Source: Akkermansia muciniphila
GTDB taxonomy: Bacteria; Verrucomicrobiota; Verrucomicrobiia; Limisphaerales; BJHT01
Assembly: GCA_945861535.1 (NCBI GenBank)
Contig: CAMAUZ010000018.1
Location: 1 to 64,000, forward strand
Length of the DNA: 64,000 bases
Reading direction: 5' to 3'
The translations under genes were made by a program, and so were the position numbers. The notes under the pieces were generated by a model. It was given only the letters and a program-made list of their open reading frames with translations. It was not told where the DNA came from and searched no databases. Positions 1-64,000 of the stretch are shown here, piece by piece (the first letter of the stretch is position 1; each line of letters starts with the position of its first letter).

Positions 1-940
1 CGATGTCGGGGTTGTCCTTCAGCAGGGTGGAGGCCTTGAAGGAGGTGAGCGTCTTGCCGCTGCCGGTGGTGCTCCAGATGTAGCCATTGCCGCAGTCCTG
101 GTGGATGCAGTTCACGATCTGCTTCACCTGATAGACCTGATACGGGCGCATCATGAGCAGCTTTTGCTCGCCGGCGAGGAGCACCATGTAGCGGCTGATG
201 GTGGTGCCCAGCGTGCATTTCACCAGGAAGGTCGCGGCGAAGTCGTCGAGATGGGTGATCTTTTTGTTCGCCTCATCGGCGAACTGGTAGATGGGCAGGA
301 AGCGCTCGTCGGCGTTGAAGGCGAAGTGGCGGGCGTTGTTGTTGGCGAAGTAGTAGGTGCTGTCACGATTGCTGACGATGAAGAGCTGGAGAAAGCAGAG
401 AAGCGTCTTGGTGTAGCCGTTGCCCGGGTCGTTTTTGTAATCGACGATCTGCTCCATGGCCCGGCGCGGATGGATGCCAAGGGTCTTCAGCTCGATCTGC
501 ACGCAGGGCACGCCATTGATGAGGATGATCACATCGTAGCGGTGGTGGCTGTTGTCCGTGTTGATGCGGAGCTGGTGGATGACCTCGAAGGTGTTTTTGC
601 ACCAGTCCTTGATGTTCACCAAGGTGTAGTTCAGCGGCGTGCCGTCGTCGCGGGTGAAGGCGTTGATTTGGCGGAGCAGCTTGGCAGCGGTGAAGACATC
701 CGGCGTGATGATCTCGTCAAGCAGGCGGGCGAACTCGGCATCCGTGAGGCGGACGCGGTTCAAGGCTTCGAACTTCTCCCGGAAGTTTTGCTCCAAGGTG
801 GCGCGATTGGTGATGTCCGGGCGGTAGGTGTACTTGAGGCCTTGGAGGGTGCCAATGAAGCCAGATTCGATGCCGTCTTCCCGGAGGACGGAACTCAGGG
901 AGTCAGACGGCAGGTCGTAGGTGATCTTGGAGGGAGGCAT
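1..940 (-). CDS. hsdR: Type I restriction enzyme R subunit, N-terminal part (cut by window edge)
   Basis: This is the first 313 codons of a type I restriction-modification R subunit, the ATP-driven translocase and nuclease that cuts unmodified foreign DNA. The nuclease domain comes first: a PD-(D/E)xK core with D136, E150 and K152 (motif IELK), followed by the QxxxY motif Q164-Y168 that is typical of HsdR. A Walker A loop, TTGSGKT at about 291-297, opens the helicase domain. The ATG at 940 is followed at once by a plausible HsdR N-terminus. The rest of the gene, and probably hsdM and hsdS, lie outside the window to the left. No disruption is seen in the visible part. The family assignment is secure; the specificity cannot be read. 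Confidence 0.93.
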   Translation of the reverse strand, partial: MPPSKITYDLPSDSLSSVLREDGIESGFIGTLQGLKYTYRPDITNRATLEQNFREKFEALNRVRLTDAEFARLLDEIITPDVFTAAKLLRQINAFTRDDGTPLNYTLVNIKDWCKNTFEVIHQLRINTDNSHHRYDVIILINGVPCVQIELKTLGIHPRRAMEQIVDYKNDPGNGYTKTLLCFLQLFIVSNRDSTYYFANNNARHFAFNADERFLPIYQFADEANKKITHLDDFAATFLVKCTLGTTISRYMVLLAGEQKLLMMRPYQVYQVKQIVNCIHQDCGNGYIWSTTGSGKTLTSFKASTLLKDNPDI

Positions 941-1386
941 GGCTAGCGATGGGGCGAGGTTACCAAGTTTGTGCTGCGCGACAAAGTTCGACCGCTGCCA
1001 TTGGCGCGGAAATCGGGATGGACTTCGCGGCGGAAGGCGTTCGGTCCGGCGGCTGCCGGACGGCCGAAGTCGGACTCAATGCCGCGCCGAGCACGGTTCC
1101 TGACGGCGAGGCGGCGGATGGTGGCGTTGCTGGCACCGTTTTCTTTTTTTGTGCGGGCCATGGGTCGTTTCGGTACTCCGTGGAAAGCAAAATCATCGTG
1201 CTGGAAGGTCCGAACCGGGGCAAGGCGGAAGAGGTTTTAACCGGGGAAAATGGGTGCATTTCCCAAGTTGTCGCAGCGCCAGAGCGAATCCGCATCCGCC
1301 TCGCGGTTCCGCGCCAGCCAGCAGACGATACTGGAAATCCACCACTCGCCCGACTCTTGCCATATTTTCCGGCCTTCCCTCCCCGC
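941..1386. other. Spacer upstream of hsdR, no gene seen
   Basis: These 446 bases separate the start of hsdR from the 3' end of the propeller gene, both on the minus strand. Open frames here are short, overlap on both strands and show no recognisable domain. The region should carry the hsdR promoter, but I cannot point to convincing boxes. Confidence 0.4.
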
Positions 1387-4386
1387 TCACTTCCCGCCCA
1401 GACACACCACCCGGCCCGCACTCGTCGTGGCAAAGATGCGCCCGCTCATCGCCGCCGCGCCATCCCACGCCAGCGGTTCCAGCTTGGTGCGGAGCAACTC
1501 CTTTCCATCCGCCGCATCGCGCAGGGTCAGCGTCCCGTTCGGGTCCGCGTAGAGCACGCGCCCGCGCAAGGCCACCAAGGCGCGCGGATAGCTGCCCGTC
1601 TCGCCCGCCGTCGCCACGCTCCACTTCGCGCCGCTGGCGAAGAGTTTTGAGGAGGCGTGGGTCAGGCCGGCTTTGAATTGCTCGTGTTTCACTTCGACCC
1701 AGTTGCCGTCGAACTTCGCCCCGGGGACGAAATCCACGCGGAAGAAAACCGCCTGTCGCGGACTCGTGCTGAACACGCTCGCGCCCAGGCTCGCCGCCAG
1801 CGGCGAACGCGATTGCACATCCGTGTAGCGCCACGCCGTCCGCGGCACCTTCGCGCCCGCCGCCGTCGTGTAATAGCCGCTGGTCTTGCGCAACTCCACC
1901 GCGCCGCTCGGCGCATCAAACGTGCAGCGCGACACCGCGATCACGTCCCCGTCCCGCACGGGCAGATCGAAGTGCCGATACTCCGCCGGCCGGATGGTGC
2001 GCCACGGATCGCTTGCGAAGCCCGGCTTGTCCCGCACCCGCGGATCAAACGGCTCCGGCCACGGACTGTCGAAACCCAGGTCATCAAACTTTTTCAGCCA
2101 CACCAGTTCGCCATCCTCCGGCCGCAGACACGCCACGCGCACGCCGCCGTCGCTGTTCGGATGCAACCCCGCGCTCACATACGCCAGCCCGCGGCTCAGC
2201 AGCACCGCGCCCGCGCACGGCGTCGCGCTTTCGAGCTGTCCGTAGGTGGAAATCCGCCGGTCATCCGGCGCAATCCGTCGCCGCCACGCCAGCACGCCAT
2301 CGCCCGCCCGCACCGCATACACCCATCCGTCGCGACACCCAAAAATCGCCAACCCGCGATGCACCGCCGGCGGACCGTCCAGCCGTCCGCCTGCCGTGAA
2401 ATGCCATCGCTCCTTGCCCGTCGCCGCGTCCAGTGCCAGCAGCCGGTGCGTGTCGCTCTGCGCCAGGAACACCACTCCGCCCGCGACCACCGGCGCGCTC
2501 AATGGCCCGGCCGTCCACGGATTGTCCGCCCATTCCGCGCCGATGCCGCTGCGGTAATCCGGCCCCGCAATCGCCGTGCTCCACCGCACGTCCAGCGCCG
2601 TCGGCGCCGCCACATCCGCGCCCGCGCTGCGAAACTCATCATGCCGGAACATCGGCCACGCCTCCGCCTCGTCCGCGCCACCTGCGCCCGCGTCCGCCGC
2701 GCCGAACGCCGGCCCGCGCTCGAGCGGATGACTCTCCGCCGGCACCGCGGATTTCACGGCCGGCGCGAGCGCGATGTTTCCATTCAACATCGGAAAACAC
2801 ACGCAGTGCTTCGGAAACGTGTAGAGCATTCCGTTGGCCGGCACGTAACCCGTCCGCAAAATGTGACACGCCCCGCGCGTGATCGCGTTCCCGGTCTGGG
2901 TCCGCGTGTAGAGGTCCGTGAAGTGCAACTGCCCGTTGATGTAAAATTTCTCCGTCAACACCGGCGGGTAGCAATGCCCCCAGCCGCGGTCGCCGGCGTA
3001 ATTGGCCTGAAACACATCAAACGGCTTCGAGAAATCCGCGGTGTTGTACTGCGCAATTCCGAATCCCTTCGGCGTCCGCGCCTCCGTCAGCAACTGGCCC
3101 TTGTGCCAGAACGCCGTCGTGAACTCGCCATGCCGCGCCGTGCTGCCCACGCCGAACAGCCGCTGCTCCTCCGCGCCCGTCTTCGCGTCCACCACCACGA
3201 GCTGGAAATTGTCCGCCTTCTTCCGCGCGGCCTCGAGCCACGTCTCCTTCCAATCCGCCGGCCGCCGCACCTCGAACACGATCCGGCTCTCGCCGTAGCT
3301 CGCCAGGTCCGCGCGCCGCGCCCAGTCGTAGGTTTTCTTCCAGAGCAGCTTCCCAGTCGCCGCGTCGCGCGCGCTCAGGTCGCCCGCCTTTGCGCCCTCG
3401 CGATCATTGCCTTCGATGTAAAAAACCGCGCCGCCACCCGCCACGATGGTGTGCGCCCGCGCCGCCTTTTCCCGCCACAGCAACCGCGCTGTCCCCACTT
3501 CATACGCGCGCAACGCCTCGTCATCGCCCAGCAGCAGCACGCCATCTTCCAGCAGCATCACCGTCGATGGCTTGCCCGGGTCGGCAAACTCCAGCACCGG
3601 CCGCCCCGTCGCCGCGTCGAGCGCGTGAAACCGCCCGCCCGCCAGCAAGCCAAACACCCGCTCGCCCTTCGCCACGATCAGTGCCGGCGGCTTCGCAATG
3701 CCGAGTTCCTTGTGCGGAAACAGCGCCACTTTCCACAGCGGCAAACCATTGAACGCATCGCGCGCCAGCAGTGTGTCGCGGTCCTGGATAAACACCCGCC
3801 CATTGGCCGTCACCATGTCCGCCGCCTCGAGCACGACGCTCGACGAGAACAGCCACTGCACGCGCTTGGGCACATCCACCAAGCTGTCGCGAGAGACCGA
3901 GTTACGATCGGGTCCGTGCCGCCACTGCGACCATTCATCCATGGCTTCCGGCCGCGGCTTGATCGTGCGTTTCCACGCCTGCCCCTCGCGCTCCAGCAGC
4001 TCCCCGCCCGGTCGCACCACGCGCAGCAACTCCGCCTCCTCCACACCGCGCCGCTCCAGCACCACCAGCAGCGACACCAGATCATCCGTGAACGGCAGAT
4101 GCTTCGCGGTCCACGTCTCCGCCGTCACGCGTCCCGAAAGCCGCTCCGCGTGCCACGCCTTGCGCGCCGCCGTCACGTCGGTCTCTGCCAGCACATGCAC
4201 CGCAAAACTCCCCGACCGCGCGATCTCCCGCGCCAGCTTGGCGTCCGCCGGCCCGAGCACGACGCACAGCCCGCCCTTGATCGGCGACTCCGCCACGGCG
4301 GACAAAACGTCCGCCGCGGGAATCGCCGCGCCCGCGGCGAGCCGTGAAATCACGAACAACAACGCGGATAAAACGGGAAGGAACAT
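1387..4386 (-). CDS. Secreted PQQ-like beta-propeller protein with N-terminal methyltransferase-like region
   Basis: A 999-residue exported protein. I start it at the ATG at 4386, which gives a clear signal peptide (residues 1-22, hydrophobic core then AAGAA); the frame is open a little further upstream but that adds a charged stretch before the signal. Residues about 25-150 look like a degenerate SAM-methyltransferase-type fold: a beta-alpha pattern ending in VVRPGGEL, the motif usually found late in such folds. The rest is a chain of PQQ/WD-like blades with recurring A-x-DAATG and W-x-x-x-G patterns, for example LDAATG twice. Such proteins are common in Planctomycetes and Verrucomicrobia and presumably act outside the cytoplasm, but no substrate is known. 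A methyltransferase-like domain behind a signal peptide is odd and is probably catalytically dead. Confidence 0.8.
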   Translation of the reverse strand: MFLPVLSALLFVISRLAAGAAIPAADVLSAVAESPIKGGLCVVLGPADAKLAREIARSGSFAVHVLAETDVTAARKAWHAERLSGRVTAETWTAKHLPFTDDLVSLLVVLERRGVEEAELLRVVRPGGELLEREGQAWKRTIKPRPEAMDEWSQWRHGPDRNSVSRDSLVDVPKRVQWLFSSSVVLEAADMVTANGRVFIQDRDTLLARDAFNGLPLWKVALFPHKELGIAKPPALIVAKGERVFGLLAGGRFHALDAATGRPVLEFADPGKPSTVMLLEDGVLLLGDDEALRAYEVGTARLLWREKAARAHTIVAGGGAVFYIEGNDREGAKAGDLSARDAATGKLLWKKTYDWARRADLASYGESRIVFEVRRPADWKETWLEAARKKADNFQLVVVDAKTGAEEQRLFGVGSTARHGEFTTAFWHKGQLLTEARTPKGFGIAQYNTADFSKPFDVFQANYAGDRGWGHCYPPVLTEKFYINGQLHFTDLYTRTQTGNAITRGACHILRTGYVPANGMLYTFPKHCVCFPMLNGNIALAPAVKSAVPAESHPLERGPAFGAADAGAGGADEAEAWPMFRHDEFRSAGADVAAPTALDVRWSTAIAGPDYRSGIGAEWADNPWTAGPLSAPVVAGGVVFLAQSDTHRLLALDAATGKERWHFTAGGRLDGPPAVHRGLAIFGCRDGWVYAVRAGDGVLAWRRRIAPDDRRISTYGQLESATPCAGAVLLSRGLAYVSAGLHPNSDGGVRVACLRPEDGELVWLKKFDDLGFDSPWPEPFDPRVRDKPGFASDPWRTIRPAEYRHFDLPVRDGDVIAVSRCTFDAPSGAVELRKTSGYYTTAAGAKVPRTAWRYTDVQSRSPLAASLGASVFSTSPRQAVFFRVDFVPGAKFDGNWVEVKHEQFKAGLTHASSKLFASGAKWSVATAGETGSYPRALVALRGRVLYADPNGTLTLRDAADGKELLRTKLEPLAWDGAAAMSGRIFATTSAGRVVCLGGK

Positions 4387-5107
4387 GACCGGAGGATGAA
4401 TCCAAAAGGCCGCCCGCGCAGCAGGAATTTGGCGGCGCACTCTATTTTGCCGTGCATCGGGCAGTTGGCATGGAGGGGTGGGCGCAACTTGGCTGGCGGC
4501 GCGGGACGGGGGCGCTCGGGAGCACGGCCGAGTAGGTCAGGGGAATTTGGAGCAGGGGAATGGGAGGGAAGGCCCGAGTCCCGTCCCGGAGGGACACCGG
4601 AGGAGATTAGCCGGGGGCAAGTCCGCGCCTGCGGACGCCGCCCCCGGAAACCGTGCGGCGTGGCTCCGTGCCCCAGCGGGGCATCGCAGAAGATGGTCCC
4701 CGATGTCGGCCGAGATGTGGCTGTCCAATTGATCCAAGGCGACGAGTGGTGGTGGAGATGCTCGGGGGCCGCCGCGGACAAAAACTTCTTCGATGCCCCG
4801 CTGGGGCATGGATCGTTCGGCGTGGCCGCCGGGGGCCGCGCCCGCCGACGCGGGCTTGCCCCCGGCTAATTTCCTGCGGAGTCCCTCCGGGACGCAGAGC
4901 AGCACGGACGGCCGCTCTCCGACGTGCGACCGTCTCGGTCGGAAACGGAGCGGTTTTTTTCCGACAGCAGCGCGAGGTGCTCCGGGGCGCGGGTCTGCGT
5001 GCTGGTTGGTTTTCCCGCTCGCCTTGGAAATGGAATCTCCCGAAAGTCTGCGCGCTGCCGGTGGCCCGGTGGCATTGGTTGCCTGAAATCATCGCCCGAG
5101 GTCTCAC
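4387..5107. other. Repeat-rich spacer between the divergent propeller and hisC genes
   Basis: No gene is supported in these 721 bases. The spacer holds a large inverted repeat (4580-4896, listed separately) and, at 4539-4572, a purine-rich tract with two CAGGGGAAT-like units. That tract resembles the arms of the inverted repeat at 12757-12868. Long open frames cross it on both strands but follow the repeat and have no domain content. A GAGG at 5098-5101 probably serves hisC. Confidence 0.5.
4580..4896. repeat. Large imperfect inverted repeat (arms about 110 bp)
   Basis: The left arm (4580-4692) and right arm (4785-4896) are reverse complements over nearly their whole length, with scattered substitutions. 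Each arm contains the same ordered set of small palindromes: TCCCGGAGGGA, then TTAGCCGGGGGC, a Cys/Gly-codon-like hairpin, and ATGCCCCAGCGGGGCAT next to the inner edge. The core between the arms is about 90 bp. In RNA this would fold into a long stem. It has no coding content and looks like a dispersed intergenic element rather than a transposon: no transposase and no obvious target duplication. Confidence 0.8.
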
Positions 5108-6241
5108 TTGAAAACACCGAAACATCTGGTTCGCCCGCTGGTGCGCGGGCTGCACGCGTACGTCCCGGGCGAACAGCCCAAGATCAAGGGTTTGATCAAG
5201 CTCAACACCAACGAAAACCCTTACCCGCCGTCGCCGCTGGTGCTGCAGGCGGTGAAGGACGCGGTCGATGGGCGGCTGCGCCTGTACCCGAATCCGACCG
5301 CGCAGGCCTTGCGCGAACGGCTGGCCGAGCTGCATGGCTGCGGGCCGGAGAATGTCATCGTCGGCAATGGCTCGGATGAATTGCTGGCGCTGGCGACGCG
5401 CGCGTTTGCCGAGCCGATCGCGGCCGTAGATGCCGAGCGGCCCGCCGACGCGGCGCGCGCAACGATTCAGTATTTCACGCCGAGCTACTCGCTCTATCCG
5501 GTGCTGGCGGAGATTCACGGCGCGCGGAAAAACGCGGTGCCGCTGCGCCCCGACTTCACGTTGCCATCGGTCGCGGAACTCCGCCGCGGCAAGCTCTGGA
5601 ATTTCCGTGCCGCGCTCACCTACGTCACGACGCCCAACGCGCCGAGCGGCCGGGCCTACGCGAGCGCCGACCTGTCCGCGTTGTGCGCGGCGCAACGCGG
5701 TGTGGTGATTCTCGATGAGGCGTACGTGGATTTCGCGCGTGAGCACGCGCTCGAACTGTGGCGCGCGCATCCGAACGTGCTGATCGCGCGGACGTTCTCG
5801 AAGGCGTATTCGCTGTGCTTTCAGCGCGTCGGTTATTTCGTCGGCCACGCGGAACTCATCGCGGCGCTGGATCGGATTCGCGACAGTTACAACGTGAATG
5901 GCCTCGGCCAGATCGCCGCGCTCGCGACGCTGGAGGACCTGACCTATTACCGGCGCAACTTCGCGCGCCTCATTGCCACGCGCGAGCGGCTAACGCGGGA
6001 ACTGACGGGCCTGGGCTTCGCCGTCGTGCCCAGCCAGACGAATTTTCTCCTGCTGCGCCCGCCGCGCTTTGCCGCCGAGGAATGGCTGGGGCGCTTGCGG
6101 GATCGCAAGATTCTGGTGCGTTGGTTCAGTTATCCCGAGGTGAGCGAGTATCTGCGCATCACGATCGGGAGCGACGAGGAGGCCGACACGCTGCTTACCA
6201 CCGTGCGCGGCATTTTGCGGTCGGGCGCTGACGCGGCGTGA
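5108..6241 (+). CDS. hisC: Histidinol-phosphate aminotransferase
   Basis: A 377-residue class I/II PLP aminotransferase that transaminates histidinol phosphate with glutamate in histidine synthesis. The N-terminal motif LNTNENPYPPSP (about residues 32-43) is the HisC substrate-binding signature. D203 and Y206 (LDEAYVDFA) and the Schiff-base lysine K232 (TFSKAYSL) are all present. Length fits the family (about 350-380). The start is a TTG with a GAGG six bases upstream; no earlier in-frame start gives a better N-terminus. It stands alone, not in a his operon. Related PLP enzymes such as tyrosine or threonine-phosphate decarboxylases are less likely given the N-terminal motif. Confidence 0.9.
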   Translation: MKTPKHLVRPLVRGLHAYVPGEQPKIKGLIKLNTNENPYPPSPLVLQAVKDAVDGRLRLYPNPTAQALRERLAELHGCGPENVIVGNGSDELLALATRAFAEPIAAVDAERPADAARATIQYFTPSYSLYPVLAEIHGARKNAVPLRPDFTLPSVAELRRGKLWNFRAALTYVTTPNAPSGRAYASADLSALCAAQRGVVILDEAYVDFAREHALELWRAHPNVLIARTFSKAYSLCFQRVGYFVGHAELIAALDRIRDSYNVNGLGQIAALATLEDLTYYRRNFARLIATRERLTRELTGLGFAVVPSQTNFLLLRPPRFAAEEWLGRLRDRKILVRWFSYPEVSEYLRITIGSDEEADTLLTTVRGILRSGADAA

Positions 6242-6280
6242 ACACGAGTGAGGTGATGGCCGCCTGTGGGAGTGGCGCTG

Positions 6281-6423
6281 GCGTGGGTCAGGCTTCCAGC
6301 CTGACGGTTCGGGCGGCATCCGTGCCGCCCGTTCCCCGGGCGGGCGTGCGGTGCGGCGGAACCGGGAACACGGGGCAGGGATGCCCCGTGAACCGGCACG
6401 CAAGGATGCCTGCCCCACCCCGA
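6281..6423. repeat. Four-hairpin palindromic element, copy 1
   Basis: About 142 bp made of four small hairpins in a row: GTCAGGCTTCCAGCCTGAC, GGGCGGCATCCGTGCCGCCC, GGGGCAGGGATGCCCC and a last imperfect one ending in TGCCTGCCCCACCCC. The loops are TCC-type in the first two and GGA-type in the last two, so the whole unit is itself roughly symmetric. A homologous copy in the opposite orientation lies at 15655-15795. It fills most of the spacer between hisC and the first FkbM gene. Confidence 0.75.
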
Positions 6424-6482
6424 CGGCGCGCCGGGGAAAAGAATTATTTTCAAAGGGGCGGTGCGGTCCTAGCGTCGCGCGC

Positions 6483-7262
6483 ATGTTGATTGGACGGAAG
6501 CTGCTGACCCTCGCGACGACGGTGCGCCGGTGCCGGAACTGGCCGGCGCTGGTCTGGGCGCGGCTGACGGGGCGGGGCGGGCCGCGGCGGGTGGTGTTGC
6601 GGGGCGGGTTGGTGCTCGAACTGCCGGGGCCGGTGAGCGAGCACTGGGGGCAGTTTTTCGAACCGGCGGTGGCGGATGTCTATGAAGTCGGCGCGGCGCG
6701 GCCGGATGTGATCGTGGATGTGGGAGGAAACATTGGCGCGTTCAGTTGTCACGCGGCGTGGCGGCATCCGCAGGCGCGGGTGCATGCGTTCGAGCCGCAG
6801 GACATCGAGGGGGCGGCATTTCAGGCGAGCGTCGAGAACAACGGGTTGCGGAATGTGGTGCTGCATCGCCAGCTCGTGACGCGGGACGGGCGGGCGGTGG
6901 AGTTCGCCGTCAACGCGGAGAATCGCGGGGCGTCGGGGATTTTTCATGAACCGGGGCGCGGCACGCTGATGCCGAGCGTGACGCTGGACGTGGTGCCGCT
7001 GGCGGGGGCGAAGTCGCTGTTCGTGAAGCTGGATTGCGAGGGGGCGGAGGGCGAATTGATCGCGTGGTTGTGCGAGCAGCGCGGACGGCTGCCGGCGCGG
7101 GTGCAATTGGCGTGCGAGTATCATCCGTGGTGTCCGGTGCCGCTGGCGGAAAGCAGCGAGCGGCTGCGGCGGAGCGGCTTCACGGTCACGTCGGTGACGA
7201 AGTTCGGGGAGTCGTATTTGTTTGCGACGTCGGATAAATCGGGCGGGCCGTCCGGCGTGTGA
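6483..7262 (+). CDS. FkbM family methyltransferase
   Basis: A 259-residue SAM-dependent methyltransferase of the FkbM family, which often O-methylates sugars in surface glycans. The SAM loop VDVGGNIG (about residues 78-85), the acidic strand end HAFEPQ, and the late motif KLDCEGAEGE are visible. The ATG at 6483 lies just past the repeat at 6281-6423; an open frame runs on upstream through that repeat but is not likely translated. The next gene starts inside its stop codon (GTGA overlap), so the two are translationally coupled. Context points to a polysaccharide locus. Confidence 0.85.
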   Translation: MLIGRKLLTLATTVRRCRNWPALVWARLTGRGGPRRVVLRGGLVLELPGPVSEHWGQFFEPAVADVYEVGAARPDVIVDVGGNIGAFSCHAAWRHPQARVHAFEPQDIEGAAFQASVENNGLRNVVLHRQLVTRDGRAVEFAVNAENRGASGIFHEPGRGTLMPSVTLDVVPLAGAKSLFVKLDCEGAEGELIAWLCEQRGRLPARVQLACEYHPWCPVPLAESSERLRRSGFTVTSVTKFGESYLFATSDKSGGPSGV

Positions 7263-8398
7263 AACTCGTTCATATCATCGGGCGCACGGCGGGGGGCGGG
7301 GGGCGGACCATCGGGCTGAATTGCATCGCGCCGTGCGCGGGGGAGTTTGACACGGTGGCGTTGACGGGGCGCGCGGGGGACCTGGCGGAATTGCTGGAGC
7401 AGCGCGGGGTACGGACGGAGCGGCTGGAGTTGGATGCACCGGCGCGGAGTATTTTTTCGGTGCTGAAAATCGCGCGGGCGTTGAAACGCGAGCGGCCGGA
7501 TGTGGTGGTGTTGCACGGGCAGCCGGCGGGGTTCACGGGCGGACTGGCGGTGCGGTGGGCAGGCATCAAGGCGGTGGTTTATTTTCCATGGTTCCCGAGT
7601 TTTTACACGGACTGGGATGCGCTGCGCGTGCTGCGGAATCACTGGGTCGAGCGGGTGAGCTGCGGCGTGGCGCGGCGGGTCGTGTGTGCGGGAGCGGCGA
7701 CGCGGTATCAGTATTTGCTGCGGCGACTGGCGACGGAGGAGCAGTTGGTGACGGTGCCGGCGGGGATCGCGCCGCGGCCGGCGGCGGTGGTGGATCGCGG
7801 GGCGGCGCGGGCGCGGCTGGGGCTGGAGGTGGGGCGTCCGTGGGTGGTGTGCGTGGGGCGGCTGGCGGATCAGAAGCGGGTGGACTGGCTGGTGCGCGCG
7901 TGGCGCGAGGTGGAGCGCGTGAACGCGGAGGCGGGGCTGGCGATCGTGGGCGATGGCGCGGAGCGCGGGGCGTTGGAGGCGCTGGCGCGCGAGCTGGGTT
8001 TGCGGCGGTGCCGGTTTCTCGGGTATCGGCCGGACGGGGCGGAATTTTTTGCGGCGGCGGATTTGGCGGTGGTGACGACGTTGTTCGAGGCCCCGGGTTT
8101 TACGGTGCTGGAGGCAATGGCGGGGGGTTGTCCGGTGGTGGCGACGGAAGCGGATGGCGTGGCGGAGGCGGTGCGGGATTCGGGCGCGGGGCGGCTGGTG
8201 CCGGTGGCGAATCCGACGGCGCTGGCGGGGGCGCTGGTGGAGTTGTTGGGGAACGCGGATTTGCGGCGGGAGCTGGGCGCGGCGGGGCGGAAGTTTGTGG
8301 CGGAGCGGCATGGGTTGGCCGAGGTGGTGCAGCGGCAGTTTGCGCTGTATCGGGAGGTGGCGGCGGGCGGCGGGGCGGGAAATTTGAACCACGGATAA
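7259..8398 (+). CDS. GT4 family glycosyltransferase
   Basis: A 379-residue GT-B fold glycosyltransferase of family GT4. It adds a sugar from a nucleotide donor to a growing surface glycan at the inner face of the membrane. The C-terminal donor domain shows VCVGRLADQKRVDWL (about 197-211), GDGAERGALE (231-240), and the E-x7-E pair E277/E285 (FEAPGFTVLE). The GTG start overlaps the previous stop by four bases. The last residues, NLNHG, and the TAA stop are encoded by the left arm of the repeat at 8388-8510, so the 3' end seems to have been shaped by repeat insertion. Acceptor and donor cannot be told. Confidence 0.87.
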   Translation: MKLVHIIGRTAGGGGRTIGLNCIAPCAGEFDTVALTGRAGDLAELLEQRGVRTERLELDAPARSIFSVLKIARALKRERPDVVVLHGQPAGFTGGLAVRWAGIKAVVYFPWFPSFYTDWDALRVLRNHWVERVSCGVARRVVCAGAATRYQYLLRRLATEEQLVTVPAGIAPRPAAVVDRGAARARLGLEVGRPWVVCVGRLADQKRVDWLVRAWREVERVNAEAGLAIVGDGAERGALEALARELGLRRCRFLGYRPDGAEFFAAADLAVVTTLFEAPGFTVLEAMAGGCPVVATEADGVAEAVRDSGAGRLVPVANPTALAGALVELLGNADLRRELGAAGRKFVAERHGLAEVVQRQFALYREVAAGGGAGNLNHG

Positions 8399-8510
8399 AC
8401 ACGGATAAACACGGATGAAAACCGGGGGCGGTTGGTTCACTCATTGCCTGAGCGGAGGCTTCGCAGAGGTGCTGTTCCCATCCGTGTCGATCCGTGTTCA
8501 TCCGTGGTTA
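8388..8510. repeat. Inverted repeat with tandem ACACGGAT units (family D)
   Basis: The left arm (8388-8420) has three consecutive ACGGAT units spaced by AAACAC. The right arm (8476-8510) has the same units reversed, ATCCGTGTCGATCCGTGTTC, ending TCCGTGGTT. The core is about 55 bp. The left arm starts inside the end of the glycosyltransferase gene and supplies its stop codon. The design, short tandem units as facing arms, is shared with other repeats in this window. Confidence 0.8.
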
Positions 8511-8526
8511 AGCAGCGTTTTCTAGG

Positions 8527-9900
8527 ATGAAATTTTCCTGGTCACTGGCGGGGGCGGCGGTCGCGCGTTTCTTGCGCTCGGCGGTGCTGCTGACGTATGG
8601 CGTGATGGCGCTGCGGCTGGCGGGTTTTGTCATCGTGCTGCCGCTGGCGCTGCGGACGTTGCCGCCGGAGGACGTGGGGTTTTGGTATGTGCTGACGACG
8701 TTGGGCGGGCTGTTCAGTTTGGCGGAGGTGGCGTTCTCGCCGGTGATTTCGCGGCGGGCGAGTTATCATCATGCCGGGGTGGAGACGATTCCAGATTTGG
8801 GTTTGCCGGTGCCGGCGGCGGTGGCGGCGGGGCCGGATTTGGCGGGGCTGGCGGGGTTGGCGCAGATGGCGGGGCGCTTGTATTTGCGAATGGCTGTGGG
8901 CTTCGGTGGCTTGCTGGCGGTGACGGGCTGGGTGTGGCTGGAGTGGAAGCATCCGGCGACGTTCGCGCGGCCGGAGAATCGGGCGGCGTTTTTGTTGTTC
9001 GTGGCGGCGAACATCGCGGGGGGCGCGGGACAGTTCTGGCCGGCGTTGTTGTTCGGGGTGAACCGCGTTCATGCGTATCAGCGCGTATTCATCGGGGGAT
9101 TGGTGGCGAACTATGTCGTCGCGTTGACGGGCTTGTTGCTGGGCTGGGGGATTGTGGCGCTGGTGCTGGGGCAGGTGGTGCTGGGGATTTGGCCGCGCTG
9201 GCTGGCGGGACGGATGTTTCGCGCGGAGTTCGCGATCGGCGCGGTGACGGTGCCGCGGGTGACGCGGTGGCATGATGTTTGGCCGGCGGCGTGGCGGACG
9301 GGGTTGGCGAATTTCGGGTCATTTTTTTCGCTGCAAGGCACGACGCTGGTGTGCGCGCAGGTGCTGGGGCTGGCGGTGACGGCGAGTTTTTCGCTGAGCT
9401 TGCAACTGGCAATCACGTTGCACAGCGTGGCGGCGGCATGGCTGTTTGTGAAAAATCCCGAGATCAGCGCGCGGCTGGCGCGGGGCGAATTGGCGCCGGC
9501 GCGCGAGCTGGTGCGGCGGCGGATGGCGCTGGTGCTGGCGAGTTATGCGGTGGTGGCGGCGGGCGCGTGGTGGGGCGCGGAGCCGCTGGTGCGCGCGCTG
9601 GGATCGAAGACGCCGGTGCTGGGGGCGGGGGCGTTCGCGCTGATGTTGCTGGTGGTGGGCTGCGATCTTTTTCACGGAATGCACAACACGGTGTTGCAGA
9701 CCTCGAACCGGCTGCCGCATTTGTGGGCGCTGGTGGCGGGCGGGGTGCTGACGACGGTCTTGGGCGTGGTGCTGGCGGCGAAGTGGGGCGTGCCGGGATT
9801 GATCGCTGCGCCGGTGCTGGCGCAGTTGCCGTTCACGTATTGGCGGACGGTGCGGGAGTGCTGGCGGGTGTTGCGCGGGGGCGTGGGGGCGGCAGCGTGA
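8527..9900 (+). CDS. Wzx-like polysaccharide flippase / oligosaccharide translocase
   Basis: A 457-residue polytopic membrane protein with about 12 hydrophobic segments, starting at about residues 18-40 (VLLTYGVMALRLAGFVIVLP). Length, spacing and charge pattern match the Wzx/MATE-type polysaccharide transporters, which flip lipid-linked oligosaccharides across the inner membrane. There is no single diagnostic residue motif, so the call rests on topology and on its place between glycosyltransferase and methyltransferase genes. It starts at an ATG six bases past a TTTTC tract, right after the repeat at 8388-8510. O-antigen ligase or Wzy polymerase are less likely because no large periplasmic loop is seen. 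Confidence 0.72.
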   Translation: MKFSWSLAGAAVARFLRSAVLLTYGVMALRLAGFVIVLPLALRTLPPEDVGFWYVLTTLGGLFSLAEVAFSPVISRRASYHHAGVETIPDLGLPVPAAVAAGPDLAGLAGLAQMAGRLYLRMAVGFGGLLAVTGWVWLEWKHPATFARPENRAAFLLFVAANIAGGAGQFWPALLFGVNRVHAYQRVFIGGLVANYVVALTGLLLGWGIVALVLGQVVLGIWPRWLAGRMFRAEFAIGAVTVPRVTRWHDVWPAAWRTGLANFGSFFSLQGTTLVCAQVLGLAVTASFSLSLQLAITLHSVAAAWLFVKNPEISARLARGELAPARELVRRRMALVLASYAVVAAGAWWGAEPLVRALGSKTPVLGAGAFALMLLVVGCDLFHGMHNTVLQTSNRLPHLWALVAGGVLTTVLGVVLAAKWGVPGLIAAPVLAQLPFTYWRTVRECWRVLRGGVGAAA

Positions 9901-9919
9901 CGACGAGCCGTGAAACGGG

Positions 9920-9950
9920 ATGGCCGCAAAGAACGCAAAGAGACGCAAAA
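9920..9950. repeat. Tandem CGCAAAGA units (family E, one clear arm)
   Basis: Three CGCAAAG-type units follow each other (GGCCGCAAAGAACGCAAAGA, then GACGCAAAAAG) just after the flippase gene. A degenerate facing partner may lie near 10003-10030 (AACGCTTTTTCC, GGGCGTTTTC) but I would not insist on it. The tract sits in the 170-bp spacer before the next methyltransferase. Confidence 0.5.
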
Positions 9951-10070
9951 AGGGGCCGACGGGGCGGATTTGCGGGGAGGAATGGATTGCGCGCATCTGC
10001 GGGAAACGCTTTTTCCTCTGGGCGTTTTCTGGTGGGCGGGGCGGCGGATTTCTGAACTCAGATTGACAAC

Positions 10071-10814
10071 GTGCTGAAGGAATTTTTGAAGCGGACGGTG
10101 CGGCTGGCAGAGAGCCGGATGATCTGGCGGCAGCGCCGGGTGAAGTTTGGCGACGGCGAGTTGCGGCTGTTGCGGTCGCGGTTTTGGGATGACACGGAGC
10201 AGAAGATTTTCGAGGCGGAGATTCTGCCATATTTCCGGGCGATGGGCGACGGCGTGGCGGTGCCGGAGGTGATCGTGGATGCGGGCGCGGCGACGGGGCA
10301 TTTTGCGCTGGCGGCGACGGCGCGGTGGCCGGGGGTGCGGGTGGTGTGTTTCGAGCCGTCGGCGCGGCAGCGGGTGATGCTGGGGCGCAACGCGCTGTTG
10401 AATGGCGTGGCGGCGCGGATTCAGGTGGAGCCGCTGGCGCTGTGGAATTCGCGGGGGTTTCTGCGGTTTCGCACGCACGGGGCGATCAGTTGTCTGGAGG
10501 TGGTGAGTTCGTTGCCGCGGCATCTACCGTTCGAGGAGACGGTGCCGGTGGAGCCGCTGGATGCGTGGGTGGCGCGCACGGGATTGACGCGGCTGGATTG
10601 GATCAAGATGGACATCGAGGGCGCGGAGATCGAGGCGCTCGCGGGGGCGCGGGAGACGTTGCGGCGATGGCGTCCGGGCTTGCTGGTGCAGGCGTATCAT
10701 GTGCGCGACGGGGTGCGGACGTTCGAGGCGTGTCGGCGGTGGCTGGAGGGCGAGGGGTATCGGTGCGAGGAGTCGGGCGCGGGGAGCGGATTGCTGGTGG
10801 CGCGCGCGGGGTGA
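10071..10814 (+). CDS. FkbM family methyltransferase
   Basis: A 247-residue SAM-dependent methyltransferase. It shows VIVDAGAATGHFALA (SAM loop, about residues 67-81), VVCFEPSA (acidic strand end) and IKMDIEGAEIEAL, the FkbM signature that binds the cofactor and positions the catalytic site. The start is a GTG; no better upstream start exists in frame. It lies on the same strand as the preceding flippase, but 170 bp away across a repeat, so it may be a separate unit. Its likely role is O-methylation of a sugar in the surface glycan made by this region. Confidence 0.83.
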   Translation: MLKEFLKRTVRLAESRMIWRQRRVKFGDGELRLLRSRFWDDTEQKIFEAEILPYFRAMGDGVAVPEVIVDAGAATGHFALAATARWPGVRVVCFEPSARQRVMLGRNALLNGVAARIQVEPLALWNSRGFLRFRTHGAISCLEVVSSLPRHLPFEETVPVEPLDAWVARTGLTRLDWIKMDIEGAEIEALAGARETLRRWRPGLLVQAYHVRDGVRTFEACRRWLEGEGYRCEESGAGSGLLVARAG

Positions 10815-10826
10815 GGGGGCAGGGGG

Positions 10827-11482
10827 CAAAGCTCAAAGTTCAAAGCTCAAAGCTCAAGGGAAGCTCGCAAGAACCAGGGCGGCAACCCGCTCTGCTTGGG
10901 GGGATTCGCCGGGCGCGGTGCAACTTCGGAGGGGCGGTTGCGGATGGTGTGCCTGCTGGAAACCGCCACTGACTTTTACCGGCCCTTCTCTGAAGAAACA
11001 TCGATCTCTGGGTTAGGGCTGTCCCTCTAACCCAACTCACGTTGATCTGGCTATGGCCAATGGCACAACTGGCTGCCAAAATGTCGCTGCGTAGCGGTCG
11101 GTGGAGGCCAGGGCATAGCTCTGAAAACATCAGCACTTTCCCATCTTTTACCCCTCATCTTTTACCATCACTTCAGTGTCGTAAGCTGGATTAACTTTGT
11201 TGCCTGGGCCGCAAACTCGCCGAGCCGGTCCAGCAGCCCCGTGAGTTTGAAGAGTTCAGCCGATGACGGGTTGCTTGGCGATCACTCCGCGACGGCCGAC
11301 AGCGCGCATGCGGGTGCTGCCGGAGAAAGTTTTGGTAAAAGATGGGGGGTAAAAGATAACGACATTCGGGCGGGTGCGGTGCATGAGAGATGATTGGCGC
11401 CGGTCCGTGGTTTGAAACGATTCTGGTGGCGGTGGTGCTTGGAGTTTCCCTTGAGCTTTGAGCTTTGAACTTTGAGCTTTTT
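10827..11482. repeat. Inverted repeat with AAAGCTC heptad arms (family A, copy 1)
   Basis: The left arm (10827-10866) is a run of four 7-bp units (AAAGCTC, AAAGTTC, AAAGCTC, AAAGCTC) closing with AAGGGAAG. The right arm (11443-11482) is the exact mirror: GGAGTTTCCCTTGAGC followed by three CTTTGARC units. The core is about 580 bp and contains a further inverted pair (11138-11360), a small hairpin GGGTTAG/CTAACCC at 11011-11034, and no intact gene. Other copies lie at 17180-17385, 31583-31735, 46781-46988 and 49525-49648, with a lone arm at 29853-29888. Confidence 0.85.
11138..11360. repeat. Nested inverted repeat with ATCTTTTACC units (family B)
   Basis: The left arm (11138-11168) has two CATCTTTTACC units; the right arm (11333-11360) has two GGTAAAAGAT units. 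The pair sits inside the larger heptad element. Its core, about 165 bp, contains on the minus strand a 37-codon open tail ending in SSAELFKLTG..IQLTTLK whose stop codon falls in the left arm. The tail has a helical, coding-like look but I cannot name it; it may be the remnant of a gene. Confidence 0.7.
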
Positions 11483-11532
11483 TTCAGGCTTCCCGCCGAG
11501 GTCCGACCCACGCCGCACTGTGGAGTAGCGGT

Positions 11533-12690
11533 TCAACCGGACGGGAGCGGGTCGCCGAGCAGGAGGGCGAGATAGTGCCGGAGGGCGACGGGTTCGGTGA
11601 AGGCGGGGTTGAGGGGGCAGGCGAACTGGGTGACGTCGGTGTGGGCGGCGAGGAGTTTTTGGGTGAGTGCGTTCGAGTCGGTCGGGGAAAATTGGGAGGC
11701 GGCGTGGGGGACGACTTCGGGGAGGCTGCTGGTGTTGCTGACGAGGATGGGGGTGCCGACGGCCATGGCTTCGGCGGGCGGGAGGCCGAAGCCTTCGTAG
11801 AGCGAGGGGTAGAGGAGCAGCTCGGCGGCGGCGTAGAGGCCGGGCATGTCGGCTTCGGCGACGCGGCCGATGGAGACAATTTGTCCTCGGGGCAGACCCG
11901 CTTCGGCGAGGGCGGCGGGAAGGTCGCAGAGCGTCGGGTGCTGGCGCGTGGGGAGCGTGCCGGCGAGGACGAGGGGCGGGAGCGGGCGTTGGGCGTGGGC
12001 GTGGGCGGCGGCGTAGGCGCGGACGAGGAAGGGGACGTTTTTGCGGATGTCGTAGCCACCGACGTAGAGCCAGAAGCGCGCGGGGAGCTGGTGTTGGGCG
12101 CGAACGCGGTCGCGCTGGGGGCGCGCGAGTTTGGGCGTGGCGTCGCGGGGGACCCAGGGGTAGAGGCGGCGGATTTTTCCAGCGGGAATTTGGGCGAGGG
12201 TGGCGAGGTCGTTTTGCGAGCAGGTGGAGTCGGTGAGGACGAGGTGTCCGCCAGCGGCGTAGCGTTCGGTGGCGCGGGCGAGCCAGCGGCGGAGGCCGTG
12301 GCTGCCGGTGTAAATGGGGAAGCGGCGGTAGAGGCAGTCGTGCAGGGTGACGACGGTGCGGGCCGGCCGCCACGGACTCCAGATCGGGGCGGGGGAATGA
12401 AAGAGCGCGTGCGGGAATTGGCGCGCGGCGGCGCGGGCGACGAGGATTCCCCACCACGCGGCGGCGAGCAGGGGATGGCGCGAGGGCGGGCGGCCGGGGA
12501 CGGGAACGCAGATTTCGGCGGGGAGAAGCGCGCGGGCTTCGGCGGCATCAGCGGGGAGGAGGACGCGAAACGGCGGGGCGTCGGGCGCGCGCAGCAGGGC
12601 GTGGATGAGGCGCAGGGTGTAGGTGCCGACGCCAACGTGCGGGTGCAGCAGGGGGAGTCCGCTGATCACGAGGCGTGGCGCTGAGTTCAT
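11533..12690 (-). CDS. GT4 family glycosyltransferase
   Basis: A 385-residue GT-B glycosyltransferase. The acceptor domain has a glycine-rich start (HVGVGTYTLRL, about residues 18-28). The donor domain shows YVGGYDIRKNVPFLVRAY (about 207-224) and the E-x7-E site in SLYEGFGLPPAEAMAVGTP with both glutamates. It is closest in look to mannosyl/rhamnosyl-type enzymes such as WbaZ/MtfB, an inference from motif wording only. It runs against its neighbours, ending near the heptad repeat. It shares its subfamily with the gene at 13996-15126, so the two may be old paralogues. It probably adds one sugar of the surface glycan. Confidence 0.86.
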   Translation of the reverse strand: MNSAPRLVISGLPLLHPHVGVGTYTLRLIHALLRAPDAPPFRVLLPADAAEARALLPAEICVPVPGRPPSRHPLLAAAWWGILVARAAARQFPHALFHSPAPIWSPWRPARTVVTLHDCLYRRFPIYTGSHGLRRWLARATERYAAGGHLVLTDSTCSQNDLATLAQIPAGKIRRLYPWVPRDATPKLARPQRDRVRAQHQLPARFWLYVGGYDIRKNVPFLVRAYAAAHAHAQRPLPPLVLAGTLPTRQHPTLCDLPAALAEAGLPRGQIVSIGRVAEADMPGLYAAAELLLYPSLYEGFGLPPAEAMAVGTPILVSNTSSLPEVVPHAASQFSPTDSNALTQKLLAAHTDVTQFACPLNPAFTEPVALRHYLALLLGDPLPSG

Positions 12691-12756
12691 GGCGGGAGTG
12701 TGCCGGGGGATCGGGGCAGGGTGAAGGAGGAAGCGGGGGAAGGGGTGTGGTGGAGA

Positions 12757-12868
12757 TTTTGGCAGGGGAATTTAGGGCAAAGGAATAGGGGCAAAGGAAT
12801 GGGGGCAGGGGAGGCGGCTCGGAAGTTCCATTCTTTTGCCTCCATTCCTTTGCCCTCAATTCCCTAGC
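12757..12868. repeat. Inverted repeat with GGGGCAAAGGAAT units (family F)
   Basis: The left arm (12757-12811) carries GGGCAAAGGAATAGGGGCAA and further units of about 14 bp. The right arm (12835-12868) reads TTTTGCCTCCATTCCTTTGC with flanking matches. The core is only about 23 bp. It fills the spacer between two divergent genes and would extrude a long hairpin. A single-arm relative lies at 4539-4572. Confidence 0.78.
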
Positions 12869-12906
12869 CATGTCTCGGGGAACCGATTGAGCGGTCACGC
12901 GCTCCG

Positions 12907-13806
12907 ATGTGCTTTGAGATTGCGACGTGGGGGTGTTGCTTGGAATCTGCGGCCCGATTTTTCATGAGTGGAACGCATCCGATTGATTTTGTGCGGCGGG
13001 CTTGCGGGCATCGGTTTCCGCCGCTGGGCGGGCTGGTGAATCGTGTGTTTTTCAAGCTGATGCCGGCGGCGGTGGAGACGGAGTTGTTTCCGGGGATTCG
13101 CGCGCGGCTGGATTTGCGGGACCTGACGCAGCGGACGACGTACTGGCAGGGGGCGCGGTTCGAGTATCCGACGGCGGAAATTCTGGCGGAGTGGGGGCGC
13201 GCGGGGACGGCGGTGTTTTTCGACATCGGATCGAACTACGGTTTTTTCAGCTACTGGATGTTGTCGCAGGTGGCGGGGTTGCGGGTGGAGGCGTTCGAGC
13301 CGAATCCGGCGACGTATGAGCGGGTGCGCGGGATCATCGGGCGCAACGGGCTGACGCGGATGCGGGCGTGGAATCTGGGGCTGAGCGATGCGCCGGGGCG
13401 GCTGATGTTGCACGCGGGCGTGGTGGATTCAGGGCACTCGACGTTTGGGGATCATCCCGAACTGGCGGGCGGGGCGAGGGGCGAGGTGGCGGTGACGACG
13501 TTTGATTTGTGGCGGCGCGAGGCGGGGTTGGCGCTGCCGGAGGTGCCGAGTTGGGTGGCGAAGATTGACGTGGAGGGTTTTGAATTGCGGGTGTTGCGGG
13601 GGATGCGCGAGGCGCTGGTGGCGCGGGCGTTCGCAGGGCTGATGGTGGAGATCAATGAGTTTACGCTGAAGTTGTGCGGGACGAGTCCGGCGGAGGTTTT
13701 CGCGCTGCTCGCGGAGGTGGGCTATGTGTCGTTGGCGAACACGCCGGCTGGGCGGCGGTGGCCGTTGGAGAAGACGGCGAATGCGTTTTTTGTGCCGCGT
13801 ACTTAA
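12907..13806 (+). CDS. FkbM family methyltransferase
   Basis: A methyltransferase of up to 299 residues, the third FkbM protein in this region. Motifs are FFDIGSNYGFFSYW (SAM loop, about residues 101-114), VEAFEPNP (acidic strand end) and AKIDVEGFELRVL (FkbM signature). The ATG at 12907 gives an N-terminus rich in Cys and Trp; an ATG at 12964 (residue 20) would be as good and I cannot decide between them. It lies alone on the plus strand between two minus-strand glycosyltransferases. It is presumed to modify a surface sugar. Confidence 0.82.
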   Translation: MCFEIATWGCCLESAARFFMSGTHPIDFVRRACGHRFPPLGGLVNRVFFKLMPAAVETELFPGIRARLDLRDLTQRTTYWQGARFEYPTAEILAEWGRAGTAVFFDIGSNYGFFSYWMLSQVAGLRVEAFEPNPATYERVRGIIGRNGLTRMRAWNLGLSDAPGRLMLHAGVVDSGHSTFGDHPELAGGARGEVAVTTFDLWRREAGLALPEVPSWVAKIDVEGFELRVLRGMREALVARAFAGLMVEINEFTLKLCGTSPAEVFALLAEVGYVSLANTPAGRRWPLEKTANAFFVPRT

Positions 13807-13836
13807 TCCGTCAGTTGCTGAACAAAGAAGAAGTCT

Positions 13837-13947
13837 TAACCACTAACCGGCACTAACTGGCACTAATAAGAAGGCCAGCCCGACGTTGCTCGGTGGGTGC
13901 GCTGGGATTGGTTTTTATTAGTGCCGGTTAGTGCCAGTTAGTGGTTT
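13837..13947. repeat. Inverted repeat with AGTGCCAGTT units (family C)
   Basis: The left arm (13837-13870) reads AACCACTAACCGGCACTAAC then TGGCACTAATAAG. The right arm (13914-13947) reads TTATTAGTGCCGGTTAGTGC then CAGTTAGTGGTTT. Units are 10 bp long, three per arm. The two arms carry the CCGG and CCAG variants in different order, so they were not made by simple copying of one arm. The core is about 43 bp. A lone arm of this family lies at 61643-61672. Confidence 0.83.
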
Positions 13948-13995
13948 CCACTCAGGCGTTCTGGGTGGTTGCAGAAGCCGGGATTGGCGGTCGGT

Positions 13996-15126
13996 TCAGA
14001 GCGTTTTCAGGACGGCTTCGATTTCGGTGGCGACGAGGGCGGCGCTTTTTTTCCAGGTGAAGCGGGCGGCTTGGGCGCGACCGCGGTCGCTGAGTTGGGC
14101 GCGAAGGGCGTCGTCGGTCCAGAGGTGGGTGAGGGCGGCGCGGAGGCTGGTGGGGTCGAAGGGGTCGAAGTAGAGGACGGCGTCGCCGCCGACTTCGGGG
14201 AGGCTGGTGGTGTTCGAGCAGGCGACGGGGAGGCCGGCGCGCATGGCTTCGACGACGGGGAGGCCGAAGCCCTCGGCGATGGAGGGTTGCACGTAGGCGA
14301 GGGCGTGGGCGTAGGCCCAGGCGAGTTCGGCGTTGGTGACGTGGCCGGGTTGGAGGATGTCGCGGGGCCGCGGGGCGCGCTGGAGGAGCGGCTGGATGAT
14401 GTCGCGTCCGTAGTCGGCGGGGCAGGGGCCGAGGAGGACGAGGAGCGGAAGGTCGGCGTGTTGGGCTTGGAGCGTGGACCAAACTTCGAGGAGGCGGCGT
14501 TGGTTTTTGTTTTCCGAAAAAGTGCCCGTGTAGAGGAAGAAGGGCTGGGTGATTTCGCGCGCCCATTCCGGAGCGACGGATGTCGGCGGGCCGAGGTCGG
14601 AGGTGCCGCAGGGGACGACGACGATGTTCCGGGCGTGGCGTGGGAAGACGGCGGCGAGCTGTTTCTGGCAGTAGGCGGAATCGGTGAAGACGCGGCGGGC
14701 GCGGCGGATGGCGAGCGAAGTGGCCCAGCGGTTGAGGTGGTAGCGCGCGCGCTGGCCGGAGGCGATCCAGGTCGAGCCGTGTTCGTAGAGATTGGAATCG
14801 AAAACGTTGACGACGAAGGGCGGTCCGCAGAGCGGCGGGAAGCTGGTGGTCGCGAAGCCGAGGTGGCACCCGGCGCGTCGCCACGCGGGACCGATCTGGA
14901 GGACGGCACGGGTGAAGAAACGGCGGCCGGGGAGAAGGATGGGACTGAACGATTCAGCGTGCGGCCAGAGGGGATTGTCGCGGCTCTCGGCGACGGGAAC
15001 CCATTGCCACGGAACGTCGAGGCGGAGGAGTTCAAGGGTCTGGTGAAAGACGTGGCGGGCCGTGCCGGGCGCGCGGTGGGCCTGGTTGGCGGGGGCGAGA
15101 TCGATGCCGACGCGCACGGGGGTCAT
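13996..15126 (-). CDS. GT4 family glycosyltransferase
   Basis: A 376-residue GT-B glycosyltransferase. I use the ATG at 15126 (MTPVRVGIDLAPAN...), because the upstream open frame runs through repeats. Motifs include a Gly/Ala-rich N-terminal loop, YTGTFSENKNQRRLLEVW (donor domain), and the E-x7-E site in IAEGFGLPVVEAMRAGLP. It resembles the mannosyltransferase-type group also seen at 11533-12690. It presumably acts in the same glycan pathway. Its 3' end is 48 bp from the inverted repeat at 13837-13947. Confidence 0.86.
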   Translation of the reverse strand: MTPVRVGIDLAPANQAHRAPGTARHVFHQTLELLRLDVPWQWVPVAESRDNPLWPHAESFSPILLPGRRFFTRAVLQIGPAWRRAGCHLGFATTSFPPLCGPPFVVNVFDSNLYEHGSTWIASGQRARYHLNRWATSLAIRRARRVFTDSAYCQKQLAAVFPRHARNIVVVPCGTSDLGPPTSVAPEWAREITQPFFLYTGTFSENKNQRRLLEVWSTLQAQHADLPLLVLLGPCPADYGRDIIQPLLQRAPRPRDILQPGHVTNAELAWAYAHALAYVQPSIAEGFGLPVVEAMRAGLPVACSNTTSLPEVGGDAVLYFDPFDPTSLRAALTHLWTDDALRAQLSDRGRAQAARFTWKKSAALVATEIEAVLKTL

Positions 15127-15390
15127 GGGGTGGTGGGCGCGGAGGATTGGGTTGGCACGGTCGGCGGAAATTTTTCTGGCGCGCTGGGCACGTTGACCGG
15201 GACCGGTTGCGGGTGAGTGCCTCGCGGAGCTGTCGGTGGGCGGATTTCCGGCGTGCCAGCGGCGGGACTGTTGGAGACGGAGCGGGGGCGAGTCGAGTGC
15301 AATTTTGGCGGGATCGAGCGTGGGAGCGCATCGCAGTTTCTTGCACGCCCTCTGTTTCCCATCCCCAGCCCAGCGGGCGAAAGACAATAG

Positions 15391-15631
15391 CCCAGCACTT
15401 AAGTGCCGGGTCCGCGGCGGTAGCGAACCCAGTCCCGGCAGGGACGAAAGAAACCGTGCGCCGTCCCGCCTCTATCGTCCCTGACGGGACTTTCCGGTTT
15501 CCCGACCGTACGCCCAGCACTGAAGTGCTGGGCTGTTTTCGGTCGTCCCTGCGGGACTGCGCCAACACGCACCGACCGTTGCAAGAAACTGAGCTGCGCC
15601 CCGATCGTGGGAGCGCAGCTCAGTTTCTTGC
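15391..15631. repeat. Cluster of palindromes in the spacer 15127-15855
   Basis: The 729-base spacer holds no supported gene. It begins with about 190 bases without clear structure, then a cluster of hairpins: CCCAGCACTTAAGTGCCGGG at 15391-15410, GTCCCGGCAGGGAC near 15434, GTCCCTGACGGGAC near 15477, and GCCCAGCACTGAAGTGCTGG at 15512-15531. A perfect 19-bp inverted repeat with arms GCAAGAAACTGAGCTGCGC (15581-15599) and its complement (15613-15631) closes the cluster. A diverged direct copy of the last arm lies at 15324-15344. The palindromes resemble those in the element at 4580-4896. Confidence 0.72.
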
Positions 15632-15654
15632 GCGCGGCATGGCGTCCGCGCCAG

Positions 15655-15795
15655 CCGGGTGGGGCAGGCATCCTTGCCTGCCAGATGGCGGGGCATCCCT
15701 GCCCCGTGTTCCCGGTTCCGCGGGGGTGCTCGGCCATGGAAATGGGCGGCAGGGATGCCGCCCGAACTGGCAGGCAAGGATGCCTGCCCCACCCC
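15655..15795. repeat. Four-hairpin palindromic element, copy 2
   Basis: About 141 bp, the reverse-oriented homologue of 6281-6423. Outer arms GGGGCAGGCATCCTTGCCTG and its complement are perfect over more than 20 bp. The inner hairpins are GGGGCATCCCTGCCCC and GGGCGGCAGGGATGCCGCCC. In copy 1 the outer hairpin has a different stem sequence (GTCAGGCT/AGCCTGAC) that still pairs, so the structure rather than the sequence is kept. It ends 60 bp before the LarA-like gene. The open frame of that gene reads through it. Confidence 0.78.
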
Positions 15796-15855
15796 GCCCG
15801 CGCGCCTTCCGCTTATCCGCTTCCGCGCGCTCCGGTGGGTCGCTACGGTCCGCGC

Positions 15856-17136
15856 ATGTCCGCTGTTTTCCCCAGAGTATTTCGTGTCCGGCAGAAGTTT
15901 GAACGTGCTGTCGTCGCCGATGTCGCGGCGGAGGTGCGCGAGGAGTTGGGGCGCATTGGGATTGCGGCGCGGGTGCGGCCGGGGCAGAGCGTGGCGATCA
16001 CGGGCGGCAGCCGGGGGATCACGAACATTCACCTCATACTCAAGGCGGCGGTGGAGTTTTTTCAGGGGTTGGGCGCGCAACCGTTTATCGTCGCGGCGAT
16101 GGGCAGTCATGGCGGCGGCACGGCGGAGGGACAGCGGGCAATCTTGGCGAATTACGGCATCACCGAGACGTTTTGCGGCTGTCCGATTCGTACGAGCATG
16201 GAGACGGCGGTGATCGACCAGACGCCCGAGGGCGTGCCCGTTCACTTCGGGCGCGACGCGCTGGCGGCCGATCATGTGCTGGTCGTGGGCCGCGTGAAAC
16301 CGCACACGGAACTCTTCGGCGATCACCAGAGCGGGCTGATGAAAATGCTGCTCATCGGTCTGGGCAAACACGAGGGCGCGAAGATATATCACCGCGCGTT
16401 TGTGGATTACTCGCTCGACCAGATTGTCCGCAGCGTGGGCCGACGCGTCATCGAGAAGGGCCGCATTCTCGCGGGCCTTGGCATCGTGGAGAATGCCTAC
16501 GACGAGACGGGCCTCATCCGCGCGGTGCTGCCGCACGAGCTGGAGGCGCAGGATCGCGAACTGCTCGCGCTGGCGCGCCGATGGCTGCCGCGTCTGCCGT
16601 TCGACCACGCGGACTTGCTGCTGGTCGATGAGATGGGCAAGGAGATTTCCGGCTGCGGCATGGACACCAACGTCATCGGCCGCAAGCACCACGAGCACGG
16701 CGCGGGACCGGATGAATTTCCGAAGATCAAGCGCATCGCCGTCCGCAGCCTCACTGAGCAGACCCACGGCAACGCGACGGGCCTGGGCAAGTCCGAGTTC
16801 TGCCTCACGCGCGTGGTCGAAGCGATGGACCCGAGCATCACCTACATCAATGTGACGACCGCGTGTTTCCCACAGGTCGGCATGATCCCGCCGCACTACG
16901 CCAGCGACCGCGAACTGCTCACCGTGGCGCTGGCGACCATCGGCCTGACCGAGCCGCCGCACGCGAAATTCCTCTGGATTCGCAACACGCTGCATGTCGA
17001 AGAGGTCGAGTGCGGCGAGGCGTTTCTGTCGCTGGCGCACGGGCGTGATGATTTGGAAATTCTGACCGCGCCGCGTGAACTGGAGTTTGATGCGGACGGG
17101 ATGCTGCCGCGGACGATGGCGGAGCTGGAGACGTAA
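15856..17136 (+). CDS. LarA-like (DUF2088-type) protein
   Basis: A 426-residue cytoplasmic protein similar in outline to the lactate racemase LarA / DUF2088 superfamily. An early GxSRGITNIH loop (about residues 54-63) and AAMGSHGGGTAEGQRAIL (about 78-95) match the N-terminal substrate-binding region of such proteins, where LarA has a TG-x-HR motif. GRVKPHTELFGDHQSGLMKM further on is a conserved His-rich stretch. The lysine that carries the nickel-pincer cofactor in LarA cannot be assigned by eye. It may be a 2-hydroxyacid racemase or epimerase, but that is inference. The ATG at 15856 is preferred, since the upstream extension is repeat-derived. Confidence 0.65.
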   Translation: MSAVFPRVFRVRQKFERAVVADVAAEVREELGRIGIAARVRPGQSVAITGGSRGITNIHLILKAAVEFFQGLGAQPFIVAAMGSHGGGTAEGQRAILANYGITETFCGCPIRTSMETAVIDQTPEGVPVHFGRDALAADHVLVVGRVKPHTELFGDHQSGLMKMLLIGLGKHEGAKIYHRAFVDYSLDQIVRSVGRRVIEKGRILAGLGIVENAYDETGLIRAVLPHELEAQDRELLALARRWLPRLPFDHADLLLVDEMGKEISGCGMDTNVIGRKHHEHGAGPDEFPKIKRIAVRSLTEQTHGNATGLGKSEFCLTRVVEAMDPSITYINVTTACFPQVGMIPPHYASDRELLTVALATIGLTEPPHAKFLWIRNTLHVEEVECGEAFLSLAHGRDDLEILTAPRELEFDADGMLPRTMAELET

Positions 17137-17179
17137 CCGTGAGCGAGAATTTGGCAGCCGGTTGGGGAGGGCGGGGGGG

Positions 17180-17385
17180 GAAAGCTCAAAGCTCAAAGGC
17201 TAAAGCTCAAAGAAATTGCCAATTGCCAATCGCCAAAGGTCGATGGTCGATGCGGTGGGAAGGATTCTGGCCGTGGTATTGGCCCCGTCTGTGGGCGTTC
17301 GCGCGCAGGATTTCGCGGGACTGGGTTGGTCCTTGTTCCTTTGAACTTCCCTTGAGCTTTGGGCTTTGAGCTTTGAGCTTTTTCC
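17180..17385. repeat. Inverted repeat with AAAGCTC heptad arms (family A, copy 2)
   Basis: The left arm (17180-17213) is AAAGCTCAAAGCTCAAAGGC followed by another unit, without the AAGGGAAG cap. The right arm (17344-17385) reads AACTTCCCTTGAGCTTTGGG plus two CTTTGAG units. The core is about 130 bp with a CCTTGTTCCTTTG tract next to the right arm, as in other copies. The element fills the spacer before the DUF1648 gene. Confidence 0.82.
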
Positions 17386-17419
17386 CGCCGGTAAGTCGAT
17401 GTGAAGCAATTGAGAACTC

Positions 17420-17932
17420 ATGAGAATCACCCCGGTCCGATTCAGCGCGCTGACCTTCATCGGCGTTCTCTTGATCACAGCGTTGCAAATGGCGAGCTAC
17501 CACCCGCGCCTCCCGGAAAAGCTGGCGACGCATTTCGATGCGGCGGGCCGGGCCAACGGCTGGATGAGCAAGGACGGCTTCTTCGTATTTCACCTCGTGC
17601 TACTTGGCGTCTTCGGCGCGGTCTTCGGATTGCTGCCGCGCTGGCTCGGTCGCATCCCGAATTCCCTGATCAATCTTCCGCACAAAGACTACTGGCTGGC
17701 ACCTGAACGCCGCGCCGCGAGCCTCGCGGACGTCGCGGATGCGATGGCTTTCCTCGGCGCTCTCACCTTGGTCTTCTTCGCCATCATCGGCGAACTCACC
17801 CTCCGCGCGAACCTGCTCCCCAAGCCGCGGCTCGGCGGGGAAATCTGGTGGCTGCTCGGCGGTTACGGCGTCGTGTTGCTCGTCTGGATCATCCGCCTCC
17901 TCCGCCGCTTTCCGCGGCTGCCGGTGGAGTGA
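17420..17932 (+). CDS. DUF1648 domain membrane protein
   Basis: A 170-residue membrane protein. Residues 35-52 (EKLATHFDAAGRANGWMS) are the DUF1648 signature, the periplasmic or external loop HF-x-x-x-G-x-x-x-x-W also found in SdpI-type immunity proteins. Four hydrophobic segments are seen (about 10-27, 55-75, 108-125 and 140-160). The function of this family is unknown apart from SdpI-like immunity and sensing roles in Bacillus. It stands alone between a repeat and a convergent restriction gene. Confidence 0.75.
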   Translation: MRITPVRFSALTFIGVLLITALQMASYHPRLPEKLATHFDAAGRANGWMSKDGFFVFHLVLLGVFGAVFGLLPRWLGRIPNSLINLPHKDYWLAPERRAASLADVADAMAFLGALTLVFFAIIGELTLRANLLPKPRLGGEIWWLLGGYGVVLLVWIIRLLRRFPRLPVE

Positions 17933-18033
17933 GCTTCCTTGGTCCAGTTGGCTCCACCTGATTGAGCGGAACCAAGCCGATGCTTCGCAAAGGGAATTGC
18001 GGCTGGGTGAGTTGTTGTCAGCCCGCAGCGGCC

Positions 18034-19746
18034 TCAAATCGTCAGCGCCCAGACGGCCTTCGCCACTTTCGCGAGGTCGCCCTGCCGTTTCGCGATCGTC
18101 TCTTCGGTCCACTCGCCAAATCGCGCCAGCTCCTGCGAAGTGCGATACTGGGACTGCGCATACACCGCCTGTTTTTGCGCGAAAGGTGCGTTGCCGGCTT
18201 GCTGGCCGTTCAGCCCCCGCTCCAGCAACGAGTAGTTGCCCACGCGCTCGCAGCTGCGTTCGTGGGCTTCGCCGACAAAATGTTCCCAGCCCGTGTCACC
18301 TGGATTCTCCGGCAGAATGTGCTCGACCGTGGCGGTCATCGCTTCGTCGGTGAGGTCGGCTCCGCTGAGTTGTCTTTCGATCTTCGCGAGGAGATAGCGC
18401 AGCCGTTTGCCGGAAGTGCCGCGATTTTTCAGCCGCAGCGCCGCAAAATCCGCCTCGAACTCCGTGTCCGGAATGTAAATGGGCCGCAGCGCCTGCCGCA
18501 CCGCAGCGAGCGTGGTGGCGGTGCTGCGCCGAACCTCCAGAGCCGCCCGGTTGTACACCTCCTCCAGGATGTGCGTGCTGCGGCGGCCGACACCGTTGAA
18601 TCGCACCGACAACACCGCGCAGTAGCGCAGTATCTCCACCAATTCCCGGGGAGCCGTGAACACGTCTTTTGCGGCGAGGACGAGCGGTGTGAACTGCGAG
18701 ACGTTGAAAAGGTTGAGCACGCGCACCTGGTCGCGGGCACCTGGATAATCCAACCAAAACGGACTGGAAAAATCGTTGAGCGCCTCGAACCACGCCGCGT
18801 CCTGCTCCAGCCGGTCGAGCAGCCCAAACACCTGATCCAGCGTCGTCACCTCCCGCTTGATGGTTTTGAAGAGTTGCTTCTGGCGCACGTATTCCCGGTG
18901 CGAGTTCAGGTGATGCCGCAGGAAATCTGGGAAGCTGGCGATGCCGACCCGGGCGGTGATGCGCGCCCATTGGCGTAGCACTGGGTCCATCTGCGATTTG
19001 CTGAGCCGGTCCGCCAGCGAGAGCAGGTAGTTCTTCAACAGATCGGTTTCGGTCAACTCAAGGCCGCGGGCATTGAGCGTCTCGAAGACGGTGTAGGCAC
19101 TCACCTGGTCCTGCACCCGCACGCTGATGAAGACCAGCCGCTCGGAGACGATCTCGCTGATGAAACCGGCCACTTCCTCGCCCTTCTGCCGACGCGAGAA
19201 TTTCTCCTTCACCTTGCCCTTGAAAAACTGGAAGCACTCCCACAGCAGTCGCTCCGAATCGCGCAGTCCGCGAAGTCCACCCTGCGGTGGTTTGCGCTGG
19301 GCGAGGTTCAACTGGAAAAAGTCGTCGTCGTTGGCGTTGAGCTTGAGCTTGGGCGTGATCCGCAGGCTCGCCTCGTCTTTCGCGCCGAGGTAGCGCCCTT
19401 CCAACAGTTCGGCCCGCTCTTGATTGGCGGTCGGCTCGACGCCCGCCCGCGCCAGTTCGTAGAGGTAATCCGCGCAGGCGAGAATCAGGATGCTCAACGT
19501 CGCCATCCGCTGCTGTCCGTCGATGATGCGGAACTGTTTCCGCTCGCCGCTCTCCAGCACCAGCGCGCCCATGTAGTGGTCCTCGCGGCTGGCCTCGATG
19601 GTCAGCAGGTCTTCCCACAGATCCTCCCAATGCTCGGCCTTCCACGAGTAGTCGCGCTGGTACGGCGGCACGCTGTAGCTCTTCCCGTTGCTGAGAAGCT
19701 CTTTCAGGTCTTCCGTGTCCGTATTGAGCAAAGCGCTGCGTGCCAT
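18034..19746 (-). CDS. DUF262/DUF1524 protein, single-chain GmrSD-type restriction enzyme
   Basis: A 570-residue protein joining the two halves of GmrSD-type modification-dependent restriction systems, which cut DNA with modified cytosines. The DUF262 (GmrS-like, ParB/sulfiredoxin-type nucleotidase) part has the motifs VPPYQRDYSW (about 26-35) and IDGQQRMATL (75-84). A middle segment has ETLNARGLELTETDLLKNYL, typical of DUF262. The C-terminal DUF1524 (GmrD-like HNH nuclease) shows VEHILPEN with H476 and, later, GNYSLLERGLN. All hallmark residues are present, so it looks active. It stands alone and can be read as an anti-phage gene; together with hsdR it is the second restriction gene in the window. 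Confidence 0.88.
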   Translation of the reverse strand: MARSALLNTDTEDLKELLSNGKSYSVPPYQRDYSWKAEHWEDLWEDLLTIEASREDHYMGALVLESGERKQFRIIDGQQRMATLSILILACADYLYELARAGVEPTANQERAELLEGRYLGAKDEASLRITPKLKLNANDDDFFQLNLAQRKPPQGGLRGLRDSERLLWECFQFFKGKVKEKFSRRQKGEEVAGFISEIVSERLVFISVRVQDQVSAYTVFETLNARGLELTETDLLKNYLLSLADRLSKSQMDPVLRQWARITARVGIASFPDFLRHHLNSHREYVRQKQLFKTIKREVTTLDQVFGLLDRLEQDAAWFEALNDFSSPFWLDYPGARDQVRVLNLFNVSQFTPLVLAAKDVFTAPRELVEILRYCAVLSVRFNGVGRRSTHILEEVYNRAALEVRRSTATTLAAVRQALRPIYIPDTEFEADFAALRLKNRGTSGKRLRYLLAKIERQLSGADLTDEAMTATVEHILPENPGDTGWEHFVGEAHERSCERVGNYSLLERGLNGQQAGNAPFAQKQAVYAQSQYRTSQELARFGEWTEETIAKRQGDLAKVAKAVWALTI

Positions 19747-19798
19747 AAGTGAGGGTGAGATTACACAGGGCCTAACGAATGGAAAGACTCCGCGCCCG

Positions 19799-19956
19799 CG
19801 TAGCGCAGACTTCCCAGTCTGCTGTATCGCGGGTTTCTAAACCCGCGGGCGGTCCGGCTGCCCACAACGCCTCGCCTTTCCGCACGCGCCCCGAACACAG
19901 CCGCGCCTGCCGATTTGGAAATCGGCGATACAGCAGGTTCTGAAACCCGCGCTACG
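19799..19956. repeat. Palindrome cluster with GTAGCGC outer arms
   Basis: The spacer between the GmrSD and DUF1501 genes (348 bases) holds two facing arms. The left arm (19799-19850) contains GCAGACTTCCCAGTCTGC and CGCGGGTTTCTAAACCCGCG. The right arm (19903-19956) contains GCCGATTTGGAAATCGGC and GCAGGTTCTGAAACCCGC. The outermost bases GTAGCGC and GCGCTAC pair. The hairpins have the same small loops (TCC, CT, GG) as the four-hairpin elements but different stems. I see no gene here. Confidence 0.75.
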
Positions 19957-20094
19957 GGGGCCGTACGCGGATGCGCCCCGGCCGGAGCGGGCCGTTCGGC
20001 TGCGGAGAGTTTCATCACGGCGCTGCCACGATTGAAGGGAGATCCTCCGGCGAGGGCGACGCGAGCATCGGGTTCGCGCTTACCGCCCCGCACT

Positions 20095-21654
20095 TCAACC
20101 GAGCAACTCCCTCACCACCCGCGCGTGGGTGACCTCGGGATCGGTCAGGCTCGCGGGGCGGCCTTCGTGGGGGAAGGTGAGGCGGTGGTGGTCGAGGCCG
20201 AGGGTGTGGAGGAGCGTGGCGTGGAAGTCGGAGACGGTGACGACGTCCTGCACGGAGCGGTAGCCGAAGTCGTCGGTCGCGCCGTGGATGTGGCCGGCGC
20301 GGAAGCCACCGCCGGCGGCCCAGAGCGAGAAGGCGTGGCGGTTGTGGTCGCGGCCGTCCTTGCCCTGCGAGATCGGGAGGCGGCCGAATTCGCCGGTCCA
20401 GAGGACGGCGGTGGTGTCGAGGAGACCGCGTTGTTGCAGGTCGCGGACGAGGGCGGCGCTGGGCTGGTCGGTGCGGGCGCAGAGGCTTTTCAGGCGTTCG
20501 GCGTTTTTGTCGTGGGTGTCCCAGGGCTGGCCGTTGAGGAAGAGTTGGACGTAGCGGACGCCGCGCTCGACGAGGCGGCGCGCGAGGAGGCAGCGGCGGC
20601 CGTATTCGGCGGTCACTGGGTTGTCGAGGCCGTACATGCGCTGCGTGGCGACGGATTCGCCGGAGAGGTCGAGGGCTTCGGGCACGGCGAGTTGCATGCG
20701 GGCGGCGGTCTCGAAATTGGCGATGCGCGCGGTGAGTTCGCTGTTCTCGGGATAGCGGGCGGCGTGGCCGCGATTGAGCGTTTTGAGGAAAGCGAGCTGG
20801 TTGTCGCGCGCGGCGGCGGACGTGCCCGCGGGCGTGTGGAGATTGAAGACGGGCGTGCTGCCGCTGCGGAAGGGCGTGCCTTGATAGACGGCGGGGAGCC
20901 AGCCGGAGGACCAGTTGCGTTCGCCATCGACGGGCAGGCCGCCGGGGTCGGCGAGGACGACGTAGGCGGGGAGGTTTTCGTTTTCCGTGCCGAGTCCGTA
21001 GAGCACCCATGAGCCGAGGCTCGGCAGGCCCGCGAGGAAGCGTCCGGTGTGGATGATGCGCAGGGCGGATTCGTGATCGACGGAGCCGGTGCTCATCGAG
21101 CGCACGAGGGTGATGTGGTCGGCGATGCTCGCGGTGTGGGGAAGGAGTTCGGAGAGTTCCATGCCGCACTGGCCGTGGCGCTGAAACTGGAAGGGCGAGG
21201 CGAGGACGTTGCCGGCTTGTTTGTCGAAGTGAATCTCGAGCGGGCCGGCGGTGTAGGGTTTGCCGCCGTATTTGGTGAGCGCGGGCTTGGGATCGAAGAG
21301 GTCCATCTGGCTCGGTCCGCCGTGTTGGAAGAGGCTGATGACGGCGCGGGCGCGCGGCGCGAAATGGCCGGGAGAGGATGAGGCTGGAACTGGCGCGGCG
21401 TGGGCAGTGGGTGGGAGGAGGTGCTGAAGCGCGAGGAAACCGAGACCGCCGGCGGAGCGGCCGAGGAAGGCGCGGCGGGTGAGGTCGGGGGTGCTGAGCA
21501 CGGAGCGCCGAGCATTGCTCGGCTCGGACGGTCGCGGCGGGTTCGGGCCGAGCAATGCTCGGCGCTCCGGGGCGGGGGCGGTGAGCGCGCTCGTATCGGA
21601 GGAGGTTAGAGTTTCCTTACGTCGTCTCCTACAAGTGGGGGCGGGGGTTTTCAT
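20095..21654 (-). CDS. DUF1501 protein with TAT-type signal and an embedded palindrome
   Basis: A 519-residue DUF1501 protein (alkaline-phosphatase/sulfatase-like fold), probably exported by the Tat system. A twin-arginine signal TRRAFLGRSAGGLGFLALQ lies at about residues 58-77, later than usual, because residues about 29-51 are encoded by the palindrome at 21501-21569. The mature part shows ISLFQHGGPSQMDLFDPKPA (about 110-129) and VLWTGEFGRLP, both characteristic. DUF1501 genes nearly always follow a DUF1549/DUF1553 gene in Planctomycetes and Verrucomicrobia, as here: the ATG overlaps the stop of the upstream gene (ATGA). The biochemical role of the pair is unknown. Confidence 0.9.
   Translation of the reverse strand: MKTPAPTCRRRRKETLTSSDTSALTAPAPERRALLGPNPPRPSEPSNARRSVLSTPDLTRRAFLGRSAGGLGFLALQHLLPPTAHAAPVPASSSPGHFAPRARAVISLFQHGGPSQMDLFDPKPALTKYGGKPYTAGPLEIHFDKQAGNVLASPFQFQRHGQCGMELSELLPHTASIADHITLVRSMSTGSVDHESALRIIHTGRFLAGLPSLGSWVLYGLGTENENLPAYVVLADPGGLPVDGERNWSSGWLPAVYQGTPFRSGSTPVFNLHTPAGTSAAARDNQLAFLKTLNRGHAARYPENSELTARIANFETAARMQLAVPEALDLSGESVATQRMYGLDNPVTAEYGRRCLLARRLVERGVRYVQLFLNGQPWDTHDKNAERLKSLCARTDQPSAALVRDLQQRGLLDTTAVLWTGEFGRLPISQGKDGRDHNRHAFSLWAAGGGFRAGHIHGATDDFGYRSVQDVVTVSDFHATLLHTLGLDHHRLTFPHEGRPASLTDPEVTHARVVRELLG
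21501..21569. repeat. Palindrome inside the DUF1501 gene (69 bp, 23-bp arms)
   Basis: Perfect arms at 21501-21523 and 21547-21569, core 23 bp. Each arm contains GAGCGCCGAGCATTGCTCGG or its complement. The length is 69 bp, a multiple of three, so insertion kept the reading frame; it adds about 23 residues (PERRALLG..SNARRS) before the twin-arginine signal. The same palindrome occurs at 63409-63473 in another gene. Confidence 0.9.
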
Positions 21655-24551
21655 TCGAGATAGAGAAAGTTTTGGCTGGCGAGGAGGGATTGGCAGAGGT
21701 CGGTCCAGGCTTGGTGCTCGGGGTTTTTGGATTTGTTCGCGCGATGGAGGGCGGTTTGGGATTCGAGGAAGGCGAGGGCGGCGGTGTGTTCGTCGGCGCG
21801 CGGCGGGCGGGCGGCGGTGAGTTGGAAGGCGGTGCGGAGGCGGGCGACGGTTTCTTTACCGGCGAGTTCTTCCAGACGTTGCGCGAGGTCGGCGGCGCGG
21901 CGGATGGCGAAGTCGGAATTCAGCAGGCTCAGGGACTGGAGCGGCATGGTCGTCGCGGCGCGGCGCGTGCAGTTGAAGACAATCGAGGGCGCATCGAAGA
22001 CGGTGAGGAAGGTGGGCACCTGGCTGCGGCGTTGTTGCAGGAAGACGGAGCGGGCGCGGCCGTCGGGGCTGGTTTCCTCGACGATGGTTTCGCCGACGCC
22101 GTCGCGTTTGGTGGGGACGTAGGCGCCGCTGGATTTCGCGCCGAGCTGGCCGGCGGCGGCGAGCATTCCGTCGCGGATGGCTTCGGCGTCGAGACGGCGC
22201 AGGGGGAAACGCCAGAGCTTGAGATTGTCGGCGTCGCGGGCGAGGGCTTCAGCGCGCGGCGCGCTGGATTGCTGGAAGGCGGCGGAGGTGGCGAGGAGGC
22301 GGTGGATGGGTTTGAGCTGCCAGCCGTTGGCGACGAGTTCGGATGCGAGCCATTCGAGCAGCTCGGGATGCGATGGCGCGGCACCGCTGAGGCCGAAGTT
22401 GTCGGGCGTCTCGACGAGGCCGCGGCCGAAGTAATGCTGCCAGACGCGATTGACCGTGACGCGCGCGAGCAGGGCGGACTGCGGCGAGTTCGGCTCGGTG
22501 AGCCAGTTCGCCCATGCCAGGCGGCGTCCGGTGCCGCGTGTGGTGGTGGACGCGGGCGCGAGGAGCGTGTTGGTGCCGGCGTTGCTGAGGAAGGCGAAGG
22601 TCGCAGGCTCGATTTTTTCGCCGGGCGTCTGGTGATTGCCGCGGTCGAGCAGGCGCACGACGGGCGGTTCCTTGGCGAGGTCGCTCACCCACGCGATGCG
22701 GCCGGGCTTGGGTTGGCGACGTGTGGCGAGCTGTTTGGTGGCGTCGTCGAAGGCTTTGCGTTTCGCGGCGGATTGTTCGCGGAAGATTTTTTCGGCGGCG
22801 GCGAGTTTCTCGGAGGACGCGGCGGGTGAGCGCTCGATGCGGACGTTGTCCACAATGAAACTGCGGCCGCAGCAGTACTCGAACGCGAAGCCGCCGTCGG
22901 GCAGGTCGGCGGCGGCGAGTTTGAGCGGCGCGCCGTCGGGGACGTGGTCCACGAGATGTTCGAGCGCGAAATCGTCGTCGCCGCGGCGGGTGACGCGGAC
23001 GCCGTAATTGCGTCCGGCTTGGTAGGGTTCCTTGCCGAGCTGGCCGCGCGATTTGGAATCTTTGCCGGGATAATCCACCACCACGACCGCGCCGCCGGCG
23101 GGATTGCCGTCGAGGAGGATGTTGCCGCCGCGGACGGGGCCGTCGTGATTGAAATCTCGCGCGGCGATGAAGAACGCCACGCGCTCGGCGGGCTTGCCCT
23201 TGTCGTCGAGCTTCAGCGCCACGAGGTCAAACGTGGCCTCGATCCATTCTCCGGTGCGCGCGGGACGCCAGTGGAAGGACTGCGTCGTCGCGAGCCAGCG
23301 GTCGCCGTTTTGGCCGGACTCGATGATGCGCAAAGTGCCGTTGGTTTGGAGCGCGGCGGGTGCGGCGGGCGAGTCGAGTTTCACGGGCGGAGTGCCGCCG
23401 GGGAGATTGTCGCCGGGCGCGGTGGCGGACCAGCGGGCGGCGAGGGCATTAGTGCCGGAGAAATCATCGCTAAAGAGAAGCTCGCCCGCGGGCCGGTGGT
23501 CGCGCAGCCACGCGGCGAGATCGGCGCGGAGCCGCTTGGTTTCGTGGTCGAGAGAGTTTTCGAGTGCCTGCCAGCGTTCCATTTCGCCCGGCAGCGCGGC
23601 CTGGATGATGCGGTCTTTGGGCGTGATCCATTTTTCGATGTTGAAGGCGGGATAAAGCACGGCTTGGAGGCGGTAGTAATCGCGCTGCGTGACGGGCTCG
23701 AATTTGTGGTCGTGGCATTTGGCGCATTGGAGCGTGAGGCCGAGCAGACTGGAGCCGATGATCTGCATCGTGGCTTCGAGCGCGTAGTAGCGGTCGGTGC
23801 GGACTTCCTCGGGATTGCCGTCGCTCTCGGCGGTGCCGTCCTGGCCGTTGCGGAGAAAGTGGGTGGCCTCGAGGAGATCAATGATTTCGGGCGTGGCGGC
23901 GGTGCCGGGCGTCCACGCGGCGAGTTCGTCGCCGGCGAGCTGGGCGCGGACAAATTGATCGAACGGCAGGTCGCGATTCACGGCGCGAATCACCCAGTCG
24001 CGGTAGCGATAGGCGAGCGGACGGTCGGAGTCGGCGGAGAAGTAGCCGTTGGAATCGGCGTAGCCCGCGGCGTCGAGCCAGTGTTTTCCCCAGCGTTCGC
24101 CGAAGCGCGCCGAGGCGAGATAGCGGTCGGCCGCCCGCGCGATGGCGTGGGGCGAATCGTCGCGCGCGAAGGCTTCGATTTCCTCGGGCGTGGGCGGCAG
24201 GCCGGTGAGCGTGAAGGCGAGGCGGCGGAGGAGCGCGTCCTTTGGTGCGCGCGGCGAGAGCGAGAGTCCGTCGGCGGCGAGCGCGCGGGCGAGGAAGGCG
24301 TCGATGGGATGCGCGGACGGGGCAGGGGAGGTCGGTGGGGCGGGAATGGGCGGGCGTTGGAGTGGCTGGAAGGCCCAGTGTTTGCGGGCATTCGCGAGGG
24401 GTTTTGCGGAGGAGTCCGCCGCGCGGGTGGCGAGCGGGATGACGAGCATGGCGACCGAAAATGCGGCGAGCGAAAACACCCGCCGACTCCCCGCGTTCCG
24501 GAAAAGGCCGGAAACAAAGGCTGCTGCGCGCGCTGCATCAAAGGGCGTCAT
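21651..24551 (-). CDS. DUF1549 and DUF1553 domain protein (PSCyt2/PSD1 type)
   Basis: A 966-residue exported protein. I use the ATG at 24551, giving an N-terminal hydrophobic segment (about residues 28-45). DUF1549 (PSCyt2) spans about 80-300 and contains LTGLPPTPEEIEAF, ERWGKHWLDAAGYADS and a CAKCH motif (276-280) that could bind haem or metal. A central beta-rich region (about 380-590, with FSDDFSG and FIVDNVRI) resembles a lectin/LamG-like domain. DUF1553 (PSD1) follows, with LAWANWLTEPNSPQSALLAR and PDNFGLSGAAPSHPELLEWL. It lacks the N-terminal PSCyt1 domain found in longer relatives. Its stop overlaps the start of the DUF1501 gene. Confidence 0.9.
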   Translation of the reverse strand: MTPFDAARAAAFVSGLFRNAGSRRVFSLAAFSVAMLVIPLATRAADSSAKPLANARKHWAFQPLQRPPIPAPPTSPAPSAHPIDAFLARALAADGLSLSPRAPKDALLRRLAFTLTGLPPTPEEIEAFARDDSPHAIARAADRYLASARFGERWGKHWLDAAGYADSNGYFSADSDRPLAYRYRDWVIRAVNRDLPFDQFVRAQLAGDELAAWTPGTAATPEIIDLLEATHFLRNGQDGTAESDGNPEEVRTDRYYALEATMQIIGSSLLGLTLQCAKCHDHKFEPVTQRDYYRLQAVLYPAFNIEKWITPKDRIIQAALPGEMERWQALENSLDHETKRLRADLAAWLRDHRPAGELLFSDDFSGTNALAARWSATAPGDNLPGGTPPVKLDSPAAPAALQTNGTLRIIESGQNGDRWLATTQSFHWRPARTGEWIEATFDLVALKLDDKGKPAERVAFFIAARDFNHDGPVRGGNILLDGNPAGGAVVVVDYPGKDSKSRGQLGKEPYQAGRNYGVRVTRRGDDDFALEHLVDHVPDGAPLKLAAADLPDGGFAFEYCCGRSFIVDNVRIERSPAASSEKLAAAEKIFREQSAAKRKAFDDATKQLATRRQPKPGRIAWVSDLAKEPPVVRLLDRGNHQTPGEKIEPATFAFLSNAGTNTLLAPASTTTRGTGRRLAWANWLTEPNSPQSALLARVTVNRVWQHYFGRGLVETPDNFGLSGAAPSHPELLEWLASELVANGWQLKPIHRLLATSAAFQQSSAPRAEALARDADNLKLWRFPLRRLDAEAIRDGMLAAAGQLGAKSSGAYVPTKRDGVGETIVEETSPDGRARSVFLQQRRSQVPTFLTVFDAPSIVFNCTRRAATTMPLQSLSLLNSDFAIRRAADLAQRLEELAGKETVARLRTAFQLTAARPPRADEHTAALAFLESQTALHRANKSKNPEHQAWTDLCQSLLASQNFLYLE

Positions 24552-24787
24552 GGTTGGAAAGGATGGCCGTTGACCGCCGGACCGTCGGCAAAATTCGCTG
24601 CTCAAGATGCGCCGCAAGGCGCAAAGCACGGACCAACCCGCAGTCACACGGACAAAAAATGTGGGGTCTTTGCCAATCGCTGAACAGACAGGTTTTGTCG
24701 CCAGCACCACGCTGCAACCAGATCATTGAGAGTGCTGCGCGGCTGACGGTGCTCAACCTTGCCCGGGGCTGCGGAGAGAAAGGGTTT

Positions 24788-26974
24788 ATGAAAACACAAA
24801 TGACTGGGAGAAAGAATCCGTTGGTTAAGACGTCGCGTGCAGGGAGCGCGGGGCGAAACGGGAGTGAACGCGGGTGCAGGCTGCGACACGCGTTGGGGTT
24901 GGTCTTCGCTTTGTGGCTGGGCCTTGAGGCGGGGGTGTCGGCGGCGGACCCGAGAATCAACAGCCTCGTGATGGTGCCGATGCTGACGATCGAGAGTCCG
25001 CCGGGGGTGATCAATCAAATCCAATTCGCTACGAACTTGGTGGAGGCGGACTGGACGGTGGTGACGAATCTGCTCGTACCCCAAAGCCCCTATTGGTTTG
25101 TCGATCCGGCTGGGCCGCGCGGGCCGGCGGGGTTTTACCGGGTGTTGGGTTTGCCTGCCCCGGTGCTGACGACACCGCCGTCGGCCGCGGGCGGGGCGAT
25201 GGCGGGCGACAATCCGACCGCACCGGTGGGCTTGCCCACGCCGCGCGTGGCCCAAAGTGCCGCCGCGGCGGTCGCGGGATCGTCCAGCGGAGTGGACGGG
25301 GAGGCCCCCGCCCCGGCGGTGCGGCGCCATCTACGGGTTACCGTGGTGACGCAGCTTTGGAGCGCGGAGGGCCGGACGCTGCCGGCCGTGGTGGCGCGGG
25401 TGAATCAGGCGGTGTTCGAGGGCACGGATGTCATCGCCTTTCCGATGGAATGCGTGAAGACCGATGGTGAGCCGATTCCCGGGCCGATCAGTCTGGCGTT
25501 GGCGGAGGAGGCGCGCCGCCATCAGGTTTACATCATTGGGAACATCCGTGAGACCGCGGGCGGCAAAACCTACGTGACCTCGTTTTTGTGTGATCGCACG
25601 GGGAAGATCGCGGGGAAGTATCGGAAGTCGCACAAGCTGCCGGACGAGACGATGGATCTGGGCAACGATCTCCCGGTGTTCAACACCGAGTTCGGCAAGG
25701 TCGCCATGCGCATCGGGTCCGACCGCTTCTTTCCCGACATCGACCATGTGTTCACGACCAAGGGCGCGGGACTCATTTTTTGGGCGCAGCAACCGGAGCC
25801 GGTGGATGACGAGTTCGCGCAGGATTTTCCCAGCGAGGGACGGGCTTACGATTACTCGGTCAACATCGCCTGCTCGCGCTACGCCTCGGCCACGCCCGGC
25901 TGGATCACGAGTTCCTTTCCGCCCTTTTGCGGGATGCCGTTGGGGCGGTCGTATGTGATCAATCGCGAAGGCCAGCGCGTGGCCTCGACGCCGCGCACGG
26001 GCGTGGGGCAGGCCACCGCGACGCTGCCGCTGGCGACCCTCCGGCCCGGGCGCCATGTCTATTCCAACCCGGCCTTCGCCCGACTCACCGCGCCTGTGGT
26101 GCCCGTGCCCGACCGGCCGTGGGTTAAGCGCACGGTGCGCGTCACCGCGCTGGGCGCCCTGTCCGATTTCGACAGCCTGCTCGCCGCGCTGGATGAAGCG
26201 GGACGCCTTGGTTCGGACATCGCGTGCAGTTATGAGTATGGCTGGATCACCGGCCAGCCGCCGGAAGCGATTGCGAGCAAGACGGCGATTGCCAAAGCGC
26301 GGAATGCCCGCGTCGCGGCGAAGGCCCGGCAGTGGAACATGTATGTGATCCTCGCCGGCATCGTGGACCGGTTGGAGCGCAACGAAGCGATCCTCTACGG
26401 CCGCGATGGGCGCGAGGTCGGGCGGTATTTCAAGATGAGCAAGACGCATCCGGAAATGATTCCCGGCACCAACGCGCCGGTGTTCGAGACTGACTTCGGG
26501 CGGGTTGCGGTGCGCATTTGCGCGGACGAGGAGTTCGTCGAGCTGGACCGTTGTTACGCGCTGCAGGGTGTGGACATTCTGTTCACGCCCACGCAGAGCT
26601 GGGGGCCGGACGCGTTGTCCCGCGATCTGCGCGACCTGTCGCGGGCGATGGATGGCGGCTTTTTCCTTGTCGAGCCGACGAGTCCCTCGACGGAGCACCG
26701 TCACCGCAGTCTCGTCGTCGAGCCGACGGGCACGATTGTCGCCAGCAACGAGTACCGGAAACGCGGCAGCGCCTCGGCGGTGCTCGACTTGAACAACGAC
26801 CGGCCCCTGCGCTACACGCGGAACTACACGCCCTATAAGCCCACGGGTTATCTGCCGCAGTTCCAGCCCAATCAACTGCCGACGGCGGTCAATGACCTGC
26901 GCGCCACGGTGCTCCGCCAACGTCGGCCTGAGCTGTACGCTGTGCTTGGCGCGGGTGGCAACCTCGCCCAATGA
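24788..26974 (+). CDS. Secreted protein with two nitrilase-type hydrolase domains
   Basis: A 728-residue exported protein starting at the ATG at 24788, with a purine-rich ribosome site (GGAGAGAAAGGG) just upstream. A signal peptide covers about residues 30-53. A short region (about 56-120, FATNLVEADWTVVTNL, ending GFYRVLG) is of the kind seen in many secreted verrucomicrobial proteins. Two carbon-nitrogen hydrolase domains follow. Domain 1 (about 182-415) has E221 and K280 but G310 where the catalytic Cys belongs (MRIGSDRFF). Domain 2 (about 450-700) has the full triad E483, K549 and C578 (VRICADEEF). So domain 1 is probably inactive and domain 2 active. The substrate, an amide or nitrile, is unknown. 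Confidence 0.85.
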   Translation: MKTQMTGRKNPLVKTSRAGSAGRNGSERGCRLRHALGLVFALWLGLEAGVSAADPRINSLVMVPMLTIESPPGVINQIQFATNLVEADWTVVTNLLVPQSPYWFVDPAGPRGPAGFYRVLGLPAPVLTTPPSAAGGAMAGDNPTAPVGLPTPRVAQSAAAAVAGSSSGVDGEAPAPAVRRHLRVTVVTQLWSAEGRTLPAVVARVNQAVFEGTDVIAFPMECVKTDGEPIPGPISLALAEEARRHQVYIIGNIRETAGGKTYVTSFLCDRTGKIAGKYRKSHKLPDETMDLGNDLPVFNTEFGKVAMRIGSDRFFPDIDHVFTTKGAGLIFWAQQPEPVDDEFAQDFPSEGRAYDYSVNIACSRYASATPGWITSSFPPFCGMPLGRSYVINREGQRVASTPRTGVGQATATLPLATLRPGRHVYSNPAFARLTAPVVPVPDRPWVKRTVRVTALGALSDFDSLLAALDEAGRLGSDIACSYEYGWITGQPPEAIASKTAIAKARNARVAAKARQWNMYVILAGIVDRLERNEAILYGRDGREVGRYFKMSKTHPEMIPGTNAPVFETDFGRVAVRICADEEFVELDRCYALQGVDILFTPTQSWGPDALSRDLRDLSRAMDGGFFLVEPTSPSTEHRHRSLVVEPTGTIVASNEYRKRGSASAVLDLNNDRPLRYTRNYTPYKPTGYLPQFQPNQLPTAVNDLRATVLRQRRPELYAVLGAGGNLAQ

Positions 26975-27114
26975 CCCGGTGTCCCGTGGCGGAAGGGCCG
27001 ATGGGGTTTGGCGTCTGGTCACGGCGAGAAGCGGCTTGCGGCCCGGCCGAGTTGGCCGAACTGTCCGGGCGTCGCTGAATGGCCCGGAACATCGGGCTGT
27101 CCGCGAGTGCTGCC

Positions 27115-29847
27115 ATGAACCCGCGTCGCCCTGTTTGCTCAGTTGTTTTGCTTCTCGTGCTCGCCTGCGCCCTGGGCGCTTCAGCGACGCGCGCGGATCA
27201 CGATCAGGTGCCCGGTCATTCGCAACACGGCGACGCGTTCAATGAGGGGCCACGGCAGGAGGCGCATCTGATGCCCGGCATGAGCACGGTGCATTTTCCG
27301 ATCACGACGAAGGCGGCGCTGGGACAGAAGTTTTTCGACCAGGGCATCGGGCAGTTGCACGGGTTTTTCTATTTCGAAGCGGAGCGTTCTTTCCGGCAGG
27401 TGGCGGCGCTGGATGCGGCGTGTCCGATGGCCTTTTGGGGCATGGCGATGGCGAATCCGAACAACCAGAAACGCGCGAAGGAGTTCGTCAAGTCGGCTGA
27501 GAAACTCCGGGCCAACGCCGGGGCGCGCGAGCAGCAGTGGATCACCGCGCTGGCCGACTTGCTGCGAGACGACAAGAAGGGCGAGAAAAGCGACGACAAG
27601 GACCGGCGCAAAACGTACAACCAAGCGTTGGAAAAAATCGTGAAGGATTACCCGGACGATCTCGAGGCCAAGGCGCTGCTGGCCGTGCAACTGTGGCAGA
27701 GCAACGGCAAGGGCGTGGGCGCGGATGACAAGAAGGCCGTGGATGCTCTGCTCGACGCCGTGCTGGCGGCGAACCGGTTTCATCCGGTCAATCATTACCG
27801 GATTCATCTCTGGGATGACGGCGCGCGCGCGACGAATGCGCTGATCTCGGCGGCCAATTGCGGTCCGTCCGCCCCGGGCATCGCGCACATGTGGCACATG
27901 AGCGGGCACACGTATTCGGCGCTCAAGCGTTACGCGGACGCGGCGTGGCAGCAGGAGGCCAGCGCGCGCGTGGACCACGCCTACATGATGAGCAACCGCG
28001 TGCTGCCGGATCAGATTCACAATTTCGCGCACAACAACGAGTGGCTGATCCGCGACCTGAACAACATCGGTGCGGCCCGCCGCGCGGTGGACCTGGCGAA
28101 GAACATGATCGAGCTGCCGCGGCATCCGAAATTCAACACGCTCACCAAGGGCAGCGCGGCTTACGGGTATCAGCGATTGATCGAAACGCTGGTGCGCTAC
28201 GAATTGTGGGAGGAACTGGTCGCGCTCTCCGGCTCGGTTTATCTCCAACCGACGGACAACCACGATCACGAGGCGCGGCGTTTTCATGCGCTCGGGCTGG
28301 CGGCGTTGAACACGGGCGATCTCGCTGCTGGCAAGCGCCAGATCGCCGCGCTGGAAGCGCTCGCGGTGAAGGTCGCGACGAAGCCCGCGCCGACCACCAA
28401 CGCACCGGCCAGCAAGGCGGGCGCGACCAATGCGCCAGCGGTCAAGTCCGCAGCGACCAATGCGCCAACGGCGAGTGCGGCACCTACCAGCGCCCCGACG
28501 ACCAAACTCACGGCGACCAACGCGCCCGCCACGAAGCCCGCGCTCACCAATGCGTCGGCCACACTTCCGGCAGTGGTGGCCCCGACCAAGGTGTCGGCGA
28601 CCGCGCCGACGACCGGACCGGCGACCGCGCAGACCAACCTGATCGAGCAGGCAGCGCGCGCGATTCTCACCACGAACGTCATTGCAGCCGCGCCCGTTCG
28701 CCCGTCGCCCGCCGCGTCCTCGACCAACGCGCCGGCGAAAACGGGCGCCACCAACAGCAGCGCAACCAACAGCGTCGCCGCCGCCGCGAAAGAATCTCCG
28801 AAGCCCGCGCCGAAGAAAACTGCGCCCGCCGGCTCCAGCGGCGGCGCGTTCCAACTGGCCACGGGCAACACCAACGCCATTGGCGCGGCGGTGGCCGAGT
28901 TGCGCTGCCTGCTGGCGCTGAAAGACGGCCGGGTCGCCGAAGGCAAAGAGCAGTTGCCCAAGCTCAAAGAGGTTCCCCGTGATCGGCTGGCCCGGATGCA
29001 CTTCGCGGTCGGCGACAAGGGCAAGGCCGAGGAGTTCGCCAAGGAAGCGATGAACGTCGGCGAGCGTCTGGTGCAACCGCTCGCGAGCTATGTGGACTTC
29101 GCGTATCAGAACCGCCATTTCGCCGAGGCGTTCGCTGCGTTTTTCAAACTGCGCGAACTCGCCGCCGAGGCGGACCTCACCGCGCCGGTGTTCCGCCGCC
29201 TCGCGCCGGTGGTGAAGGAACTCGAACTGGACGCCGACTGGCGGCCGCCGTTGTCGCGCGCGGCGGATTTCGGCTTGCGGCCGAGCCTCGAATCGCTCGG
29301 GCCATTTCGCTGGCAGCCGTCGGCCGCGCCGGACTGGACACTGTCCGATGGCGCCGGCAAGCCCGTGTCCCTGCGCGATTATCGCGGCAAGCCGGTGGTG
29401 ACGGTGTTCTATCTCGGCGCGGGCTGCGCGCATTGCATTGAGCAGCTCGTGGCGTTTGCGCCGATGGTGGAGGAGTTCAAGACGGCGGGCATTGCGCTGG
29501 TGGCTGTCAGCACGGACTCGGTGGCGGGCCTGCGCGAGACCGGCGAGAAGGCGAAATACAATGGCGGCTTTCCCATTCCGCTCGTCTCCGACCACACGTT
29601 GGCGACCTTCAAGGCGTATCGCGCGCACGACGACTTCGAGGCCAAGCCGTTGCACGGCACCTTCCTCATCGATGGCGACGGACTCATCCGCTGGCAGGAC
29701 ATCAGCTACCAGCCGTTCATGGAGACGAAGTTTTTGCTGACGGAAGCAAAGCGCCTGCTCGGCCTGCCCAAGAGCCACGGGGCGCCGGCGCCGCCGAAAC
29801 TCGCGGGGCAGCAGACGGAGCAGGCGATCGCCGGGAATGCGCGGTGA
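27115..29847 (+). CDS. Exported TPR-like protein with C-terminal thioredoxin-like (AhpC/TSA) domain
   Basis: A 910-residue protein. The ATG at 27115 gives a clean signal peptide (MNPRRPVCSVVLLLVLACAL...). Residues about 60-410 are helical with TPR-like repeats and His-rich stretches (FHPVNHYRIHLWDDGA). Residues about 420-575 are a low-complexity linker rich in T, N, A, P and K, with repeats of the type ATNAPA. A further helical part leads into an AhpC/TSA or TlpA-like domain (about 735-880) whose redox site is C771-A-H-C774. It probably works in the periplasm as a thiol oxidoreductase or peroxidase. The repeat linker may vary in length between strains. It lies 140 bp after the nitrilase gene on the same strand. 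Confidence 0.8.
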   Translation: MNPRRPVCSVVLLLVLACALGASATRADHDQVPGHSQHGDAFNEGPRQEAHLMPGMSTVHFPITTKAALGQKFFDQGIGQLHGFFYFEAERSFRQVAALDAACPMAFWGMAMANPNNQKRAKEFVKSAEKLRANAGAREQQWITALADLLRDDKKGEKSDDKDRRKTYNQALEKIVKDYPDDLEAKALLAVQLWQSNGKGVGADDKKAVDALLDAVLAANRFHPVNHYRIHLWDDGARATNALISAANCGPSAPGIAHMWHMSGHTYSALKRYADAAWQQEASARVDHAYMMSNRVLPDQIHNFAHNNEWLIRDLNNIGAARRAVDLAKNMIELPRHPKFNTLTKGSAAYGYQRLIETLVRYELWEELVALSGSVYLQPTDNHDHEARRFHALGLAALNTGDLAAGKRQIAALEALAVKVATKPAPTTNAPASKAGATNAPAVKSAATNAPTASAAPTSAPTTKLTATNAPATKPALTNASATLPAVVAPTKVSATAPTTGPATAQTNLIEQAARAILTTNVIAAAPVRPSPAASSTNAPAKTGATNSSATNSVAAAAKESPKPAPKKTAPAGSSGGAFQLATGNTNAIGAAVAELRCLLALKDGRVAEGKEQLPKLKEVPRDRLARMHFAVGDKGKAEEFAKEAMNVGERLVQPLASYVDFAYQNRHFAEAFAAFFKLRELAAEADLTAPVFRRLAPVVKELELDADWRPPLSRAADFGLRPSLESLGPFRWQPSAAPDWTLSDGAGKPVSLRDYRGKPVVTVFYLGAGCAHCIEQLVAFAPMVEEFKTAGIALVAVSTDSVAGLRETGEKAKYNGGFPIPLVSDHTLATFKAYRAHDDFEAKPLHGTFLIDGDGLIRWQDISYQPFMETKFLLTEAKRLLGLPKSHGAPAPPKLAGQQTEQAIAGNAR

Positions 29848-29852
29848 GGGTG

Positions 29853-29888
29853 GGAAAGCTCAAAGCATAAAGCCCAAAGCTCAAGGGA
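29853..29888. repeat. Lone AAAGCTC heptad arm (family A)
   Basis: Four 7-bp units (AAAGCTC, AAAGCAT, AAAGCCC, AAAGCTC) closing with AAGGGAATGGCC, right after the thioredoxin-like gene. No facing arm is visible before the ubiA stop at 30021, so this is a half element or one whose partner has decayed. It lies between convergent genes. Confidence 0.7.
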
Positions 29889-30020
29889 ATGGCCAAGGGC
29901 CAAGGAGCAGTTGCGGGGGTTCAGGGGGACGGTGGTGGCGGTGATGGGGGAGAGGGCAACCGAAACATCCTGCGTCCTGTGTCCAATCGCCCCGCTCGCC
30001 GTGCCGCCGCTTCCATTGCA

Positions 30021-30950
30021 CTACGGTCGGGCCAGGCGGAAACCGGGGAACACGACTTCGCACACCGTCACCACGAGGAAGACGAGACTCACCAATGCGT
30101 TGAGGCGGAAGAAGGCGTTCTGCACCCAGTTCAGGCTGCGGCGGCGGGCCAGCCAGTGCTCGAAGAGGAGGCTGGACGCGATGAGCATCATGCCGATGAG
30201 GTAGGCGAGCCGGAACCGCGAGAGCAGGCCGAACGCGACGAGCAGGAGGATCATCACGAGGTGCGCGATGAAGGCGGCGCGCAGGGCGTTGAGCGGTCCC
30301 CAGGCCACGACGAGCGAGCGCAGGCCGACGCGTTTGTCGAACTCGTAGTCTTGCAGCGCGTAGATGATGTCGAAGCCGATCAGCCAGAACACGACCGCGA
30401 CGGCGAGCAGGATGGCGAGGAAGCCGCTGTGCGCGAGGGACACGACCCCGTTGCGCAACGGAAGCAGATCGAAGCCGCCGCGCACCGCGAGCCATGCGCC
30501 CAAGGGCGCGAGCGCGAGCGCGAGGCCCAGCCAGACGTGCGTGTAATCGGTGAAGCGCTTGGTCAGCGAGTAGAAGCAGATGAGGAACAGCGCGACGGGC
30601 GAAAGGTAGAAGCAGAGGGGATTTAGAAAATACGCGGCGGCCACCAGGCCCGCGCCGCTGAGCGCGTAGAGCATGACGGCGCTGACGAGGGAAATCTGGC
30701 CCGCGGGCAGGTGCCGCATGGCGGTGCGGGGATTCATCGCGTCGAACTTCCGGTCGGCGATGCGGTTGAAAGCCATCGCGCAGGTGCGGGCGCAGACCAT
30801 TGCGGCGAGGATGAGCGCGAAGGTCCGCCAGCCGGGCCAGCCGGCGTTGTCGCGCGCGGCCACGACCATGGCGGCGAGCGCGAACGGCAGCGCGAAGAGC
30901 GTGTGCGAGAGCTTCACGAAGCCCGCCCATTTGATCAGCGTGTCGAACAT
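30021..30950 (-). CDS. ubiA: UbiA-family prenyltransferase, probably MqnP-like
   Basis: A 309-residue membrane prenyltransferase with about eight hydrophobic segments. The first prenyl-diphosphate site is FNRIADRKFD (N62, D66, D70). The second is GFDIIYALQDYEFDKRVG (D194, D201, D205). The wording of the second motif fits the UbiA homologues that accompany UbiX in futalosine-type menaquinone synthesis (MqnP), but I cannot exclude true 4-hydroxybenzoate prenylation. The reaction joins a polyprenyl chain to an aromatic acid in the inner membrane. Its ATG overlaps the ubiX stop by one base (TGATG), so the genes are coupled. Confidence 0.86.
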   Translation of the reverse strand: MFDTLIKWAGFVKLSHTLFALPFALAAMVVAARDNAGWPGWRTFALILAAMVCARTCAMAFNRIADRKFDAMNPRTAMRHLPAGQISLVSAVMLYALSGAGLVAAAYFLNPLCFYLSPVALFLICFYSLTKRFTDYTHVWLGLALALAPLGAWLAVRGGFDLLPLRNGVVSLAHSGFLAILLAVAVVFWLIGFDIIYALQDYEFDKRVGLRSLVVAWGPLNALRAAFIAHLVMILLLVAFGLLSRFRLAYLIGMMLIASSLLFEHWLARRRSLNWVQNAFFRLNALVSLVFLVVTVCEVVFPGFRLARP

Positions 30951-31507
30951 CAGTCGCGCTCCTCCTGCCACCGCTGCACGAGGGTTTGCGGCACGCCGAT
31001 GTGGTCGAGCACGCGCGCCACGACGGTGTCGGCGACCTGCTCGACGGTTTGCGGCAGCGTGTAAAACGAGGGGTTCGCCGGGAGGATGGTCGCGCCGGCA
31101 AGGAGGAGGAGTTCGAGGTTTTTCAGATGCACCAGACTGAGCGGCGTTTCGCGCGGGACGAGGATGAGCTTGCGGCGTTCCTTCAGCATCACGTCGGCGG
31201 CGCGGAGGAGGACGTCCTCGCTGATGCCGTGCGCGATGCGGCCGAGCGTGCCCATGCTGCACGGGATCACGACCATGACATCAAAGGGATTCGAGCCGCT
31301 GGCGAAGGGGACGCTCATGCTTTTGAGGCCGTGGGTTTTCACTGTGGGGCGCAGCTTCAGGCCGGCGGGGAGTTCCTGCTGGAGCACGACGTGGGCGTAA
31401 TTGCTCAGCACGACGTGGATTTCGTGGTGGGCGGGGTCGAGGTTGTCGAGCAGACGCTGGGCGTAAAGCGCGCCGCTGGCACCGGTGATGGCGACCAGGA
31501 TTCTCAA
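30950..31507 (-). CDS. ubiX: Flavin prenyltransferase
   Basis: A 185-residue enzyme that makes prenylated FMN, the cofactor of UbiD decarboxylases. The N-terminus ILVAITGASGALYAQRLL is the FMN-binding signature. SGSNPFDVMVVIPCSMGTLG and KLILVPRETPLSLVHLKNL are the other two family blocks. I choose the TTG at 31507, which puts the GASG motif near residue 10 as in relatives; the longer open frame begins in repeat sequence. The cognate ubiD is not in the window. Coupling to ubiA suggests a role in quinone synthesis, most likely menaquinone by the futalosine route (inference). Confidence 0.9.
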   Translation of the reverse strand: MRILVAITGASGALYAQRLLDNLDPAHHEIHVVLSNYAHVVLQQELPAGLKLRPTVKTHGLKSMSVPFASGSNPFDVMVVIPCSMGTLGRIAHGISEDVLLRAADVMLKERRKLILVPRETPLSLVHLKNLELLLLAGATILPANPSFYTLPQTVEQVADTVVARVLDHIGVPQTLVQRWQEERD

Positions 31508-31582
31508 GCGGTGGAGCGTTTCATTTGCGCGCGGAATATGGCGAGGGGTGTGGGGAGGGGCAAGCGGCAAGCCGAGTGGAGG

Positions 31583-31735
31583 AAAGCTCAAAGCCTAAAG
31601 CTCAAAGCTCAAGGGAAGCACCAAGCAACAAGCGGGCGCGGAAGGCGTCGGTCACGATGCGCGGCGGATTCCGATGCCCGCCGAGCCAAGCGTGGGGCTT
31701 GGTTCTTTGAACTTCCCTTGAGCTTTGAGCTTTTT
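31583..31735. repeat. Inverted repeat with AAAGCTC heptad arms (family A, copy 3)
   Basis: Left arm 31583-31618 (GAAAGCTCAAAGCCTAAAGC, two more units, cap AAGGGAAG). Right arm 31711-31735 (ACTTCCCTTGAGCTTTGAGC). The core is about 90 bp and begins with CACCAAGCAACAAGCGGG and ends with GGGGCTTGGTTCTTTG, which pair as a second stem inside the first. It fills most of the 328-base spacer between the divergent ubiX and rsmH genes, so it may affect both promoters. Confidence 0.85.
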
Positions 31736-31835
31736 CCCCTCCACGTTTCATCCGCGGAAAACACCAACCGGACCTTGGTCATTGACCGCCACCCGCCGCT
31801 GCCGCACAACTCCGCGCGCGTCAACCACGCCCGCC

Positions 31836-32915
31836 ATGTCGCCGGAAGAAGCTCCCAAACACCAACGCCGCCCGCGTTATCGCGGCACGCATCCGCGCCG
31901 CTTCGAGGAAAAGTACAAGGAGTTAAACCCTGCGCTCCACGCCGAGACCGTGCAGAAAGTCATCGCGTCCGGCAAAACGCCCGCCGGTGCCCATCGCCCG
32001 ATAATGGTCCGCGAAATCATCGAGTTCCTCGCGCCACAGGCCGGCGATCTCGCGGTGGATTGCACGCTGGGCTACGGCGGTCACACGGCGGAAATCCTCC
32101 CGCTGCTGCGGCCCGGCGGACGCCTTCTCGGCCTCGACGCCGATCCCATTGAACTTGCGAGGACCACCGAACGTTTGCGAGCGCGCGGCTTTGGCGAGGA
32201 TGTGTTGGGCGTTTGCCACTCGAACTTCGCCGGGCTGCCGAAGGTGCTCGCGGGGCAGAATATCGCCGGGGCCGACCTCATTCTCGCGGACCTCGGCTGT
32301 TCCTCGATGCAGCTCGATAATCCGGCGCGCGGCTTTTCATTCAAGTCCGACGGGCCGCTGGATTTGCGGATGAACCCGCAGCGCGGCGCGCCCGCGTCGG
32401 CGTTGTTGGCGCGGCTGGACGCGCCCCGGTTGCAGGCGATCCTTGAGGCCAACGCCGATGAACCGCACGCCGGCGAGTTGGCCCGCGCCATCGTGGCGGC
32501 CCAGCGCCGCAAACCCATCGTCACCACGCTGCACCTGGCCGATCTCGTGCGTGCGGCGCTCTGGCAGGCCGGTCACGCATTGGACCGCGACGCGGTGGCC
32601 GCAGTCGCGCGCCGCGTGTTCCAGGCCCTGCGCATCGAGGTGAACGACGAGTTCTCCGCGCTCGAGACCTTCCTCCGTTTTCTGCCGCATTGCCTGGAAC
32701 CGGGCGGACGCGTGGCGGTCCTCACATTTCACTCGGGCGAAGATCGCCGCGTGAAACAGGCGTTTGAAGCCGCGGCGGCAGCGGGCCAGTTCGCGCCGCT
32801 GGAACATGACTTTCTGCGGCCGTCGTCGGAGGAAATTTATGCGAACCCGCGGGCCTCGAGCGCCAAGCTGCGGGTGGCGCGGCGACGGGCGCAGATCGAG
32901 CAAGAGACGACGTGA
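31836..32915 (+). CDS. rsmH: 16S rRNA (cytosine1402-N4)-methyltransferase
   Basis: A 359-residue RsmH (MraW). It methylates N4 of C1402 in 16S rRNA using SAM. Motifs: DCTLGYGGHTAEIL (about residues 75-88), GLDADP (99-104), ILADLGCSSMQLDNPARGFS and the late VLTFHSGEDRRVKQ. The family usually reads DLGVSS; the Cys here is a small deviation. About 50 extra basic residues precede the domain. The ATG at 31836 follows a repeat-rich spacer. In most bacteria rsmH opens the dcw cell-division cluster; here it stands alone. Confidence 0.93.
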   Translation: MSPEEAPKHQRRPRYRGTHPRRFEEKYKELNPALHAETVQKVIASGKTPAGAHRPIMVREIIEFLAPQAGDLAVDCTLGYGGHTAEILPLLRPGGRLLGLDADPIELARTTERLRARGFGEDVLGVCHSNFAGLPKVLAGQNIAGADLILADLGCSSMQLDNPARGFSFKSDGPLDLRMNPQRGAPASALLARLDAPRLQAILEANADEPHAGELARAIVAAQRRKPIVTTLHLADLVRAALWQAGHALDRDAVAAVARRVFQALRIEVNDEFSALETFLRFLPHCLEPGGRVAVLTFHSGEDRRVKQAFEAAAAAGQFAPLEHDFLRPSSEEIYANPRASSAKLRVARRRAQIEQETT

Positions 32916-33304
32916 GCAGAACCAGCGCCGAGACGGCGCAGCACGGGCGCAACGTTCCCGAAAGGTGGTGGCGGGGCCGTTGGCGGACGCTAACTTTTTC
33001 TCCGCGCGACGCGCCTTCTGGGTCAAAGCAGGCTAGCCTTGGACGGTTTCCATTCCACCCCGAAAAATCCAATGCTACGCCCGTTCTGAAATTGTAAACC
33101 ACAGAATCCGCACCCGTCTCTCCACCGCATGGTTCCGGGTCCAACCGCCTTTCCAGTTTTGAGAGCCACGCGACAATTTCGCCGAATGATCTTGCCGCGA
33201 GGGGAGGCGTCGTTAGAGAGTCCCGCTCCCTTTTCGGCGGAGCGGGCGCGCGGGCGACGCTTTTCCGGGGTGTGGTGGCTTGCAACAAACCAACAACCAG
33301 CAGC
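32916..33304. other. Spacer between rsmH and prs with one hairpin
   Basis: No gene is supported in these 389 bases. A hairpin with stem CCCGCTCC/GGAGCGGG lies at 33222-33246, without a following T-run. It may end rsmH transcripts or sit in the prs leader. The rest shows nothing I recognise; in particular no tRNA. Confidence 0.4.
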
Positions 33305-34249
33305 GTGAAAGTTTTCACTGGCAATTCTAATCGGCCTCTGGCGAAGGCGATCTGCGATTCAATCGGGATCGAGCTGGGCAAGTGTACCGTGGCTTCGTTT
33401 CCCGACGGCGAGACGTTCGTGAAGATCGACGAGAATGTCCGCGGCGAGGACACGTATATCGTGCAGCCGACGTCGCCGCCGACGAACCAGAGCTTGATGG
33501 AGTTGTTCATCATGATGGATGCGCTGCGGCGTTCCAGCGCGATGCGGATCACGGCGGTGATGCCGTTTTATGGCTACGCCCGGCAGGATCGCAAGGATCA
33601 GCCGCGGGTGCCGATCACGGCGAAGTTGGTGGCCAATCTGCTCGTGGCCGCGGGCGCAAACCGGGTGCTGACGATGGACCTGCACGCGCAGCAGATTCAG
33701 GGTTTTTTCGACATTCCGGTGGATCATCTTTATGCCGCCCCGGTGATGTATGACTATTTGAAGTCGCTCAAGCTGGAGAAGTTGGTGGTGGTGAGTCCGG
33801 ACGTGGGCGGGCTGAAGATGGCGTATGCGTATTCGCAGGTGCTGGAGGCGGACCTGGCGATCGTGGCCAAGCGCCGGAAGAGCGCGACGGAGATTGAGTC
33901 GATGACCGTCATCGGCAACATCAAGAACAAAAATATCCTGCTGGTGGATGATCTCACGGAGACGGCGGGCACGCTGACGGCGGCGGCCAAACTGCTGAAA
34001 GAGAAGGGGGCCAAGCGCGTTTTGGCCTGTGTTTCCCATGCGATTCTCAATGATTTGGGGATTCAACGTTTGCGGAAATCAAACATTGACGAACTAATCA
34101 CGACTGATAGCGTCCTCCGCCCTGCGATAGACGGGGTGCGAATAAAAACGCTGTCGGTGGCAGGATTGTTGGGTGAAGCCATCAAACGAATTCACAGCAA
34201 TTCGTCGGTGACTTCACTTTTTGAATTTAAGGGCGGGCGTACGAGCTAG
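33305..34249 (+). CDS. prs: Ribose-phosphate pyrophosphokinase
   Basis: A 314-residue PRPP synthase that transfers pyrophosphate from ATP to ribose 5-phosphate, feeding purine, pyrimidine, histidine and NAD synthesis. The N-terminus MKVFTGNSNRPLAKAI is the usual Prs start. DLHAQQIQGFFDIPVDHL (H127) is the ATP/Mg signature and VDDLTETAGT (214-223) is the PRPP loop. I use the GTG at 33305; a GTG at 33272 would add eleven residues that are not part of the family. It opens a plus-strand run of translation genes (rplY 36 bp downstream). Confidence 0.94.
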   Translation: MKVFTGNSNRPLAKAICDSIGIELGKCTVASFPDGETFVKIDENVRGEDTYIVQPTSPPTNQSLMELFIMMDALRRSSAMRITAVMPFYGYARQDRKDQPRVPITAKLVANLLVAAGANRVLTMDLHAQQIQGFFDIPVDHLYAAPVMYDYLKSLKLEKLVVVSPDVGGLKMAYAYSQVLEADLAIVAKRRKSATEIESMTVIGNIKNKNILLVDDLTETAGTLTAAAKLLKEKGAKRVLACVSHAILNDLGIQRLRKSNIDELITTDSVLRPAIDGVRIKTLSVAGLLGEAIKRIHSNSSVTSLFEFKGGRTS

Positions 34250-34285
34250 TTGGCCGGCGCCGCCAGTGACGAAGCATTTTAGAAC

Positions 34286-35047
34286 ATGAAATCAGTACCA
34301 TTTACCGCTTACCCGCGCACGGCCACCCGCCACAACCAAGTCAAAAAACTGCGTTCCACGGGACGTGTGCCGGCGGTGATCTACGGGGCGAAGGTGACGC
34401 CGCAGAATCTCGAGCTGCCGGCCAAGGAATTGGAGAAGCTCATCCACGCGTCGGTCTCGGAAAACATTTTGGTGACGTTGAGCATTCCGAATGACGCGCG
34501 GCCGAGCCGGCTGGCGCTGGTGCAGCAGGTGCAGCATCACGCGTTGTCAGGGCACGCGCTGCATGTGGATTTTCACGAAGTCGCCGAAGATGAAGCCGTG
34601 ATCATCACGGTGCCGGTGGAAAGCACCGGCGAGGCGGCGGGGGTCAAGACCGGCGGCGGCACGCTGGAACACGTGTTGTTCCGGCTCAAGGTGCGGGCAT
34701 TGCCGAAGGATCTGCCGGAGGTCATCGTCGTCGATGTGTCGCATCTGGAGATCGGCGCGAGCATTCACCTGGGCGACATCAAGGCCCCGGTAGGCGTGGA
34801 AATTTTGGGCGACAAGCATCTCTCGGTCTTCGCGGTGGCGGCACCTCTCACCGAGGCGCAGGAAGCCGAGGCGGCGGCCGCAGCGGGCGCCGCGGGCGCA
34901 CCGGAAATGATCAAGGAGAAGAAGGAAGAAGGCGCGGCGGATGCCGCAGCCAAGCCCGACGCCAAAGCTGGCGCGAAACCCGAAGCCAAGGCCGATGCCA
35001 AAGGCGCGGAAAAGGCCGGCGAGAAGAAGGCGGAAAAGAAGAAGTAG
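34286..35047 (+). CDS. rplY: 50S ribosomal protein L25, Ctc form
   Basis: A 253-residue L25/Ctc protein that binds 5S rRNA. The N-terminal L25 domain shows RTATRHNQVKKLRSTGRVPA and VIYGAKVTPQNLELPAKEL. The second, TL5-like beta domain follows, with VDFHEVAEDEAVIITVPVES and LEHVLFRLKVRALPKDLPE. The last 60 or so residues are a flexible tail rich in Ala, Lys, Glu and Asp, longer than usual. The arrangement prs-rplY-pth is common in bacteria, which supports the call. Confidence 0.93.
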   Translation: MKSVPFTAYPRTATRHNQVKKLRSTGRVPAVIYGAKVTPQNLELPAKELEKLIHASVSENILVTLSIPNDARPSRLALVQQVQHHALSGHALHVDFHEVAEDEAVIITVPVESTGEAAGVKTGGGTLEHVLFRLKVRALPKDLPEVIVVDVSHLEIGASIHLGDIKAPVGVEILGDKHLSVFAVAAPLTEAQEAEAAAAAGAAGAPEMIKEKKEEGAADAAAKPDAKAGAKPEAKADAKGAEKAGEKKAEKKK

Positions 35048-35086
35048 TGCGCCGTCGGGCGGGACCGCCCGGATTGAGGCCGCCGC

Positions 35087-35683
35087 ATGGAGAACGTGTT
35101 TCTCATGGTTGGGTTGGGCAATCCGGGCAGCGAGTACGCCGACACGCGGCACAATGTGGGATTTCGGGCGGTCGAGACTTTGGCCGTCCGGTGGCGGGCA
35201 GGCTGGAACTTGGAAAAGAAGTTTCAAGCCCGACTGGCGAAGGTCGAGCGGGATGGACGCCGGGTGTTGCTGTGCGAACCGCAGACGTACATGAACCTGA
35301 GCGGGGAGGCGGTGCAGGCGGTGCTGGGATATTACCGGATGCCGGTGGGGCGGTTGCTGGTGTTGACGGACGACGCGGATTTGCCGTTTGGCGAGATTCG
35401 TTTGCGGGCGCGGGGCAGCAGCGGCGGGCATCATGGACTGGAGTCCGTGGCGCAGCAGGTGGGGACGACGGATTATGCCCGGTTGAAGATTGGGATCGGG
35501 CGGCAGCGCGAAGGGCAGCGGCAGATCACGGGTTATGTGTTGGGTGCGTTTGCGGCGGAAGAAAAGATTTTGTTGGAAAAGATACTGACGCGGGTGGCTG
35601 ACCAGGCCGAGTGCTGGGTCGCCGAGGGCGTCGAAAAGGCAATGAACAAGTTTAACGGCGTGGCAGTGCCCGCCGTGCAATGA
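35087..35683 (+). CDS. pth: Peptidyl-tRNA hydrolase
   Basis: A 198-residue Pth, which frees tRNA from prematurely released peptidyl-tRNA. It shows VGLGNPGSEYADTRHNVGF (about residues 8-26, with catalytic H22), EPQTYMNLSGEAV, and the LTDDADLPFGEIRLRARGSSGGHHGL block with the conserved Asp and Gly-rich loop. Length fits the family. It starts 39 bp after rplY and ends five bases before rpsF, so these genes are most likely one transcript. Confidence 0.95.
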   Translation: MENVFLMVGLGNPGSEYADTRHNVGFRAVETLAVRWRAGWNLEKKFQARLAKVERDGRRVLLCEPQTYMNLSGEAVQAVLGYYRMPVGRLLVLTDDADLPFGEIRLRARGSSGGHHGLESVAQQVGTTDYARLKIGIGRQREGQRQITGYVLGAFAAEEKILLEKILTRVADQAECWVAEGVEKAMNKFNGVAVPAVQ

Positions 35684-35687
35684 AGCG

Positions 35688-36020
35688 ATGAAAAAATACG
35701 AAGGTCTGTTTATTCTCAACACCACCGGACGGGAAGACGGCGTGAAGGAAGTCGTGGACAAGATTACGGCAGACATCAATGCCGCCGGTGGGCGGGTCGA
35801 GACCGTCCAGAAGATGGACAAGCGTCCGTTCTCCCGCGTGGCGAACAAGAAGAACGCCTCGGGTTTCTACGTGAACGTGCTCTTCGAGGTGAATCCGTCG
35901 GCGGTCGCGCCGCTGCGGAACAAGTTCAGCCTGAACGAGGAAATTTTCCGCGTGACCTTCACCGTCGCGCCGGAAGTGCCGATGCCGGTGCCCGCGCCCG
36001 CCGTCGCGCCCGCGAAATAG
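35688..36020 (+). CDS. rpsF: 30S ribosomal protein S6
   Basis: A 110-residue S6. The start MKKYEGLFILNTT is the typical first beta strand. The middle contains KRPFSRVANKKNASGFYVNV and a segment on R-N-K-F-S-L-N-E-E-I-F-R that matches the family. The tail is a short Pro/Ala-rich run. The gene begins five bases after pth and ends eight bases before ssb. In most genomes rpsR sits two genes downstream; it is absent here. Confidence 0.92.
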   Translation: MKKYEGLFILNTTGREDGVKEVVDKITADINAAGGRVETVQKMDKRPFSRVANKKNASGFYVNVLFEVNPSAVAPLRNKFSLNEEIFRVTFTVAPEVPMPVPAPAVAPAK

Positions 36021-36028
36021 GTGCTCCG

Positions 36029-36535
36029 ATGGCCAATTTCAACAAAGTCATCCTCGCCGGGAATCTGACCCGCGATCCGGAGTTGCGCTACACGCCCAAG
36101 GGGACGGCGATTGCGAAGTTCGGCATGGCCATCAACCGGACTTGGAAGAACGAGGCCGGTGAGACCAAGGAAGAGGTTACGTTTGTTGACATTGATGCGT
36201 TTGCCCGCTCGGCGGAGGTGATTGCGCAGTATTGCAAAAAAGGCCGGGCCATTCTCGTCGAAGGCCGCCTCCGGTTGGAAACTTGGGACGACAAGCAGAC
36301 CAACCAGAAGAGAAGCAAGCTGGGCGTGGTGTTGGATTCTTTTCAGTTCTTGGATTCCGGCAAAGGTGGTCCTGGCGGTGCTGGCGGCCCTGGCGGTGGC
36401 GGCGGCGGTGGCGAATCGCAAGGCGTCGCCGAGCCTCCGAGATCGCGCCCGGCGGCGCCCGCCCGACCGGCTGCTCAAGCCGCCCCCGAACCCTCGGACG
36501 GTCCGCCGCCCGAGGAAGATGATGTTCCGTTTTGA
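36029..36535 (+). CDS. ssb: Single-stranded DNA-binding protein
   Basis: A 168-residue SSB. The OB fold (about residues 1-108) has the usual start ANFNKVILAGNLTRDPELRY and WKNEAGETKEEVTFVDIDAF, then LVEGRLRLETWDDKQTNQKR. A Gly-rich and Pro/Ala-rich linker follows. The acidic tip EEDDVPF is the peptide that recruits DNA repair and replication partners. It protects single-stranded DNA in replication and repair. The rpsF-ssb-rplI order is standard except for the missing rpsR. Confidence 0.95.
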   Translation: MANFNKVILAGNLTRDPELRYTPKGTAIAKFGMAINRTWKNEAGETKEEVTFVDIDAFARSAEVIAQYCKKGRAILVEGRLRLETWDDKQTNQKRSKLGVVLDSFQFLDSGKGGPGGAGGPGGGGGGGESQGVAEPPRSRPAAPARPAAQAAPEPSDGPPPEEDDVPF

Positions 36536-36588
36536 TAGCTTTCGCTGGCGGCGAACCAACGCTGCCGGTGTCTCATTCCCTTAATTCT

Positions 36589-37209
36589 ATGGCAAAAGTT
36601 GAAGTCATTCTTACCCACAACATCGTCGGCTTGGGCGCTGAATCCGATCAGGTCAAAGTCAATGCCGGCTACGCGCGCAATTATCTGCTGCCGCAGCACC
36701 TGGCCATCCCGCTCACGGGCGCGAACAAGCGGCGCATGGAAGTGCTCAAGCAGCGCCGCGCCGAGCGCGAGGCGAACGAGTTGAACAGCATGTCCGAACT
36801 CAGACGCAGCCTCTCGAAAATCACTGTCGTCATTGGTGTCAAGACCGGCGAGGACGGCAAGATGTTTGGCTCCGTCACCTCGGGCACCATCGTGGACGAA
36901 CTGAAGAAGCAGCTCGATGTCGCGCTCGACAAGAAGAAGATCCATCTCGAAGCGCCGATCCGTGCGCTGGGCGAATACGAGGTCGAATTGCGCCTGCACG
37001 CCGACGTGAAGAGTTCGCTCAAGGTCCGCGTGGAAAGCACCACGCCGGTGGCCAAAGTCGAGGCGGCCCCGGCGGCGCCCGAGGCGAAGGAAGGGCAGCG
37101 CGGTCGCGAAGTGCGGAGCGGTGCGCGCGCAGAAGGCAAGGCCGAGGTCAAGCCGGAGGCGAAGCCCGAACGCAAGGGGCGTCCGGTCAAGCCCGCTGCC
37201 AAAGAGTAG
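36589..37209 (+). CDS. rplI: 50S ribosomal protein L9
   Basis: A 206-residue L9. The N-terminal RNA-binding domain reads VEVILTHNIVGLGAESDQVK and NAGYARNYLLPQHLA, the L9 signature. A long helix joins it to the C-terminal domain with GKMFGSVTSGTIVDELKKQ. The last 50 or so residues are an extra Ala/Lys/Arg/Glu-rich tail not found in E. coli L9. The ATG at 36589 fits the family; the frame runs 57 bases further upstream without family similarity. A strong terminator follows, so this is the end of the transcript. Confidence 0.93.
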   Translation: MAKVEVILTHNIVGLGAESDQVKVNAGYARNYLLPQHLAIPLTGANKRRMEVLKQRRAEREANELNSMSELRRSLSKITVVIGVKTGEDGKMFGSVTSGTIVDELKKQLDVALDKKKIHLEAPIRALGEYEVELRLHADVKSSLKVRVESTTPVAKVEAAPAAPEAKEGQRGREVRSGARAEGKAEVKPEAKPERKGRPVKPAAKE

Positions 37210-37228
37210 GCGGGAATATTTTCGAGCA

Positions 37229-37259
37229 AGGCAGGCCGGCAACGGCCTGCCTTTTTTTT
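37229..37259 (+). terminator. Intrinsic terminator after rplI
   Basis: A ten-base-pair stem, AGGCAGGCCG (37229-37238) with CGGCCTGCCT (37243-37252), closed by a GCAA tetraloop and followed by seven T. It lies 20 bases after the rplI stop and closes the ribosomal-protein block. Confidence 0.92.
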
Positions 37260-37415
37260 GCCGCGCGATTTGCCTCCGAGTGCTTGGACGGCACGAGGCC
37301 GTGGGGACGGGGCGGCGGGAGATTCGGCGGTTCAGTTTCGGCGGGCAATCGCTGCGCCCGAGGTGTTGGAGCAGCGCGTACTGCGGTCGGACACGATGTT
37401 TGGACCGCAAAACCT

Positions 37416-37444
37416 TTGACGCGTACTGGGGGTTCCCCTAGGTT
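37416..37444 (+). promoter_or_regulatory. Candidate sigma-70 promoter for secA
   Basis: TTGACG at 37416-37421 is a strong -35 box. After a 17-base spacer, TAGGTT at 37439-37444 is a weak -10 box. It lies about 25 bases before the secA start and downstream of the rplI terminator, where a promoter is expected. The -10 match is only three of six, so this stays tentative. Confidence 0.4.
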
Positions 37445-37467
37445 CGCCAGCCAATTCGCGACGTATC

Positions 37468-40400
37468 ATGCTTGGTTTTCTCATCAAAAAAATCATCGGT
37501 TCCCGGATGGACCGTGAGCTGAAGAAGTATCGTCCGGTGGTGGCCCGCACCAACGAGATCGAAGCTACCTATCAGGCGCTGTCGCTGGAGGCGTTGCAGA
37601 AAAAAACCGCCGAGTGGAAGGCGAAATTGTCGGCCATCACGGATGACAAAGAGCTGGCGCTGGCGCTTGAGGAGGTGTTGCCGGAAGCGTTTGCGGCCGT
37701 GAAGAACGCGTGCCGGCGGTTGTGCGGCAAAGACGTATCCGTCCGCGGCCACAACTTGCGCTGGGACATGGTTCCCTTCGATGTGCAGATGATCGGCGGC
37801 ATGGCGCTGCACCGCGGATCCATCGCGGAAATGGCGACCGGCGAAGGCAAAACCTTGGTCGCGACGCTGCCGGTTTTTCTCAATGCGTTGTCCGGGCGCG
37901 GCGTGCATGTGGTCACGGTGAACGACTATCTTGCCGCGCGCGACAGTGAGTGGATGGGGGCCGTGTACCGGCTATTGGGATTGACGGTCGGTTGCATTTT
38001 GCACGATCAGACGCCGGCCGTCCGGCGCGAGCAGTACGCGTGCGACATCACCTACGGCACGAACGCGGAGTTTGGTTTCGATTATCTGCGGGACAACGGC
38101 ATGGCGACCTCCGCGGCCGAGCAGGTGCAGCGCGGGCATTATTTCGCCATCGTGGACGAAGTGGACTCGATCCTCATCGATGAAGCGCGGACGCCGCTGA
38201 TCATCAGCGGTCCGGCCGTGCTCAAGACGGAGAACAAGCACTACGAGGAGCTCAAGCCCACGGTCGAATCTTTGCACCGCGCGCAGGTGCGTCTGAGCAA
38301 TCGGTTCGTCTCGGAGGCCGACGCGTTGATCAAAAAACTGCGGCCCGAGGACGGCACGAACCCGGCGAATCCCGAGGCGCTGGAGCGCGAGATCGGGCTG
38401 CTGCTTTATCGCGCCAAGCTGGGGCATCCGCGCTCGGCGGAATTGATGAGCGTGCTGGAGAATCCGGACAATCTGAAGTTGATGAACAAGGCGGAGCTGG
38501 AGTTGCACGCCGACCAGTCGAAGAAAGATTTGTACGCGCAGAAGGAGGAGCTTTTCTTCGCCATCGAGGAAAAGAGTCACGAGGCCGACCTGACCGAGAA
38601 GGGCCGCCAGTTTCTCAACCCGAAGGATCCGGATGCGTTCATGCTGCCGGACATCGTCACGGCGTTTCACGAGATCGACACGGGACCGGAGACCGATCCG
38701 CGCAAACGGATGGAGACGAAGCTTCAAATTCAGCAGGAGTTCGAGACCAAGGCCGAGCGCATTCACGTCACGTCGCAATTGCTCAAGGCGTTCACTCTCT
38801 ACGAACGCGACGTGCAGTATGTCGTGCAGGACAACAAGGTCATCATCGTCGATGAAAACACCGGGCGCATGATGACCGGTCGGCGTTGGAGCGATGGCTT
38901 GCACCAGGCGGTTGAGGCCAAGGAAGGCGTCGAGGTCGAGCGCGAGACGCAGACGTACGCGACCATCACGATCCAGAATTACTTCCGCCTCTACCGCAAG
39001 CTGGCGGGCATGACGGGCACGGCCGAGACCGAGGCGAACGAGTTCTTCGACATCTACAAGCTCGGCGTGATGGTGATCCCCACGAACAAGCCCTGTCTGC
39101 GGAAGGATGCCAACGACTCGGTGTACAAAACCAAGCGCGAGAAATTCAACGCGGTCCTGTCGGAAATCGAAACCGTCCACGCGCAGGGCCGGCCCATCCT
39201 CGTGGGCACGGTCTCGGTGGAGAGCAGCGAGCATCTGTCACGGATGCTGAAGAAAGCTGGCATCGTCCACGCGGTGCTGAACGCGAAGTATCACGAGCAG
39301 GAAGCGGAGATCATCTCGCGCGCGGGCCAGCGCGGGTCGGTGACGATTGCGACAAACATGGCGGGCCGCGGGACCGACATCAAACTCGGGCCTGGCGTTC
39401 AGGCGCTGGGCGGGTTGCATGTGATCGGCACGGAGCGGCATGAGGCGCGCCGCATTGACCGGCAGTTGCGCGGGCGTTGCGCGCGGCAGGGCGATCCGGG
39501 GTCGTCGCACTTTTTCATCGGGTTGGAGGACGACTTGATGCGGCTGTTCGGTTCCGACCGCATCGTGAAGGTGATGGAGCGCGTCGGCCTGAAGGAAGGC
39601 GAGGAACTGGAGCATCCGTTGCTCAACCGCTCCATCGAGACCGCGCAGAAGCGGGTCGAGCAGCACAATTTCCAGATCCGCAAACGCACGCTCGAATACG
39701 ACGACGTGATGAACAAACAGCGCGAGGTCATCTATGGCTTCCGCAACGAGATCATCACGCACACCGACGTGCGCGACCGCCTGATGGACATCATGGAAGA
39801 AGTGGTGATCCAGAAGACCGAGGAGTTCACGCGCTCCGATGCCGATGTGGCCGAGTGGCCGCTGCGCGGTTTGGCGGACTGGGTGAATCTGAATTTCCCG
39901 CTCGGCATGCCCGAGGAGGAGATGGTCAAGGCGGCGCGTTCCGGCCAGGAAACGCCGGTGCCCGGCTCGGCCTTTGACACGCTCAATGCGGCGCAGTTTG
40001 CCCTGTGCCAGTTCATCTCGACCAGCATCCGCAAGTCCTACGAGCTGAAGATTTCCTTCGAGGAAAAGGAGGCCCTCCAGGCCGTCGAGCGCTATACGAT
40101 GTTGAGCGCCATCGACAAGCTGTGGCAGGAGCATCTCTACAACATGGACAGCTTGCGCAACAGCATCGGGCTGCGTGCCTATGGTCAGCGCGATCCGCTC
40201 ATCGAGTACAAGGCGGAGGCGTTCCAGATGTTCGGGGACTTGATGGTGAACATCAAAACTGAGATCTGTCACAACATCTTCCGCAGCGCCTCGAGCATGA
40301 TGGCGTTCGAGCAGTTCCTGCACAATCTGCCGCAAAACACGGTGCATCAGGAGGCCAGCGCGTTTTCGCAGACCACCACCACCGGCAGCGCCTCCGGTTC

Positions 40401-40584
40401 CACGACCACCCAGGTCACGCGCGATTCCCGGAGCGGTCCCAATCCCGCCGACATGGTGTCCGAGGCGGCCACGGAGCTGGCCAAAGCCAAGCCCGTGCGC
40501 ACCGGTCCCAAGGTCGGTCGCAACGATCCGTGCCCGTGCGCCAGCGGGAAGAAGTTCAAGCAATGTTGCGGCAAGAACGCGTGA
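37468..40584 (+). CDS. secA: Protein translocase ATPase SecA
   Basis: A 1038-residue SecA, the motor of the Sec export system. Walker A is MATGEGKT at residues 122-129. The Walker B/DEAD-like block reads IVDEVDSILIDEARTPLIIS. Later blocks are GRMMTGRRWSDGLHQAVEAK, ATNMAGRGTDIKLGPGV and RIDRQLRGRCARQGDPGSS. The C-terminal zinc finger CPCASGKKFKQCCG binds SecB and ribosomes. It is about 135 residues longer than E. coli SecA, with an insertion at about 280-420 (KLRPEDGTNPANPEALEREI onward) as in the Chlamydiae/Verrucomicrobia. It supplies the signal-peptide proteins encoded in this window. Confidence 0.97.
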   Translation: MLGFLIKKIIGSRMDRELKKYRPVVARTNEIEATYQALSLEALQKKTAEWKAKLSAITDDKELALALEEVLPEAFAAVKNACRRLCGKDVSVRGHNLRWDMVPFDVQMIGGMALHRGSIAEMATGEGKTLVATLPVFLNALSGRGVHVVTVNDYLAARDSEWMGAVYRLLGLTVGCILHDQTPAVRREQYACDITYGTNAEFGFDYLRDNGMATSAAEQVQRGHYFAIVDEVDSILIDEARTPLIISGPAVLKTENKHYEELKPTVESLHRAQVRLSNRFVSEADALIKKLRPEDGTNPANPEALEREIGLLLYRAKLGHPRSAELMSVLENPDNLKLMNKAELELHADQSKKDLYAQKEELFFAIEEKSHEADLTEKGRQFLNPKDPDAFMLPDIVTAFHEIDTGPETDPRKRMETKLQIQQEFETKAERIHVTSQLLKAFTLYERDVQYVVQDNKVIIVDENTGRMMTGRRWSDGLHQAVEAKEGVEVERETQTYATITIQNYFRLYRKLAGMTGTAETEANEFFDIYKLGVMVIPTNKPCLRKDANDSVYKTKREKFNAVLSEIETVHAQGRPILVGTVSVESSEHLSRMLKKAGIVHAVLNAKYHEQEAEIISRAGQRGSVTIATNMAGRGTDIKLGPGVQALGGLHVIGTERHEARRIDRQLRGRCARQGDPGSSHFFIGLEDDLMRLFGSDRIVKVMERVGLKEGEELEHPLLNRSIETAQKRVEQHNFQIRKRTLEYDDVMNKQREVIYGFRNEIITHTDVRDRLMDIMEEVVIQKTEEFTRSDADVAEWPLRGLADWVNLNFPLGMPEEEMVKAARSGQETPVPGSAFDTLNAAQFALCQFISTSIRKSYELKISFEEKEALQAVERYTMLSAIDKLWQEHLYNMDSLRNSIGLRAYGQRDPLIEYKAEAFQMFGDLMVNIKTEICHNIFRSASSMMAFEQFLHNLPQNTVHQEASAFSQTTTTGSASGSTTTQVTRDSRSGPNPADMVSEAATELAKAKPVRTGPKVGRNDPCPCASGKKFKQCCGKNA

Positions 40585-40683
40585 ACCTGCCGGCTCGCGC
40601 AGCGGTTTGATAGGTCGCTCGGCCCCGATGCCGCGACGGCGGGTGCGGTGACAAATTTGGTCAAGTCTCGACTCAGAAAACGT

Positions 40684-40956
40684 ATGAAACTGCTCCGCTC
40701 CCTGTCCCTGCTGGCCGTCGTGGCCGGCGTCGCGATTCCGACGGTGAACGCCGCGGATGGCAAGAAAACCGAAAAGCCCAAGCCCTACCCCCTGAAGACC
40801 TGCATCGTCGCCGATGACAAACTCGATGCCGACGCGGTGGTGTTCGTTTACCAAGGTCAGGAATTCAAACTCTGCTGCGCGGGCTGCCGGAAGGATTTCG
40901 ACAAAGAGACCGCGAAATTCGTGAAGAAGCTCGCGGACGCCACCGCGAAGAAATGA
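40684..40956 (+). CDS. Small exported Cys-rich (YHS/TRASH-like) protein
   Basis: A 90-residue protein. The ATG at 40684 begins a good signal peptide (KLLRSLSLLAVVAGVAIP, cleavage near VNA-AD). The mature part has PLKTCIVADDKLD and FKLCCAGCRKDFDKETAKFV. The pattern C, about 30 residues, CC-x-x-C is that of YHS/TRASH-type metal-binding domains, so it may bind a heavy metal in the periplasm. Its stop overlaps the next start (ATGA). No metal transporter is near, so the role is open. Confidence 0.72.
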   Translation: MKLLRSLSLLAVVAGVAIPTVNAADGKKTEKPKPYPLKTCIVADDKLDADAVVFVYQGQEFKLCCAGCRKDFDKETAKFVKKLADATAKK

Positions 40957-41729
40957 GTCGGCCGACGGACCATCCGGGCGATGCGGAGAGCGTGCTGCGG
41001 GATGGTCTGGCGGACTGGCAGTTGCGCGCGGGGTCGGTCCATGTCTGGCGTCTCCCCCTTTCTGAAGCGCTGGCCGAGGAGTTTCGCCCCAGCCTATCGC
41101 CGGATGAAATGGCGCGCGCCGACCGGTTTGTGTTCGCGCGGGACCGTGTTCGTTTCGTCGCGGCGCGCGGTTGGTTGCGGCGGATTCTGGCGGGCTATGT
41201 GGATGGCGGTGCCGGGGAACTCCGGTTTTCTTACGGAATTTTCGGAAAACCGGAATTGGTCAGCGAATCGGGCCGGAGTGGTGTAGCCTTTAATCTCTCG
41301 CACTCGGGCGACGCCGCGCTGGTCGCGGTGGCGTCGGGATTCCCGGTGGGTGTCGATTTGGAAGTGATGCGATCCGATATTGATGTGGATTTGGTGGCAC
41401 GCAGCTTTTTTTCACCCCGGGAATGCGGGGAACTGGACACCCTTCCCGCCGCGGATCGGCGGGCGGCGTTCTATCGCTGCTGGGTGCGCAAGGAGGCCTA
41501 TCTGAAAGGATTGGGCGCCGGAGTGTCCCGGGGATTGCAGAATTTTTCGGTCAGCCTGCGGCCGGGGCAGGCACCCGCGGTGCTCGAAGACACTCTGGCG
41601 CCGGATGCGCCGGAGAAATGGTTTTTGGTTGACCTTGGGACCGATGATCGGTTTGCTGCCGGCCTCGCAATTGCAGGGAAGCCTCTGATTTTGCGGTGTT
41701 TCGGAAGCGCTCCGGCAGAATGCCTTTGA
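40953..41729 (+). CDS. 4'-phosphopantetheinyl transferase, Sfp type
   Basis: A 258-residue Sfp-like transferase, which moves the phosphopantetheine arm of CoA to a serine of an acyl or peptidyl carrier protein. Motifs: FNLSHSGDAALVAV (P2, about residues 113-126), GVDLE with D135 and E137 (magnesium site), and FYRCWVRKEAYLKGLGAG (W177, K180, E181, K185). Length of about 230-260 is typical of the Sfp class rather than the short AcpS class. It may serve primary metabolism, as no polyketide or peptide synthase is in view. Start overlaps the previous stop by four bases. Confidence 0.92.
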   Translation: MSRPTDHPGDAESVLRDGLADWQLRAGSVHVWRLPLSEALAEEFRPSLSPDEMARADRFVFARDRVRFVAARGWLRRILAGYVDGGAGELRFSYGIFGKPELVSESGRSGVAFNLSHSGDAALVAVASGFPVGVDLEVMRSDIDVDLVARSFFSPRECGELDTLPAADRRAAFYRCWVRKEAYLKGLGAGVSRGLQNFSVSLRPGQAPAVLEDTLAPDAPEKWFLVDLGTDDRFAAGLAIAGKPLILRCFGSAPAECL

Positions 41730-41767
41730 CTCGGGGACCGCTCGCGAATACTGAACTTGTTATCACT

Positions 41768-42286
41768 ATGCCACGACTCGTCGTCCTAACTGAGGGCTAC
41801 ACAGGACGCGCTTATGACTTGAAGGTGGAGAAAACCACCATCGGTCGGGTGGAGGACAATGCTTTCCAGATTCCGGACGCATCGGTGTCGAGCCATCACT
41901 GCGAAGTGATCCTTCAGGGCGAAGACGTTCTCATTCGGGATTTGAACTCGACCAATGGTACGTTCATCAACAACGAACCGGTCACCGGGGAAGCGGTCCT
42001 GAAATCCAGCGGCATGCTGCGGTTGGGAAACATTGAACTCCGCTTGGAGACTGCGCCCGCAGCGGCCCCGGCGAAGAAGGTGCTGGATCGTACCCAGGTG
42101 ATGAATCAGGGCGTCAAGGCCAGCGAACTCGAGTCGGAAACCAAGACGATCAAGTTCGACAAAAACTCCCCGTTCCAAAAAAAGTCCAACAAGTCCGCCA
42201 AGGTCTTCGTGGGCATCGGCATCATCCTCTTCATCGCCGTCATCGCCGCCCTGGCTTACGCGTTCAAGATCATGCGGGGGCTGTGA
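41768..42286 (+). CDS. FHA domain protein with C-terminal membrane anchor
   Basis: A 172-residue protein starting at the ATG at 41768. The FHA domain (about residues 2-95) binds phosphothreonine peptides. The hallmarks are present: TIGRVEDN (G26, R27), S41-S42-H43 and LNSTNGTFIN (N60, N63, G64). A linker with charged residues leads to one hydrophobic helix near the C-terminus (about 147-168, FVGIGIILFIAVIAALAYAF). So it tethers phospho-recognition to the inner face of the membrane. No kinase gene is adjacent; the partner is unknown. Confidence 0.9.
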   Translation: MPRLVVLTEGYTGRAYDLKVEKTTIGRVEDNAFQIPDASVSSHHCEVILQGEDVLIRDLNSTNGTFINNEPVTGEAVLKSSGMLRLGNIELRLETAPAAAPAKKVLDRTQVMNQGVKASELESETKTIKFDKNSPFQKKSNKSAKVFVGIGIILFIAVIAALAYAFKIMRGL

Positions 42287-42290
42287 AGGG

Positions 42291-42308
42291 CTGACCGGAT
42301 CCGGTCAG
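42291..42308. terminator. Perfect palindrome between convergent genes, possible two-way terminator
   Basis: CTGACCGGATCCGGTCAG is a perfect 18-base palindrome four bases past the FHA stop and 11 bases from the hemB stop. There is no T-run on either side, so its strength as a terminator is uncertain. Its position between two convergent stops is the main argument. Confidence 0.45.
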
Positions 42309-42319
42309 TCCCGAGTCGC

Positions 42320-43339
42320 TCAGGCGGGAACGCCGCCGTCCTTCAGCCACCGGGCCACGTCCATCGCCGAGTACGTGATCAGGATGTCCGCGCCCGCCCG
42401 GCGCATCGCCAGCAGGGATTCCAACGTCACCGCGCGTTCATCGATCCACCCATTGGCCGCTGCCGCCTTGACCATCGAATACTCGCCGCTGACCGCGTAG
42501 GCTGCGGTCGGATACCCGAAGGTCGCCTTCACCCGCTGGAGAATGTCCAGATATGCCAGCGCCGGTTTCACCATCACCACGTCCGCGCCCTCGGCAATGT
42601 CCAGTGCCACTTCCCGCAGCGCTTCCTCCGCATTGGCCGGACTCATCTGATAACTCCGCCGGTCGCCGAATTTCGGCGCGGACTCCGCCGCCTCGCGGAA
42701 CGGTCCGTAAAACGCCGATGCAAACTTCGCCGCGTAAGCTATGATCGGAATGCGGCTCAACCCCTGTTGATCGAGTGCCTGCCGGATCGCGCGCACGCGC
42801 CCATCCATCATGTCACTCGGCGCGACCATATCCGCGCCCGCCTCGGCATGGCTGAGCGCCGTCTGGGCTAGCAGCTTCAAGCTCGGGTCGTTCTCGATCT
42901 CCCAGCCGTGTGGATGCTCGTGAACCAGCCCGCAGTGGCCGTGGCTCATGTATTCGCAGAGACACACGTCGGTGATCACCAGCAGGCCGGGCAGCTCCTT
43001 CTTCAGCGCCCGCACGGCCTGTTGCACGATCCCGTTCTTCGCGTACGCGCCCGTCGCCTTCGCATCCTTGCCGTCGGGAATGCCGAAGAGCAGCACCGCC
43101 GGAACGCCCGCGGCGACGGCGGCCGTAGCTTCCTTGAGCAGTTCATCGATCGACAGCTGAAAAATTCCCGGCATCGAACCGATGGCGCGCCGCTGCTTCT
43201 TCCCGCCGCGCACAAACAGCGGCAGCACCAGATGATTCGCGCTCAACGTCGTTTCCGCCACCATGCGGCGCAGCGCCGCGTTCTGCCGCATCCGGCGTGG
43301 ACGATATTCGGGGAAACCGGCGGGGGGAAAAGGGTTCAT
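42320..43339 (-). CDS. hemB: Delta-aminolevulinic acid dehydratase (porphobilinogen synthase)
   Basis: A 339-residue HemB, which condenses two 5-aminolevulinates to porphobilinogen in haem synthesis. The zinc-binding triad is C126, C128 and C136 (DVCLCEYMSHGHCG), so it is a zinc-type enzyme. The two active-site lysines are K205 (AYAAKFASAFYGPFREA) and K258 (VMVKPALAYLD). The ATG at 43339 fits the usual N-terminus (RPRRMRQNAALRRMVAE); the frame is open further upstream without similarity. It lies on the minus strand, 70 bp after a small conserved gene. Confidence 0.95.
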   Translation of the reverse strand: MNPFPPAGFPEYRPRRMRQNAALRRMVAETTLSANHLVLPLFVRGGKKQRRAIGSMPGIFQLSIDELLKEATAAVAAGVPAVLLFGIPDGKDAKATGAYAKNGIVQQAVRALKKELPGLLVITDVCLCEYMSHGHCGLVHEHPHGWEIENDPSLKLLAQTALSHAEAGADMVAPSDMMDGRVRAIRQALDQQGLSRIPIIAYAAKFASAFYGPFREAAESAPKFGDRRSYQMSPANAEEALREVALDIAEGADVVMVKPALAYLDILQRVKATFGYPTAAYAVSGEYSMVKAAAANGWIDERAVTLESLLAMRRAGADILITYSAMDVARWLKDGGVPA

Positions 43340-43409
43340 CGGAAAAAGAGGGGAAGTAAAACCAGCGTGGCAGCGTCGCGGTCCGGCGCAGTCCGCCGCG
43401 CGCCGGGGA

Positions 43410-43691
43410 TCAGTTTTGGTCAGACTTGGGCCGTCGCAGGCCCACCGAGTGCGCGATGTCATCGAACTCCTCGCTGCTGACCTCTTCGAGACGTTTGCCT
43501 TTGGCGTGGAGCCGCTCGTTGATCTTGATGACCTTCTCCGTCATCTGCTCATGCGTGTCCTTCGAGCCGCCGACCAAGGCAAAGTTCTCCCCCGTCGTCA
43601 CCCGCTTGTGACCATCGGAATCGAGACCGACGCCGAGCATCACGGCTTTTTTGCGGGGCTCCGGCTTCGCTTTTCGGGGCGAGTTAGACAT
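43410..43691 (-). CDS. Small conserved hypothetical protein
   Basis: A 93-residue hydrophilic protein with no signal or membrane segment. A basic N-terminus (PRKAKPEPRKKAV) is followed by GVGLDSDGHKRVTTGENFAL and a charged helix (EQMTEKVIKINERLHAKGK). I do not recognise the family. Codon use matches its neighbours, it has a normal ATG start and sits 70 bp upstream of hemB on the same strand, so it is probably real and may be co-transcribed with hemB. Confidence 0.65.
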   Translation of the reverse strand: MSNSPRKAKPEPRKKAVMLGVGLDSDGHKRVTTGENFALVGGSKDTHEQMTEKVIKINERLHAKGKRLEEVSSEEFDDIAHSVGLRRPKSDQN

Positions 43692-43774
43692 GCGCGCGAA
43701 GCTAGGGCGTGCGAAAATGAAGTCAAGAATCCCGGCTCTCCCGCCGCTGCGCGCATCTGCATTTCCCCTGGTAC

Positions 43775-43820
43775 CGCAGGCGTCCTCGCTTGCGAGTTCG
43801 GGCGGCGTCTCGCCGCACGA
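43775..43820. repeat. Degenerate relative of the four-hairpin element
   Basis: GCAGGCGTCCTCGCTTGCGA followed by TTCGGGCGGCGTCTCGCCGC. The junction TTCGGGCGGC and the small TCT/TCC loops match the element at 6281-6423, but only two of four hairpins remain. It lies in the spacer between two minus-strand genes. Confidence 0.45.
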
Positions 43821-43887
43821 TTATTGGCCGCGGCGCGCGCTCGCACGGCCGGCATGAGGACAGTTGCGCTCGTCCGACCCGCGTGCC

Positions 43888-45120
43888 TCACGCCTGCGCC
43901 GCATTGACCCCGCCGCTCAGGAAACTCCAGATCGCCTTGAATCCCTTCAGCAACCCCACATCCCGCACCCCGCCAAACCCATACAGGCGGGCGATGGACT
44001 CCTCATGCGACCGGTACCGCGGCGGCAGCACGAGCACCCGTTGCGCTCCCCCCTCCGCCTTCGCTTCGGCGAGCACCTCGGGATAAACCAGTCCGCGCCC
44101 GACGAAATATTCCCCCGCCGGCAATTCGAGCCGCCGCTCTGGCAACACCAGTAGAGGCCGATAAACAAAGGTCAGTTTCCCCTCCGCTTCCTTCACCAGC
44201 CGCCCATACGTGCGGATCGGCGTTGTCCCCAGCTTCTCCGCTGTGAACATCTTGTTCGCCACCGCATCCGGCGTAAATCGCCCGTGCCGCCATGTGAACC
44301 AGTCCCACGAGTAAATCGCCCCGAACCACATCAGCCGAAACGACCACCCCGCCAGCAAGTACGCCGCGAGAATCAGCGCCAGCGACCACACCGCCCCGAC
44401 CCACACATTGCTGAACGACGTCGCCGTCACGGTCGAAAGCAAGAACAGCCGCGCCGATTTCAGCGCCGTGTCCACCGTCGTGAACGGGCTGATCAGAATC
44501 AGCACGTTGATCGTGTGGGACACCAGCCACACCACCGCGAACGTCACCACCGCCACCGGCACCAGCAGCACGTTCCAAAATCTCGCGGCATCGATCACCG
44601 CGAGATGCGTGCCCGCAAACGCGCTCGCCGTCGGCTGCTGCGCAAAAATCGCCGCCGCGATGGGAATGAACAGCCCTGCCGCCACCAGTCCGCTCACCTT
44701 GTTTTCGATCAACTCCGCGATGTCGAAGGGTTTCTTCAACGCGCTCGGCGCCGCCGTCCCGAGAATGTCCTTGGCTCCGATCAACCCGACCAGGATCAGC
44801 GCCGGCCCCCAGAAAAGCGGATTCGCAAACCACGGCATCGGCCCGCGGCCCGCCGCGGGCTTTTTCTGCCACTGAAAATACTGCCACGCCCCCACGGCGC
44901 CCATGCCCAGCAGCGGCGAGATCGCCACGCCGGTGATCAGCGATATCGTCTGCGCCATCTGCTCCGCCCCCGGCACGGCGCTGGCCGATTTGGCCGCCGG
45001 CGAAACTGCTGCGGGCGGCGCACCAGCGGCACCCGCAGCCCCGGCGTTGGCCGCGCTTGGCAGCACCGTCACGCTCACCGCCAGTGCGACACCGCACATC
45101 CATCGAATCAAGTGATTCAT
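43888..45120 (-). CDS. Multi-pass membrane protein of unknown function
   Basis: A 410-residue protein with a signal peptide (residues 1-26, ending ANA-GA), an Ala/Pro-rich stretch, and about seven hydrophobic segments between residues 60 and 275 (for example ISLITGVAISPLLGMGAVGA and LVPVAVVTFAVVWLVSH). The last 130 residues are soluble, with KLTFVYRPLLVLPERRLEL and a repeat of aromatic and basic residues. I do not recognise the family. It stands alone on the minus strand. The soluble tail would lie in the cytoplasm if the segment number is odd. Confidence 0.7.
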   Translation of the reverse strand: MNHLIRWMCGVALAVSVTVLPSAANAGAAGAAGAPPAAVSPAAKSASAVPGAEQMAQTISLITGVAISPLLGMGAVGAWQYFQWQKKPAAGRGPMPWFANPLFWGPALILVGLIGAKDILGTAAPSALKKPFDIAELIENKVSGLVAAGLFIPIAAAIFAQQPTASAFAGTHLAVIDAARFWNVLLVPVAVVTFAVVWLVSHTINVLILISPFTTVDTALKSARLFLLSTVTATSFSNVWVGAVWSLALILAAYLLAGWSFRLMWFGAIYSWDWFTWRHGRFTPDAVANKMFTAEKLGTTPIRTYGRLVKEAEGKLTFVYRPLLVLPERRLELPAGEYFVGRGLVYPEVLAEAKAEGGAQRVLVLPPRYRSHEESIARLYGFGGVRDVGLLKGFKAIWSFLSGGVNAAQA

Positions 45121-45541
45121 AAAAATCTGCCGCCAGCCCCGGCCGCACGGCAGGCCAGACCGTTCCTTAGTCGAGTCCCCGTGTAAAGCCGGGGGGAACC
45201 CTCGAGCTCAAGGCCCAAAGCGCAAGAGAAGCTCCAAGTCCCAGAATTCCAATGGTAGCGCCGCCGCCGCTCGGCCGGCGACAGGGTTCTGGCGAGACGG
45301 TGGGCCAGTCGCGTCAACGCGATGAATCGGCGGGAATAGCGCCGCTGCAGCCGATATAAGCTGGCCAGTATCGCCACCGGCCTCCAATCGGAAGCAGCCG
45401 GTGAGCAAAGCTCCACGCTACACATCCCCCCAATATTACGACCATGCTCATGTCGCACTGGGCGAGAAGGTGCCATGGGGAGAGAAATCTGTTTTTCACC
45501 GCCTCTCCAGCCGCCCTTGCTAGGTCGGCTCGCCCTTGCGC
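45121..45541. other. Spacer with a degenerate heptad-like tract
   Basis: No gene is supported in these 421 bases. At 45207-45236 there is AGCTCAAGGCCCAAAGCGCA, a diverged version of the AAAGCTC heptad arm, without a clear facing arm. The rest shows nothing I recognise. Confidence 0.4.
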
Positions 45542-46717
45542 TTACTTCCCGGTCTCATTCCACAGTATCCGCAGATTCTTGGTCTGGCGGCCGGCGAGGA
45601 TGAGGTCGGGTTTGCCGTCGCCGTTGAGGTCGGCGGCTTTGAGGTCTTCGATGGCGACTTCGGGGCCGGAGAGTTCGGAGGTGCGCCATTTGACACCGTC
45701 GGCGTCGAGCGGGGTGAAGAGTTTCACGCCGGGGACGCCTTTGGGATTCATGCCGCGCCAACCGATGATGACCTGGTCGCTGCCGCTGCCGAGCACATCG
45801 GTGACGGCGACGGCGTGGCCGTCTTTGAGGGTGTCATCAAGGACCTGGCGGGGCCAGAGGGCTTTGCCTTTCGCGGGCTGGCGGTAGAGCGCGGCGGTGG
45901 TGCCGTGCATGGGTTCGATGGTGGCGATAAAGCGGGTGCCGCCGGGGAGTTTGCCGTCGCGGACTTCGCCAGTGAGTTGGTCGGTGAACTGGCGTTTCTT
46001 CCATTCGCCGGTGCTGCGGCCGAAGAACCAGACGCCCTCCTTGCCCCCGATGAGCAGTTCGTGTTCAGGATCGTTGTCCCAGTTGACCGGTTGGAAGTTA
46101 TGACTCAGGTGCATGGCGTCGCTCACGACGGCGGTCGGCCAAGCGGACTTGGGATCGGTTGGCATGGAGTAGGCGAGCACACGGCCACCCACGCCTTCGC
46201 CGCCCTTGTTGCCCTTGCCGTGGAGGGGCTTGACGATGAGTTCCCATTTGCCGGCGGGATTCTTCGCCCAGTGCATGCGGTGGACGGTCGGTTCGTGATG
46301 CAGTTTGACGGGCGTCCATTTCTGCGTCCGGTCGGCGGGCGGGATGAGGTAGAAGACCGCGCCGCTGTTGACGGTGTCGCCGGGGTTCCAGCCGGCACCG
46401 ACGGCGATTTCGCATTTGCCATCGCCATCAATGTCCTGCGCGGCGACGCAGACGTTGTCCTGCGGCGTTAGGTTCTCGGCGATGACGTGCTTTTTCCAAT
46501 CGGGGTTGTGATACCACTGCACGGTTTTTTGATCGGCGAGAATGATGTCAGGCTTGCCGTCGCCATCGACGTCCGCGATGGCGATGCCGTAGCCGATGTT
46601 GACGGCGGTGTCTATGTCCTGGGCGCGGAACTTGGGCTGCGGCGGGTCGGCGGCGACGCCGGTGAGAGCGGTGGCGAGGGTGGTGGTGAGCAGGGTGAAG
46701 AGCAGTGATGTTTTCAT
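45542..46717 (-). CDS. Secreted FG-GAP/VCBS repeat propeller protein
   Basis: A 391-residue exported protein. The ATG at 46717 starts a signal peptide (KTSLLFTLLTTTLATALTGV, cleavage near AAD). FG-GAP type calcium-binding repeats recur: IADVDGDGKPDIIL (about residues 47-60), AQDIDGDGKCEIAV, VTDVLGSGSDQVII and AADLNGDGKPDLIL. The arrangement suggests a beta-propeller of about seven blades, one of the common secreted proteins of this phylum. Ligand or partner is unknown. The longer open frame upstream runs through the repeat at 46781-46988 and is not likely coding. Confidence 0.85.
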   Translation of the reverse strand: MKTSLLFTLLTTTLATALTGVAADPPQPKFRAQDIDTAVNIGYGIAIADVDGDGKPDIILADQKTVQWYHNPDWKKHVIAENLTPQDNVCVAAQDIDGDGKCEIAVGAGWNPGDTVNSGAVFYLIPPADRTQKWTPVKLHHEPTVHRMHWAKNPAGKWELIVKPLHGKGNKGGEGVGGRVLAYSMPTDPKSAWPTAVVSDAMHLSHNFQPVNWDNDPEHELLIGGKEGVWFFGRSTGEWKKRQFTDQLTGEVRDGKLPGGTRFIATIEPMHGTTAALYRQPAKGKALWPRQVLDDTLKDGHAVAVTDVLGSGSDQVIIGWRGMNPKGVPGVKLFTPLDADGVKWRTSELSGPEVAIEDLKAADLNGDGKPDLILAGRQTKNLRILWNETGK

Positions 46718-46780
46718 AGGCGAGTGGGCGGAGAGTAGCGAGGGAGGTGGGGGATTCAACGGGAAAACCCGGACTGGGAC

Positions 46781-46988
46781 AAAGCTCCAAGCGCAAAGTT
46801 CAAAGCTCAAGGGAAGCACCAAAGGCCAAGGACCATGGCGGTGCATCGCAGTTGCTTGCATCTTGGTTGGCCAATCGAAGCCGGTCTTTCTCACCCCAAA
46901 TCCTCTCCCGCGGGGAGGTGGAGCGGGTGGCGTTGGTGCTTGTACCGTTGGTCCTTCCCTTGAGCTTTGAGCTTTATGCTTGGAGCTT
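46781..46988. repeat. Inverted repeat with AAAGCTC heptad arms (family A, copy 4)
   Basis: Left arm 46781-46818 (AAAGCTCCAAGCGCAAAGTT then CAAAGCTCAAGGGAAG). Right arm 46954-46988 (CTTCCCTTGAGCTTTGAGCT then TTATGCTTGGAGC). The core, about 135 bp, again starts with CACCAAAGGCCAAGG and ends with a TTGGTGCTTGTACCGTTGGT tract. It fills the spacer (397 bases) between the divergent propeller and vapB genes. Confidence 0.82.
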
Positions 46989-47114
46989 CCGACTCCCACT
47001 CTGGTCGTGTGGGAGGCTGGCCAACGCCGTCCAGATGCCGGCGCTGAAGTTGGCGGGAAAACGTCGGTCCCTGCAGATTGACACGCCGGGAGCCAAGAGA
47101 TTACATGCTCGCGT

Positions 47115-47348
47115 ATGACACTGCTACAGACCCGGGTGGATGAAAAGACAGCGCGCAATTTTGCGCGCGTGGCGAAGGCACGCGGACACACGTCCTACAG
47201 TTTCTTGCAGGAGTTGGTGAAAGACGCCGCTGACAAGCCGAAGCCGCGCACGTGGAAGCAGGTGGCGGAATGGCGAGACAGCCTGGGCATGAAGCCGGTG
47301 CCCTACGGCATTGTGGCAAAGAACCGCGAGGAGAGTGACGAGCGATGA
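47115..47348 (+). CDS. VapB-like antitoxin
   Basis: A 77-residue protein whose N-terminal half (TLLQTRVDEKTARNFARVAK) looks like a ribbon-helix-helix or similar DNA-binding antitoxin domain, while the C-terminal half is charged and probably binds the toxin. Its stop overlaps the start of the PIN gene (ATGA), the usual antitoxin-first order. As in other VapBC modules it should repress its own promoter. The function rests mainly on the neighbour. Confidence 0.75.
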   Translation: MTLLQTRVDEKTARNFARVAKARGHTSYSFLQELVKDAADKPKPRTWKQVAEWRDSLGMKPVPYGIVAKNREESDER

Positions 47349-47800
47349 CCTACGCCGACACTAGTTTCATTGTCGCCACGTACGTCCCCGACTCAAACAC
47401 GCCACTGGCAGACCGGTTCAACGTGGAAGGACACCGTCTGCCCTTCACCTTCCTCCACTGGCCGGAAGTGGCCAAGGCGCTGTGGACGAATCATCCCACG
47501 CTGGCGGAGACCGTGTGGGATGAAATCAAAGGGGCGATTGCCGACGGCCAGACGCTCTATCGGCCGAAGCTGGATGCCGATGCGGTTGCCCAGCGCGCCG
47601 CCGGACTGATGCGCCACTATGCGCAACGCTGGCCGAAGCTCCGCGCGATCGATGTGATGCACGTCAGCGCCGCTGTTGAGCTTGGGGCCAGGACCTTCCT
47701 CTCCTTCGACACGCGCAGCTATCAGCGGGTGCTAGCCAGTACGCAAAATCTGCAAGTCTGGCCGGTGCTCACGCGCGAGGAAGCCGCGCATCTGAAATAG
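47345..47800 (+). CDS. PIN domain ribonuclease toxin, VapC-like
   Basis: A 151-residue PIN domain protein. The acidic residues that bind magnesium are present: D5 (YADTSF), E41 (WPEVAKAL), D103 (RAIDVMHVSAA) and D122 (FLSFDTRS). VapC toxins cleave tRNA or rRNA and stop growth until neutralised by VapB. The gene is coupled to the preceding small gene. All hallmark residues are intact, so the module looks functional. Confidence 0.88.
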   Translation: MTYADTSFIVATYVPDSNTPLADRFNVEGHRLPFTFLHWPEVAKALWTNHPTLAETVWDEIKGAIADGQTLYRPKLDADAVAQRAAGLMRHYAQRWPKLRAIDVMHVSAAVELGARTFLSFDTRSYQRVLASTQNLQVWPVLTREEAAHLK

Positions 47801-47864
47801 CTTCTGCCGCGGCGCGCGCTGAAGCTGTCGAGTAAGCGTCGGAGCTGGTGAACGGAGTCGAAGG

Positions 47865-48560
47865 CTATGGCTTGAATTTCGGCTTCTCGGCATAGAGCGC
47901 TACGGCACGCTCGCGGGCGATGCCGGCTTCGACCAGCAGTTCGATCTGTTTCTTGGAGAACTCCGGCCAGTCCTTTTCGAGAATGCGCTGCATCGAACCA
48001 TCCAGCAGACACACTTCGCGAAGTAACGGAGCCCAGAGCTTTCCCCAGCCGTGCCAGTGATCGCCGCCGCGAGTGGGTTGCTTGTCCCACGCGAGGGCGA
48101 TGATTGGATTCCCCGATTCCTTCAATCCTTGCACATAAACTCGACCGCACTCTGTTTCGGGGACGTCGCCTTTGGTGTGGATGGCGTCATCGAAGACCTT
48201 CCAATCGTAGCAGGGGCCGGTGAGGACGTAAGTGCGGCCAATGTAATTTTCTTTCCCTGTGTAGAGGAGCAGCAGGGCGTCACCGTAGCCGCCAGGGTGG
48301 GCGGGAAAGCTGTCGTGGTTGTCGCTGGCGTAGATGCGAAGGGCGGTTCCGAGTTGTTTGATGCAGTATTGATGTCCGAAGAACGACTCATTGAAAACCA
48401 GAGGCATGAAGCCAACCCGCTTGAAGAGCGTGGGTGTGAAGATGGCTGCGGCGACCAGCGCAGCGACGACCAAGGCAAGCAGGAAAATCCGGCGGCGTAG
48501 CTTGCGCCGGACCTTCTCAGGTGGCTTGGAACTTTCTCCCGAGTCTGGCAGTTCGCTCAT
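47865..48560 (-). CDS. Membrane-anchored protein of unknown function (pseudopilin-like features)
   Basis: A 231-residue protein with a basic N-terminus, one hydrophobic helix (about residues 26-46, IFLLALVVAALVAAAIF), and a soluble part. The stretch LGTALRIYASDNHDSFPAHP resembles the region after the helix in verrucomicrobial and planctomycetal type II pseudopilin-like proteins (Y-x-x-D-N-x-x-x-F-P), and LLDGSMQRIL resembles their C-terminal H-x9-DG motif. But the prepilin cleavage site is missing, so this is only a likeness. Its ATG overlaps the stop of the aldolase gene, suggesting one transcript. Confidence 0.6.
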   Translation of the reverse strand: MSELPDSGESSKPPEKVRRKLRRRIFLLALVVAALVAAAIFTPTLFKRVGFMPLVFNESFFGHQYCIKQLGTALRIYASDNHDSFPAHPGGYGDALLLLYTGKENYIGRTYVLTGPCYDWKVFDDAIHTKGDVPETECGRVYVQGLKESGNPIIALAWDKQPTRGGDHWHGWGKLWAPLLREVCLLDGSMQRILEKDWPEFSKKQIELLVEAGIARERAVALYAEKPKFKP

Positions 48561-49486
48561 CGGTCGTTACCCGCAGGTGCCGCCGCCTCAATCATCCGGT
48601 CAAACAACCGCTCCACTTCCCGCGTCGTCTCTTCATCCAGCCGGAAACCGACGGGACCGCGGACGAGGGTGTTTTGAAAAATGCCCTGGCGCACGAGTAG
48701 ATGTTTCTCGACGGCGAGAAAGGCATCCAGACTGTTTTGCATCGAGATGAGCGCGGCAAGGGGACCGTGGATGCGGTCGGCTCTCGCGGCGTCGCCGGCG
48801 GCGAGCGCGCGCCAGAGCGGGACGAGGCCCCGGATGAGGTCCGCGCCGGGCATGGTGCCGACGATGCCGCGGCGGAAGGAATCGACGAGCGCGATGCCGC
48901 CGGTCCCCTCGAAAACCCGGGCGCGGCCGCCGGTGGCGTCGCGCAGTTCGCTGAGCTTGGGACCAATGGGCGTGGCCTCGGGCTTGAATTGCACGCGCTC
49001 GGGTCCGAACTCGGCGAGCAGTCGCGCCTGCATGGCGATGGGCATGGGCTTGCCCACATAGCCGCTCGCATCCTGCACGATGACCGGGATGCGGATGGCT
49101 TCGAGGATGCGCCGGTAATAGGCCAGCAACTCGCTTTCCCCAATGCCCACCGACACGGGCGGAATAGCCATCACCGCGTGCGCCCCGGCGGCTTCGGCGT
49201 GACGGGCGTAACGCTCGGCGACCTTGCTCGATTCCGCGCCGACGCTGATGACGACCACGCCGCGGGCGCGGCCGAATTCACAGGCGCGCGCGGCGAGTTC
49301 CTCGCGCTCCTCGCTCGCGAGCCTGAGCGTCTCGGAGACCATCGCCATGACAATGCCATCCGCGCCGCAGTCATAGAGCCAGTCGATCTCACGGCGCAGC
49401 GTGGGGAAGTCGATGGTTTCGTCGGGGAGATAAGGAGTTTGGAAAACGGGGAGGACGCCGTGGAGAGAGTGAGTTGGTTGATTCAT
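48557..49486 (-). CDS. DapA-family (dihydrodipicolinate synthase-like) lyase
   Basis: A 309-residue class I aldolase of the DapA/NanA family. The Schiff-base lysine is K168 (RVQFKPEATPIG), and Y143 (DASGYVG) stands near the place of the catalytic Tyr. The usual GTTGE loop is replaced by MVSETLRLASEE, so true dihydrodipicolinate synthase activity is unlikely. Other members split keto-acids such as KDG or sialic acid. A real dapA is expected elsewhere. The gene is coupled to the downstream membrane protein. An esterase acting on acetylated sugars lies 270 bp away in divergent orientation, which may hint at sugar-acid degradation. Confidence 0.83.
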   Translation of the reverse strand: MNQPTHSLHGVLPVFQTPYLPDETIDFPTLRREIDWLYDCGADGIVMAMVSETLRLASEEREELAARACEFGRARGVVVISVGAESSKVAERYARHAEAAGAHAVMAIPPVSVGIGESELLAYYRRILEAIRIPVIVQDASGYVGKPMPIAMQARLLAEFGPERVQFKPEATPIGPKLSELRDATGGRARVFEGTGGIALVDSFRRGIVGTMPGADLIRGLVPLWRALAAGDAARADRIHGPLAALISMQNSLDAFLAVEKHLLVRQGIFQNTLVRGPVGFRLDEETTREVERLFDRMIEAAAPAGNDR

Positions 49487-49524
49487 TAGTGTGCGAGTGG
49501 TTTAGCCCACCGCGGGGGCGGAGA

Positions 49525-49648
49525 GAAGCTCAAAGCTCAAGGGAAGCACCAAGGAACAAGCGGGTTTTGAGAGACACGGTGGGCGGGCGACGGATGGGGC
49601 TTGGCGCTTTGATCTTCCCTTGAGCTTTGAACTTTGAACTTTGAGCTT
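49525..49648. repeat. Inverted repeat with AAAGCTC heptad arms (family A, copy 5)
   Basis: Left arm 49525-49548 (GAAGCTCAAAGCTCAAGGGA). Right arm 49613-49648 (ATCTTCCCTTGAGCTTTGAA plus two further units). The core is about 64 bp and begins with AGCACCAAGGAACAAGCGGG, nearly the same as in the copy at 31583-31735. It sits between the divergent aldolase and esterase genes. Confidence 0.85.
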
Positions 49649-49755
49649 CACCCGAAATCTGCTCGGCCGCCTCCGGCTTGAGACCGCCCGTGAACTTAAT
49701 CCCAATCCCAGCCATTCGTTGACTCCGACGCGCGGCCCCGTTTACAAAAGGCGGA

Positions 49756-51300
49756 ATGAAATCACTCCTGCATTCCCGCGTGCGACAGCTTGCTCGTTGC
49801 CCGCTTCGTGTTCTCACCCTGACTTTGCTCGCCGCGTGCCTGCCGCTGGCCGCGCACGCCAAGCCGCGACTGCCGGCCGTGATCGGCAGCAATATGGTTT
49901 TGCAGCGTGACGTACCGCTGACCATCTGGGGTTGGGCCGACGCCGGCGAGGAAATCACCGTGACGATTGGCACCAACAAAGGCACCGGCAAAGCCAACGC
50001 GCAGGGCCGCTGGACGGTCAAGCTCGCGCCGATGAAGGCCAGCGCCGAACCGCTCCAGATGACCATCGTCGGCACCGAAACTCTCACGCTCACGAACATA
50101 CTCGTCGGCGAAGTCTGGCTCGGCTCGGGGCAGTCGAACATGCAGTGGTCGGTCGCTGCGTCGTCGAACTCGAAAGAGGAGATCGCCGCGGCCAACTATC
50201 CGAAGCTGCGTTTGTTTCTCGTGCCGTTGGTGCCTTCCGGCACCCCGGCGGACGATGTGAAAGCGAGCTGGAAAGAATGTGCCTCGACCAACATCTCCCC
50301 TTTCTCGGCGGTGGCATATTTCTTCGGTCGCGAGATTCACAAGCAACTGGATGTGCCCGTCGGCATGATCGCCACGTCGTGGGGCGGCACGCGCATCGAA
50401 CCGTGGATTCCGCCCGTGGGATTTGACTCGCAGCCGGAGTTGAAGAAGGAGCGCGACGTGGTCGCCGCCGCCGTGGCCGCGTTCGCCAAAGCGCCGGAGC
50501 CGAAGCCCAAGCACCCGCTCAACAGCAACGGCGCGCCGACGGGACTCTACAACGGCATGATCCATCCGCTCGCGCCCTTCGCCATCCGCGGCGCCCTCTG
50601 GTATCAGGGCGAATCCAATCGCGGCGCCGGGATGCGCTACACCGACCTGATGAAAGGTTTGATCCAGGGCTGGCGCACAGTCTGGGGTTTGGGAGACTTC
50701 CCGTTCCTCTTTGTACAGTTGGCACCGTATAACTACGGAAAAGGAGAAACCTTGCTCCCTGAAATCTGGGAAGCACAGACCGAGACTCTCAAATTCCCCA
50801 ACACAGGCATGGCTGTGACGACTGATATCGCCACCGTCCGGGACATCCATCCGCCCAACAAACAAGAGGTCGGCCGACGATTGGCGCTGTGGGCCATGGC
50901 GAATACTTATGGCAAGTCCGACCTAGTCTATTCCGGGCCGCTCTTTGACTCCATGACTACGGAAAAAGGCCGCGTGCGTCTCCAGTTCAAGCACACCGGT
51001 GGCGGACTGGTCTCGCGTGATGGGAAGATGTTGAGTTGGTTCCATGTCGCCGGGGAAGACAAGAAGTTCGTGCCCGCGCTGGCGACCATCGTGGACAGCA
51101 AGATCGTGGTGGTCAGCGCGCCCGAGGTGCCGAATCCCGTGGCCGTCCGGTTTGGCTGGAATCACATCGCCGAGCCTAACCTGTCGAACAAGGAAGGCCT
51201 GCCCGCCTCGCCTTTCCGCACTGACAAATGGGCAGATGCGGTGATGCCCGCGCCCACGCCCGCAGCCACCCCCGCCGCAGCGCCGCCGGCGAAAAAGTAG
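49756..51300 (+). CDS. Secreted sialate O-acetylesterase-like protein
   Basis: A 514-residue SGNH-type esterase. A signal peptide covers about residues 15-35 (ending AHA-KP). A beta-sandwich domain (about 40-115, SNMVLQRDVPLTIWGWADAG) precedes the catalytic part, as in this family. The nucleophile is S127 in WLGSGQSNMQW, the YQGES block follows, and D363/H365 in VRDIHPPNKQEVG complete the triad. Such enzymes remove acetyl groups from sialic acids or plant polysaccharides such as xylan. The last 20 residues are a Pro/Ala-rich tail. The gene is preceded by the inverted repeat at 49525-49648. Confidence 0.9.
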   Translation: MKSLLHSRVRQLARCPLRVLTLTLLAACLPLAAHAKPRLPAVIGSNMVLQRDVPLTIWGWADAGEEITVTIGTNKGTGKANAQGRWTVKLAPMKASAEPLQMTIVGTETLTLTNILVGEVWLGSGQSNMQWSVAASSNSKEEIAAANYPKLRLFLVPLVPSGTPADDVKASWKECASTNISPFSAVAYFFGREIHKQLDVPVGMIATSWGGTRIEPWIPPVGFDSQPELKKERDVVAAAVAAFAKAPEPKPKHPLNSNGAPTGLYNGMIHPLAPFAIRGALWYQGESNRGAGMRYTDLMKGLIQGWRTVWGLGDFPFLFVQLAPYNYGKGETLLPEIWEAQTETLKFPNTGMAVTTDIATVRDIHPPNKQEVGRRLALWAMANTYGKSDLVYSGPLFDSMTTEKGRVRLQFKHTGGGLVSRDGKMLSWFHVAGEDKKFVPALATIVDSKIVVVSAPEVPNPVAVRFGWNHIAEPNLSNKEGLPASPFRTDKWADAVMPAPTPAATPAAAPPAKK

Positions 51301-51392
51301 TCCCGGATAAATGCCGCCCGCCGCGCTCTTTCTAGTTCTTATGCGCGTTCAAGCCGAGGCTCTCAGCGTGTTCTGAGAATCGCCTCCGGGTA

Positions 51393-51542
51393 GCATAGGC
51401 GACCCGCCTGGGCCGTCGGGCGACTCGCCCGACGGCGCTGGGAAACTCGGTGAGCTAATAGGGACGGCCACTTCTTCCAGTCCTTCTCCACCGTTCCGGC
51501 CGGCGAGTCGCCGGGCGGGCGGGGTGCCCGCATCGCCTATTC
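51393..51542. repeat. Palindrome cluster with ATAGGCGA outer arms
   Basis: Left arm 51393-51435 (CATAGGCGACCCGCC, then GTCGGGCGACTCGCCCGAC). Right arm 51496-51542 (GGCGAGTCGCCGGGCGG, then GCATCGCCTATTC). The arms are imperfect complements; each contains a GGCGACTCGCC-type hairpin. The element lies in the 831-base spacer 51301-52131, which otherwise holds only a weak open frame on the minus strand (51542-51784) and no clear promoter. Confidence 0.68.
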
Positions 51543-51784
51543 TAACTCCCACCACCGGAGCGACGCCTCACCAAACCAATTGGCACGACGTTCACTTTGC
51601 CATTCTTCACCCGCTGTTGCTCCGCTCCTTCCATGTCGTTCCAGTCGGTGCGGCCGTTCGCGGATTTCCTGATGTTGACGTTCTCGTTGGTAGAGACATG
51701 CGTGCGGAGTGCCTGTTCCTTCACGACGGAAAGAGCGGCAGTTTCACACTGACCTGCTGATCTTCTAATCGTATTCCAAGTCAT
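51542..51784 (-). CDS. Weak open frame, doubtful
   Basis: An 80-codon frame on the minus strand with a hydrophilic product (for example RTHVSTNENVNIRKSANGRT). GC is lower than in neighbouring genes and its 3' end runs into the repeat at 51393-51542. No domain, no ribosome site and no partner are seen. I keep it as a possible gene remnant or transferred fragment. Confidence 0.2.
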   Translation of the reverse strand: MTWNTIRRSAGQCETAALSVVKEQALRTHVSTNENVNIRKSANGRTDWNDMEGAEQQRVKNGKVNVVPIGLVRRRSGGGS

Positions 51785-52131
51785 GCACTCTCCCAGTTCT
51801 CGGCGAGAAAGTCGTAGGAGGTTGTTGAACGCGCCACGCGAGCGAAGCATCCGGTCGGATCAAAGCGGCAGTCGCGAGCGCTCGGCTTGGCGTAACTGAG
51901 CTTTCAGTCACCAAACCTATGAAACTCACTTGAAGGCGACGAATCATGTGGGTTGGCATTGGTTGCGTAGTTTTCCCATTACTCTGCCGTGTAGTCCCAT
52001 TTCCTTTGCTCTTTCCGACGGGTGACTGGGCGTTGCGTTCCAGTCTGTCGCCAGATTCCATTATTGACCCGATCCCGGCAGCAAACGACCATCACCACTG
52101 TTCCAAATGTGACCGAACTCATCGCCTGCGT

Positions 52132-53505
52132 GTGAAACCCACAGCACTTACACTGCGCCCTCCCGCCCGCCGTCTGGCGCGGCGCGAGTTCCTCCGTGTC
52201 GGCGCGCTCGGCGGCCTCGGACTTTCCCTGCCGCAATTGCTCGCGGCGCGGACCGACGGCGTCACGTCCCGCGCCGATTCGTGCATCGTGATTTTCCTCA
52301 ACGGTGGGCCGAGCCATCTCGACATGTGGGACATGAAGCCCGACGCGCCGTCGGGCATTCGCAGCCCGTTCGCGTCGCTTCCCACCACGGTACCGGGTGT
52401 TCACTTCTGCGAATATCTGCCGCGCCTCGCGAAGCAGATGCACCGTTGCACGCTCGTCCGCTCGATGAACCACAGCGTGAACAACTCGCACGCCGCCGCG
52501 GTGTACGCGGCCCTGACCGGCCACGATCGCGGCGAACAGGGCGGCGGCGCGAAGCCCACCGATCATCCGAACCTCGGCTCCGTGCTGGCCAAGCTGCGGC
52601 CCGCCGCGCCCGCCGCGTTTCCCTACGTGGCGCTGCCCTACCAGACCAAGGAAGGCGCGGGCGGCCCGCTCCAGCCGGGCTTTATCGGCGGCATCATCGG
52701 CGGGAACCATGATCCGTTCTGGGTGCTCGAGGATGCGAACGAGCCGAACTTCCGCGTGCGCAATCTGGCGTTGCCGGCGGAAGTCCCGCCGTCGCGCATG
52801 GCCGGGCGCGGCGAACTGCTCGCGAATCTCGAACGCTCCTTCGAACTCCAGCAGGGCCGCGCCAGCCTCGCCTACGACGTGATGAGCGCCCACCAGCGCC
52901 GCGCCTTCGACATGCTCACCACCGACGCCGCGCAACGCGCCTTCCAGATCGACCGCGAGCCGGCCCGCGTGCGCGAATCCTACGGCCGCAACATTTACGG
53001 CCAGAGCGTGCTGCTCGCGCGCCGGCTCATCGAGGCTGGCACGCGCGTCGTCACGATGTCCTGGGCGCCGGACGCCAACGCCACTTGGGACACGCACGGC
53101 GACAATTTCAACAAGCTGAAAAACACGCTGCTCCCGCAGTTCGATGCCGCCGCCAGCAGCCTCCTCACGGACCTCGCCGACCGCGGAATGCTCGACCGCA
53201 CGCTCGTCGCCGTGCTCGGCGACTTCGGCCGCACGCCGCGCATCAATGCCAACGCGGGCCGCGACCATTGGAACTCCTGCTACTCGATCCTCCTCGCCGG
53301 CGGCGGGATCAAGGGCGGCCTCGTCTATGGCGCGAGCGACCGCACCGGCTCCGTCCCCGCCGAACGCCCCGTCTCGCCCGGCGACATCATCGCCACGCTC
53401 TACCACCTGCTCGGCGTGGACCCGCACATGAACATCTACGACGTGCTCGACCGCCCGCACCCGCTGGTGCCGACGGGGCATGTGCTGAATGAACTGATCG
53501 GGTGA
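52132..53505 (+). CDS. DUF1501 protein with TAT-type signal
   Basis: A DUF1501 protein of about 457 residues, starting at a GTG at 52132; an ATG at 51946 would add 62 residues of unlikely sequence. A twin-arginine signal ARREFLRVGALGGLGLSLPQ (about residues 16-35) sends it to the periplasm through Tat. The core has CIVIFLNGGPSHLDMWDMKP, WAPDANATWDTHGDNFNKLK and VAVLGDFGRTPRINANAGRD, the metal-binding and signature blocks. It is the second DUF1501 gene here, but has no DUF1553 partner next to it. Unlike the copy at 20095-21654 it has no palindrome in the coding part. Confidence 0.88.
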   Translation: MKPTALTLRPPARRLARREFLRVGALGGLGLSLPQLLAARTDGVTSRADSCIVIFLNGGPSHLDMWDMKPDAPSGIRSPFASLPTTVPGVHFCEYLPRLAKQMHRCTLVRSMNHSVNNSHAAAVYAALTGHDRGEQGGGAKPTDHPNLGSVLAKLRPAAPAAFPYVALPYQTKEGAGGPLQPGFIGGIIGGNHDPFWVLEDANEPNFRVRNLALPAEVPPSRMAGRGELLANLERSFELQQGRASLAYDVMSAHQRRAFDMLTTDAAQRAFQIDREPARVRESYGRNIYGQSVLLARRLIEAGTRVVTMSWAPDANATWDTHGDNFNKLKNTLLPQFDAAASSLLTDLADRGMLDRTLVAVLGDFGRTPRINANAGRDHWNSCYSILLAGGGIKGGLVYGASDRTGSVPAERPVSPGDIIATLYHLLGVDPHMNIYDVLDRPHPLVPTGHVLNELIG

Positions 53506-53630
53506 AACCGGGTGTTTCCGTTTGAACCGTTATCGCTTCTTTCGCTTCCGCTTGGCGTGAAGAGCAGAGCCGCGGGTTGGAAACCGAGGCACCCCTTCGC
53601 TCATTCGCAACCGCCACGCCCGCACGTGTT

Positions 53631-53852
53631 TCACGCGCTCATCGCATAAATCGCGGGGCGATAACGCGGGAGGGGAATGGCCTTGCCGTGCAGCCGCGCC
53701 GTCTCCAGCCACGCCGCCTTTGCACGCAACGCTTCGTGAAGTGCCGCTTCCGGCGTCGCCCCAAACGCCGAGCATGATTTCAGGTCGGGAATGTCGGCGA
53801 TGTAGCCGCCGTCCTCTTCGCTATAAAATACGTTGATGTGATAATCGCTCAT
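53631..53852 (-). CDS. HicB-like antitoxin
   Basis: A 73-residue HicB domain: YHINVFYSEEDGGYIADIPD then LKSCSAFGATPEAALHEALR, the partial RNase H fold of these antitoxins. There is no added DNA-binding domain, so autoregulation may depend on another part of the operon. The start lies four bases after the hicA stop. The longer open frame upstream overlaps hicA and is not used. Confidence 0.86.
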   Translation of the reverse strand: MSDYHINVFYSEEDGGYIADIPDLKSCSAFGATPEAALHEALRAKAAWLETARLHGKAIPLPRYRPAIYAMSA

Positions 53853-53856
53853 GGAT

Positions 53857-54108
53857 TCAGTCCTGCATGGTGAGATGGAATTCTTCAATGTCGCGCAAGA
53901 ACTGGCGCACCTGATAGGCCTTCGCCTTGCCGCCGACATTCTGCAAGTTCAGCGGCCGATCCGCCAACGGATGTTCGTAAATGTGATGGCTGCCGCTGAC
54001 ACGATCCAAACGGTAGCCGAATGCCTCCGCCAGACGGCACAACTCCTCAAAGCGAATGTTGTGCGCACCGGCCAGCACTTTATCCAAAAGCTTGCGTTTG
54101 CGGCTCAC
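53857..54108 (-). CDS. HicA-like mRNA interferase toxin
   Basis: An 83-residue HicA-like toxin. The catalytic His lies in VSGSHHIYEHP, the double-stranded RNA-binding-like fold that cleaves mRNA. The N-terminal half (KLLDKVLAGAHNIRFEELCR) is longer than in E. coli HicA. The GTG start at 54108 overlaps the stop of an upstream small gene by four bases. The order is small gene, toxin, antitoxin. Confidence 0.85.
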   Translation of the reverse strand: MSRKRKLLDKVLAGAHNIRFEELCRLAEAFGYRLDRVSGSHHIYEHPLADRPLNLQNVGGKAKAYQVRQFLRDIEEFHLTMQD

Positions 54109-54299
54109 AACTCTACCTCCACGACGATGATGCTGTCGCCGGCCAACACTCTCGCCATCGTTGCACCTGCCGTGCCGTTGCCCCACCTGTCGCGGTGAGC
54201 AACCATTTCGAGGGTGGACTGGTCTTTGCCGATGTCTTGCTTCATGCCCGTGTCCCAGACGATAGCCACACCGGCAGGCTCGCGCACATAAATATCCAC
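54105..54299 (-). CDS. Small gene coupled to hicA, unknown function
   Basis: A 64-residue protein, first gene of the operon, with a GTG start and its stop inside the hicA start (GTGA). The sequence alternates hydrophobic and charged residues (MARVLAGDSIIVVEVEL at the end), which suggests a small beta protein. No family is recognised. Because of the four-base overlap it must be co-translated with the toxin; it may be a regulator or an extra antitoxin part. Confidence 0.65.
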   Translation of the reverse strand: MDIYVREPAGVAIVWDTGMKQDIGKDQSTLEMVAHRDRWGNGTAGATMARVLAGDSIIVVEVEL

Positions 54300-54403
54300 C
54301 GTCGTTTCCCGCTAGCGTCGGGGGCAGAAGTGGGCCGTGCGACTTCGTAGCTCGGCCTCAACAAAGGACTGCTTCACATCCGTCACCGTGCTGTAATCCA
54401 CCC

Positions 54404-56182
54404 ATGAGCGAAACCACATATTCCGAACGCACGGATTCATTCGAGGAGAAGCTGCGCCTGCTCGAGGCGGCGTGGCGCAAGAAAGACTTCCGCCTCGCGC
54501 GGTCGCTGGCGCATTCGCTGCGGCACACGGCGATGCAGGCGCAGGCGGAGGAGGAGAGTCCGGGCCAACCGCTCGCGGCACCGGCGCGGTTCGCGGCGGT
54601 GGAGTCGCTGCCCGCGCCGTGGCGGGCGTGGGCAAAGGGTTGGAAATATTGCCGCGCGCTTCATCTCGACGAGACCCTGGGCATCGAACGGCCGCCGGAG
54701 CCGGTGGAGGTGCTGCTGAGTTTTCCGGCGGAGCAGGTGACGTCGCTGGCGCGCGAGGTCCGGGTCGCGCGGGTGGTGGATGGCGCGCTGCGGGAGGTTC
54801 CGTGTCAGGTGCATGGCGAGGTGCGGCGGGGGAAGGAGCGGCTGGCGAAGGTGCTGTTCATGGCGGGCGGCGCGATGCACCAGCGGCAGACGTTGCTCGT
54901 TTTTCACGGCAATCCCGAGGCGGAATTGCCGGCGTATCCGACGGACTTGGAGACACGCGGCGAGGGCTTCGCGCTGGATATCGAGAATGAGTTTTTCAAG
55001 GCGTCGCTCTCGCGGCAGATGGGGCAGCTCGAACGCATGGCGATCAAGCGCGGGTTCGGGCTGGAACTCTTCGCCGGCGGCGAGGGGCACGGCGAGCCGC
55101 CGGGCATTGACTGGGCGCACGATTACGCGGCGGCGGGCCATTTTCAGAAGCTGCGCGTCACGCTGTGGGAGAAATGTCCCGATTACGAAGTCGTGCGCGG
55201 GCCGCTCGCGACCATCGTGCGGCGCTGGGGCTTTCCGCACTCGCCGGTGCATCCGGTGTTCACGCCGAGCCGGCTGCATGTGGATGTCGAGTATCGCTTT
55301 TACGCGGGCCTGCCGTGGTTTCACAAGTCCGGCACCATGCGCGCGATCAAGGATTTCGAGGCCCCCGCGCTGCGCGATGACGAGTGGGTGTTCTCGGGCC
55401 AGCCGTTCACGGACATCGTGTGGCTGGGGCCGGACGGCAAGGTGCGCATCGGCGCGGTGGACGCGGCGCTGCGCGACAGCCTCTGGGGCGTCGGCTTCTT
55501 CAACAAAGAGAGCAAGGACGCGTTCGTCGCGTTCTTTCTGGAACACCGCGCCGAGGGTCTGCCGGAACTGAAACATTCGGCGTCGCCGACGCTCTACTCG
55601 CCCTCGCACGGGCACGTCTGGAGCCGGTATCCGCTGCCGGTGAAGCAGGTGCCGGCGGGCGCGGTGCTGCATCAAAAGAACGCCTACGTCGTGTCGCCGT
55701 TCACCGCGGCGACCGGCCCGCGGATGCTCGAAGAATTGCGCCATCGCCTCGTGCATCCGCTGCCCGTGTCCGCGGGCGACCTGCCGCCGGGCGCGGGTGC
55801 GCAGGAGTGTCCGGGCCGCCTCGCGCGCCCCGGCGAAGCGGGCGACAGCCCGGTCCCGAAGGCGGCGCTGTGGGACGCGTTGCGCGATTGCAAAGACGAG
55901 CAGTTCTACAATGCCGGCCTCAACGTGGTGGACCTCGGCCTGGTCCACGATCTCCGCGTGCGCGGCGACGTGGTGCATGTGCTGATGGCGATGCCGCATC
56001 GCGGTCGTCCGCGCCTCGGGTATTTCGCCTTCGGTTCCGGCGGCAACTCGATGCCCGTGCAGCAGCGGCTGCTGAAGGTGCCCGGCGTGAAAAAAGTGAT
56101 CGTCGAGCAAACGTGGGAACCGGGCTGGAACTCGAACCGGCTGACGGAGGAAGGGCGGCGGAAGCTGGGTTTGGGCGCGTAG
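54404..56182 (+). CDS. Polysaccharide-lyase-like beta protein fused to a MIP18/DUF59 domain
   Basis: A 592-residue protein without a signal peptide. Residues about 1-75 are helical. Residues about 95-460 are beta-rich with LDIENEFFKASLSRQMGQLE, IDWAHDYAAAG and VDVEYRFYAGLPWFHKSGTM, which recall exo-rhamnogalacturonan-lyase-like or related carbohydrate-active beta-sandwiches. This part is uncertain. Residues about 487-592 are a MIP18/DUF59 (SufT/PaaD-like) domain: GLNVVDLGLVHDLRVRGDVV, then VEQTWEPGWNSNRLTEEGRR. Such domains help insert iron-sulfur clusters. The usual DPE motif before NVVDLGL is changed to DEQFYNAG. The pairing is unusual and the function open. Confidence 0.6.
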   Translation: MSETTYSERTDSFEEKLRLLEAAWRKKDFRLARSLAHSLRHTAMQAQAEEESPGQPLAAPARFAAVESLPAPWRAWAKGWKYCRALHLDETLGIERPPEPVEVLLSFPAEQVTSLAREVRVARVVDGALREVPCQVHGEVRRGKERLAKVLFMAGGAMHQRQTLLVFHGNPEAELPAYPTDLETRGEGFALDIENEFFKASLSRQMGQLERMAIKRGFGLELFAGGEGHGEPPGIDWAHDYAAAGHFQKLRVTLWEKCPDYEVVRGPLATIVRRWGFPHSPVHPVFTPSRLHVDVEYRFYAGLPWFHKSGTMRAIKDFEAPALRDDEWVFSGQPFTDIVWLGPDGKVRIGAVDAALRDSLWGVGFFNKESKDAFVAFFLEHRAEGLPELKHSASPTLYSPSHGHVWSRYPLPVKQVPAGAVLHQKNAYVVSPFTAATGPRMLEELRHRLVHPLPVSAGDLPPGAGAQECPGRLARPGEAGDSPVPKAALWDALRDCKDEQFYNAGLNVVDLGLVHDLRVRGDVVHVLMAMPHRGRPRLGYFAFGSGGNSMPVQQRLLKVPGVKKVIVEQTWEPGWNSNRLTEEGRRKLGLGA

Positions 56183-56427
56183 CCGTAGCTACCGGGCGTT
56201 GCGAAAGTGCGTGGCGGGTGGCCCGACCGAGAAGCGGAAGCGGTCCGCAGGTTTGGGTTTGGGCCGGTTTCGTTTCTCACCGTTGCTCCGTCGCCACGGG
56301 CGGGGAGGTAAACCGGTCGCCAAACTTCAGCGCGAACCGCAGTGGTGTGGCTGCGCGGCGCGCCGGGGCAGAAACACGTTGCATGCCCGATGCCCGTACG
56401 TAAACTCCGCCCCCTGATTTTCTGAGT

Positions 56428-56922
56428 ATGCTTACCTCACACGAACTTTTCGGTTTCATGTCGCCCGCGTTGTCCCACCAGATTCTGGAGGACGCCTACA
56501 CGGGCGAGCGGGAACTCTACAAGGCCACCCTCACGGCCGTCGCCAACGCCCGCAAACTGCGCCCGGTTTTCCTTGAGCGGCAGCCGCGTACCGAGCGCCA
56601 CGTCACCATGGTGGCCGCCCTCGGCAAACCCGCCCAGGAACTCATCGCCGCCAATCTCATCCGCGGCTGGCTCCTCAAGAAACAGAACGCCGTCCTGTGC
56701 GATTTCCTCAACACCCTCGGCATCGTCCACAAGGAAGGCGCGGTTGAAGACCTCCCCGAGTCCATGGACGACGAGAAGCTCAAGGCGGGCGTGGACAAAT
56801 TGCTCACCAGCCATCCCAAGGAAACCGCCATCGTGTATCTCCACGCCTTCAACGGCATGAACGACCAGGCCTGGAAAAACCTCAACGAGCTGCTGCAGAA
56901 CGACCCGCGGCTCCAGTTTTAA
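56428..56922 (+). CDS. Conserved hypothetical, all-helical protein
   Basis: A 164-residue soluble protein, mostly helical, with no signal. Visible features: MLTSHELFGFMSPALSHQIL at the start, VAALGKPAQELIAANLIRGW in the middle, and ETAIVYLHAFNGMNDQAWKN near the end. I do not recognise it. Codon use matches the genome and the gene is cleanly bounded, so it is real. It lies 107 bp before gnd on the same strand. Confidence 0.72.
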   Translation: MLTSHELFGFMSPALSHQILEDAYTGERELYKATLTAVANARKLRPVFLERQPRTERHVTMVAALGKPAQELIAANLIRGWLLKKQNAVLCDFLNTLGIVHKEGAVEDLPESMDDEKLKAGVDKLLTSHPKETAIVYLHAFNGMNDQAWKNLNELLQNDPRLQF

Positions 56923-57029
56923 GTCGCGTCTCCGCGACTTCGGACCTTACCGCCCCCACTTTTCCTCCACCCGCGCGCGACTCATCTTCGCGCGCGTCTT
57001 TCCGCTAAAACCTGAACACGACAAACATC

Positions 57030-58499
57030 ATGGAACCTACCGGCGACATCGCATTGATCGGCCTGGCCGTCATGGGCCAGAACCTCATCCTCAACATGAA
57101 CGACCATGGCTACACCGTGGTCGCTTACAACCGCACCACCGCCAAGGTGGATGAATTCCTCGCCAAGGAAGCCAAGGGCACCAAGGTGCTCGGCGCGCAT
57201 TCCATCGCGGAAATGGTGAGCAAACTCAAGCGCCCCCGCCGCGTGATGATGCTCGTCAAGGCCGGCAAGCCCGTGGACGAATTCATCGAGCAGCTCATCC
57301 CGCACCTCGAAGCCGGCGACATCATCATCGACGGCGGCAACTCGCTCTTCGATGACACCGCGCGCCGCGTGAAACACTGCGAAAGCAAGGGCCTCCTCTA
57401 CATCGGCACCGGCGTCTCCGGCGGTGAAGAAGGCGCGCGCCGCGGCCCTAGCATCATGCCCGGCGGCAGCCCCGCCGCCTGGCCGCATGTGAAGCAGATT
57501 TTCCAATCCGTCTCCGCCAAGGTCGATGGCGGCGCACCCTGCTGCGACTGGGTCGGCGAAGGCGGCGCGGGCCATTACGTGAAGATGGTCCACAACGGCA
57601 TCGAGTACGGCGACATGCAGCTCATCTGCGAAGCGTACAACATCATGAAGAACGGCCTCGGCATGAGCGCCGACGAGATGCACGCGGTCTTCACCGAGTG
57701 GAATCTGGGCGACCTCGACAGCTATCTCATCGAAATCAGCCGCGACATTCTCGGCAAGAAGGACACCGACGGCGCGCCGCTCGTGGACAAGATCCTCGAC
57801 ACCGCCGGCCAGAAGGGCACGGGCAAATGGACCGTCATCAATTCCCAAGAACTCGGCATCCCCATCACGCTCATGGCCGAGGCCGTCTATGCGCGCTGCG
57901 TCTCCGCCCTCAAGGACGAGCGCGTCAAGGCCGCCCGCAAGCTCAAAGGCCCGCGTCCGACCATCGCGGCCGGCAGCAAGCCCGAAACGCGCAAGGCATT
58001 CATCGAAGACATCAAGAGCGCCCTCTACGCCTCGAAAATCGTCAGCTACGCGCAGGGCTACATGCTCATGCGCGCCGCGGCGGCCGAGTACAAGTGGAAC
58101 CTCAACTACGGCGGCATCGCCCTCATGTGGCGCGGCGGCTGCATCATCCGCTCGCGCTTCCTCGGCAAGATCAAGGAGGCCTATGAAAGTAATCCCAAGC
58201 TCACCAATCTGATGCTTGACGACTACTTCCGCGCCGAGATCAAGAAGAGCCAGAAAGGCTGGCGCAACGTCGTCGCCACCGCCGCCAAGAAAGGCATCCC
58301 CGTCCCCGCCTTCAGCACCGCGCTGTCGTTCTTCGATCAGTATCGCAGCGCCGTCCTGCCGGCGAATCTGCTCCAGGCCCAGCGCGACTACTTCGGCGCG
58401 CACACCTACGAACGCGTGGACAAACCCCGCGGCGAATTCTTCCACACCAATTGGACCGGCCGCGGCGGCGACGTCTCGTCGAGCACGTATAACGTCTGA
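57030..58499 (+). CDS. gnd: 6-phosphogluconate dehydrogenase, decarboxylating
   Basis: A 489-residue enzyme of the oxidative pentose-phosphate pathway. It turns 6-phosphogluconate into ribulose 5-phosphate, CO2 and NADPH. The nucleotide site is IALIGLAVMGQNLILNMN (about residues 7-24). IIDGGNSLFDDT, GTGVSGGEEGARRGPSIMPG and GAGHYVKMVHNGIEYGDMQL (catalytic Lys) are the family blocks. The C-terminal part ends with HTNWTGRGGDVSSSTYNV, as in full-length homodimeric enzymes. A strong terminator follows at 58530. Confidence 0.96.
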   Translation: MEPTGDIALIGLAVMGQNLILNMNDHGYTVVAYNRTTAKVDEFLAKEAKGTKVLGAHSIAEMVSKLKRPRRVMMLVKAGKPVDEFIEQLIPHLEAGDIIIDGGNSLFDDTARRVKHCESKGLLYIGTGVSGGEEGARRGPSIMPGGSPAAWPHVKQIFQSVSAKVDGGAPCCDWVGEGGAGHYVKMVHNGIEYGDMQLICEAYNIMKNGLGMSADEMHAVFTEWNLGDLDSYLIEISRDILGKKDTDGAPLVDKILDTAGQKGTGKWTVINSQELGIPITLMAEAVYARCVSALKDERVKAARKLKGPRPTIAAGSKPETRKAFIEDIKSALYASKIVSYAQGYMLMRAAAAEYKWNLNYGGIALMWRGGCIIRSRFLGKIKEAYESNPKLTNLMLDDYFRAEIKKSQKGWRNVVATAAKKGIPVPAFSTALSFFDQYRSAVLPANLLQAQRDYFGAHTYERVDKPRGEFFHTNWTGRGGDVSSSTYNV

Positions 58500-58529
58500 C
58501 GTCTGATCCAACTTGTTCCCGTTGCTCAC

Positions 58530-58561
58530 GCCCGGCAGCCGCCCGCTGCCGGGCTTTTTTT
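58530..58561 (+). terminator. Intrinsic terminator after gnd
   Basis: Ten-base-pair stem GCCCGGCAGC (58530-58539) and GCTGCCGGGC (58545-58554), a five-base loop and seven T. It lies 30 bases after the gnd stop. Confidence 0.92.
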
Positions 58562-58846
58562 CACCCCCCGCCACCGGCGCATCGTAGCCGCCGACGTGAG
58601 GAGGCGGACGATTCGCTGCGACGCCCAATCCGCCTCGTCACCTCGGCTGCTACCCATGCGCACCGGCTCGGAATGCCGTTCGTCGGAGCGCGGCGTTCAC
58701 GCCGCGGAAGTATCCGCTTGGAACAGCGACCGACGGTAAATCCAGCGCTCCCTTGGGGCAGCACGCGGATGTGCCCGCGCCCGGAAAAATTTTACGTTGC
58801 CACCGCCACCGCCGTTGCACACTTTCACCGCCCGGAAATAACCAAC

Positions 58847-59851
58847 GTGTCCACCAACCCCAACACCCGACCCGCGCCGCGCCCGCATCCAGCAACCGCG
58901 CTCATCCGCTGGTTCGACTCTGACTTCGGCTGCGAAGACGTCGCCCGCCTGCGCGAGAAACCCGACCGCATTGAATGGCTGCGCTGCATTCCCTTTGTCA
59001 TCCTCCACCTCGGCTGCCTCGGCGTGCTGGTGTACGGCTGGAGCTGGATTGCCGTCATCGGGGCCGTCGCCTTCTACTTTGTGCGGATGTTCGCCATCAC
59101 CGGCTTCTATCACCGCTACTTTTCGCATCGCACCTTTCAGACCTCGCGCCCGGTCCAGTTTCTGTTCGGCTTAATCGGTGCGTCCGCCGTGCAACGCGGT
59201 CCCCTCTGGTGGGCGGCCCACCATCGGCACCATCACCAGCACTCGGACGAGGAGCCGGATGCCCATTCGCCCCGGCAGCACGGCTTCTGGTGGTCGCACA
59301 TCGGCTGGATCACCAGCGCGCGCAATTTCCCCACCGATTACCACCGCGTGAAGGACTTCGCCAAATATCCCGAACTCGTCTTCCTCAACCGCTTCGACGC
59401 CCTCGTGCCGCTCCTCATCGGCGTGGTGTTCTACGGCGTCGGCGCGTGGCTCGGGCACGCGCATCCCGGCCTCGGCACCTCCGGCGGACAGCTCGTCGTC
59501 TGGGGCTTCATCAGCACCGTCGTCCTCTTCCACTGCACCTGCTCCATCAACTCCCTCGCGCACGTCTTCGGCCGCCAGCGCTTCCCGACCGGCGACGACA
59601 GCCGCAACAGCCTCCTGCTCGCCCTCCTCACGCTCGGCGAAGGCTGGCACAACAACCACCACCACTACATGCACTCCACGCGCCAGGGCTTCTACTGGTG
59701 GGAAATTGACCTCACCTACTACGGCCTCAAGGCCCTCTCGTGGACGGGACTGATATGGAACCTAAGGCCGGTGCCGGCGGAGGTGATGAAGGAAGGGAAG
59801 TGCCCAATCCGCGCATCGCTACGAACCGAGTGTGAAGCGAAGAATGGATGA
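58847..59851 (+). CDS. Acyl-lipid/acyl-CoA fatty-acid desaturase
   Basis: A 334-residue membrane di-iron desaturase. The three histidine boxes are HRYFSH (about residues 93-98), HHRHHHQH and HNNHHHYMH. Four hydrophobic segments cross the membrane. It introduces a double bond, most likely delta-9, into fatty acyl chains. The start is a GTG at 58847; the frame is open upstream without family similarity. It follows gnd across a terminator and 285 bases. Its role fits membrane fluidity control, shared with the cyclopropane-synthase-type operon 1.8 kb downstream. Confidence 0.9.
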   Translation: MSTNPNTRPAPRPHPATALIRWFDSDFGCEDVARLREKPDRIEWLRCIPFVILHLGCLGVLVYGWSWIAVIGAVAFYFVRMFAITGFYHRYFSHRTFQTSRPVQFLFGLIGASAVQRGPLWWAAHHRHHHQHSDEEPDAHSPRQHGFWWSHIGWITSARNFPTDYHRVKDFAKYPELVFLNRFDALVPLLIGVVFYGVGAWLGHAHPGLGTSGGQLVVWGFISTVVLFHCTCSINSLAHVFGRQRFPTGDDSRNSLLLALLTLGEGWHNNHHHYMHSTRQGFYWWEIDLTYYGLKALSWTGLIWNLRPVPAEVMKEGKCPIRASLRTECEAKNG

Positions 59852-59890
59852 ATCTGTACCAGCGAAATAGTCTCTCAACCGACCCATATC

Positions 59891-60679
59891 ATGGCCATAC
59901 CACGTCACCTTTCCCACACTCCAATTACTGAGGCGGTCATCGACTTTAGGGTCCGCACTTCACCCGAACTCGACGCCAAGGCGTTCGCGAATATCACTGA
60001 AGCTGTGGGCGCAAACTATGGTCCGCCGAAGGATGTCAGCTTGTTGGAGTTTGGCGTGCGACATTCCCCTGGAAAACAGCCTGAAAGCCGCCAATTCGAT
60101 CATGGCCCGATCGGCTCCCGTTATGTGTCTCTCGACGGGAAGCAAATCGCTCAGTTTCGCAAAACCGGCTTCACATTCAGCCGATTAGCGCCCTACACCC
60201 GCTGGGAAGATATGTTTGCCGAAGCAGGTCGGCTTTACCGGATTTACGTGCAAACGGCGCAACCTGAAGAAGTCACTCGGATTGCGGTGCGCTTCATTAA
60301 CCGTTTGGCGTTGCCAGAACAAGAGGTCGGCGATTTTAGTCCCTTTCTCACCGCTGTGCCACCGTTTCCCAAAGACATTCCCGCAGTCTTGACCGGATTT
60401 CTGACTCGGGTGCAGGTGCGGGATCCGCAAACCATGATTTCCGGCACCGTTACCCAAACCATTCAACAGGGCAGTCACGAACCTGGCAAAATCCCCGTGA
60501 TTCTTGATCTTGACATCTACGAAGCGGGCAGCAAATCGCCCGATCCGGGAGTGGTCCTACCCCGGTTTGAAGCTTTACGCGTGCTGAAAAACCGATATTT
60601 TTTTGCCAGCATTACTGAAGCAACTGCTGATCTTTATACGCGTGAATACAACCCTAATCTTCGGCCACTCGACGTTTGA
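59891..60679 (+). CDS. TIGR04255 family protein
   Basis: A 262-residue protein of the TIGR04255 family. The N-terminal block LSHTPITEAVIDFRVRT and the C-terminal block LRVLKNRYFFASITEATADL match the family wording. No catalytic site is known. It is the first gene of a three-gene cassette with overlapping ends. The base composition is visibly lower in GC than in the flanking genes, which suggests transfer. No signal peptide or membrane segment; it is cytoplasmic. I would treat it as a structural or sensing part of an uncharacterised module. Confidence 0.75.
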   Translation: MAIPRHLSHTPITEAVIDFRVRTSPELDAKAFANITEAVGANYGPPKDVSLLEFGVRHSPGKQPESRQFDHGPIGSRYVSLDGKQIAQFRKTGFTFSRLAPYTRWEDMFAEAGRLYRIYVQTAQPEEVTRIAVRFINRLALPEQEVGDFSPFLTAVPPFPKDIPAVLTGFLTRVQVRDPQTMISGTVTQTIQQGSHEPGKIPVILDLDIYEAGSKSPDPGVVLPRFEALRVLKNRYFFASITEATADLYTREYNPNLRPLDV

Positions 60680-61133
60680 CGCTGGCTTCTCAACCAGCCC
60701 GGGAACCAGTACCGAAGCCGACAACCTGTTAGAAACCTTGCGAGACTTTGCCACCGACTTCGAGCAAGCTGAAAGTCTGCATGGCCAGCCAGTCCGTGAA
60801 CTCCAAGACACGTTCTTGGATTGCAGGGATGGCAATTGGGATGGTTATGAAGCCCTTCCGGTTACGGATGACACATTCTTGCGTGCGCAGGCTTTTTTGG
60901 AGCAAGTCCTGCCGCAATTTTCTGCGCCAACTGCCAGTGCGACCCCGAGTGGTAACCTGACACTTGAATGGTTCACCTCGCCCAAGCGGCGTTTTCTCGT
61001 GAGCATAGGAGAAGACGAGCGAATTGCCTTCGCAGGTATTTTTGGTTCCAATCCGATACATGGAACCACCGTGTTCACGGGAGATGTGCCGCCGGAAATC
61101 GTGCATCATCTTAAGCGTCTATTCTTTCTGTGA
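60642..61133 (+). CDS. Second gene of the TIGR04255 cassette, unknown function
   Basis: About 163 residues from a GTG at 60642; a TTG at 60603 is also possible. Either start overlaps the end of the first gene. A conserved-looking motif DGNWDGYEALPV (about residues 72-83) is followed by FLRAQAFLEQVLPQF, LTLEWFTSPKRRFLVSIGED and a last helix HHLKRLFFL. Proteins with a WDGYxA-LP motif and a later EW motif occur widely next to TIGR04255 genes as far as I recall; I do not know a function. The stop overlaps the next start (GTGA). Confidence 0.65.
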   Translation: MNTTLIFGHSTFDAGFSTSPGTSTEADNLLETLRDFATDFEQAESLHGQPVRELQDTFLDCRDGNWDGYEALPVTDDTFLRAQAFLEQVLPQFSAPTASATPSGNLTLEWFTSPKRRFLVSIGEDERIAFAGIFGSNPIHGTTVFTGDVPPEIVHHLKRLFFL

Positions 61134-61612
61134 CTTCTGCACCCCCGTCGCCGGTTGCCGACTCCGAGCAATTAGCCAGATATGTTCTGAGCTCAAGTTG
61201 GCTTTACAAAGACCATCGCGAAGGCTGCCCGCTGCGACCGACGGCTCTCATGCCTCATCCTAGAACCGAACTCTCGGTGTATCGGATTGATGGTTGTAGC
61301 ATGGAGGAAGTCACTGCCATAGGGATGGATATCGCGGCGGAACGGGAGCGCAAACACCGGGAGAAGCAGCTTGCGGATGGCAAACTTTACCCGGCCGACA
61401 AACGTTCATTCGTGTATCTCGGTCGGGGGGAATTACAGGCAACTGATGCCCGTTCGGTGGGTCTGGATGTTGTTTCCAAGGAGCCGCCGGCGCGTCATGC
61501 AAATATTCTCGGATGGCCAAATCTGACGGGTGATAGAAAGGCGGATGAGGCCGCCCAAATGGCTTACGCGCTGGCCTTGCAAAGGAGGATCAGATACCTG
61601 CCAGCGGAGTGA
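61130..61612 (+). CDS. Third gene of the TIGR04255 cassette, unknown function
   Basis: A 160-residue hydrophilic protein starting at a GTG that overlaps the previous stop by four bases. Visible features: HPRTELSVYRIDGCSMEEVT near residue 45, AAERERKHREKQLADGK (charged helix), FVYLGRGELQATDARSVGLD, and PPARHANILGWPNLTGDRKA. The last stretch, with a His and a short loop, could be a binding site. I do not recognise the family. Tight coupling says it works with its two neighbours. Confidence 0.65.
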   Translation: MTSAPPSPVADSEQLARYVLSSSWLYKDHREGCPLRPTALMPHPRTELSVYRIDGCSMEEVTAIGMDIAAERERKHREKQLADGKLYPADKRSFVYLGRGELQATDARSVGLDVVSKEPPARHANILGWPNLTGDRKADEAAQMAYALALQRRIRYLPAE

Positions 61613-61642
61613 ACCCGCCAAAAAAAACCAATGGTTTTGTTC

Positions 61643-61672
61643 CATTAGTGCCAGTTAGTGCCAGTCAGTGGT
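61643..61672. repeat. Lone AGTGCCAGTT arm (family C)
   Basis: Three 10-bp units (ATTAGTGCCAGTTAGTGCCA then GTCAGTGGTT), the same as the right arm at 13914-13947. The left arm is not found upstream. It lies between the end of the TIGR04255 cassette and the FAD oxidoreductase gene. Confidence 0.75.
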
Positions 61673-61688
61673 TCAAGACCTTCTCCCG

Positions 61689-62966
61689 ATGCTGAAACTC
61701 GCCATCATCGGCACCGGCATCGCCGGCCTCGGTTGCGCGCACTTCCTCCAGTCGCGCTTTGACCTCACGCTCTTCGATCAGGCGGATTACCCCGGCGGCC
61801 ACACTAACACCATCGCCGTCCCCGAAGGCTCCGGGCACGCCGCGTTCGACACCGGCTTCATGGTCTATAACGAGGTCACCTACCCGCACCTCACCCGCCT
61901 CTTCCGCGAACTGGGCGTGCGCGTGAAGCCGACCCAGATGTCCTTCAGCGTCCAGCACCGGCCCAGCGGCATCGAGTTCAGCGGCAGCAGCCTGAACCAC
62001 CTTTTCGCCCAGCGCCGCAACCTCCTCCGCCCACGCTTCTGGCGGATGCTCGCGCAAGTCAACCGCTTCAACACCGAGGCCGTCGCCGCGCTCACCGACC
62101 CCGCGTTCGCCGCCATGACCGTGGCCGACTACGTCCGCACGCGCGGCTACGGCGACGACTTCCTTCGCCGCTACCTCGTGCCCATGAGCGGCGCGGTCTG
62201 GAGCACGCCGCCGGAGCTGATGCTGGAGTTCCCCGCCGTCACGCTGCTGCGCTTCTTCCACAACCACGGCTTTCTCGGCCTGCACACGCAGCACCCGTGG
62301 CTCACCGTGGACGGCGGCGCGAAGCACTACGTGGACAAACTCCTCGCCCCGCTCCGCGCGCAAAACCGCGTCCGCCTCAACGCCAAAGTCACCGCCGTCC
62401 GCCGCACCGCCGACGCTGTGGCCGTCACCACCGCCGATGGCCGCACCGAGCATTTCGACCGCGTCATCCTCGCCGCGCATGCCGACCAATCCCTCGCCCT
62501 CCTCACCGACGCCGACGCCACCGAGCGCCGACTCCTCGGCGCGTTTCGCTACCAGCCGAACCTCGCCACCGTCCACACCGACGCCAGCGTGATGCCTCGC
62601 ACCCGCCTCGCATGGTCCTCGTGGAACTACCGCGTCGAGCGGGACGCCACGGGCCGCGAAATCCCCTCCACCATCTACTGGATGAACTCGCTGCAAGGCG
62701 TCTCCGACCGCGTGGACTATTTCGTCTCCATCAACGGCGCGGACCAAATCGCGCCCGACAAAATCCTGCGCCGCATCGAGTATCACCACCCGCTCTTCAA
62801 CCTCGCTGCCACACAGGCGCAGGCTGAACTTCCGTCGCTCAACATGCGCCCGGCCAACCGCGTCTTCTTCGCCGGCAGCTACTTCCGCTATGGCTTCCAC
62901 GAAGACGCCTTCGCCTCCGCGCTGGATTGCAGCCGGGCGGTGAGTGGTGAGAGGATTTGGGAATGA
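61689..62966 (+). CDS. FAD-dependent oxidoreductase (amine-oxidase type)
   Basis: A 425-residue flavoprotein. The N-terminal FAD site is LAIIGTGIAGLGCAHFLQ (about residues 4-21), followed by DYPGGHTNT (about 37-45). The C-terminal FAD block is RVFFAGSYFRYGFHEDAFAS. Such proteins occur just upstream of DUF1365 and cyclopropane-fatty-acid-synthase genes and are thought to modify fatty acyl chains. The start at 61689 gives the normal N-terminus; an open frame runs on upstream into the repeat arm. Its stop overlaps the next start (ATGA). Confidence 0.87.
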   Translation: MLKLAIIGTGIAGLGCAHFLQSRFDLTLFDQADYPGGHTNTIAVPEGSGHAAFDTGFMVYNEVTYPHLTRLFRELGVRVKPTQMSFSVQHRPSGIEFSGSSLNHLFAQRRNLLRPRFWRMLAQVNRFNTEAVAALTDPAFAAMTVADYVRTRGYGDDFLRRYLVPMSGAVWSTPPELMLEFPAVTLLRFFHNHGFLGLHTQHPWLTVDGGAKHYVDKLLAPLRAQNRVRLNAKVTAVRRTADAVAVTTADGRTEHFDRVILAAHADQSLALLTDADATERRLLGAFRYQPNLATVHTDASVMPRTRLAWSSWNYRVERDATGREIPSTIYWMNSLQGVSDRVDYFVSINGADQIAPDKILRRIEYHHPLFNLAATQAQAELPSLNMRPANRVFFAGSYFRYGFHEDAFASALDCSRAVSGERIWE

Positions 62967-63388
62967 AACGGAAACTCCCCTTGTTGCTGGCCGTGCTGGT
63001 GGCGGGAATTCTCTTAGGGTGGGGCTTAAAATTGCTCACTGAGTTTCATCTCAGAATCGACGCGCCAGGCATCAGCATCGAGCGGGATGCGCCTGACATG
63101 AGCAAGCTGGTCGCTGTCAGTTGGGGCGATGGAAAATATGGCAAAGCTTTTTACGGAGCGTTTGTTTATTTGGAGTCGGCAGATGGGGGTCAGTCGGTGA
63201 AGGCACAAGTCCAAATCGGGCGCGGGAATCCCATGTATCACGAGTGCGGGGAGCTTGGTCGCGTCGCTAATGCCGAGGAAGCCGTCGCCAAATGGGGCAG
63301 AATCGAATGGCAGGACGACGGTCTGCACATCGGTGCCGGCGCGAACGCCTACTTCCTACCCCGCGCCAAACTGGAGTCCCACCGATGA
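62963..63388 (+). CDS. Small membrane-anchored protein of unknown function
   Basis: A 141-residue protein with a basic start and one hydrophobic helix (LLLAVLVAGILLGWGLKLLT, about residues 6-25), then a soluble part rich in Gly and charged residues (for example VSWGDGKYGKAFYGAFVYLE). The family is not known to me. It sits inside the FAD oxidoreductase-DUF1365 pair, overlapping both neighbours by four bases, although that pair is usually contiguous. GC is a little lower than in the neighbours. Confidence 0.7.
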   Translation: MKRKLPLLLAVLVAGILLGWGLKLLTEFHLRIDAPGISIERDAPDMSKLVAVSWGDGKYGKAFYGAFVYLESADGGQSVKAQVQIGRGNPMYHECGELGRVANAEEAVAKWGRIEWQDDGLHIGAGANAYFLPRAKLESHR

Positions 63389-64000
63389 CGGCGCCGACGC
63401 CCAGCGACCGGAGCGCCGAGCATCGCTCGGCAGGGTGCGCTCCCGCCAAGGCCGAGCAATGCTCGGCGCTCCGCTCCTGCCTCTACGACTGCTCCGTGAT
63501 GCACCATCGCCTCGCGCCCAAGGAGCACCGGTTTCGCTATGGCATCTTCCAGTTCTGCCTCGACCTCGACGAACTCGGCGCGCTTTCCAGCCGCCTCCGC
63601 CTCTTCAGCCACAACCACTCCAACCTCTACCGTTTCAACGACAGCGACCACCTGCCACCCAGCAACGCCCTCGCAAACGACGCTGGTAGGGCGCGTCTGT
63701 CCCCAGCGCGCCGCTCCCCTCCGCACAAAGACGGCGCGCTGGGACAGACGCGCCCTACCAACGCTCCTCCCCTCCCGCCAGACGCCATCGCCCATCCCCT
63801 TTCGGCGAAATCCTCCCTCCTCGCCTGGGTCGCGGCGCAAGGCCTCCCGCTCCCGCCCGACACCCGCGTCCTACTCCTCACCCACTGCCGCGTCTTCGGC
63901 TACATCTTCAATCCCGTCTCGTTCTACTTCTGCCTCGACCCACACGGCCGCCCGCTCTGCGCCGTCGCCGAGGTCGGCAATACCTTTGGCGAACAGAAGC
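63385..64000 (+). CDS. DUF1365 protein with two embedded palindromes (cut by window edge)
   Basis: The first 205 codons of a DUF1365 protein. Family blocks: SCLYDCSVMHHRLAPKEHRF (about residues 31-50), LRLFSHNHSNLYRF, FGYIFNPVSFYFCLDPHG and EVGNTFGEQ at the edge. Two stretches have no place in the family. Residues about 9-30 are encoded by the palindrome at 63409-63473. Residues about 101-125 are encoded by the palindrome at 63685-63759. No other start codon lies between the ATG at 63385 and the conserved SCLY block, so the first insert must be translated if the protein is made. The family goes with the FAD oxidoreductase and cyclopropane synthase in lipid modification. Confidence 0.88.
   Translation, partial: MTAPTPSDRSAEHRSAGCAPAKAEQCSALRSCLYDCSVMHHRLAPKEHRFRYGIFQFCLDLDELGALSSRLRLFSHNHSNLYRFNDSDHLPPSNALANDAGRARLSPARRSPPHKDGALGQTRPTNAPPLPPDAIAHPLSAKSSLLAWVAAQGLPLPPDTRVLLLTHCRVFGYIFNPVSFYFCLDPHGRPLCAVAEVGNTFGEQK
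63409..63473. repeat. Palindrome inside the DUF1365 gene, same family as 21501-21569
   Basis: Left arm 63409-63431 (one mismatch, GAGCGCCGAGCATCGCTCGG) and right arm 63451-63473 (CGAGCAATGCTCGGCGCTCC). Total 65 bp with a 19-bp core. It is read here as DRSAEHRS..EQCSALRS, whereas in the DUF1501 gene the same arms are read in another frame. It follows the start codon by eight codons. Confidence 0.9.
63685..63759. repeat. Second palindrome inside the DUF1365 gene (75 bp)
   Basis: Left arm 63685-63713 (GGTAGGGCGCGTCTGTCCCC then AGCGCGCCG) and right arm 63732-63759 (CGGCGCGCTGGGACAGACGC then GCCCTACC). The arms are complementary except for one extra C on the left. The total is 75 bp, a multiple of three. 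It lies between two conserved family blocks where relatives have a short loop. Confidence 0.9.

Follow-up and report, generated by a model that had tools for sequence, protein, structure and literature searches.

Foldback elements such as FB and Galileo have a core flanked by inverted ends that consist of short tandem units; they are eukaryotic, with long arms and DDE-type transposases. PD-(D/E)XK homing endonucleases are small selfish nuclease genes that spread by cutting, and to our knowledge neither dispersed miniatures nor tandem-unit ends have been found with them. REPIN-RAYT systems, as far as the available text of the source describes them, consist of short, dispersed, intergenic inverted pairs whose ends are better conserved than the spacer; each family has a partner gene flanked by the same sequences, and several families occur per genome (PMC3116915). 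In TIRtrons and TIRYT, a tyrosine transposase gene lies within inverted repeats that are also found dispersed, and tandem arms are not described in the accessible part of that article (PMC3733652). The Coxiella intervening sequence (IVS), according to the available portion of its description, is a 428-nt selfish element located in 23S rRNA; inverted repeats form its termini, and tandem heptamers lie beside a small ORF for an S23p/four-helix-bundle protein (PMC4990558).

We scanned a 64-kb stretch of DNA, referred to as the window, for inverted pairs with tandem arms, using a single fixed rule set and 30 first-order simulations of equal length as the null. The window contained 8 such pairs, whereas the simulations gave a mean of 0.23 and a maximum of 2. 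The 8 pairs comprised F1, F3, F4, and F5, the four families of the original prediction, whose coordinates were off by a few bases at most, and four AAAGCTC heptamer elements. The elements and half elements of the window are the following:

8387..8509, unstranded, F1 element (ACACGGAT; unit ACACGGATAA, period 10): arms 8387–8422 and 8474–8509, 3 units per arm, 51-bp core, outer ends AACCAC...GTGGTT, gene-free inside (miniature form)
9925..9949, unstranded, lone CGCAAAGA-type arm (F6-like half array)
10828..11480, unstranded, F2 heptamer element (AAAGCTC): arms 10828–10866 and 11442–11480, enclosing the F3 element
11143..11357, unstranded, F3 element (ATCTTTTACC; unit CATCTTTTACCCCT, period 14): arms 11143–11173 and 11327–11357, 2 units, 153-bp core
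12760..12870, unstranded, F4 element (GGGGCAAAGGAAT; unit GGGCAAAGGAATAG, period 14): arms 12760–12802 and 12828–12870, 2 to 3 units, 25-bp core
13838..13946, unstranded, F5 element (AGTGCCAGTT; unit CACTAACCGG, period 10): arms 13838–13872 and 13912–13946, 3 units, 39-bp core, outer ends AACCAC...GTGGTT
17181..17381, unstranded, F2 heptamer element; in the sister genome, a different palindromic element occupies the orthologous gap
31583..31733, unstranded, F2 heptamer element with facing arms
46780..46988, unstranded, degenerate F2 heptamer element with facing arms
49526..49648, unstranded, F2 heptamer element with facing arms
61645..61670, unstranded, lone F5 arm (half element) without a facing partner

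Positions 8000–14600 of the window gave 0 matches to Rfam, and an Rfam RNA was dropped as the identity of the arrays.

Searching for facing arrays by strict exact matching returned just 8 and 3 elements, and a tolerant scan was therefore used instead. Applied de novo to 434 kb of the own genome and 352 kb of the sister genome, it yielded at least 10 unit words of the facing-array build. The design common to the families was borne out, and the four families are not its limit. Within the 7.94-Mb genome, the F5 pattern CACTAACNGGCACTAA (at most 1 mismatch) had 276 matches (134 on the forward strand and 142 on the reverse); its backward reading, which served as the control, had 0 and 1. The F5 copies that we read were mostly facing pairs and dispersed.

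The partner protein of these arrays belongs to the GxxExxY family (TIGR04256/PF13366) of the PD-(D/E)XK nuclease superfamily. At E<=1e-3, 39 of 53 single-domain GxxExxY loci were bracketed by a facing inverted repeat and 14 had no arms. The control positions gave 0 of 20 on matched contigs, 0 of 160 in sliding placement, and 2 of 169 in the own genome. Most bracketing repeats were tandem; about 5 of the 39 were not visibly so (L199, L202, L207, L234, and L235). Among the 21 usable loci of the double-domain subfamily, 19 were bracketed and 2 were without arms at the same threshold, and 17 of the 19 carried words of one 14–15-mer class (class read by eye). Bracketed GxxExxY genes also occurred on plasmids of Bacteroides, Bernardetia, Gemmatirosa, and Sphingomonas; arms were absent from 4 of 8 plasmid loci.

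All 6 GxxExxY genes of the own genome were bracketed. The F5 word stood as a facing pair on either side of L184, the F3 word bracketed the double-domain genes L187 and L188, and GCAAAG units bracketed L183. No cognate gene of F1 or F2 was found in the own genome. The F4 cognate is L322, a double-domain gene of the sister genome bracketed by the F4 word, and the F1 cognates are L330, L341, and L348, which lie between F1 arms in three other genera. The original prediction named as its refutation that the families would be scattered over unrelated genome sets and have no partner gene in common; instead, matching arms enclose a cognate GxxExxY gene in every one of the four. Its idea of one mechanism with a shared partner acting in trans stands in so far as all four families have this cognate, and is not supported with respect to the candidates it named (RAYT and reverse transcriptase). 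A further family of the same build, F7 (units ACACGAA), has L175, L191, L194, L209, L237, and L316 as cognate genes. Here, arrays and partner co-occurred, with PF13366 in 40 of 43 F7-positive versus 29 of 102 F7-negative genomes, counts that ignore lineage and genome size.

We consider it probable, at roughly 78%, that small mobile elements, putatively moved by a family-matched GxxExxY nuclease, have the facing tandem arrays as their two ends. A full element would consist of one GxxExxY gene between a short-unit array and its inverted copy, and would measure about 430–500 bp with a single-domain and about 850–950 bp with a double-domain protein. Each nuclease lineage would have its own unit word. 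The elements of the window would be miniature, non-autonomous copies that either have lost the gene or derive from the ends alone, and their family's nuclease would move them in trans. The GxxExxY protein may bind the units as an array and may cut DNA in its own element as well as in new intergenic targets, whereupon host repair would copy the element in. The observations behind this proposal are the bracketed gene, the family-specific pairing, the dispersed facing copies, presence and absence among relatives, the empty site in congeners, and catalytic residues intact in 14 proteins.

Such a logic would be like that of REPIN-RAYT or of homing, with an unrelated enzyme. The present elements resemble REPINs as dispersed intergenic inverted pairs with conserved ends (F5, 276 matches), but their arms are arrays of 7–15-bp units rather than hairpin REPs, and the partner is the PD-(D/E)XK-type GxxExxY rather than a Y1 HUH transposase. 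The F5 core also differs in showing no hairpin covariation: across 45 copies, the value was 5.0 for own cores and 5.15 for mixed copies, and a conserved hairpin through this core was rejected. The ends AACCAC...GTGGTT, which might correspond to the GTAG/GTGG tag of REP hairpins, occur on F1, F5, and F7, whose arms are tandem units; F3, F4, and F2 lack them. The elements would work like REPIN-RAYT systems yet do not have the Y1 partner that marks members of that class. With TIRtrons and TIRYT they share a gene within inverted repeats that are also dispersed, but there the enzyme is a tyrosine transposase (PMC3733652, available text). A MITE is a short, gene-free element with inverted ends that has a transposase-bearing relative with matching ends; here, relatives that carry a gene between the same ends were found, but the gene encodes a nuclease-type protein whose transposase role would be putative. 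Foldback elements have similarly built ends, with short tandem units inverted around a core, and homing endonucleases of the PD-(D/E)XK type belong to the same superfamily as GxxExxY.

The arrays could instead be conserved host sites, such as binding sites or transcript ends, with GxxExxY acting on them as a regulator or as a processing nuclease, and with spread through the genome as a secondary matter; a role as mRNA terminators was also considered. The elements sit in intergenic gaps, and their core length clusters near 50–52 bp, as this explanation would have it. At 13 orthologous pairs of F5 places, the arms were 87.4% alike versus 62.7% for cores and 62.5% for flanks, a value that is compatible with host function too but biased upward because the pairs were located via their arms. 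Against host sites, the gene moves within its arms: 4 of 4 congeners lack the gene-bearing L194 element at the orthologous site. Clean empty sites numbered two, one with 4 relatives and one between distant species. Mobility is also supported by Sphingomonas parapaucimobilis, in which an element separates fabD from fabG, genes that are direct neighbors in two alphaproteobacteria. A possible target-site duplication, of the kind expected of MITEs, was seen in a single case, AAAAATG (about 7 bp) beside the L194 insertion; other presence/absence differences had no fixed duplication. Moreover, one family replaces another at orthologous gaps, and several unrelated words occur per genome. We therefore regard host sites as unlikely.

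A second possibility is that GxxExxY is cargo, with any element that has such ends being moved by some other enzyme. It draws on the facts that we infer the movement by GxxExxY and that four-helix-bundle genes occupy the same design; we know of no catalytic function of the four-helix-bundle protein. The pairing of word and protein speaks against cargo. Protein identity correlated with the sharing of 5-mers between arms (r=0.38), a value that 0 of 5000 permutations reached. The protein tree required 13 word-class changes against a mean of 25.8 for shuffles (0 of 200 as low), with word classes set by pattern once the arms had been seen and with three F1 rows (L330, L341, and L348), two F7 rows (L146 and L147), and L175 found via their arms. 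The arm word thus tracks GxxExxY phylogeny. Single-domain proteins go with 9–10-mer words, for example ACACGGATGA, CACTAACCGG, ACACGAAAG, and CACAGAGGA; double-domain proteins go with 14–15-mer words, for example GGTAAAAGATGGGG and GGCAAAGGAATGGA. The abundance of dispersed words also follows the resident GxxExxY gene: the words of L186, L187, and L188 had 5, 7, and 6 matches in the G000 sample versus 0, 0, and 0 in G001, and those of the G001 genes F4, L320, L323, and L319 had 20, 4, 4, and 11 in G001 versus 7, 0, 1, and 4 in G000; F5 counts in this comparison are inflated by F5-rich stretches picked for holding F5. Finally, the 430–500-bp elements that we read had no second gene. A role of GxxExxY as mere passenger appears quite improbable.

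The residues G28, E33, Y36, D73, E83, K85, H94, and Q97 were invariant in 14 aligned GxxExxY proteins, and we infer catalysis by GxxExxY from sequence. A single-sequence fold of one protein reached a pLDDT of 39.5, and the model was set aside; a search for solved structures close to GxxExxY by sequence found none. Protein scans of viral contigs gave no relatives, and one query of 50,697 phage records gave no GxxExxY; a DNA pattern scan of viral contigs hit one contig (L285), and a second pattern hit none. There is almost no literature on the family, which two open-access papers name, both in passing, and within the open-access literature, main texts only, we found no paper linking GxxExxY to repeats.

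Y1 (IS200-like) transposases, a candidate of the original prediction, have next to no standing as movers of the arrays, which would then be REP-type elements. The genome does hold 9 Y1_Tnp genes, and the logic of miniature inverted pairs with a single-copy partner is the same, but facing tandem arms enclosed 0 of the 9 (RAYT-type) loci, several of which are flanked by hairpin REP sequences; Y1 transposases are therefore out as the partner. The reverse transcriptase, likewise proposed, was found inside none of the elements examined. Replication slippage or template switching, in which facing arrays arise without a dedicated enzyme, is equally negligible: orthologous copies do differ in unit number, and template switching may account for single units gained or lost, but the inserted gene, the empty sites, the word-to-protein pairing, and the dispersed copies of one word are left unexplained, so that it is not needed as the producing mechanism.

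A third class, with heptamer arms (F2, F11, and F12), pairs with the four-helix-bundle (23S-rRNA intervening-sequence) protein. Its ORF lies within the arms, whereas the cognate ORF of F1, F3, F4, and F5 is GxxExxY. The Coxiella IVS has the same build as this class, and it differs from F1, F3, F4, and F5 in its S23p/four-helix-bundle protein and its location in 23S rRNA (PMC4990558, in the portion available). On balance, we favor an undescribed, cross-phylum class of mobile elements in which GxxExxY nucleases spread themselves and gene-less swarms by recognizing short-unit arrays, with unit word and ends evolving jointly in each lineage. On this view, the 23S-rRNA intervening sequence would be one insertion of a parallel heptamer/four-helix-bundle class, and the two classes together would make up a large share of the 7–15-bp tandem repeats that lack an explanation in the intergenic DNA of bacteria.

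We know of no accepted explanation for short tandem words like CACAGAGGACACAGAGG, ACACGAAGGACACGAAG, and CACGGATGAACACGGATG, which recur in many bacterial genomes. Tying the repeats to one nuclease family would give many unrelated-looking bacterial repeats a testable cause, and 23S-rRNA intervening sequences would be joined to a wider class of elements. The little-described GxxExxY family would gain a function, and its natural series of protein/DNA-word pairs is one from which a recognition code might be read.

The four repeat families noticed in the window were present at their stated places (F1, 8387-8509; F3, 11143-11357; F4, 12760-12870; F5, 13838-13946); in each, arrays of 10- or 14-bp units face one another across a core. 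A single fixed-rule scan of the 64-kb window returned eight tandem-armed inverted pairs, namely these four and four elements with AAAGCTC heptamers (F2); 30 first-order simulations gave a mean of 0.23 and a maximum of 2. The F5 word AGTGCCAGTT matched 276 times in the 7.94-Mb genome (G000), and the reversed word once. The F5 copies inspected were facing pairs with nearly identical arms and only loosely similar cores, the latter mostly 50-52 bp long and free of hairpin covariation in 45 copies. A tolerant scan covering 434 kb of G000 and 352 kb of its sister genome G001 revealed further families of the same build, among them ACACGAAAG, GCGCAAAGG, GACAGGAAAATGGAG, GACTGACGAATGGG, GGTTGAAG, TTAGTAA/TTAGTGA and AACGTTC. 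Nesting was seen of F3 within F2 (window 10828-11480) and of F7, a family of ACACGAA-unit arrays, within F2 (L098:16786-17150), and F1-type elements of G001 (L106:5224-6865, L140, L093:7753-8145) contain a nested palindromic module, GTGCGGTGACTTGTCACCGC...GGCGACTTGTCGCC together with the inverse. Four other window stretches (6272-6438, 15327-15610, 15614-15800 and 19793-19980) match many places in G001 at 75-91% identity and are therefore dispersed repeats.

The families differ in range. An exact F5 27-mer was found in one named genome among 84,980 species, the Verrucomicrobiota metagenome-assembled genome BJHT01 (LBMAG_Verrucomicrobia_hypo.bin2), in 23 stretches, a listing that may omit near relatives of the window; a genome search of G001 gave 187 F5 matches. 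F7 is far more widespread (43 of 145 genomes sampled from the phylum), and F1 units (ACACGGAT) occurred in 54 of 288 genomes. In three genera (G033, G087, G126), the F7 arms span 437-491 bp around a single ORF of ~125 residues that belongs to the GxxExxY family (TIGR04256, E 2e-42 to 5e-43; PF13366, PD-(D/E)XK superfamily, E about 1e-43 to 3e-43). PF13366 was held by 40/43 F7-positive versus 29/102 F7-negative genomes (p=1.5e-13, lineage and genome size being ignored). All six PF13366 genes of G000 lie between facing arrays:

L183: GCAAAG arrays either side
L184: flanked by two complete F5 pairs
L185: CAGATTCAGGGAGGC units either side
L186: GGCAAAATGATGGG-type 14-mers either side
L187 and L188: F3 arrays either side

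We then counted bracketing in 56 GxxExxY loci (6 from G000, 30 from a phylum search and 20 from further down its list), a non-random sample, the 30 being the best-scoring ones; three loci at contig ends were removed beforehand. A facing inverted repeat at E<=1e-3 bracketed the gene in 39/53 loci, compared with 0/20 control positions away from the gene on contigs of the same genomes (0/160 sliding) and 2/169 positions in G000. At this threshold 14/53 loci had no bracketing repeat; L220 was counted among them despite gapped arms seen by eye. The repeat is inverted but not visibly tandem in about five of the 39 (L199, L202, L207, L234, L235). In G001, 5/7 PF13366 genes were bracketed at E<=0.01, and L321 had an F3 pair on one side.

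L186-L188 are members of a subfamily of double-domain proteins, about 265 residues long and present in 23/288 genomes; the L188 reading frame is interrupted by TGA. After removal of nine loci at contig ends from 30, 19/21 double-domain loci were bracketed (16/18 without the window's own genome). By eye, 17 of these 19 share one 14-15-mer word class (GACAGAATCATT, GGTAAAAGATG, GGCAGAAATATGG, ACAGGACGATT), L289 and L307 fitting less well. F3 and F4 fall into this class; the 9-10-mer class of the single-domain proteins includes F1 and F5. The original prediction of a partner shared by the four families was supported at the level of a protein family, with a GxxExxY cognate for each: those of F3 and F5 are in G000 itself, that of F4 is L322 of G001 (arms TGGCAAAGGAATGGAGGCAAAGGAATGGGG), and those of F1 are L330, L341 and L348, from three other genera, whose proteins form one clade with a DxK motif variant. 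At L330:1104-1490, an F1 arm extends over the ORF's start and would be translated (PRMNTDGHRL...).

Words and proteins were paired. Across genomes, protein identity correlated with arm 5-mer sharing (r=0.38; 37 loci, 648 pairs), and 0/5000 permutations were as high. In a tree built from 42 single-domain proteins, word classes, which were defined after the arms had been seen, required 13 changes versus a shuffle mean of 25.8 (0/200 as low). The words of the G000 genes L183, L186, L187 and L188 matched 7, 5, 7 and 6 times in the G000 sample and 2, 0, 0 and 0 times in G001; those of the G001-held genes of F4, L320, L323 and L319 matched 20, 4, 4 and 11 times in G001 and 7, 0, 1 and 4 times in G000. 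Reversed words gave 0 to 5 matches throughout, and the counts for L188 and L187 are the weakest because this control was highest there (5 in G000 and 4 in G001, respectively).

G000 and G001 are roughly 82-94% identical within aligned stretches, and we observed different elements at orthologous gaps. Present in G001 only were F8 at window 22322, one F4 and a 400-bp F1 element; another F1 element, intact in G001, is reduced to a single arm in G000. Elsewhere, F5 and F3 of G000 stand opposite an F1-type nested element, F10 opposite F4, and F2 opposite a different palindromic element. Some copies are common to both genomes and old: in 13 orthologous F5 pairs, located via their arms, identity was 87.4% in arms, 62.7% in cores and 62.5% in flanks, and the unit number per array varied as well. 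The L194 element of G033 is missing in 4/4 congeners, where the flanking genes are joined by an ATGA overlap; both genes retain start and stop in G033, and AAAAATG on either side of the element may be a duplication, about 7 bp long. Of the congeners compared at the L222 site, one carries another miniature element, and in a second the same gene survives as a truncated remnant together with its left arm. Sphingomonas paeninsulae and Rhizobium indigoferae have fabD next to fabG; in S. parapaucimobilis an element separates the two.

GxxExxY genes also occurred in eight plasmid records. Arms bracket four (Bacteroides finegoldii, Gemmatirosa kalamazoonensis, Bernardetia, S. parapaucimobilis) and were absent at the other four (Persicobacter, Treponema, Prevotella, Fusobacteria); by eye, the repeats beside the Fusobacteria (L266) and Prevotella (L265) genes are direct, not inverted. 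On the Gemmatirosa replicon, at least 26 places match the arm-bearing query, and 50 kb of it held five forward and five reverse word matches (control, 0). One viral contig carries a GxxExxY gene with CACAAAG arms, as judged by eye. Invariant in 14 diverse proteins were G28, E33, Y36, D73, E83, K85, H94 and Q97, which we take to be the PD-(D/E)XK set; the H..Q motif among them is similar to RecB/Cas4-like nucleases. A search for a solved structure related by sequence found none.

The heptamer families point to another protein, at one locus in the window's own genome:

L126:15536-15978 (G000): F12 element enclosing a four-helix-bundle gene (TIGR02436/PF05635, the 23S-rRNA intervening-sequence protein family)

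Six plasmid loci (L355-L360), chosen from 22 records with a relative while their flanks were unseen, all have facing heptamer-type arrays around this gene (Anabaena, Chlorohelix, Pseudanabaena, Bernardetia with the F11 word TTAGTGA, Treponema, Planktothrix). The four-helix-bundle gene is a likely partner of the AAAGCTC elements; no F2 cognate was found in G000. On three cyanobacterial plasmids (L355, L357, L360), the element adjoins cas1/cas2, cas1, or DISARM/BREX genes. According to PMC4990558, the Coxiella intervening sequence is selfish and has inverted repeats at its termini, with tandem heptamers ahead of the S23p ORF; so far as described there, this build fits the heptamer class. The published TAACTGA heptamers of Beggiatoaceae are direct repeats that, so far as described in PMC4679880, mostly lack a facing partner and lie upstream of genes.

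A REP-type transposase, one of the partners originally suggested, did not stand: facing tandem arms were found at 0/9 Y1_Tnp loci of G000. REP-type hairpins flank several of these loci on both sides, and six (L001-L004, L007, L009) have long inverted flanking repeats, often hairpin-like, which fits ordinary RAYT-REP sets. Since the Y1 partner was tested for and absent, we place the GxxExxY elements outside REPIN-RAYT, which they resemble in logic but not in enzyme or ends.

The most likely mechanism as a whole is one centred on the GxxExxY protein. Observed are the bracketing, the pairing of words with proteins, the dispersal of copies and their presence or absence between relatives; the steps that follow are proposed. 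The arms would be arrays of predicted binding sites, spaced by one helical turn in the 10-bp families, on which the family's own protein would assemble and then cut. Host repair would copy the element into intergenic targets, and gene-less copies would follow in trans. Given the lack of a Y1 partner and the outcome of literature searches, we rate the GxxExxY elements as a wholly new category, with the nuclease as the putative catalyst.

Follow-up and report, generated by a model that had tools for sequence, protein, structure and literature searches.

A conserved bacterial fusion of an altered MIP18/DUF59 domain with a predicted sugar-enzyme-type beta protein

What is known of MIP18/DUF59 domains comes from Fe-S maturation and phenylacetate degradation; the majority of them have no tested function. 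In the window (the whole 64,000-nucleotide stretch of DNA analysed here), one gene was initially annotated as such a domain joined to a beta-rich protein. The window belongs to a verrucomicrobial order that is known mainly through metagenome-assembled genomes. The locus raises two questions: whether the two parts form one genuine protein, and what use a MIP18 domain with a changed signature is put to in it.

Gene layout and distribution of the fusion

The fusion gene is a single frame with an ATG start and zero internal stops (Table 1). The initial annotation gave the N-terminal part 390 residues. This figure holds for the beta domains (~390 residues), while the whole part measures ~480 residues because a helical lead of ~80 residues precedes them. 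No signal peptide was apparent in the fusion protein, as the initial annotation had stated, and conservation begins at M1.

Table 1. Features of the fusion gene, its protein and the upstream genes in the window
Feature	Residues	Position	Strand	Basis or remark
Fusion gene, beta-sandwich/supersandwich and C-terminal MIP18-type domain	1-592	54404..56182	+	
Helical N-terminal lead	1-79	54404..54640	+	DSSP of model; conserved from M1 in orthologs
N-terminal beta-sandwich module, weak likeness to DUF4861 N-terminal module	80-176	54641..54931	+	model; hhalign
Supersandwich (galactose-mutarotase-like), GH38C/PL26-like predicted fold	177-470	54932..55813	+	middle third poorly modelled
Motif GGEGHGEPPGIDWAHDY, candidate substrate site	225-241	55076..55126	+	invariant or nearly invariant in A3
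Motif RDDEWVF, candidate substrate site	324-330	55373..55393	+	invariant in A3
Conserved linker GRLARPGEAGDSP	~471-484	55814..55855	+	
MIP18/DUF59-type domain	485-592	55856..56179	+	Pfam, NCBIfam, PDB profile, VIA
D-E-Q replacing DPE	498-500	55895..55903	+	D-x-Q in 32/32 members compared
PHRGRP loop, replacing T-x-x-C reactive-cysteine loop	531-536	55994..56011	+	
DUF1501 gene, twin-arginine-type leader RREFLRVG		51946..53505	+	DUF1501 E 3e-94
HicA-toxin-like gene and HicB-like antitoxin gene		53634-54186	-	PF07927 E 7e-9 (HicA); E 1e-3 (HicB); between DUF1501 gene and fusion

The same two-part protein was found in 31 of the 320 genomes of the window's order. A contig search gave 13 further full-length or near-full-length loci with 62–95% identity, all carrying the same fusion in one frame, and one more locus that is a fragment at a contig end. 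The labels of the contig-search orthologs were mostly Verrucomicrobia, the others being Acidobacteria, Latescibacterota and Planctomycetaceae (Planctomycetes); some of these contigs carry doubtful MAG species labels. Outside the order but in the same class, the fusion was present in one genome (G617), and among 387 genomes sampled evenly across the phylum the window's own was the only one to have it. A search for viral copies found none. Both halves lie in one frame in every complete copy; the copy in G528 is broken by a frame change. Two pieces in two genomes (L152, 1270-1509; L153, 1368-1967) matched no more of the fusion than its last 50 residues and look like what is left of decayed copies.

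The initial annotation allowed for two genes joined by a frame error, and a chimeric assembly would have the same effect. The unusual domain combination would fit either, and nothing further does. Independent assemblies from many genera carry the same one-frame fusion at 46–95% identity, which refutes such an artefact for all practical purposes. The dN/dS values were 0.07–0.20 over both halves, so purifying selection acts on both. The Mantel correlation between the halves was 0.85, a value reached by 0 of 2000 permutations. Such co-inheritance is expected within one gene and says little on function.

The MIP18/DUF59 domain and its altered site

The C-terminal assignment of the initial annotation was borne out by sequence profiles and by fold. 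Pfam PF01883 matched the window protein with an E-value of 1.1e-4 and 22.8 bits, 0.7 under the cut-off of 23.5, and was over the cut-off in the orthologs L033 (33.6 bits) and L014 (25.2 bits) and in the genome search (25.3 bits). The NCBIfam SufT/PaaD models matched the C-terminal domain with E-values of 1e-8 to 1e-5, and DUF59 chains of the PDB with a profile E-value of 1e-8. In the VIA comparison, the full-length model gave Z 13.6 to 3cq2 (95 aligned residues, rmsd 1.9), 12.0 to 3lno and 10.5 to 1uwd. The last ~106 residues belong to the MIP18/DUF59 superfamily.

The DUF59 domain is defined by the motif DPE-X26-31-T-X2/3-C with a hyper-reactive cysteine (PMC9045647). The cysteine was kept in every one of 761 SufT homologs surveyed (PMC4982691), whereas it is missing from the fusion. 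In all 32 members compared, DPE is changed to D-x-Q, and an insertion without a cysteine, in most of them PHRGRP...G-[SG], replaces the T-x-x-C loop. The only recurrent cysteine of the domain lies two residues ahead of the D-x-Q aspartate; it is missing in L032 and L033. Judged by sequence, the motif that marks a functional DUF59 Fe-S factor is absent. The initial annotation had read the DPE change as a sign of a new role. The changed signature was found as described, and the change is larger than was then noted. The hyper-reactive cysteine loop is also absent in every member, which makes a new role plausible and an iron-sulfur role less probable than that annotation implied.

The new loop is not decaying, because P531, G534, R535, P536 and G544 show little or no variation, the mean column identity of the MIP18 domain is 71% (vs 69% in the N-terminal part), and its dN/dS is low (0.07–0.16 in computable pairs). 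With its key residues lost and an equally conserved loop gained, the MIP18 domain probably serves another purpose now. A subgroup (L024, L025, L026, L027, L030 and L036) carries GSISVHPT for GS-GGNS in this loop, which is four residues longer there.

A profile of the C-terminal domain was searched against 313 genomes. It gave 30 matches with E-values of 1e-61 to 1e-48, all of them fusion genes, and the remainder were at 1e-20 or weaker. From this clean split of scores it follows that the altered MIP18 form occurs nowhere but in the fusion. The window's genome contains three other DUF59 genes, all scoring higher than the fusion's domain. Two of them are SufT-like with CYDPEIPV and APGCG intact, so the cell may have no need of the fusion protein for its normal Fe-S service.

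Residues 485-590 share with SufT/MIP18/DUF59 proteins (PF01883, TIGR02945, TIGR03406) the fold, NVVDLGLV and the W-x-P-x-W...L-T block. Unlike SufT, the fusion is without DPE and T-x-x-C, carries an insertion with PHRGRP in its active loop and is attached to a 480-residue beta protein. It stays far under the SufT cut-offs, with 31.8 of 143.4 bits for TIGR02945 and 30.8 of 202.6 bits for TIGR03406. The best NCBIfam E-value, 1.9e-8, was for haloarchaeal PaaD, and PaaD (NF041868, TIGR02159) likewise has the MIP18 fold. However, the scores of 34.5 of 180 bits and 26 of 108 bits do not reach the PaaD equivalog cut-offs, the partner domain is different, and no paa genes were noted nearby.

The initial annotation held that MIP18 domains normally stand alone or with ParA-like ATPases. 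This view proved too narrow, since DUF59 occurs in at least nine modular architectures, S1–S9 (PMC4982691). These comprise the domain alone or with an unknown N-terminal motif, PaaJ/acetyl-CoA acetyltransferase, a P-loop NTPase, a U-type scaffold, DUF1858, Rieske, PqqD or CysE (PMC4982691). As in S1–S9, where fused modules tend to stay, the DUF59 domain of the fusion carries an extra module; its predicted carbohydrate-enzyme-type beta domain has no counterpart there (PMC4982691). What is new is best called an architecture with a probably neofunctionalised MIP18 domain, DUF59 fusions as such being already known.

The N-terminal beta part and its relatives

No Pfam or NCBIfam family matched the first ~480 residues of the window protein or of the other members. 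Residues 80-470 were modelled from a shallow alignment of 15 sequences with a mean pLDDT of 56, and the middle third was below 50; the earlier full-length fold had a pLDDT of 51, so the domain-only model is higher and still weak. In the VIA comparison this weak model (pLDDT 56) matched, along almost all of its length, the C-terminal beta domains of GH38 alpha-mannosidases with Z 11.2 (254 aligned residues, rmsd 4.8), and Foldseek gave the same domains with an E-value of 9e-8 and a probability of 1.00. PL26 exo-rhamnogalacturonan lyase came next, its beta domains giving Z 9.0, and then an Aspergillus rhamnogalacturonan lyase and other supersandwich proteins. With low confidence, residues 80-470 can be modelled as a beta-sandwich plus a supersandwich of GH38C/PL26-like type. 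The likeness to carbohydrate-active lyases proposed in the initial annotation was thus recovered, with GH38 as the better match, and the structure prediction it had called for gave the MIP18 fold and, with low confidence, a fold for this part.

In the GH38 alpha-mannosidases (such as 6b9o, Golgi alpha-mannosidase II), the C-terminal beta domains show the sandwich-supersandwich order predicted for residues 80-466. Unlike these enzymes, the fusion has no catalytic domain, sequence-level match or signal peptide, and it has MIP18 attached. No Pfam match to the catalytic N-terminal alpha/beta domain of GH38 was obtained, and the stretch ahead of the beta domains is just ~80 residues long and helical. 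The predicted beta domains also resemble those of PL26 exo-rhamnogalacturonan lyase (5xqg and related entries), but the fusion is ~9% identical to it, has no Pfam match and is far shorter, and lyase residues were not identified. The fusion is not SufT because the defining motif is lost, not PaaD by score, and not a GH38 enzyme because the catalytic domain is missing.

Residues 91-176 showed a weak profile likeness to DUF4861 (PF16153) in hhalign (Prob 54, that stretch only), which fits the GH38C/PL26-like reading of the fold. In hmmscan, DUF4861 was below threshold and appeared in 3 of 20 members (best E 0.04). Membership in DUF4861 was rejected, since just the first sandwich is weakly similar, no likeness is detectable over the rest of the fusion, and DUF4861 has no MIP18 domain. 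Matches of the full-length profile to the NPCBM/NEW2 entries 8dek and 8df2 (E 0.5) were gone with a deeper N-terminal profile and were regarded as chance.

Conservation of the N-terminal part is concentrated in motifs including GGxGHGEPPxIDWxxDY, RRWGxPxSP and RDDEWVF. No known catalytic residue pattern supporting an enzyme was found in this part.

Two adjacent remote relatives of the N-terminal part were found in G676, a genome of the same order (L087, 1-1218 and ~1212-2984), with E-values of 4e-23 and 8e-20. They are 31% identical to each other, belong to no Pfam family and lack MIP18. One has a signal-peptide-like start, and the start of the other is cut by the contig end. Both keep W and D of IDWxxD and R and E of RDDEW. 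A profile of the pair retrieved only the fusion family from 146 genomes, which gives reciprocal support for the relationship; no wider family around them was found in these genomes. The fusion may be an intracellular derivative of exported proteins active on carbohydrates, from which its beta part would descend.

Possible roles of the fusion protein

At a probability of about 0.5, sequence motifs and the model point to a protein of the cytosol that acts on carbohydrates or binds sugars and whose MIP18 domain has been repurposed. The main body would combine a beta-sandwich with a galactose-mutarotase-type supersandwich, as the C-terminal domains of GH38 and the PL26 lyases do. Its polar and aromatic candidate site, formed by the three motifs above, would most likely bind or transform a sugar or uronic-acid ligand in the cell; a cytosolic location is suggested because no signal peptide was seen. 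The MIP18 domain would have retained its fold, lost the acidic/cysteine site of Fe-S maturation and acquired a predicted new conserved pocket of D498, Q500, Y502 and PHRGRP. It would then play a structural or pocket-building part, probably in substrate recognition, as a lid or in dimerisation, and not as an Fe-S carrier; an iron-sulfur role is unlikely. A more tentative suggestion is that the D-x-Q-x-Y/PHRGRP pocket works with the supersandwich site, which would make the protein an undescribed class of cytosolic carbohydrate-active enzyme with a co-opted Fe-S assembly domain. A carbohydrate-related role is weakened by the low mean pLDDT (56) of the N-terminal model and by the fact that the GH38 region it matches is not catalytic.

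The non-catalytic nature of the matched GH38 beta domains, together with the missing catalytic domain, would suit a sugar sensor or scaffold, in which both parts are binding modules that regulate or organise carbohydrate use without catalysis. This is rather improbable, because ~80 positions are invariant across 20 members, and these charged and aromatic residues exceed what a passive scaffold usually needs; links to regulator or DNA-binding domains were not seen. It is similarly doubtful that the fusion is a client-specific maturation factor. The supersandwich would in that case recognise a client, for example a DUF1501 protein whose folding and metal loading must precede its export by Tat, with the altered MIP18 domain still passing on a metal or Fe-S cluster or recruiting assembly machinery. 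Known MIP18 domains mostly serve Fe-S maturation (PMC4982691, PMC9045647), and a protein without an apparent signal peptide fits a chaperone that stays in the cytosol and serves a partner destined for export. However, SufT interactions need the cysteine, C62 in M. tuberculosis SufT (PMC9045647), and both this cysteine and the DPE glutamate are absent in every member compared, two members having no cysteine in the domain at all.

The genomic neighbourhood bears on the same question. A same-strand DUF1501 gene lies upstream at position -1 or -2 in 13/33 fusion loci of four families, which favours a maturation factor. A rough estimate puts such a position by chance at 1–2% of loci, based on how common DUF1501 is: the window's genome holds 119 matches in 7.9 Mb, a very large paralogous family. 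This abundance and the many loci without a DUF1501 gene speak against a dedicated client, and the upstream copies split into subgroups ~35% identical and are therefore not one fixed partner. The other neighbours vary between loci and form no constant carbohydrate pathway, so that only DUF1501 recurs. Directly 3' of the fusion in the window is a 164-aa ORF (56428-56922, +) with no Pfam match that was not seen as a neighbour at other loci. In G415, a ~400-aa protein with a beta-rich look and no Pfam family lies directly downstream of the fusion (L051, 3352-4560).

The protein is a conserved bacterial fusion not described before. With it comes a protein family in which the N-terminal part has no entry in Pfam or NCBIfam. 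A conserved clade in which the MIP18 domain keeps its fold, swaps its reactive site for an equally conserved new one and is always fused to a predicted sugar-enzyme-type fold makes the other capabilities of this domain testable.
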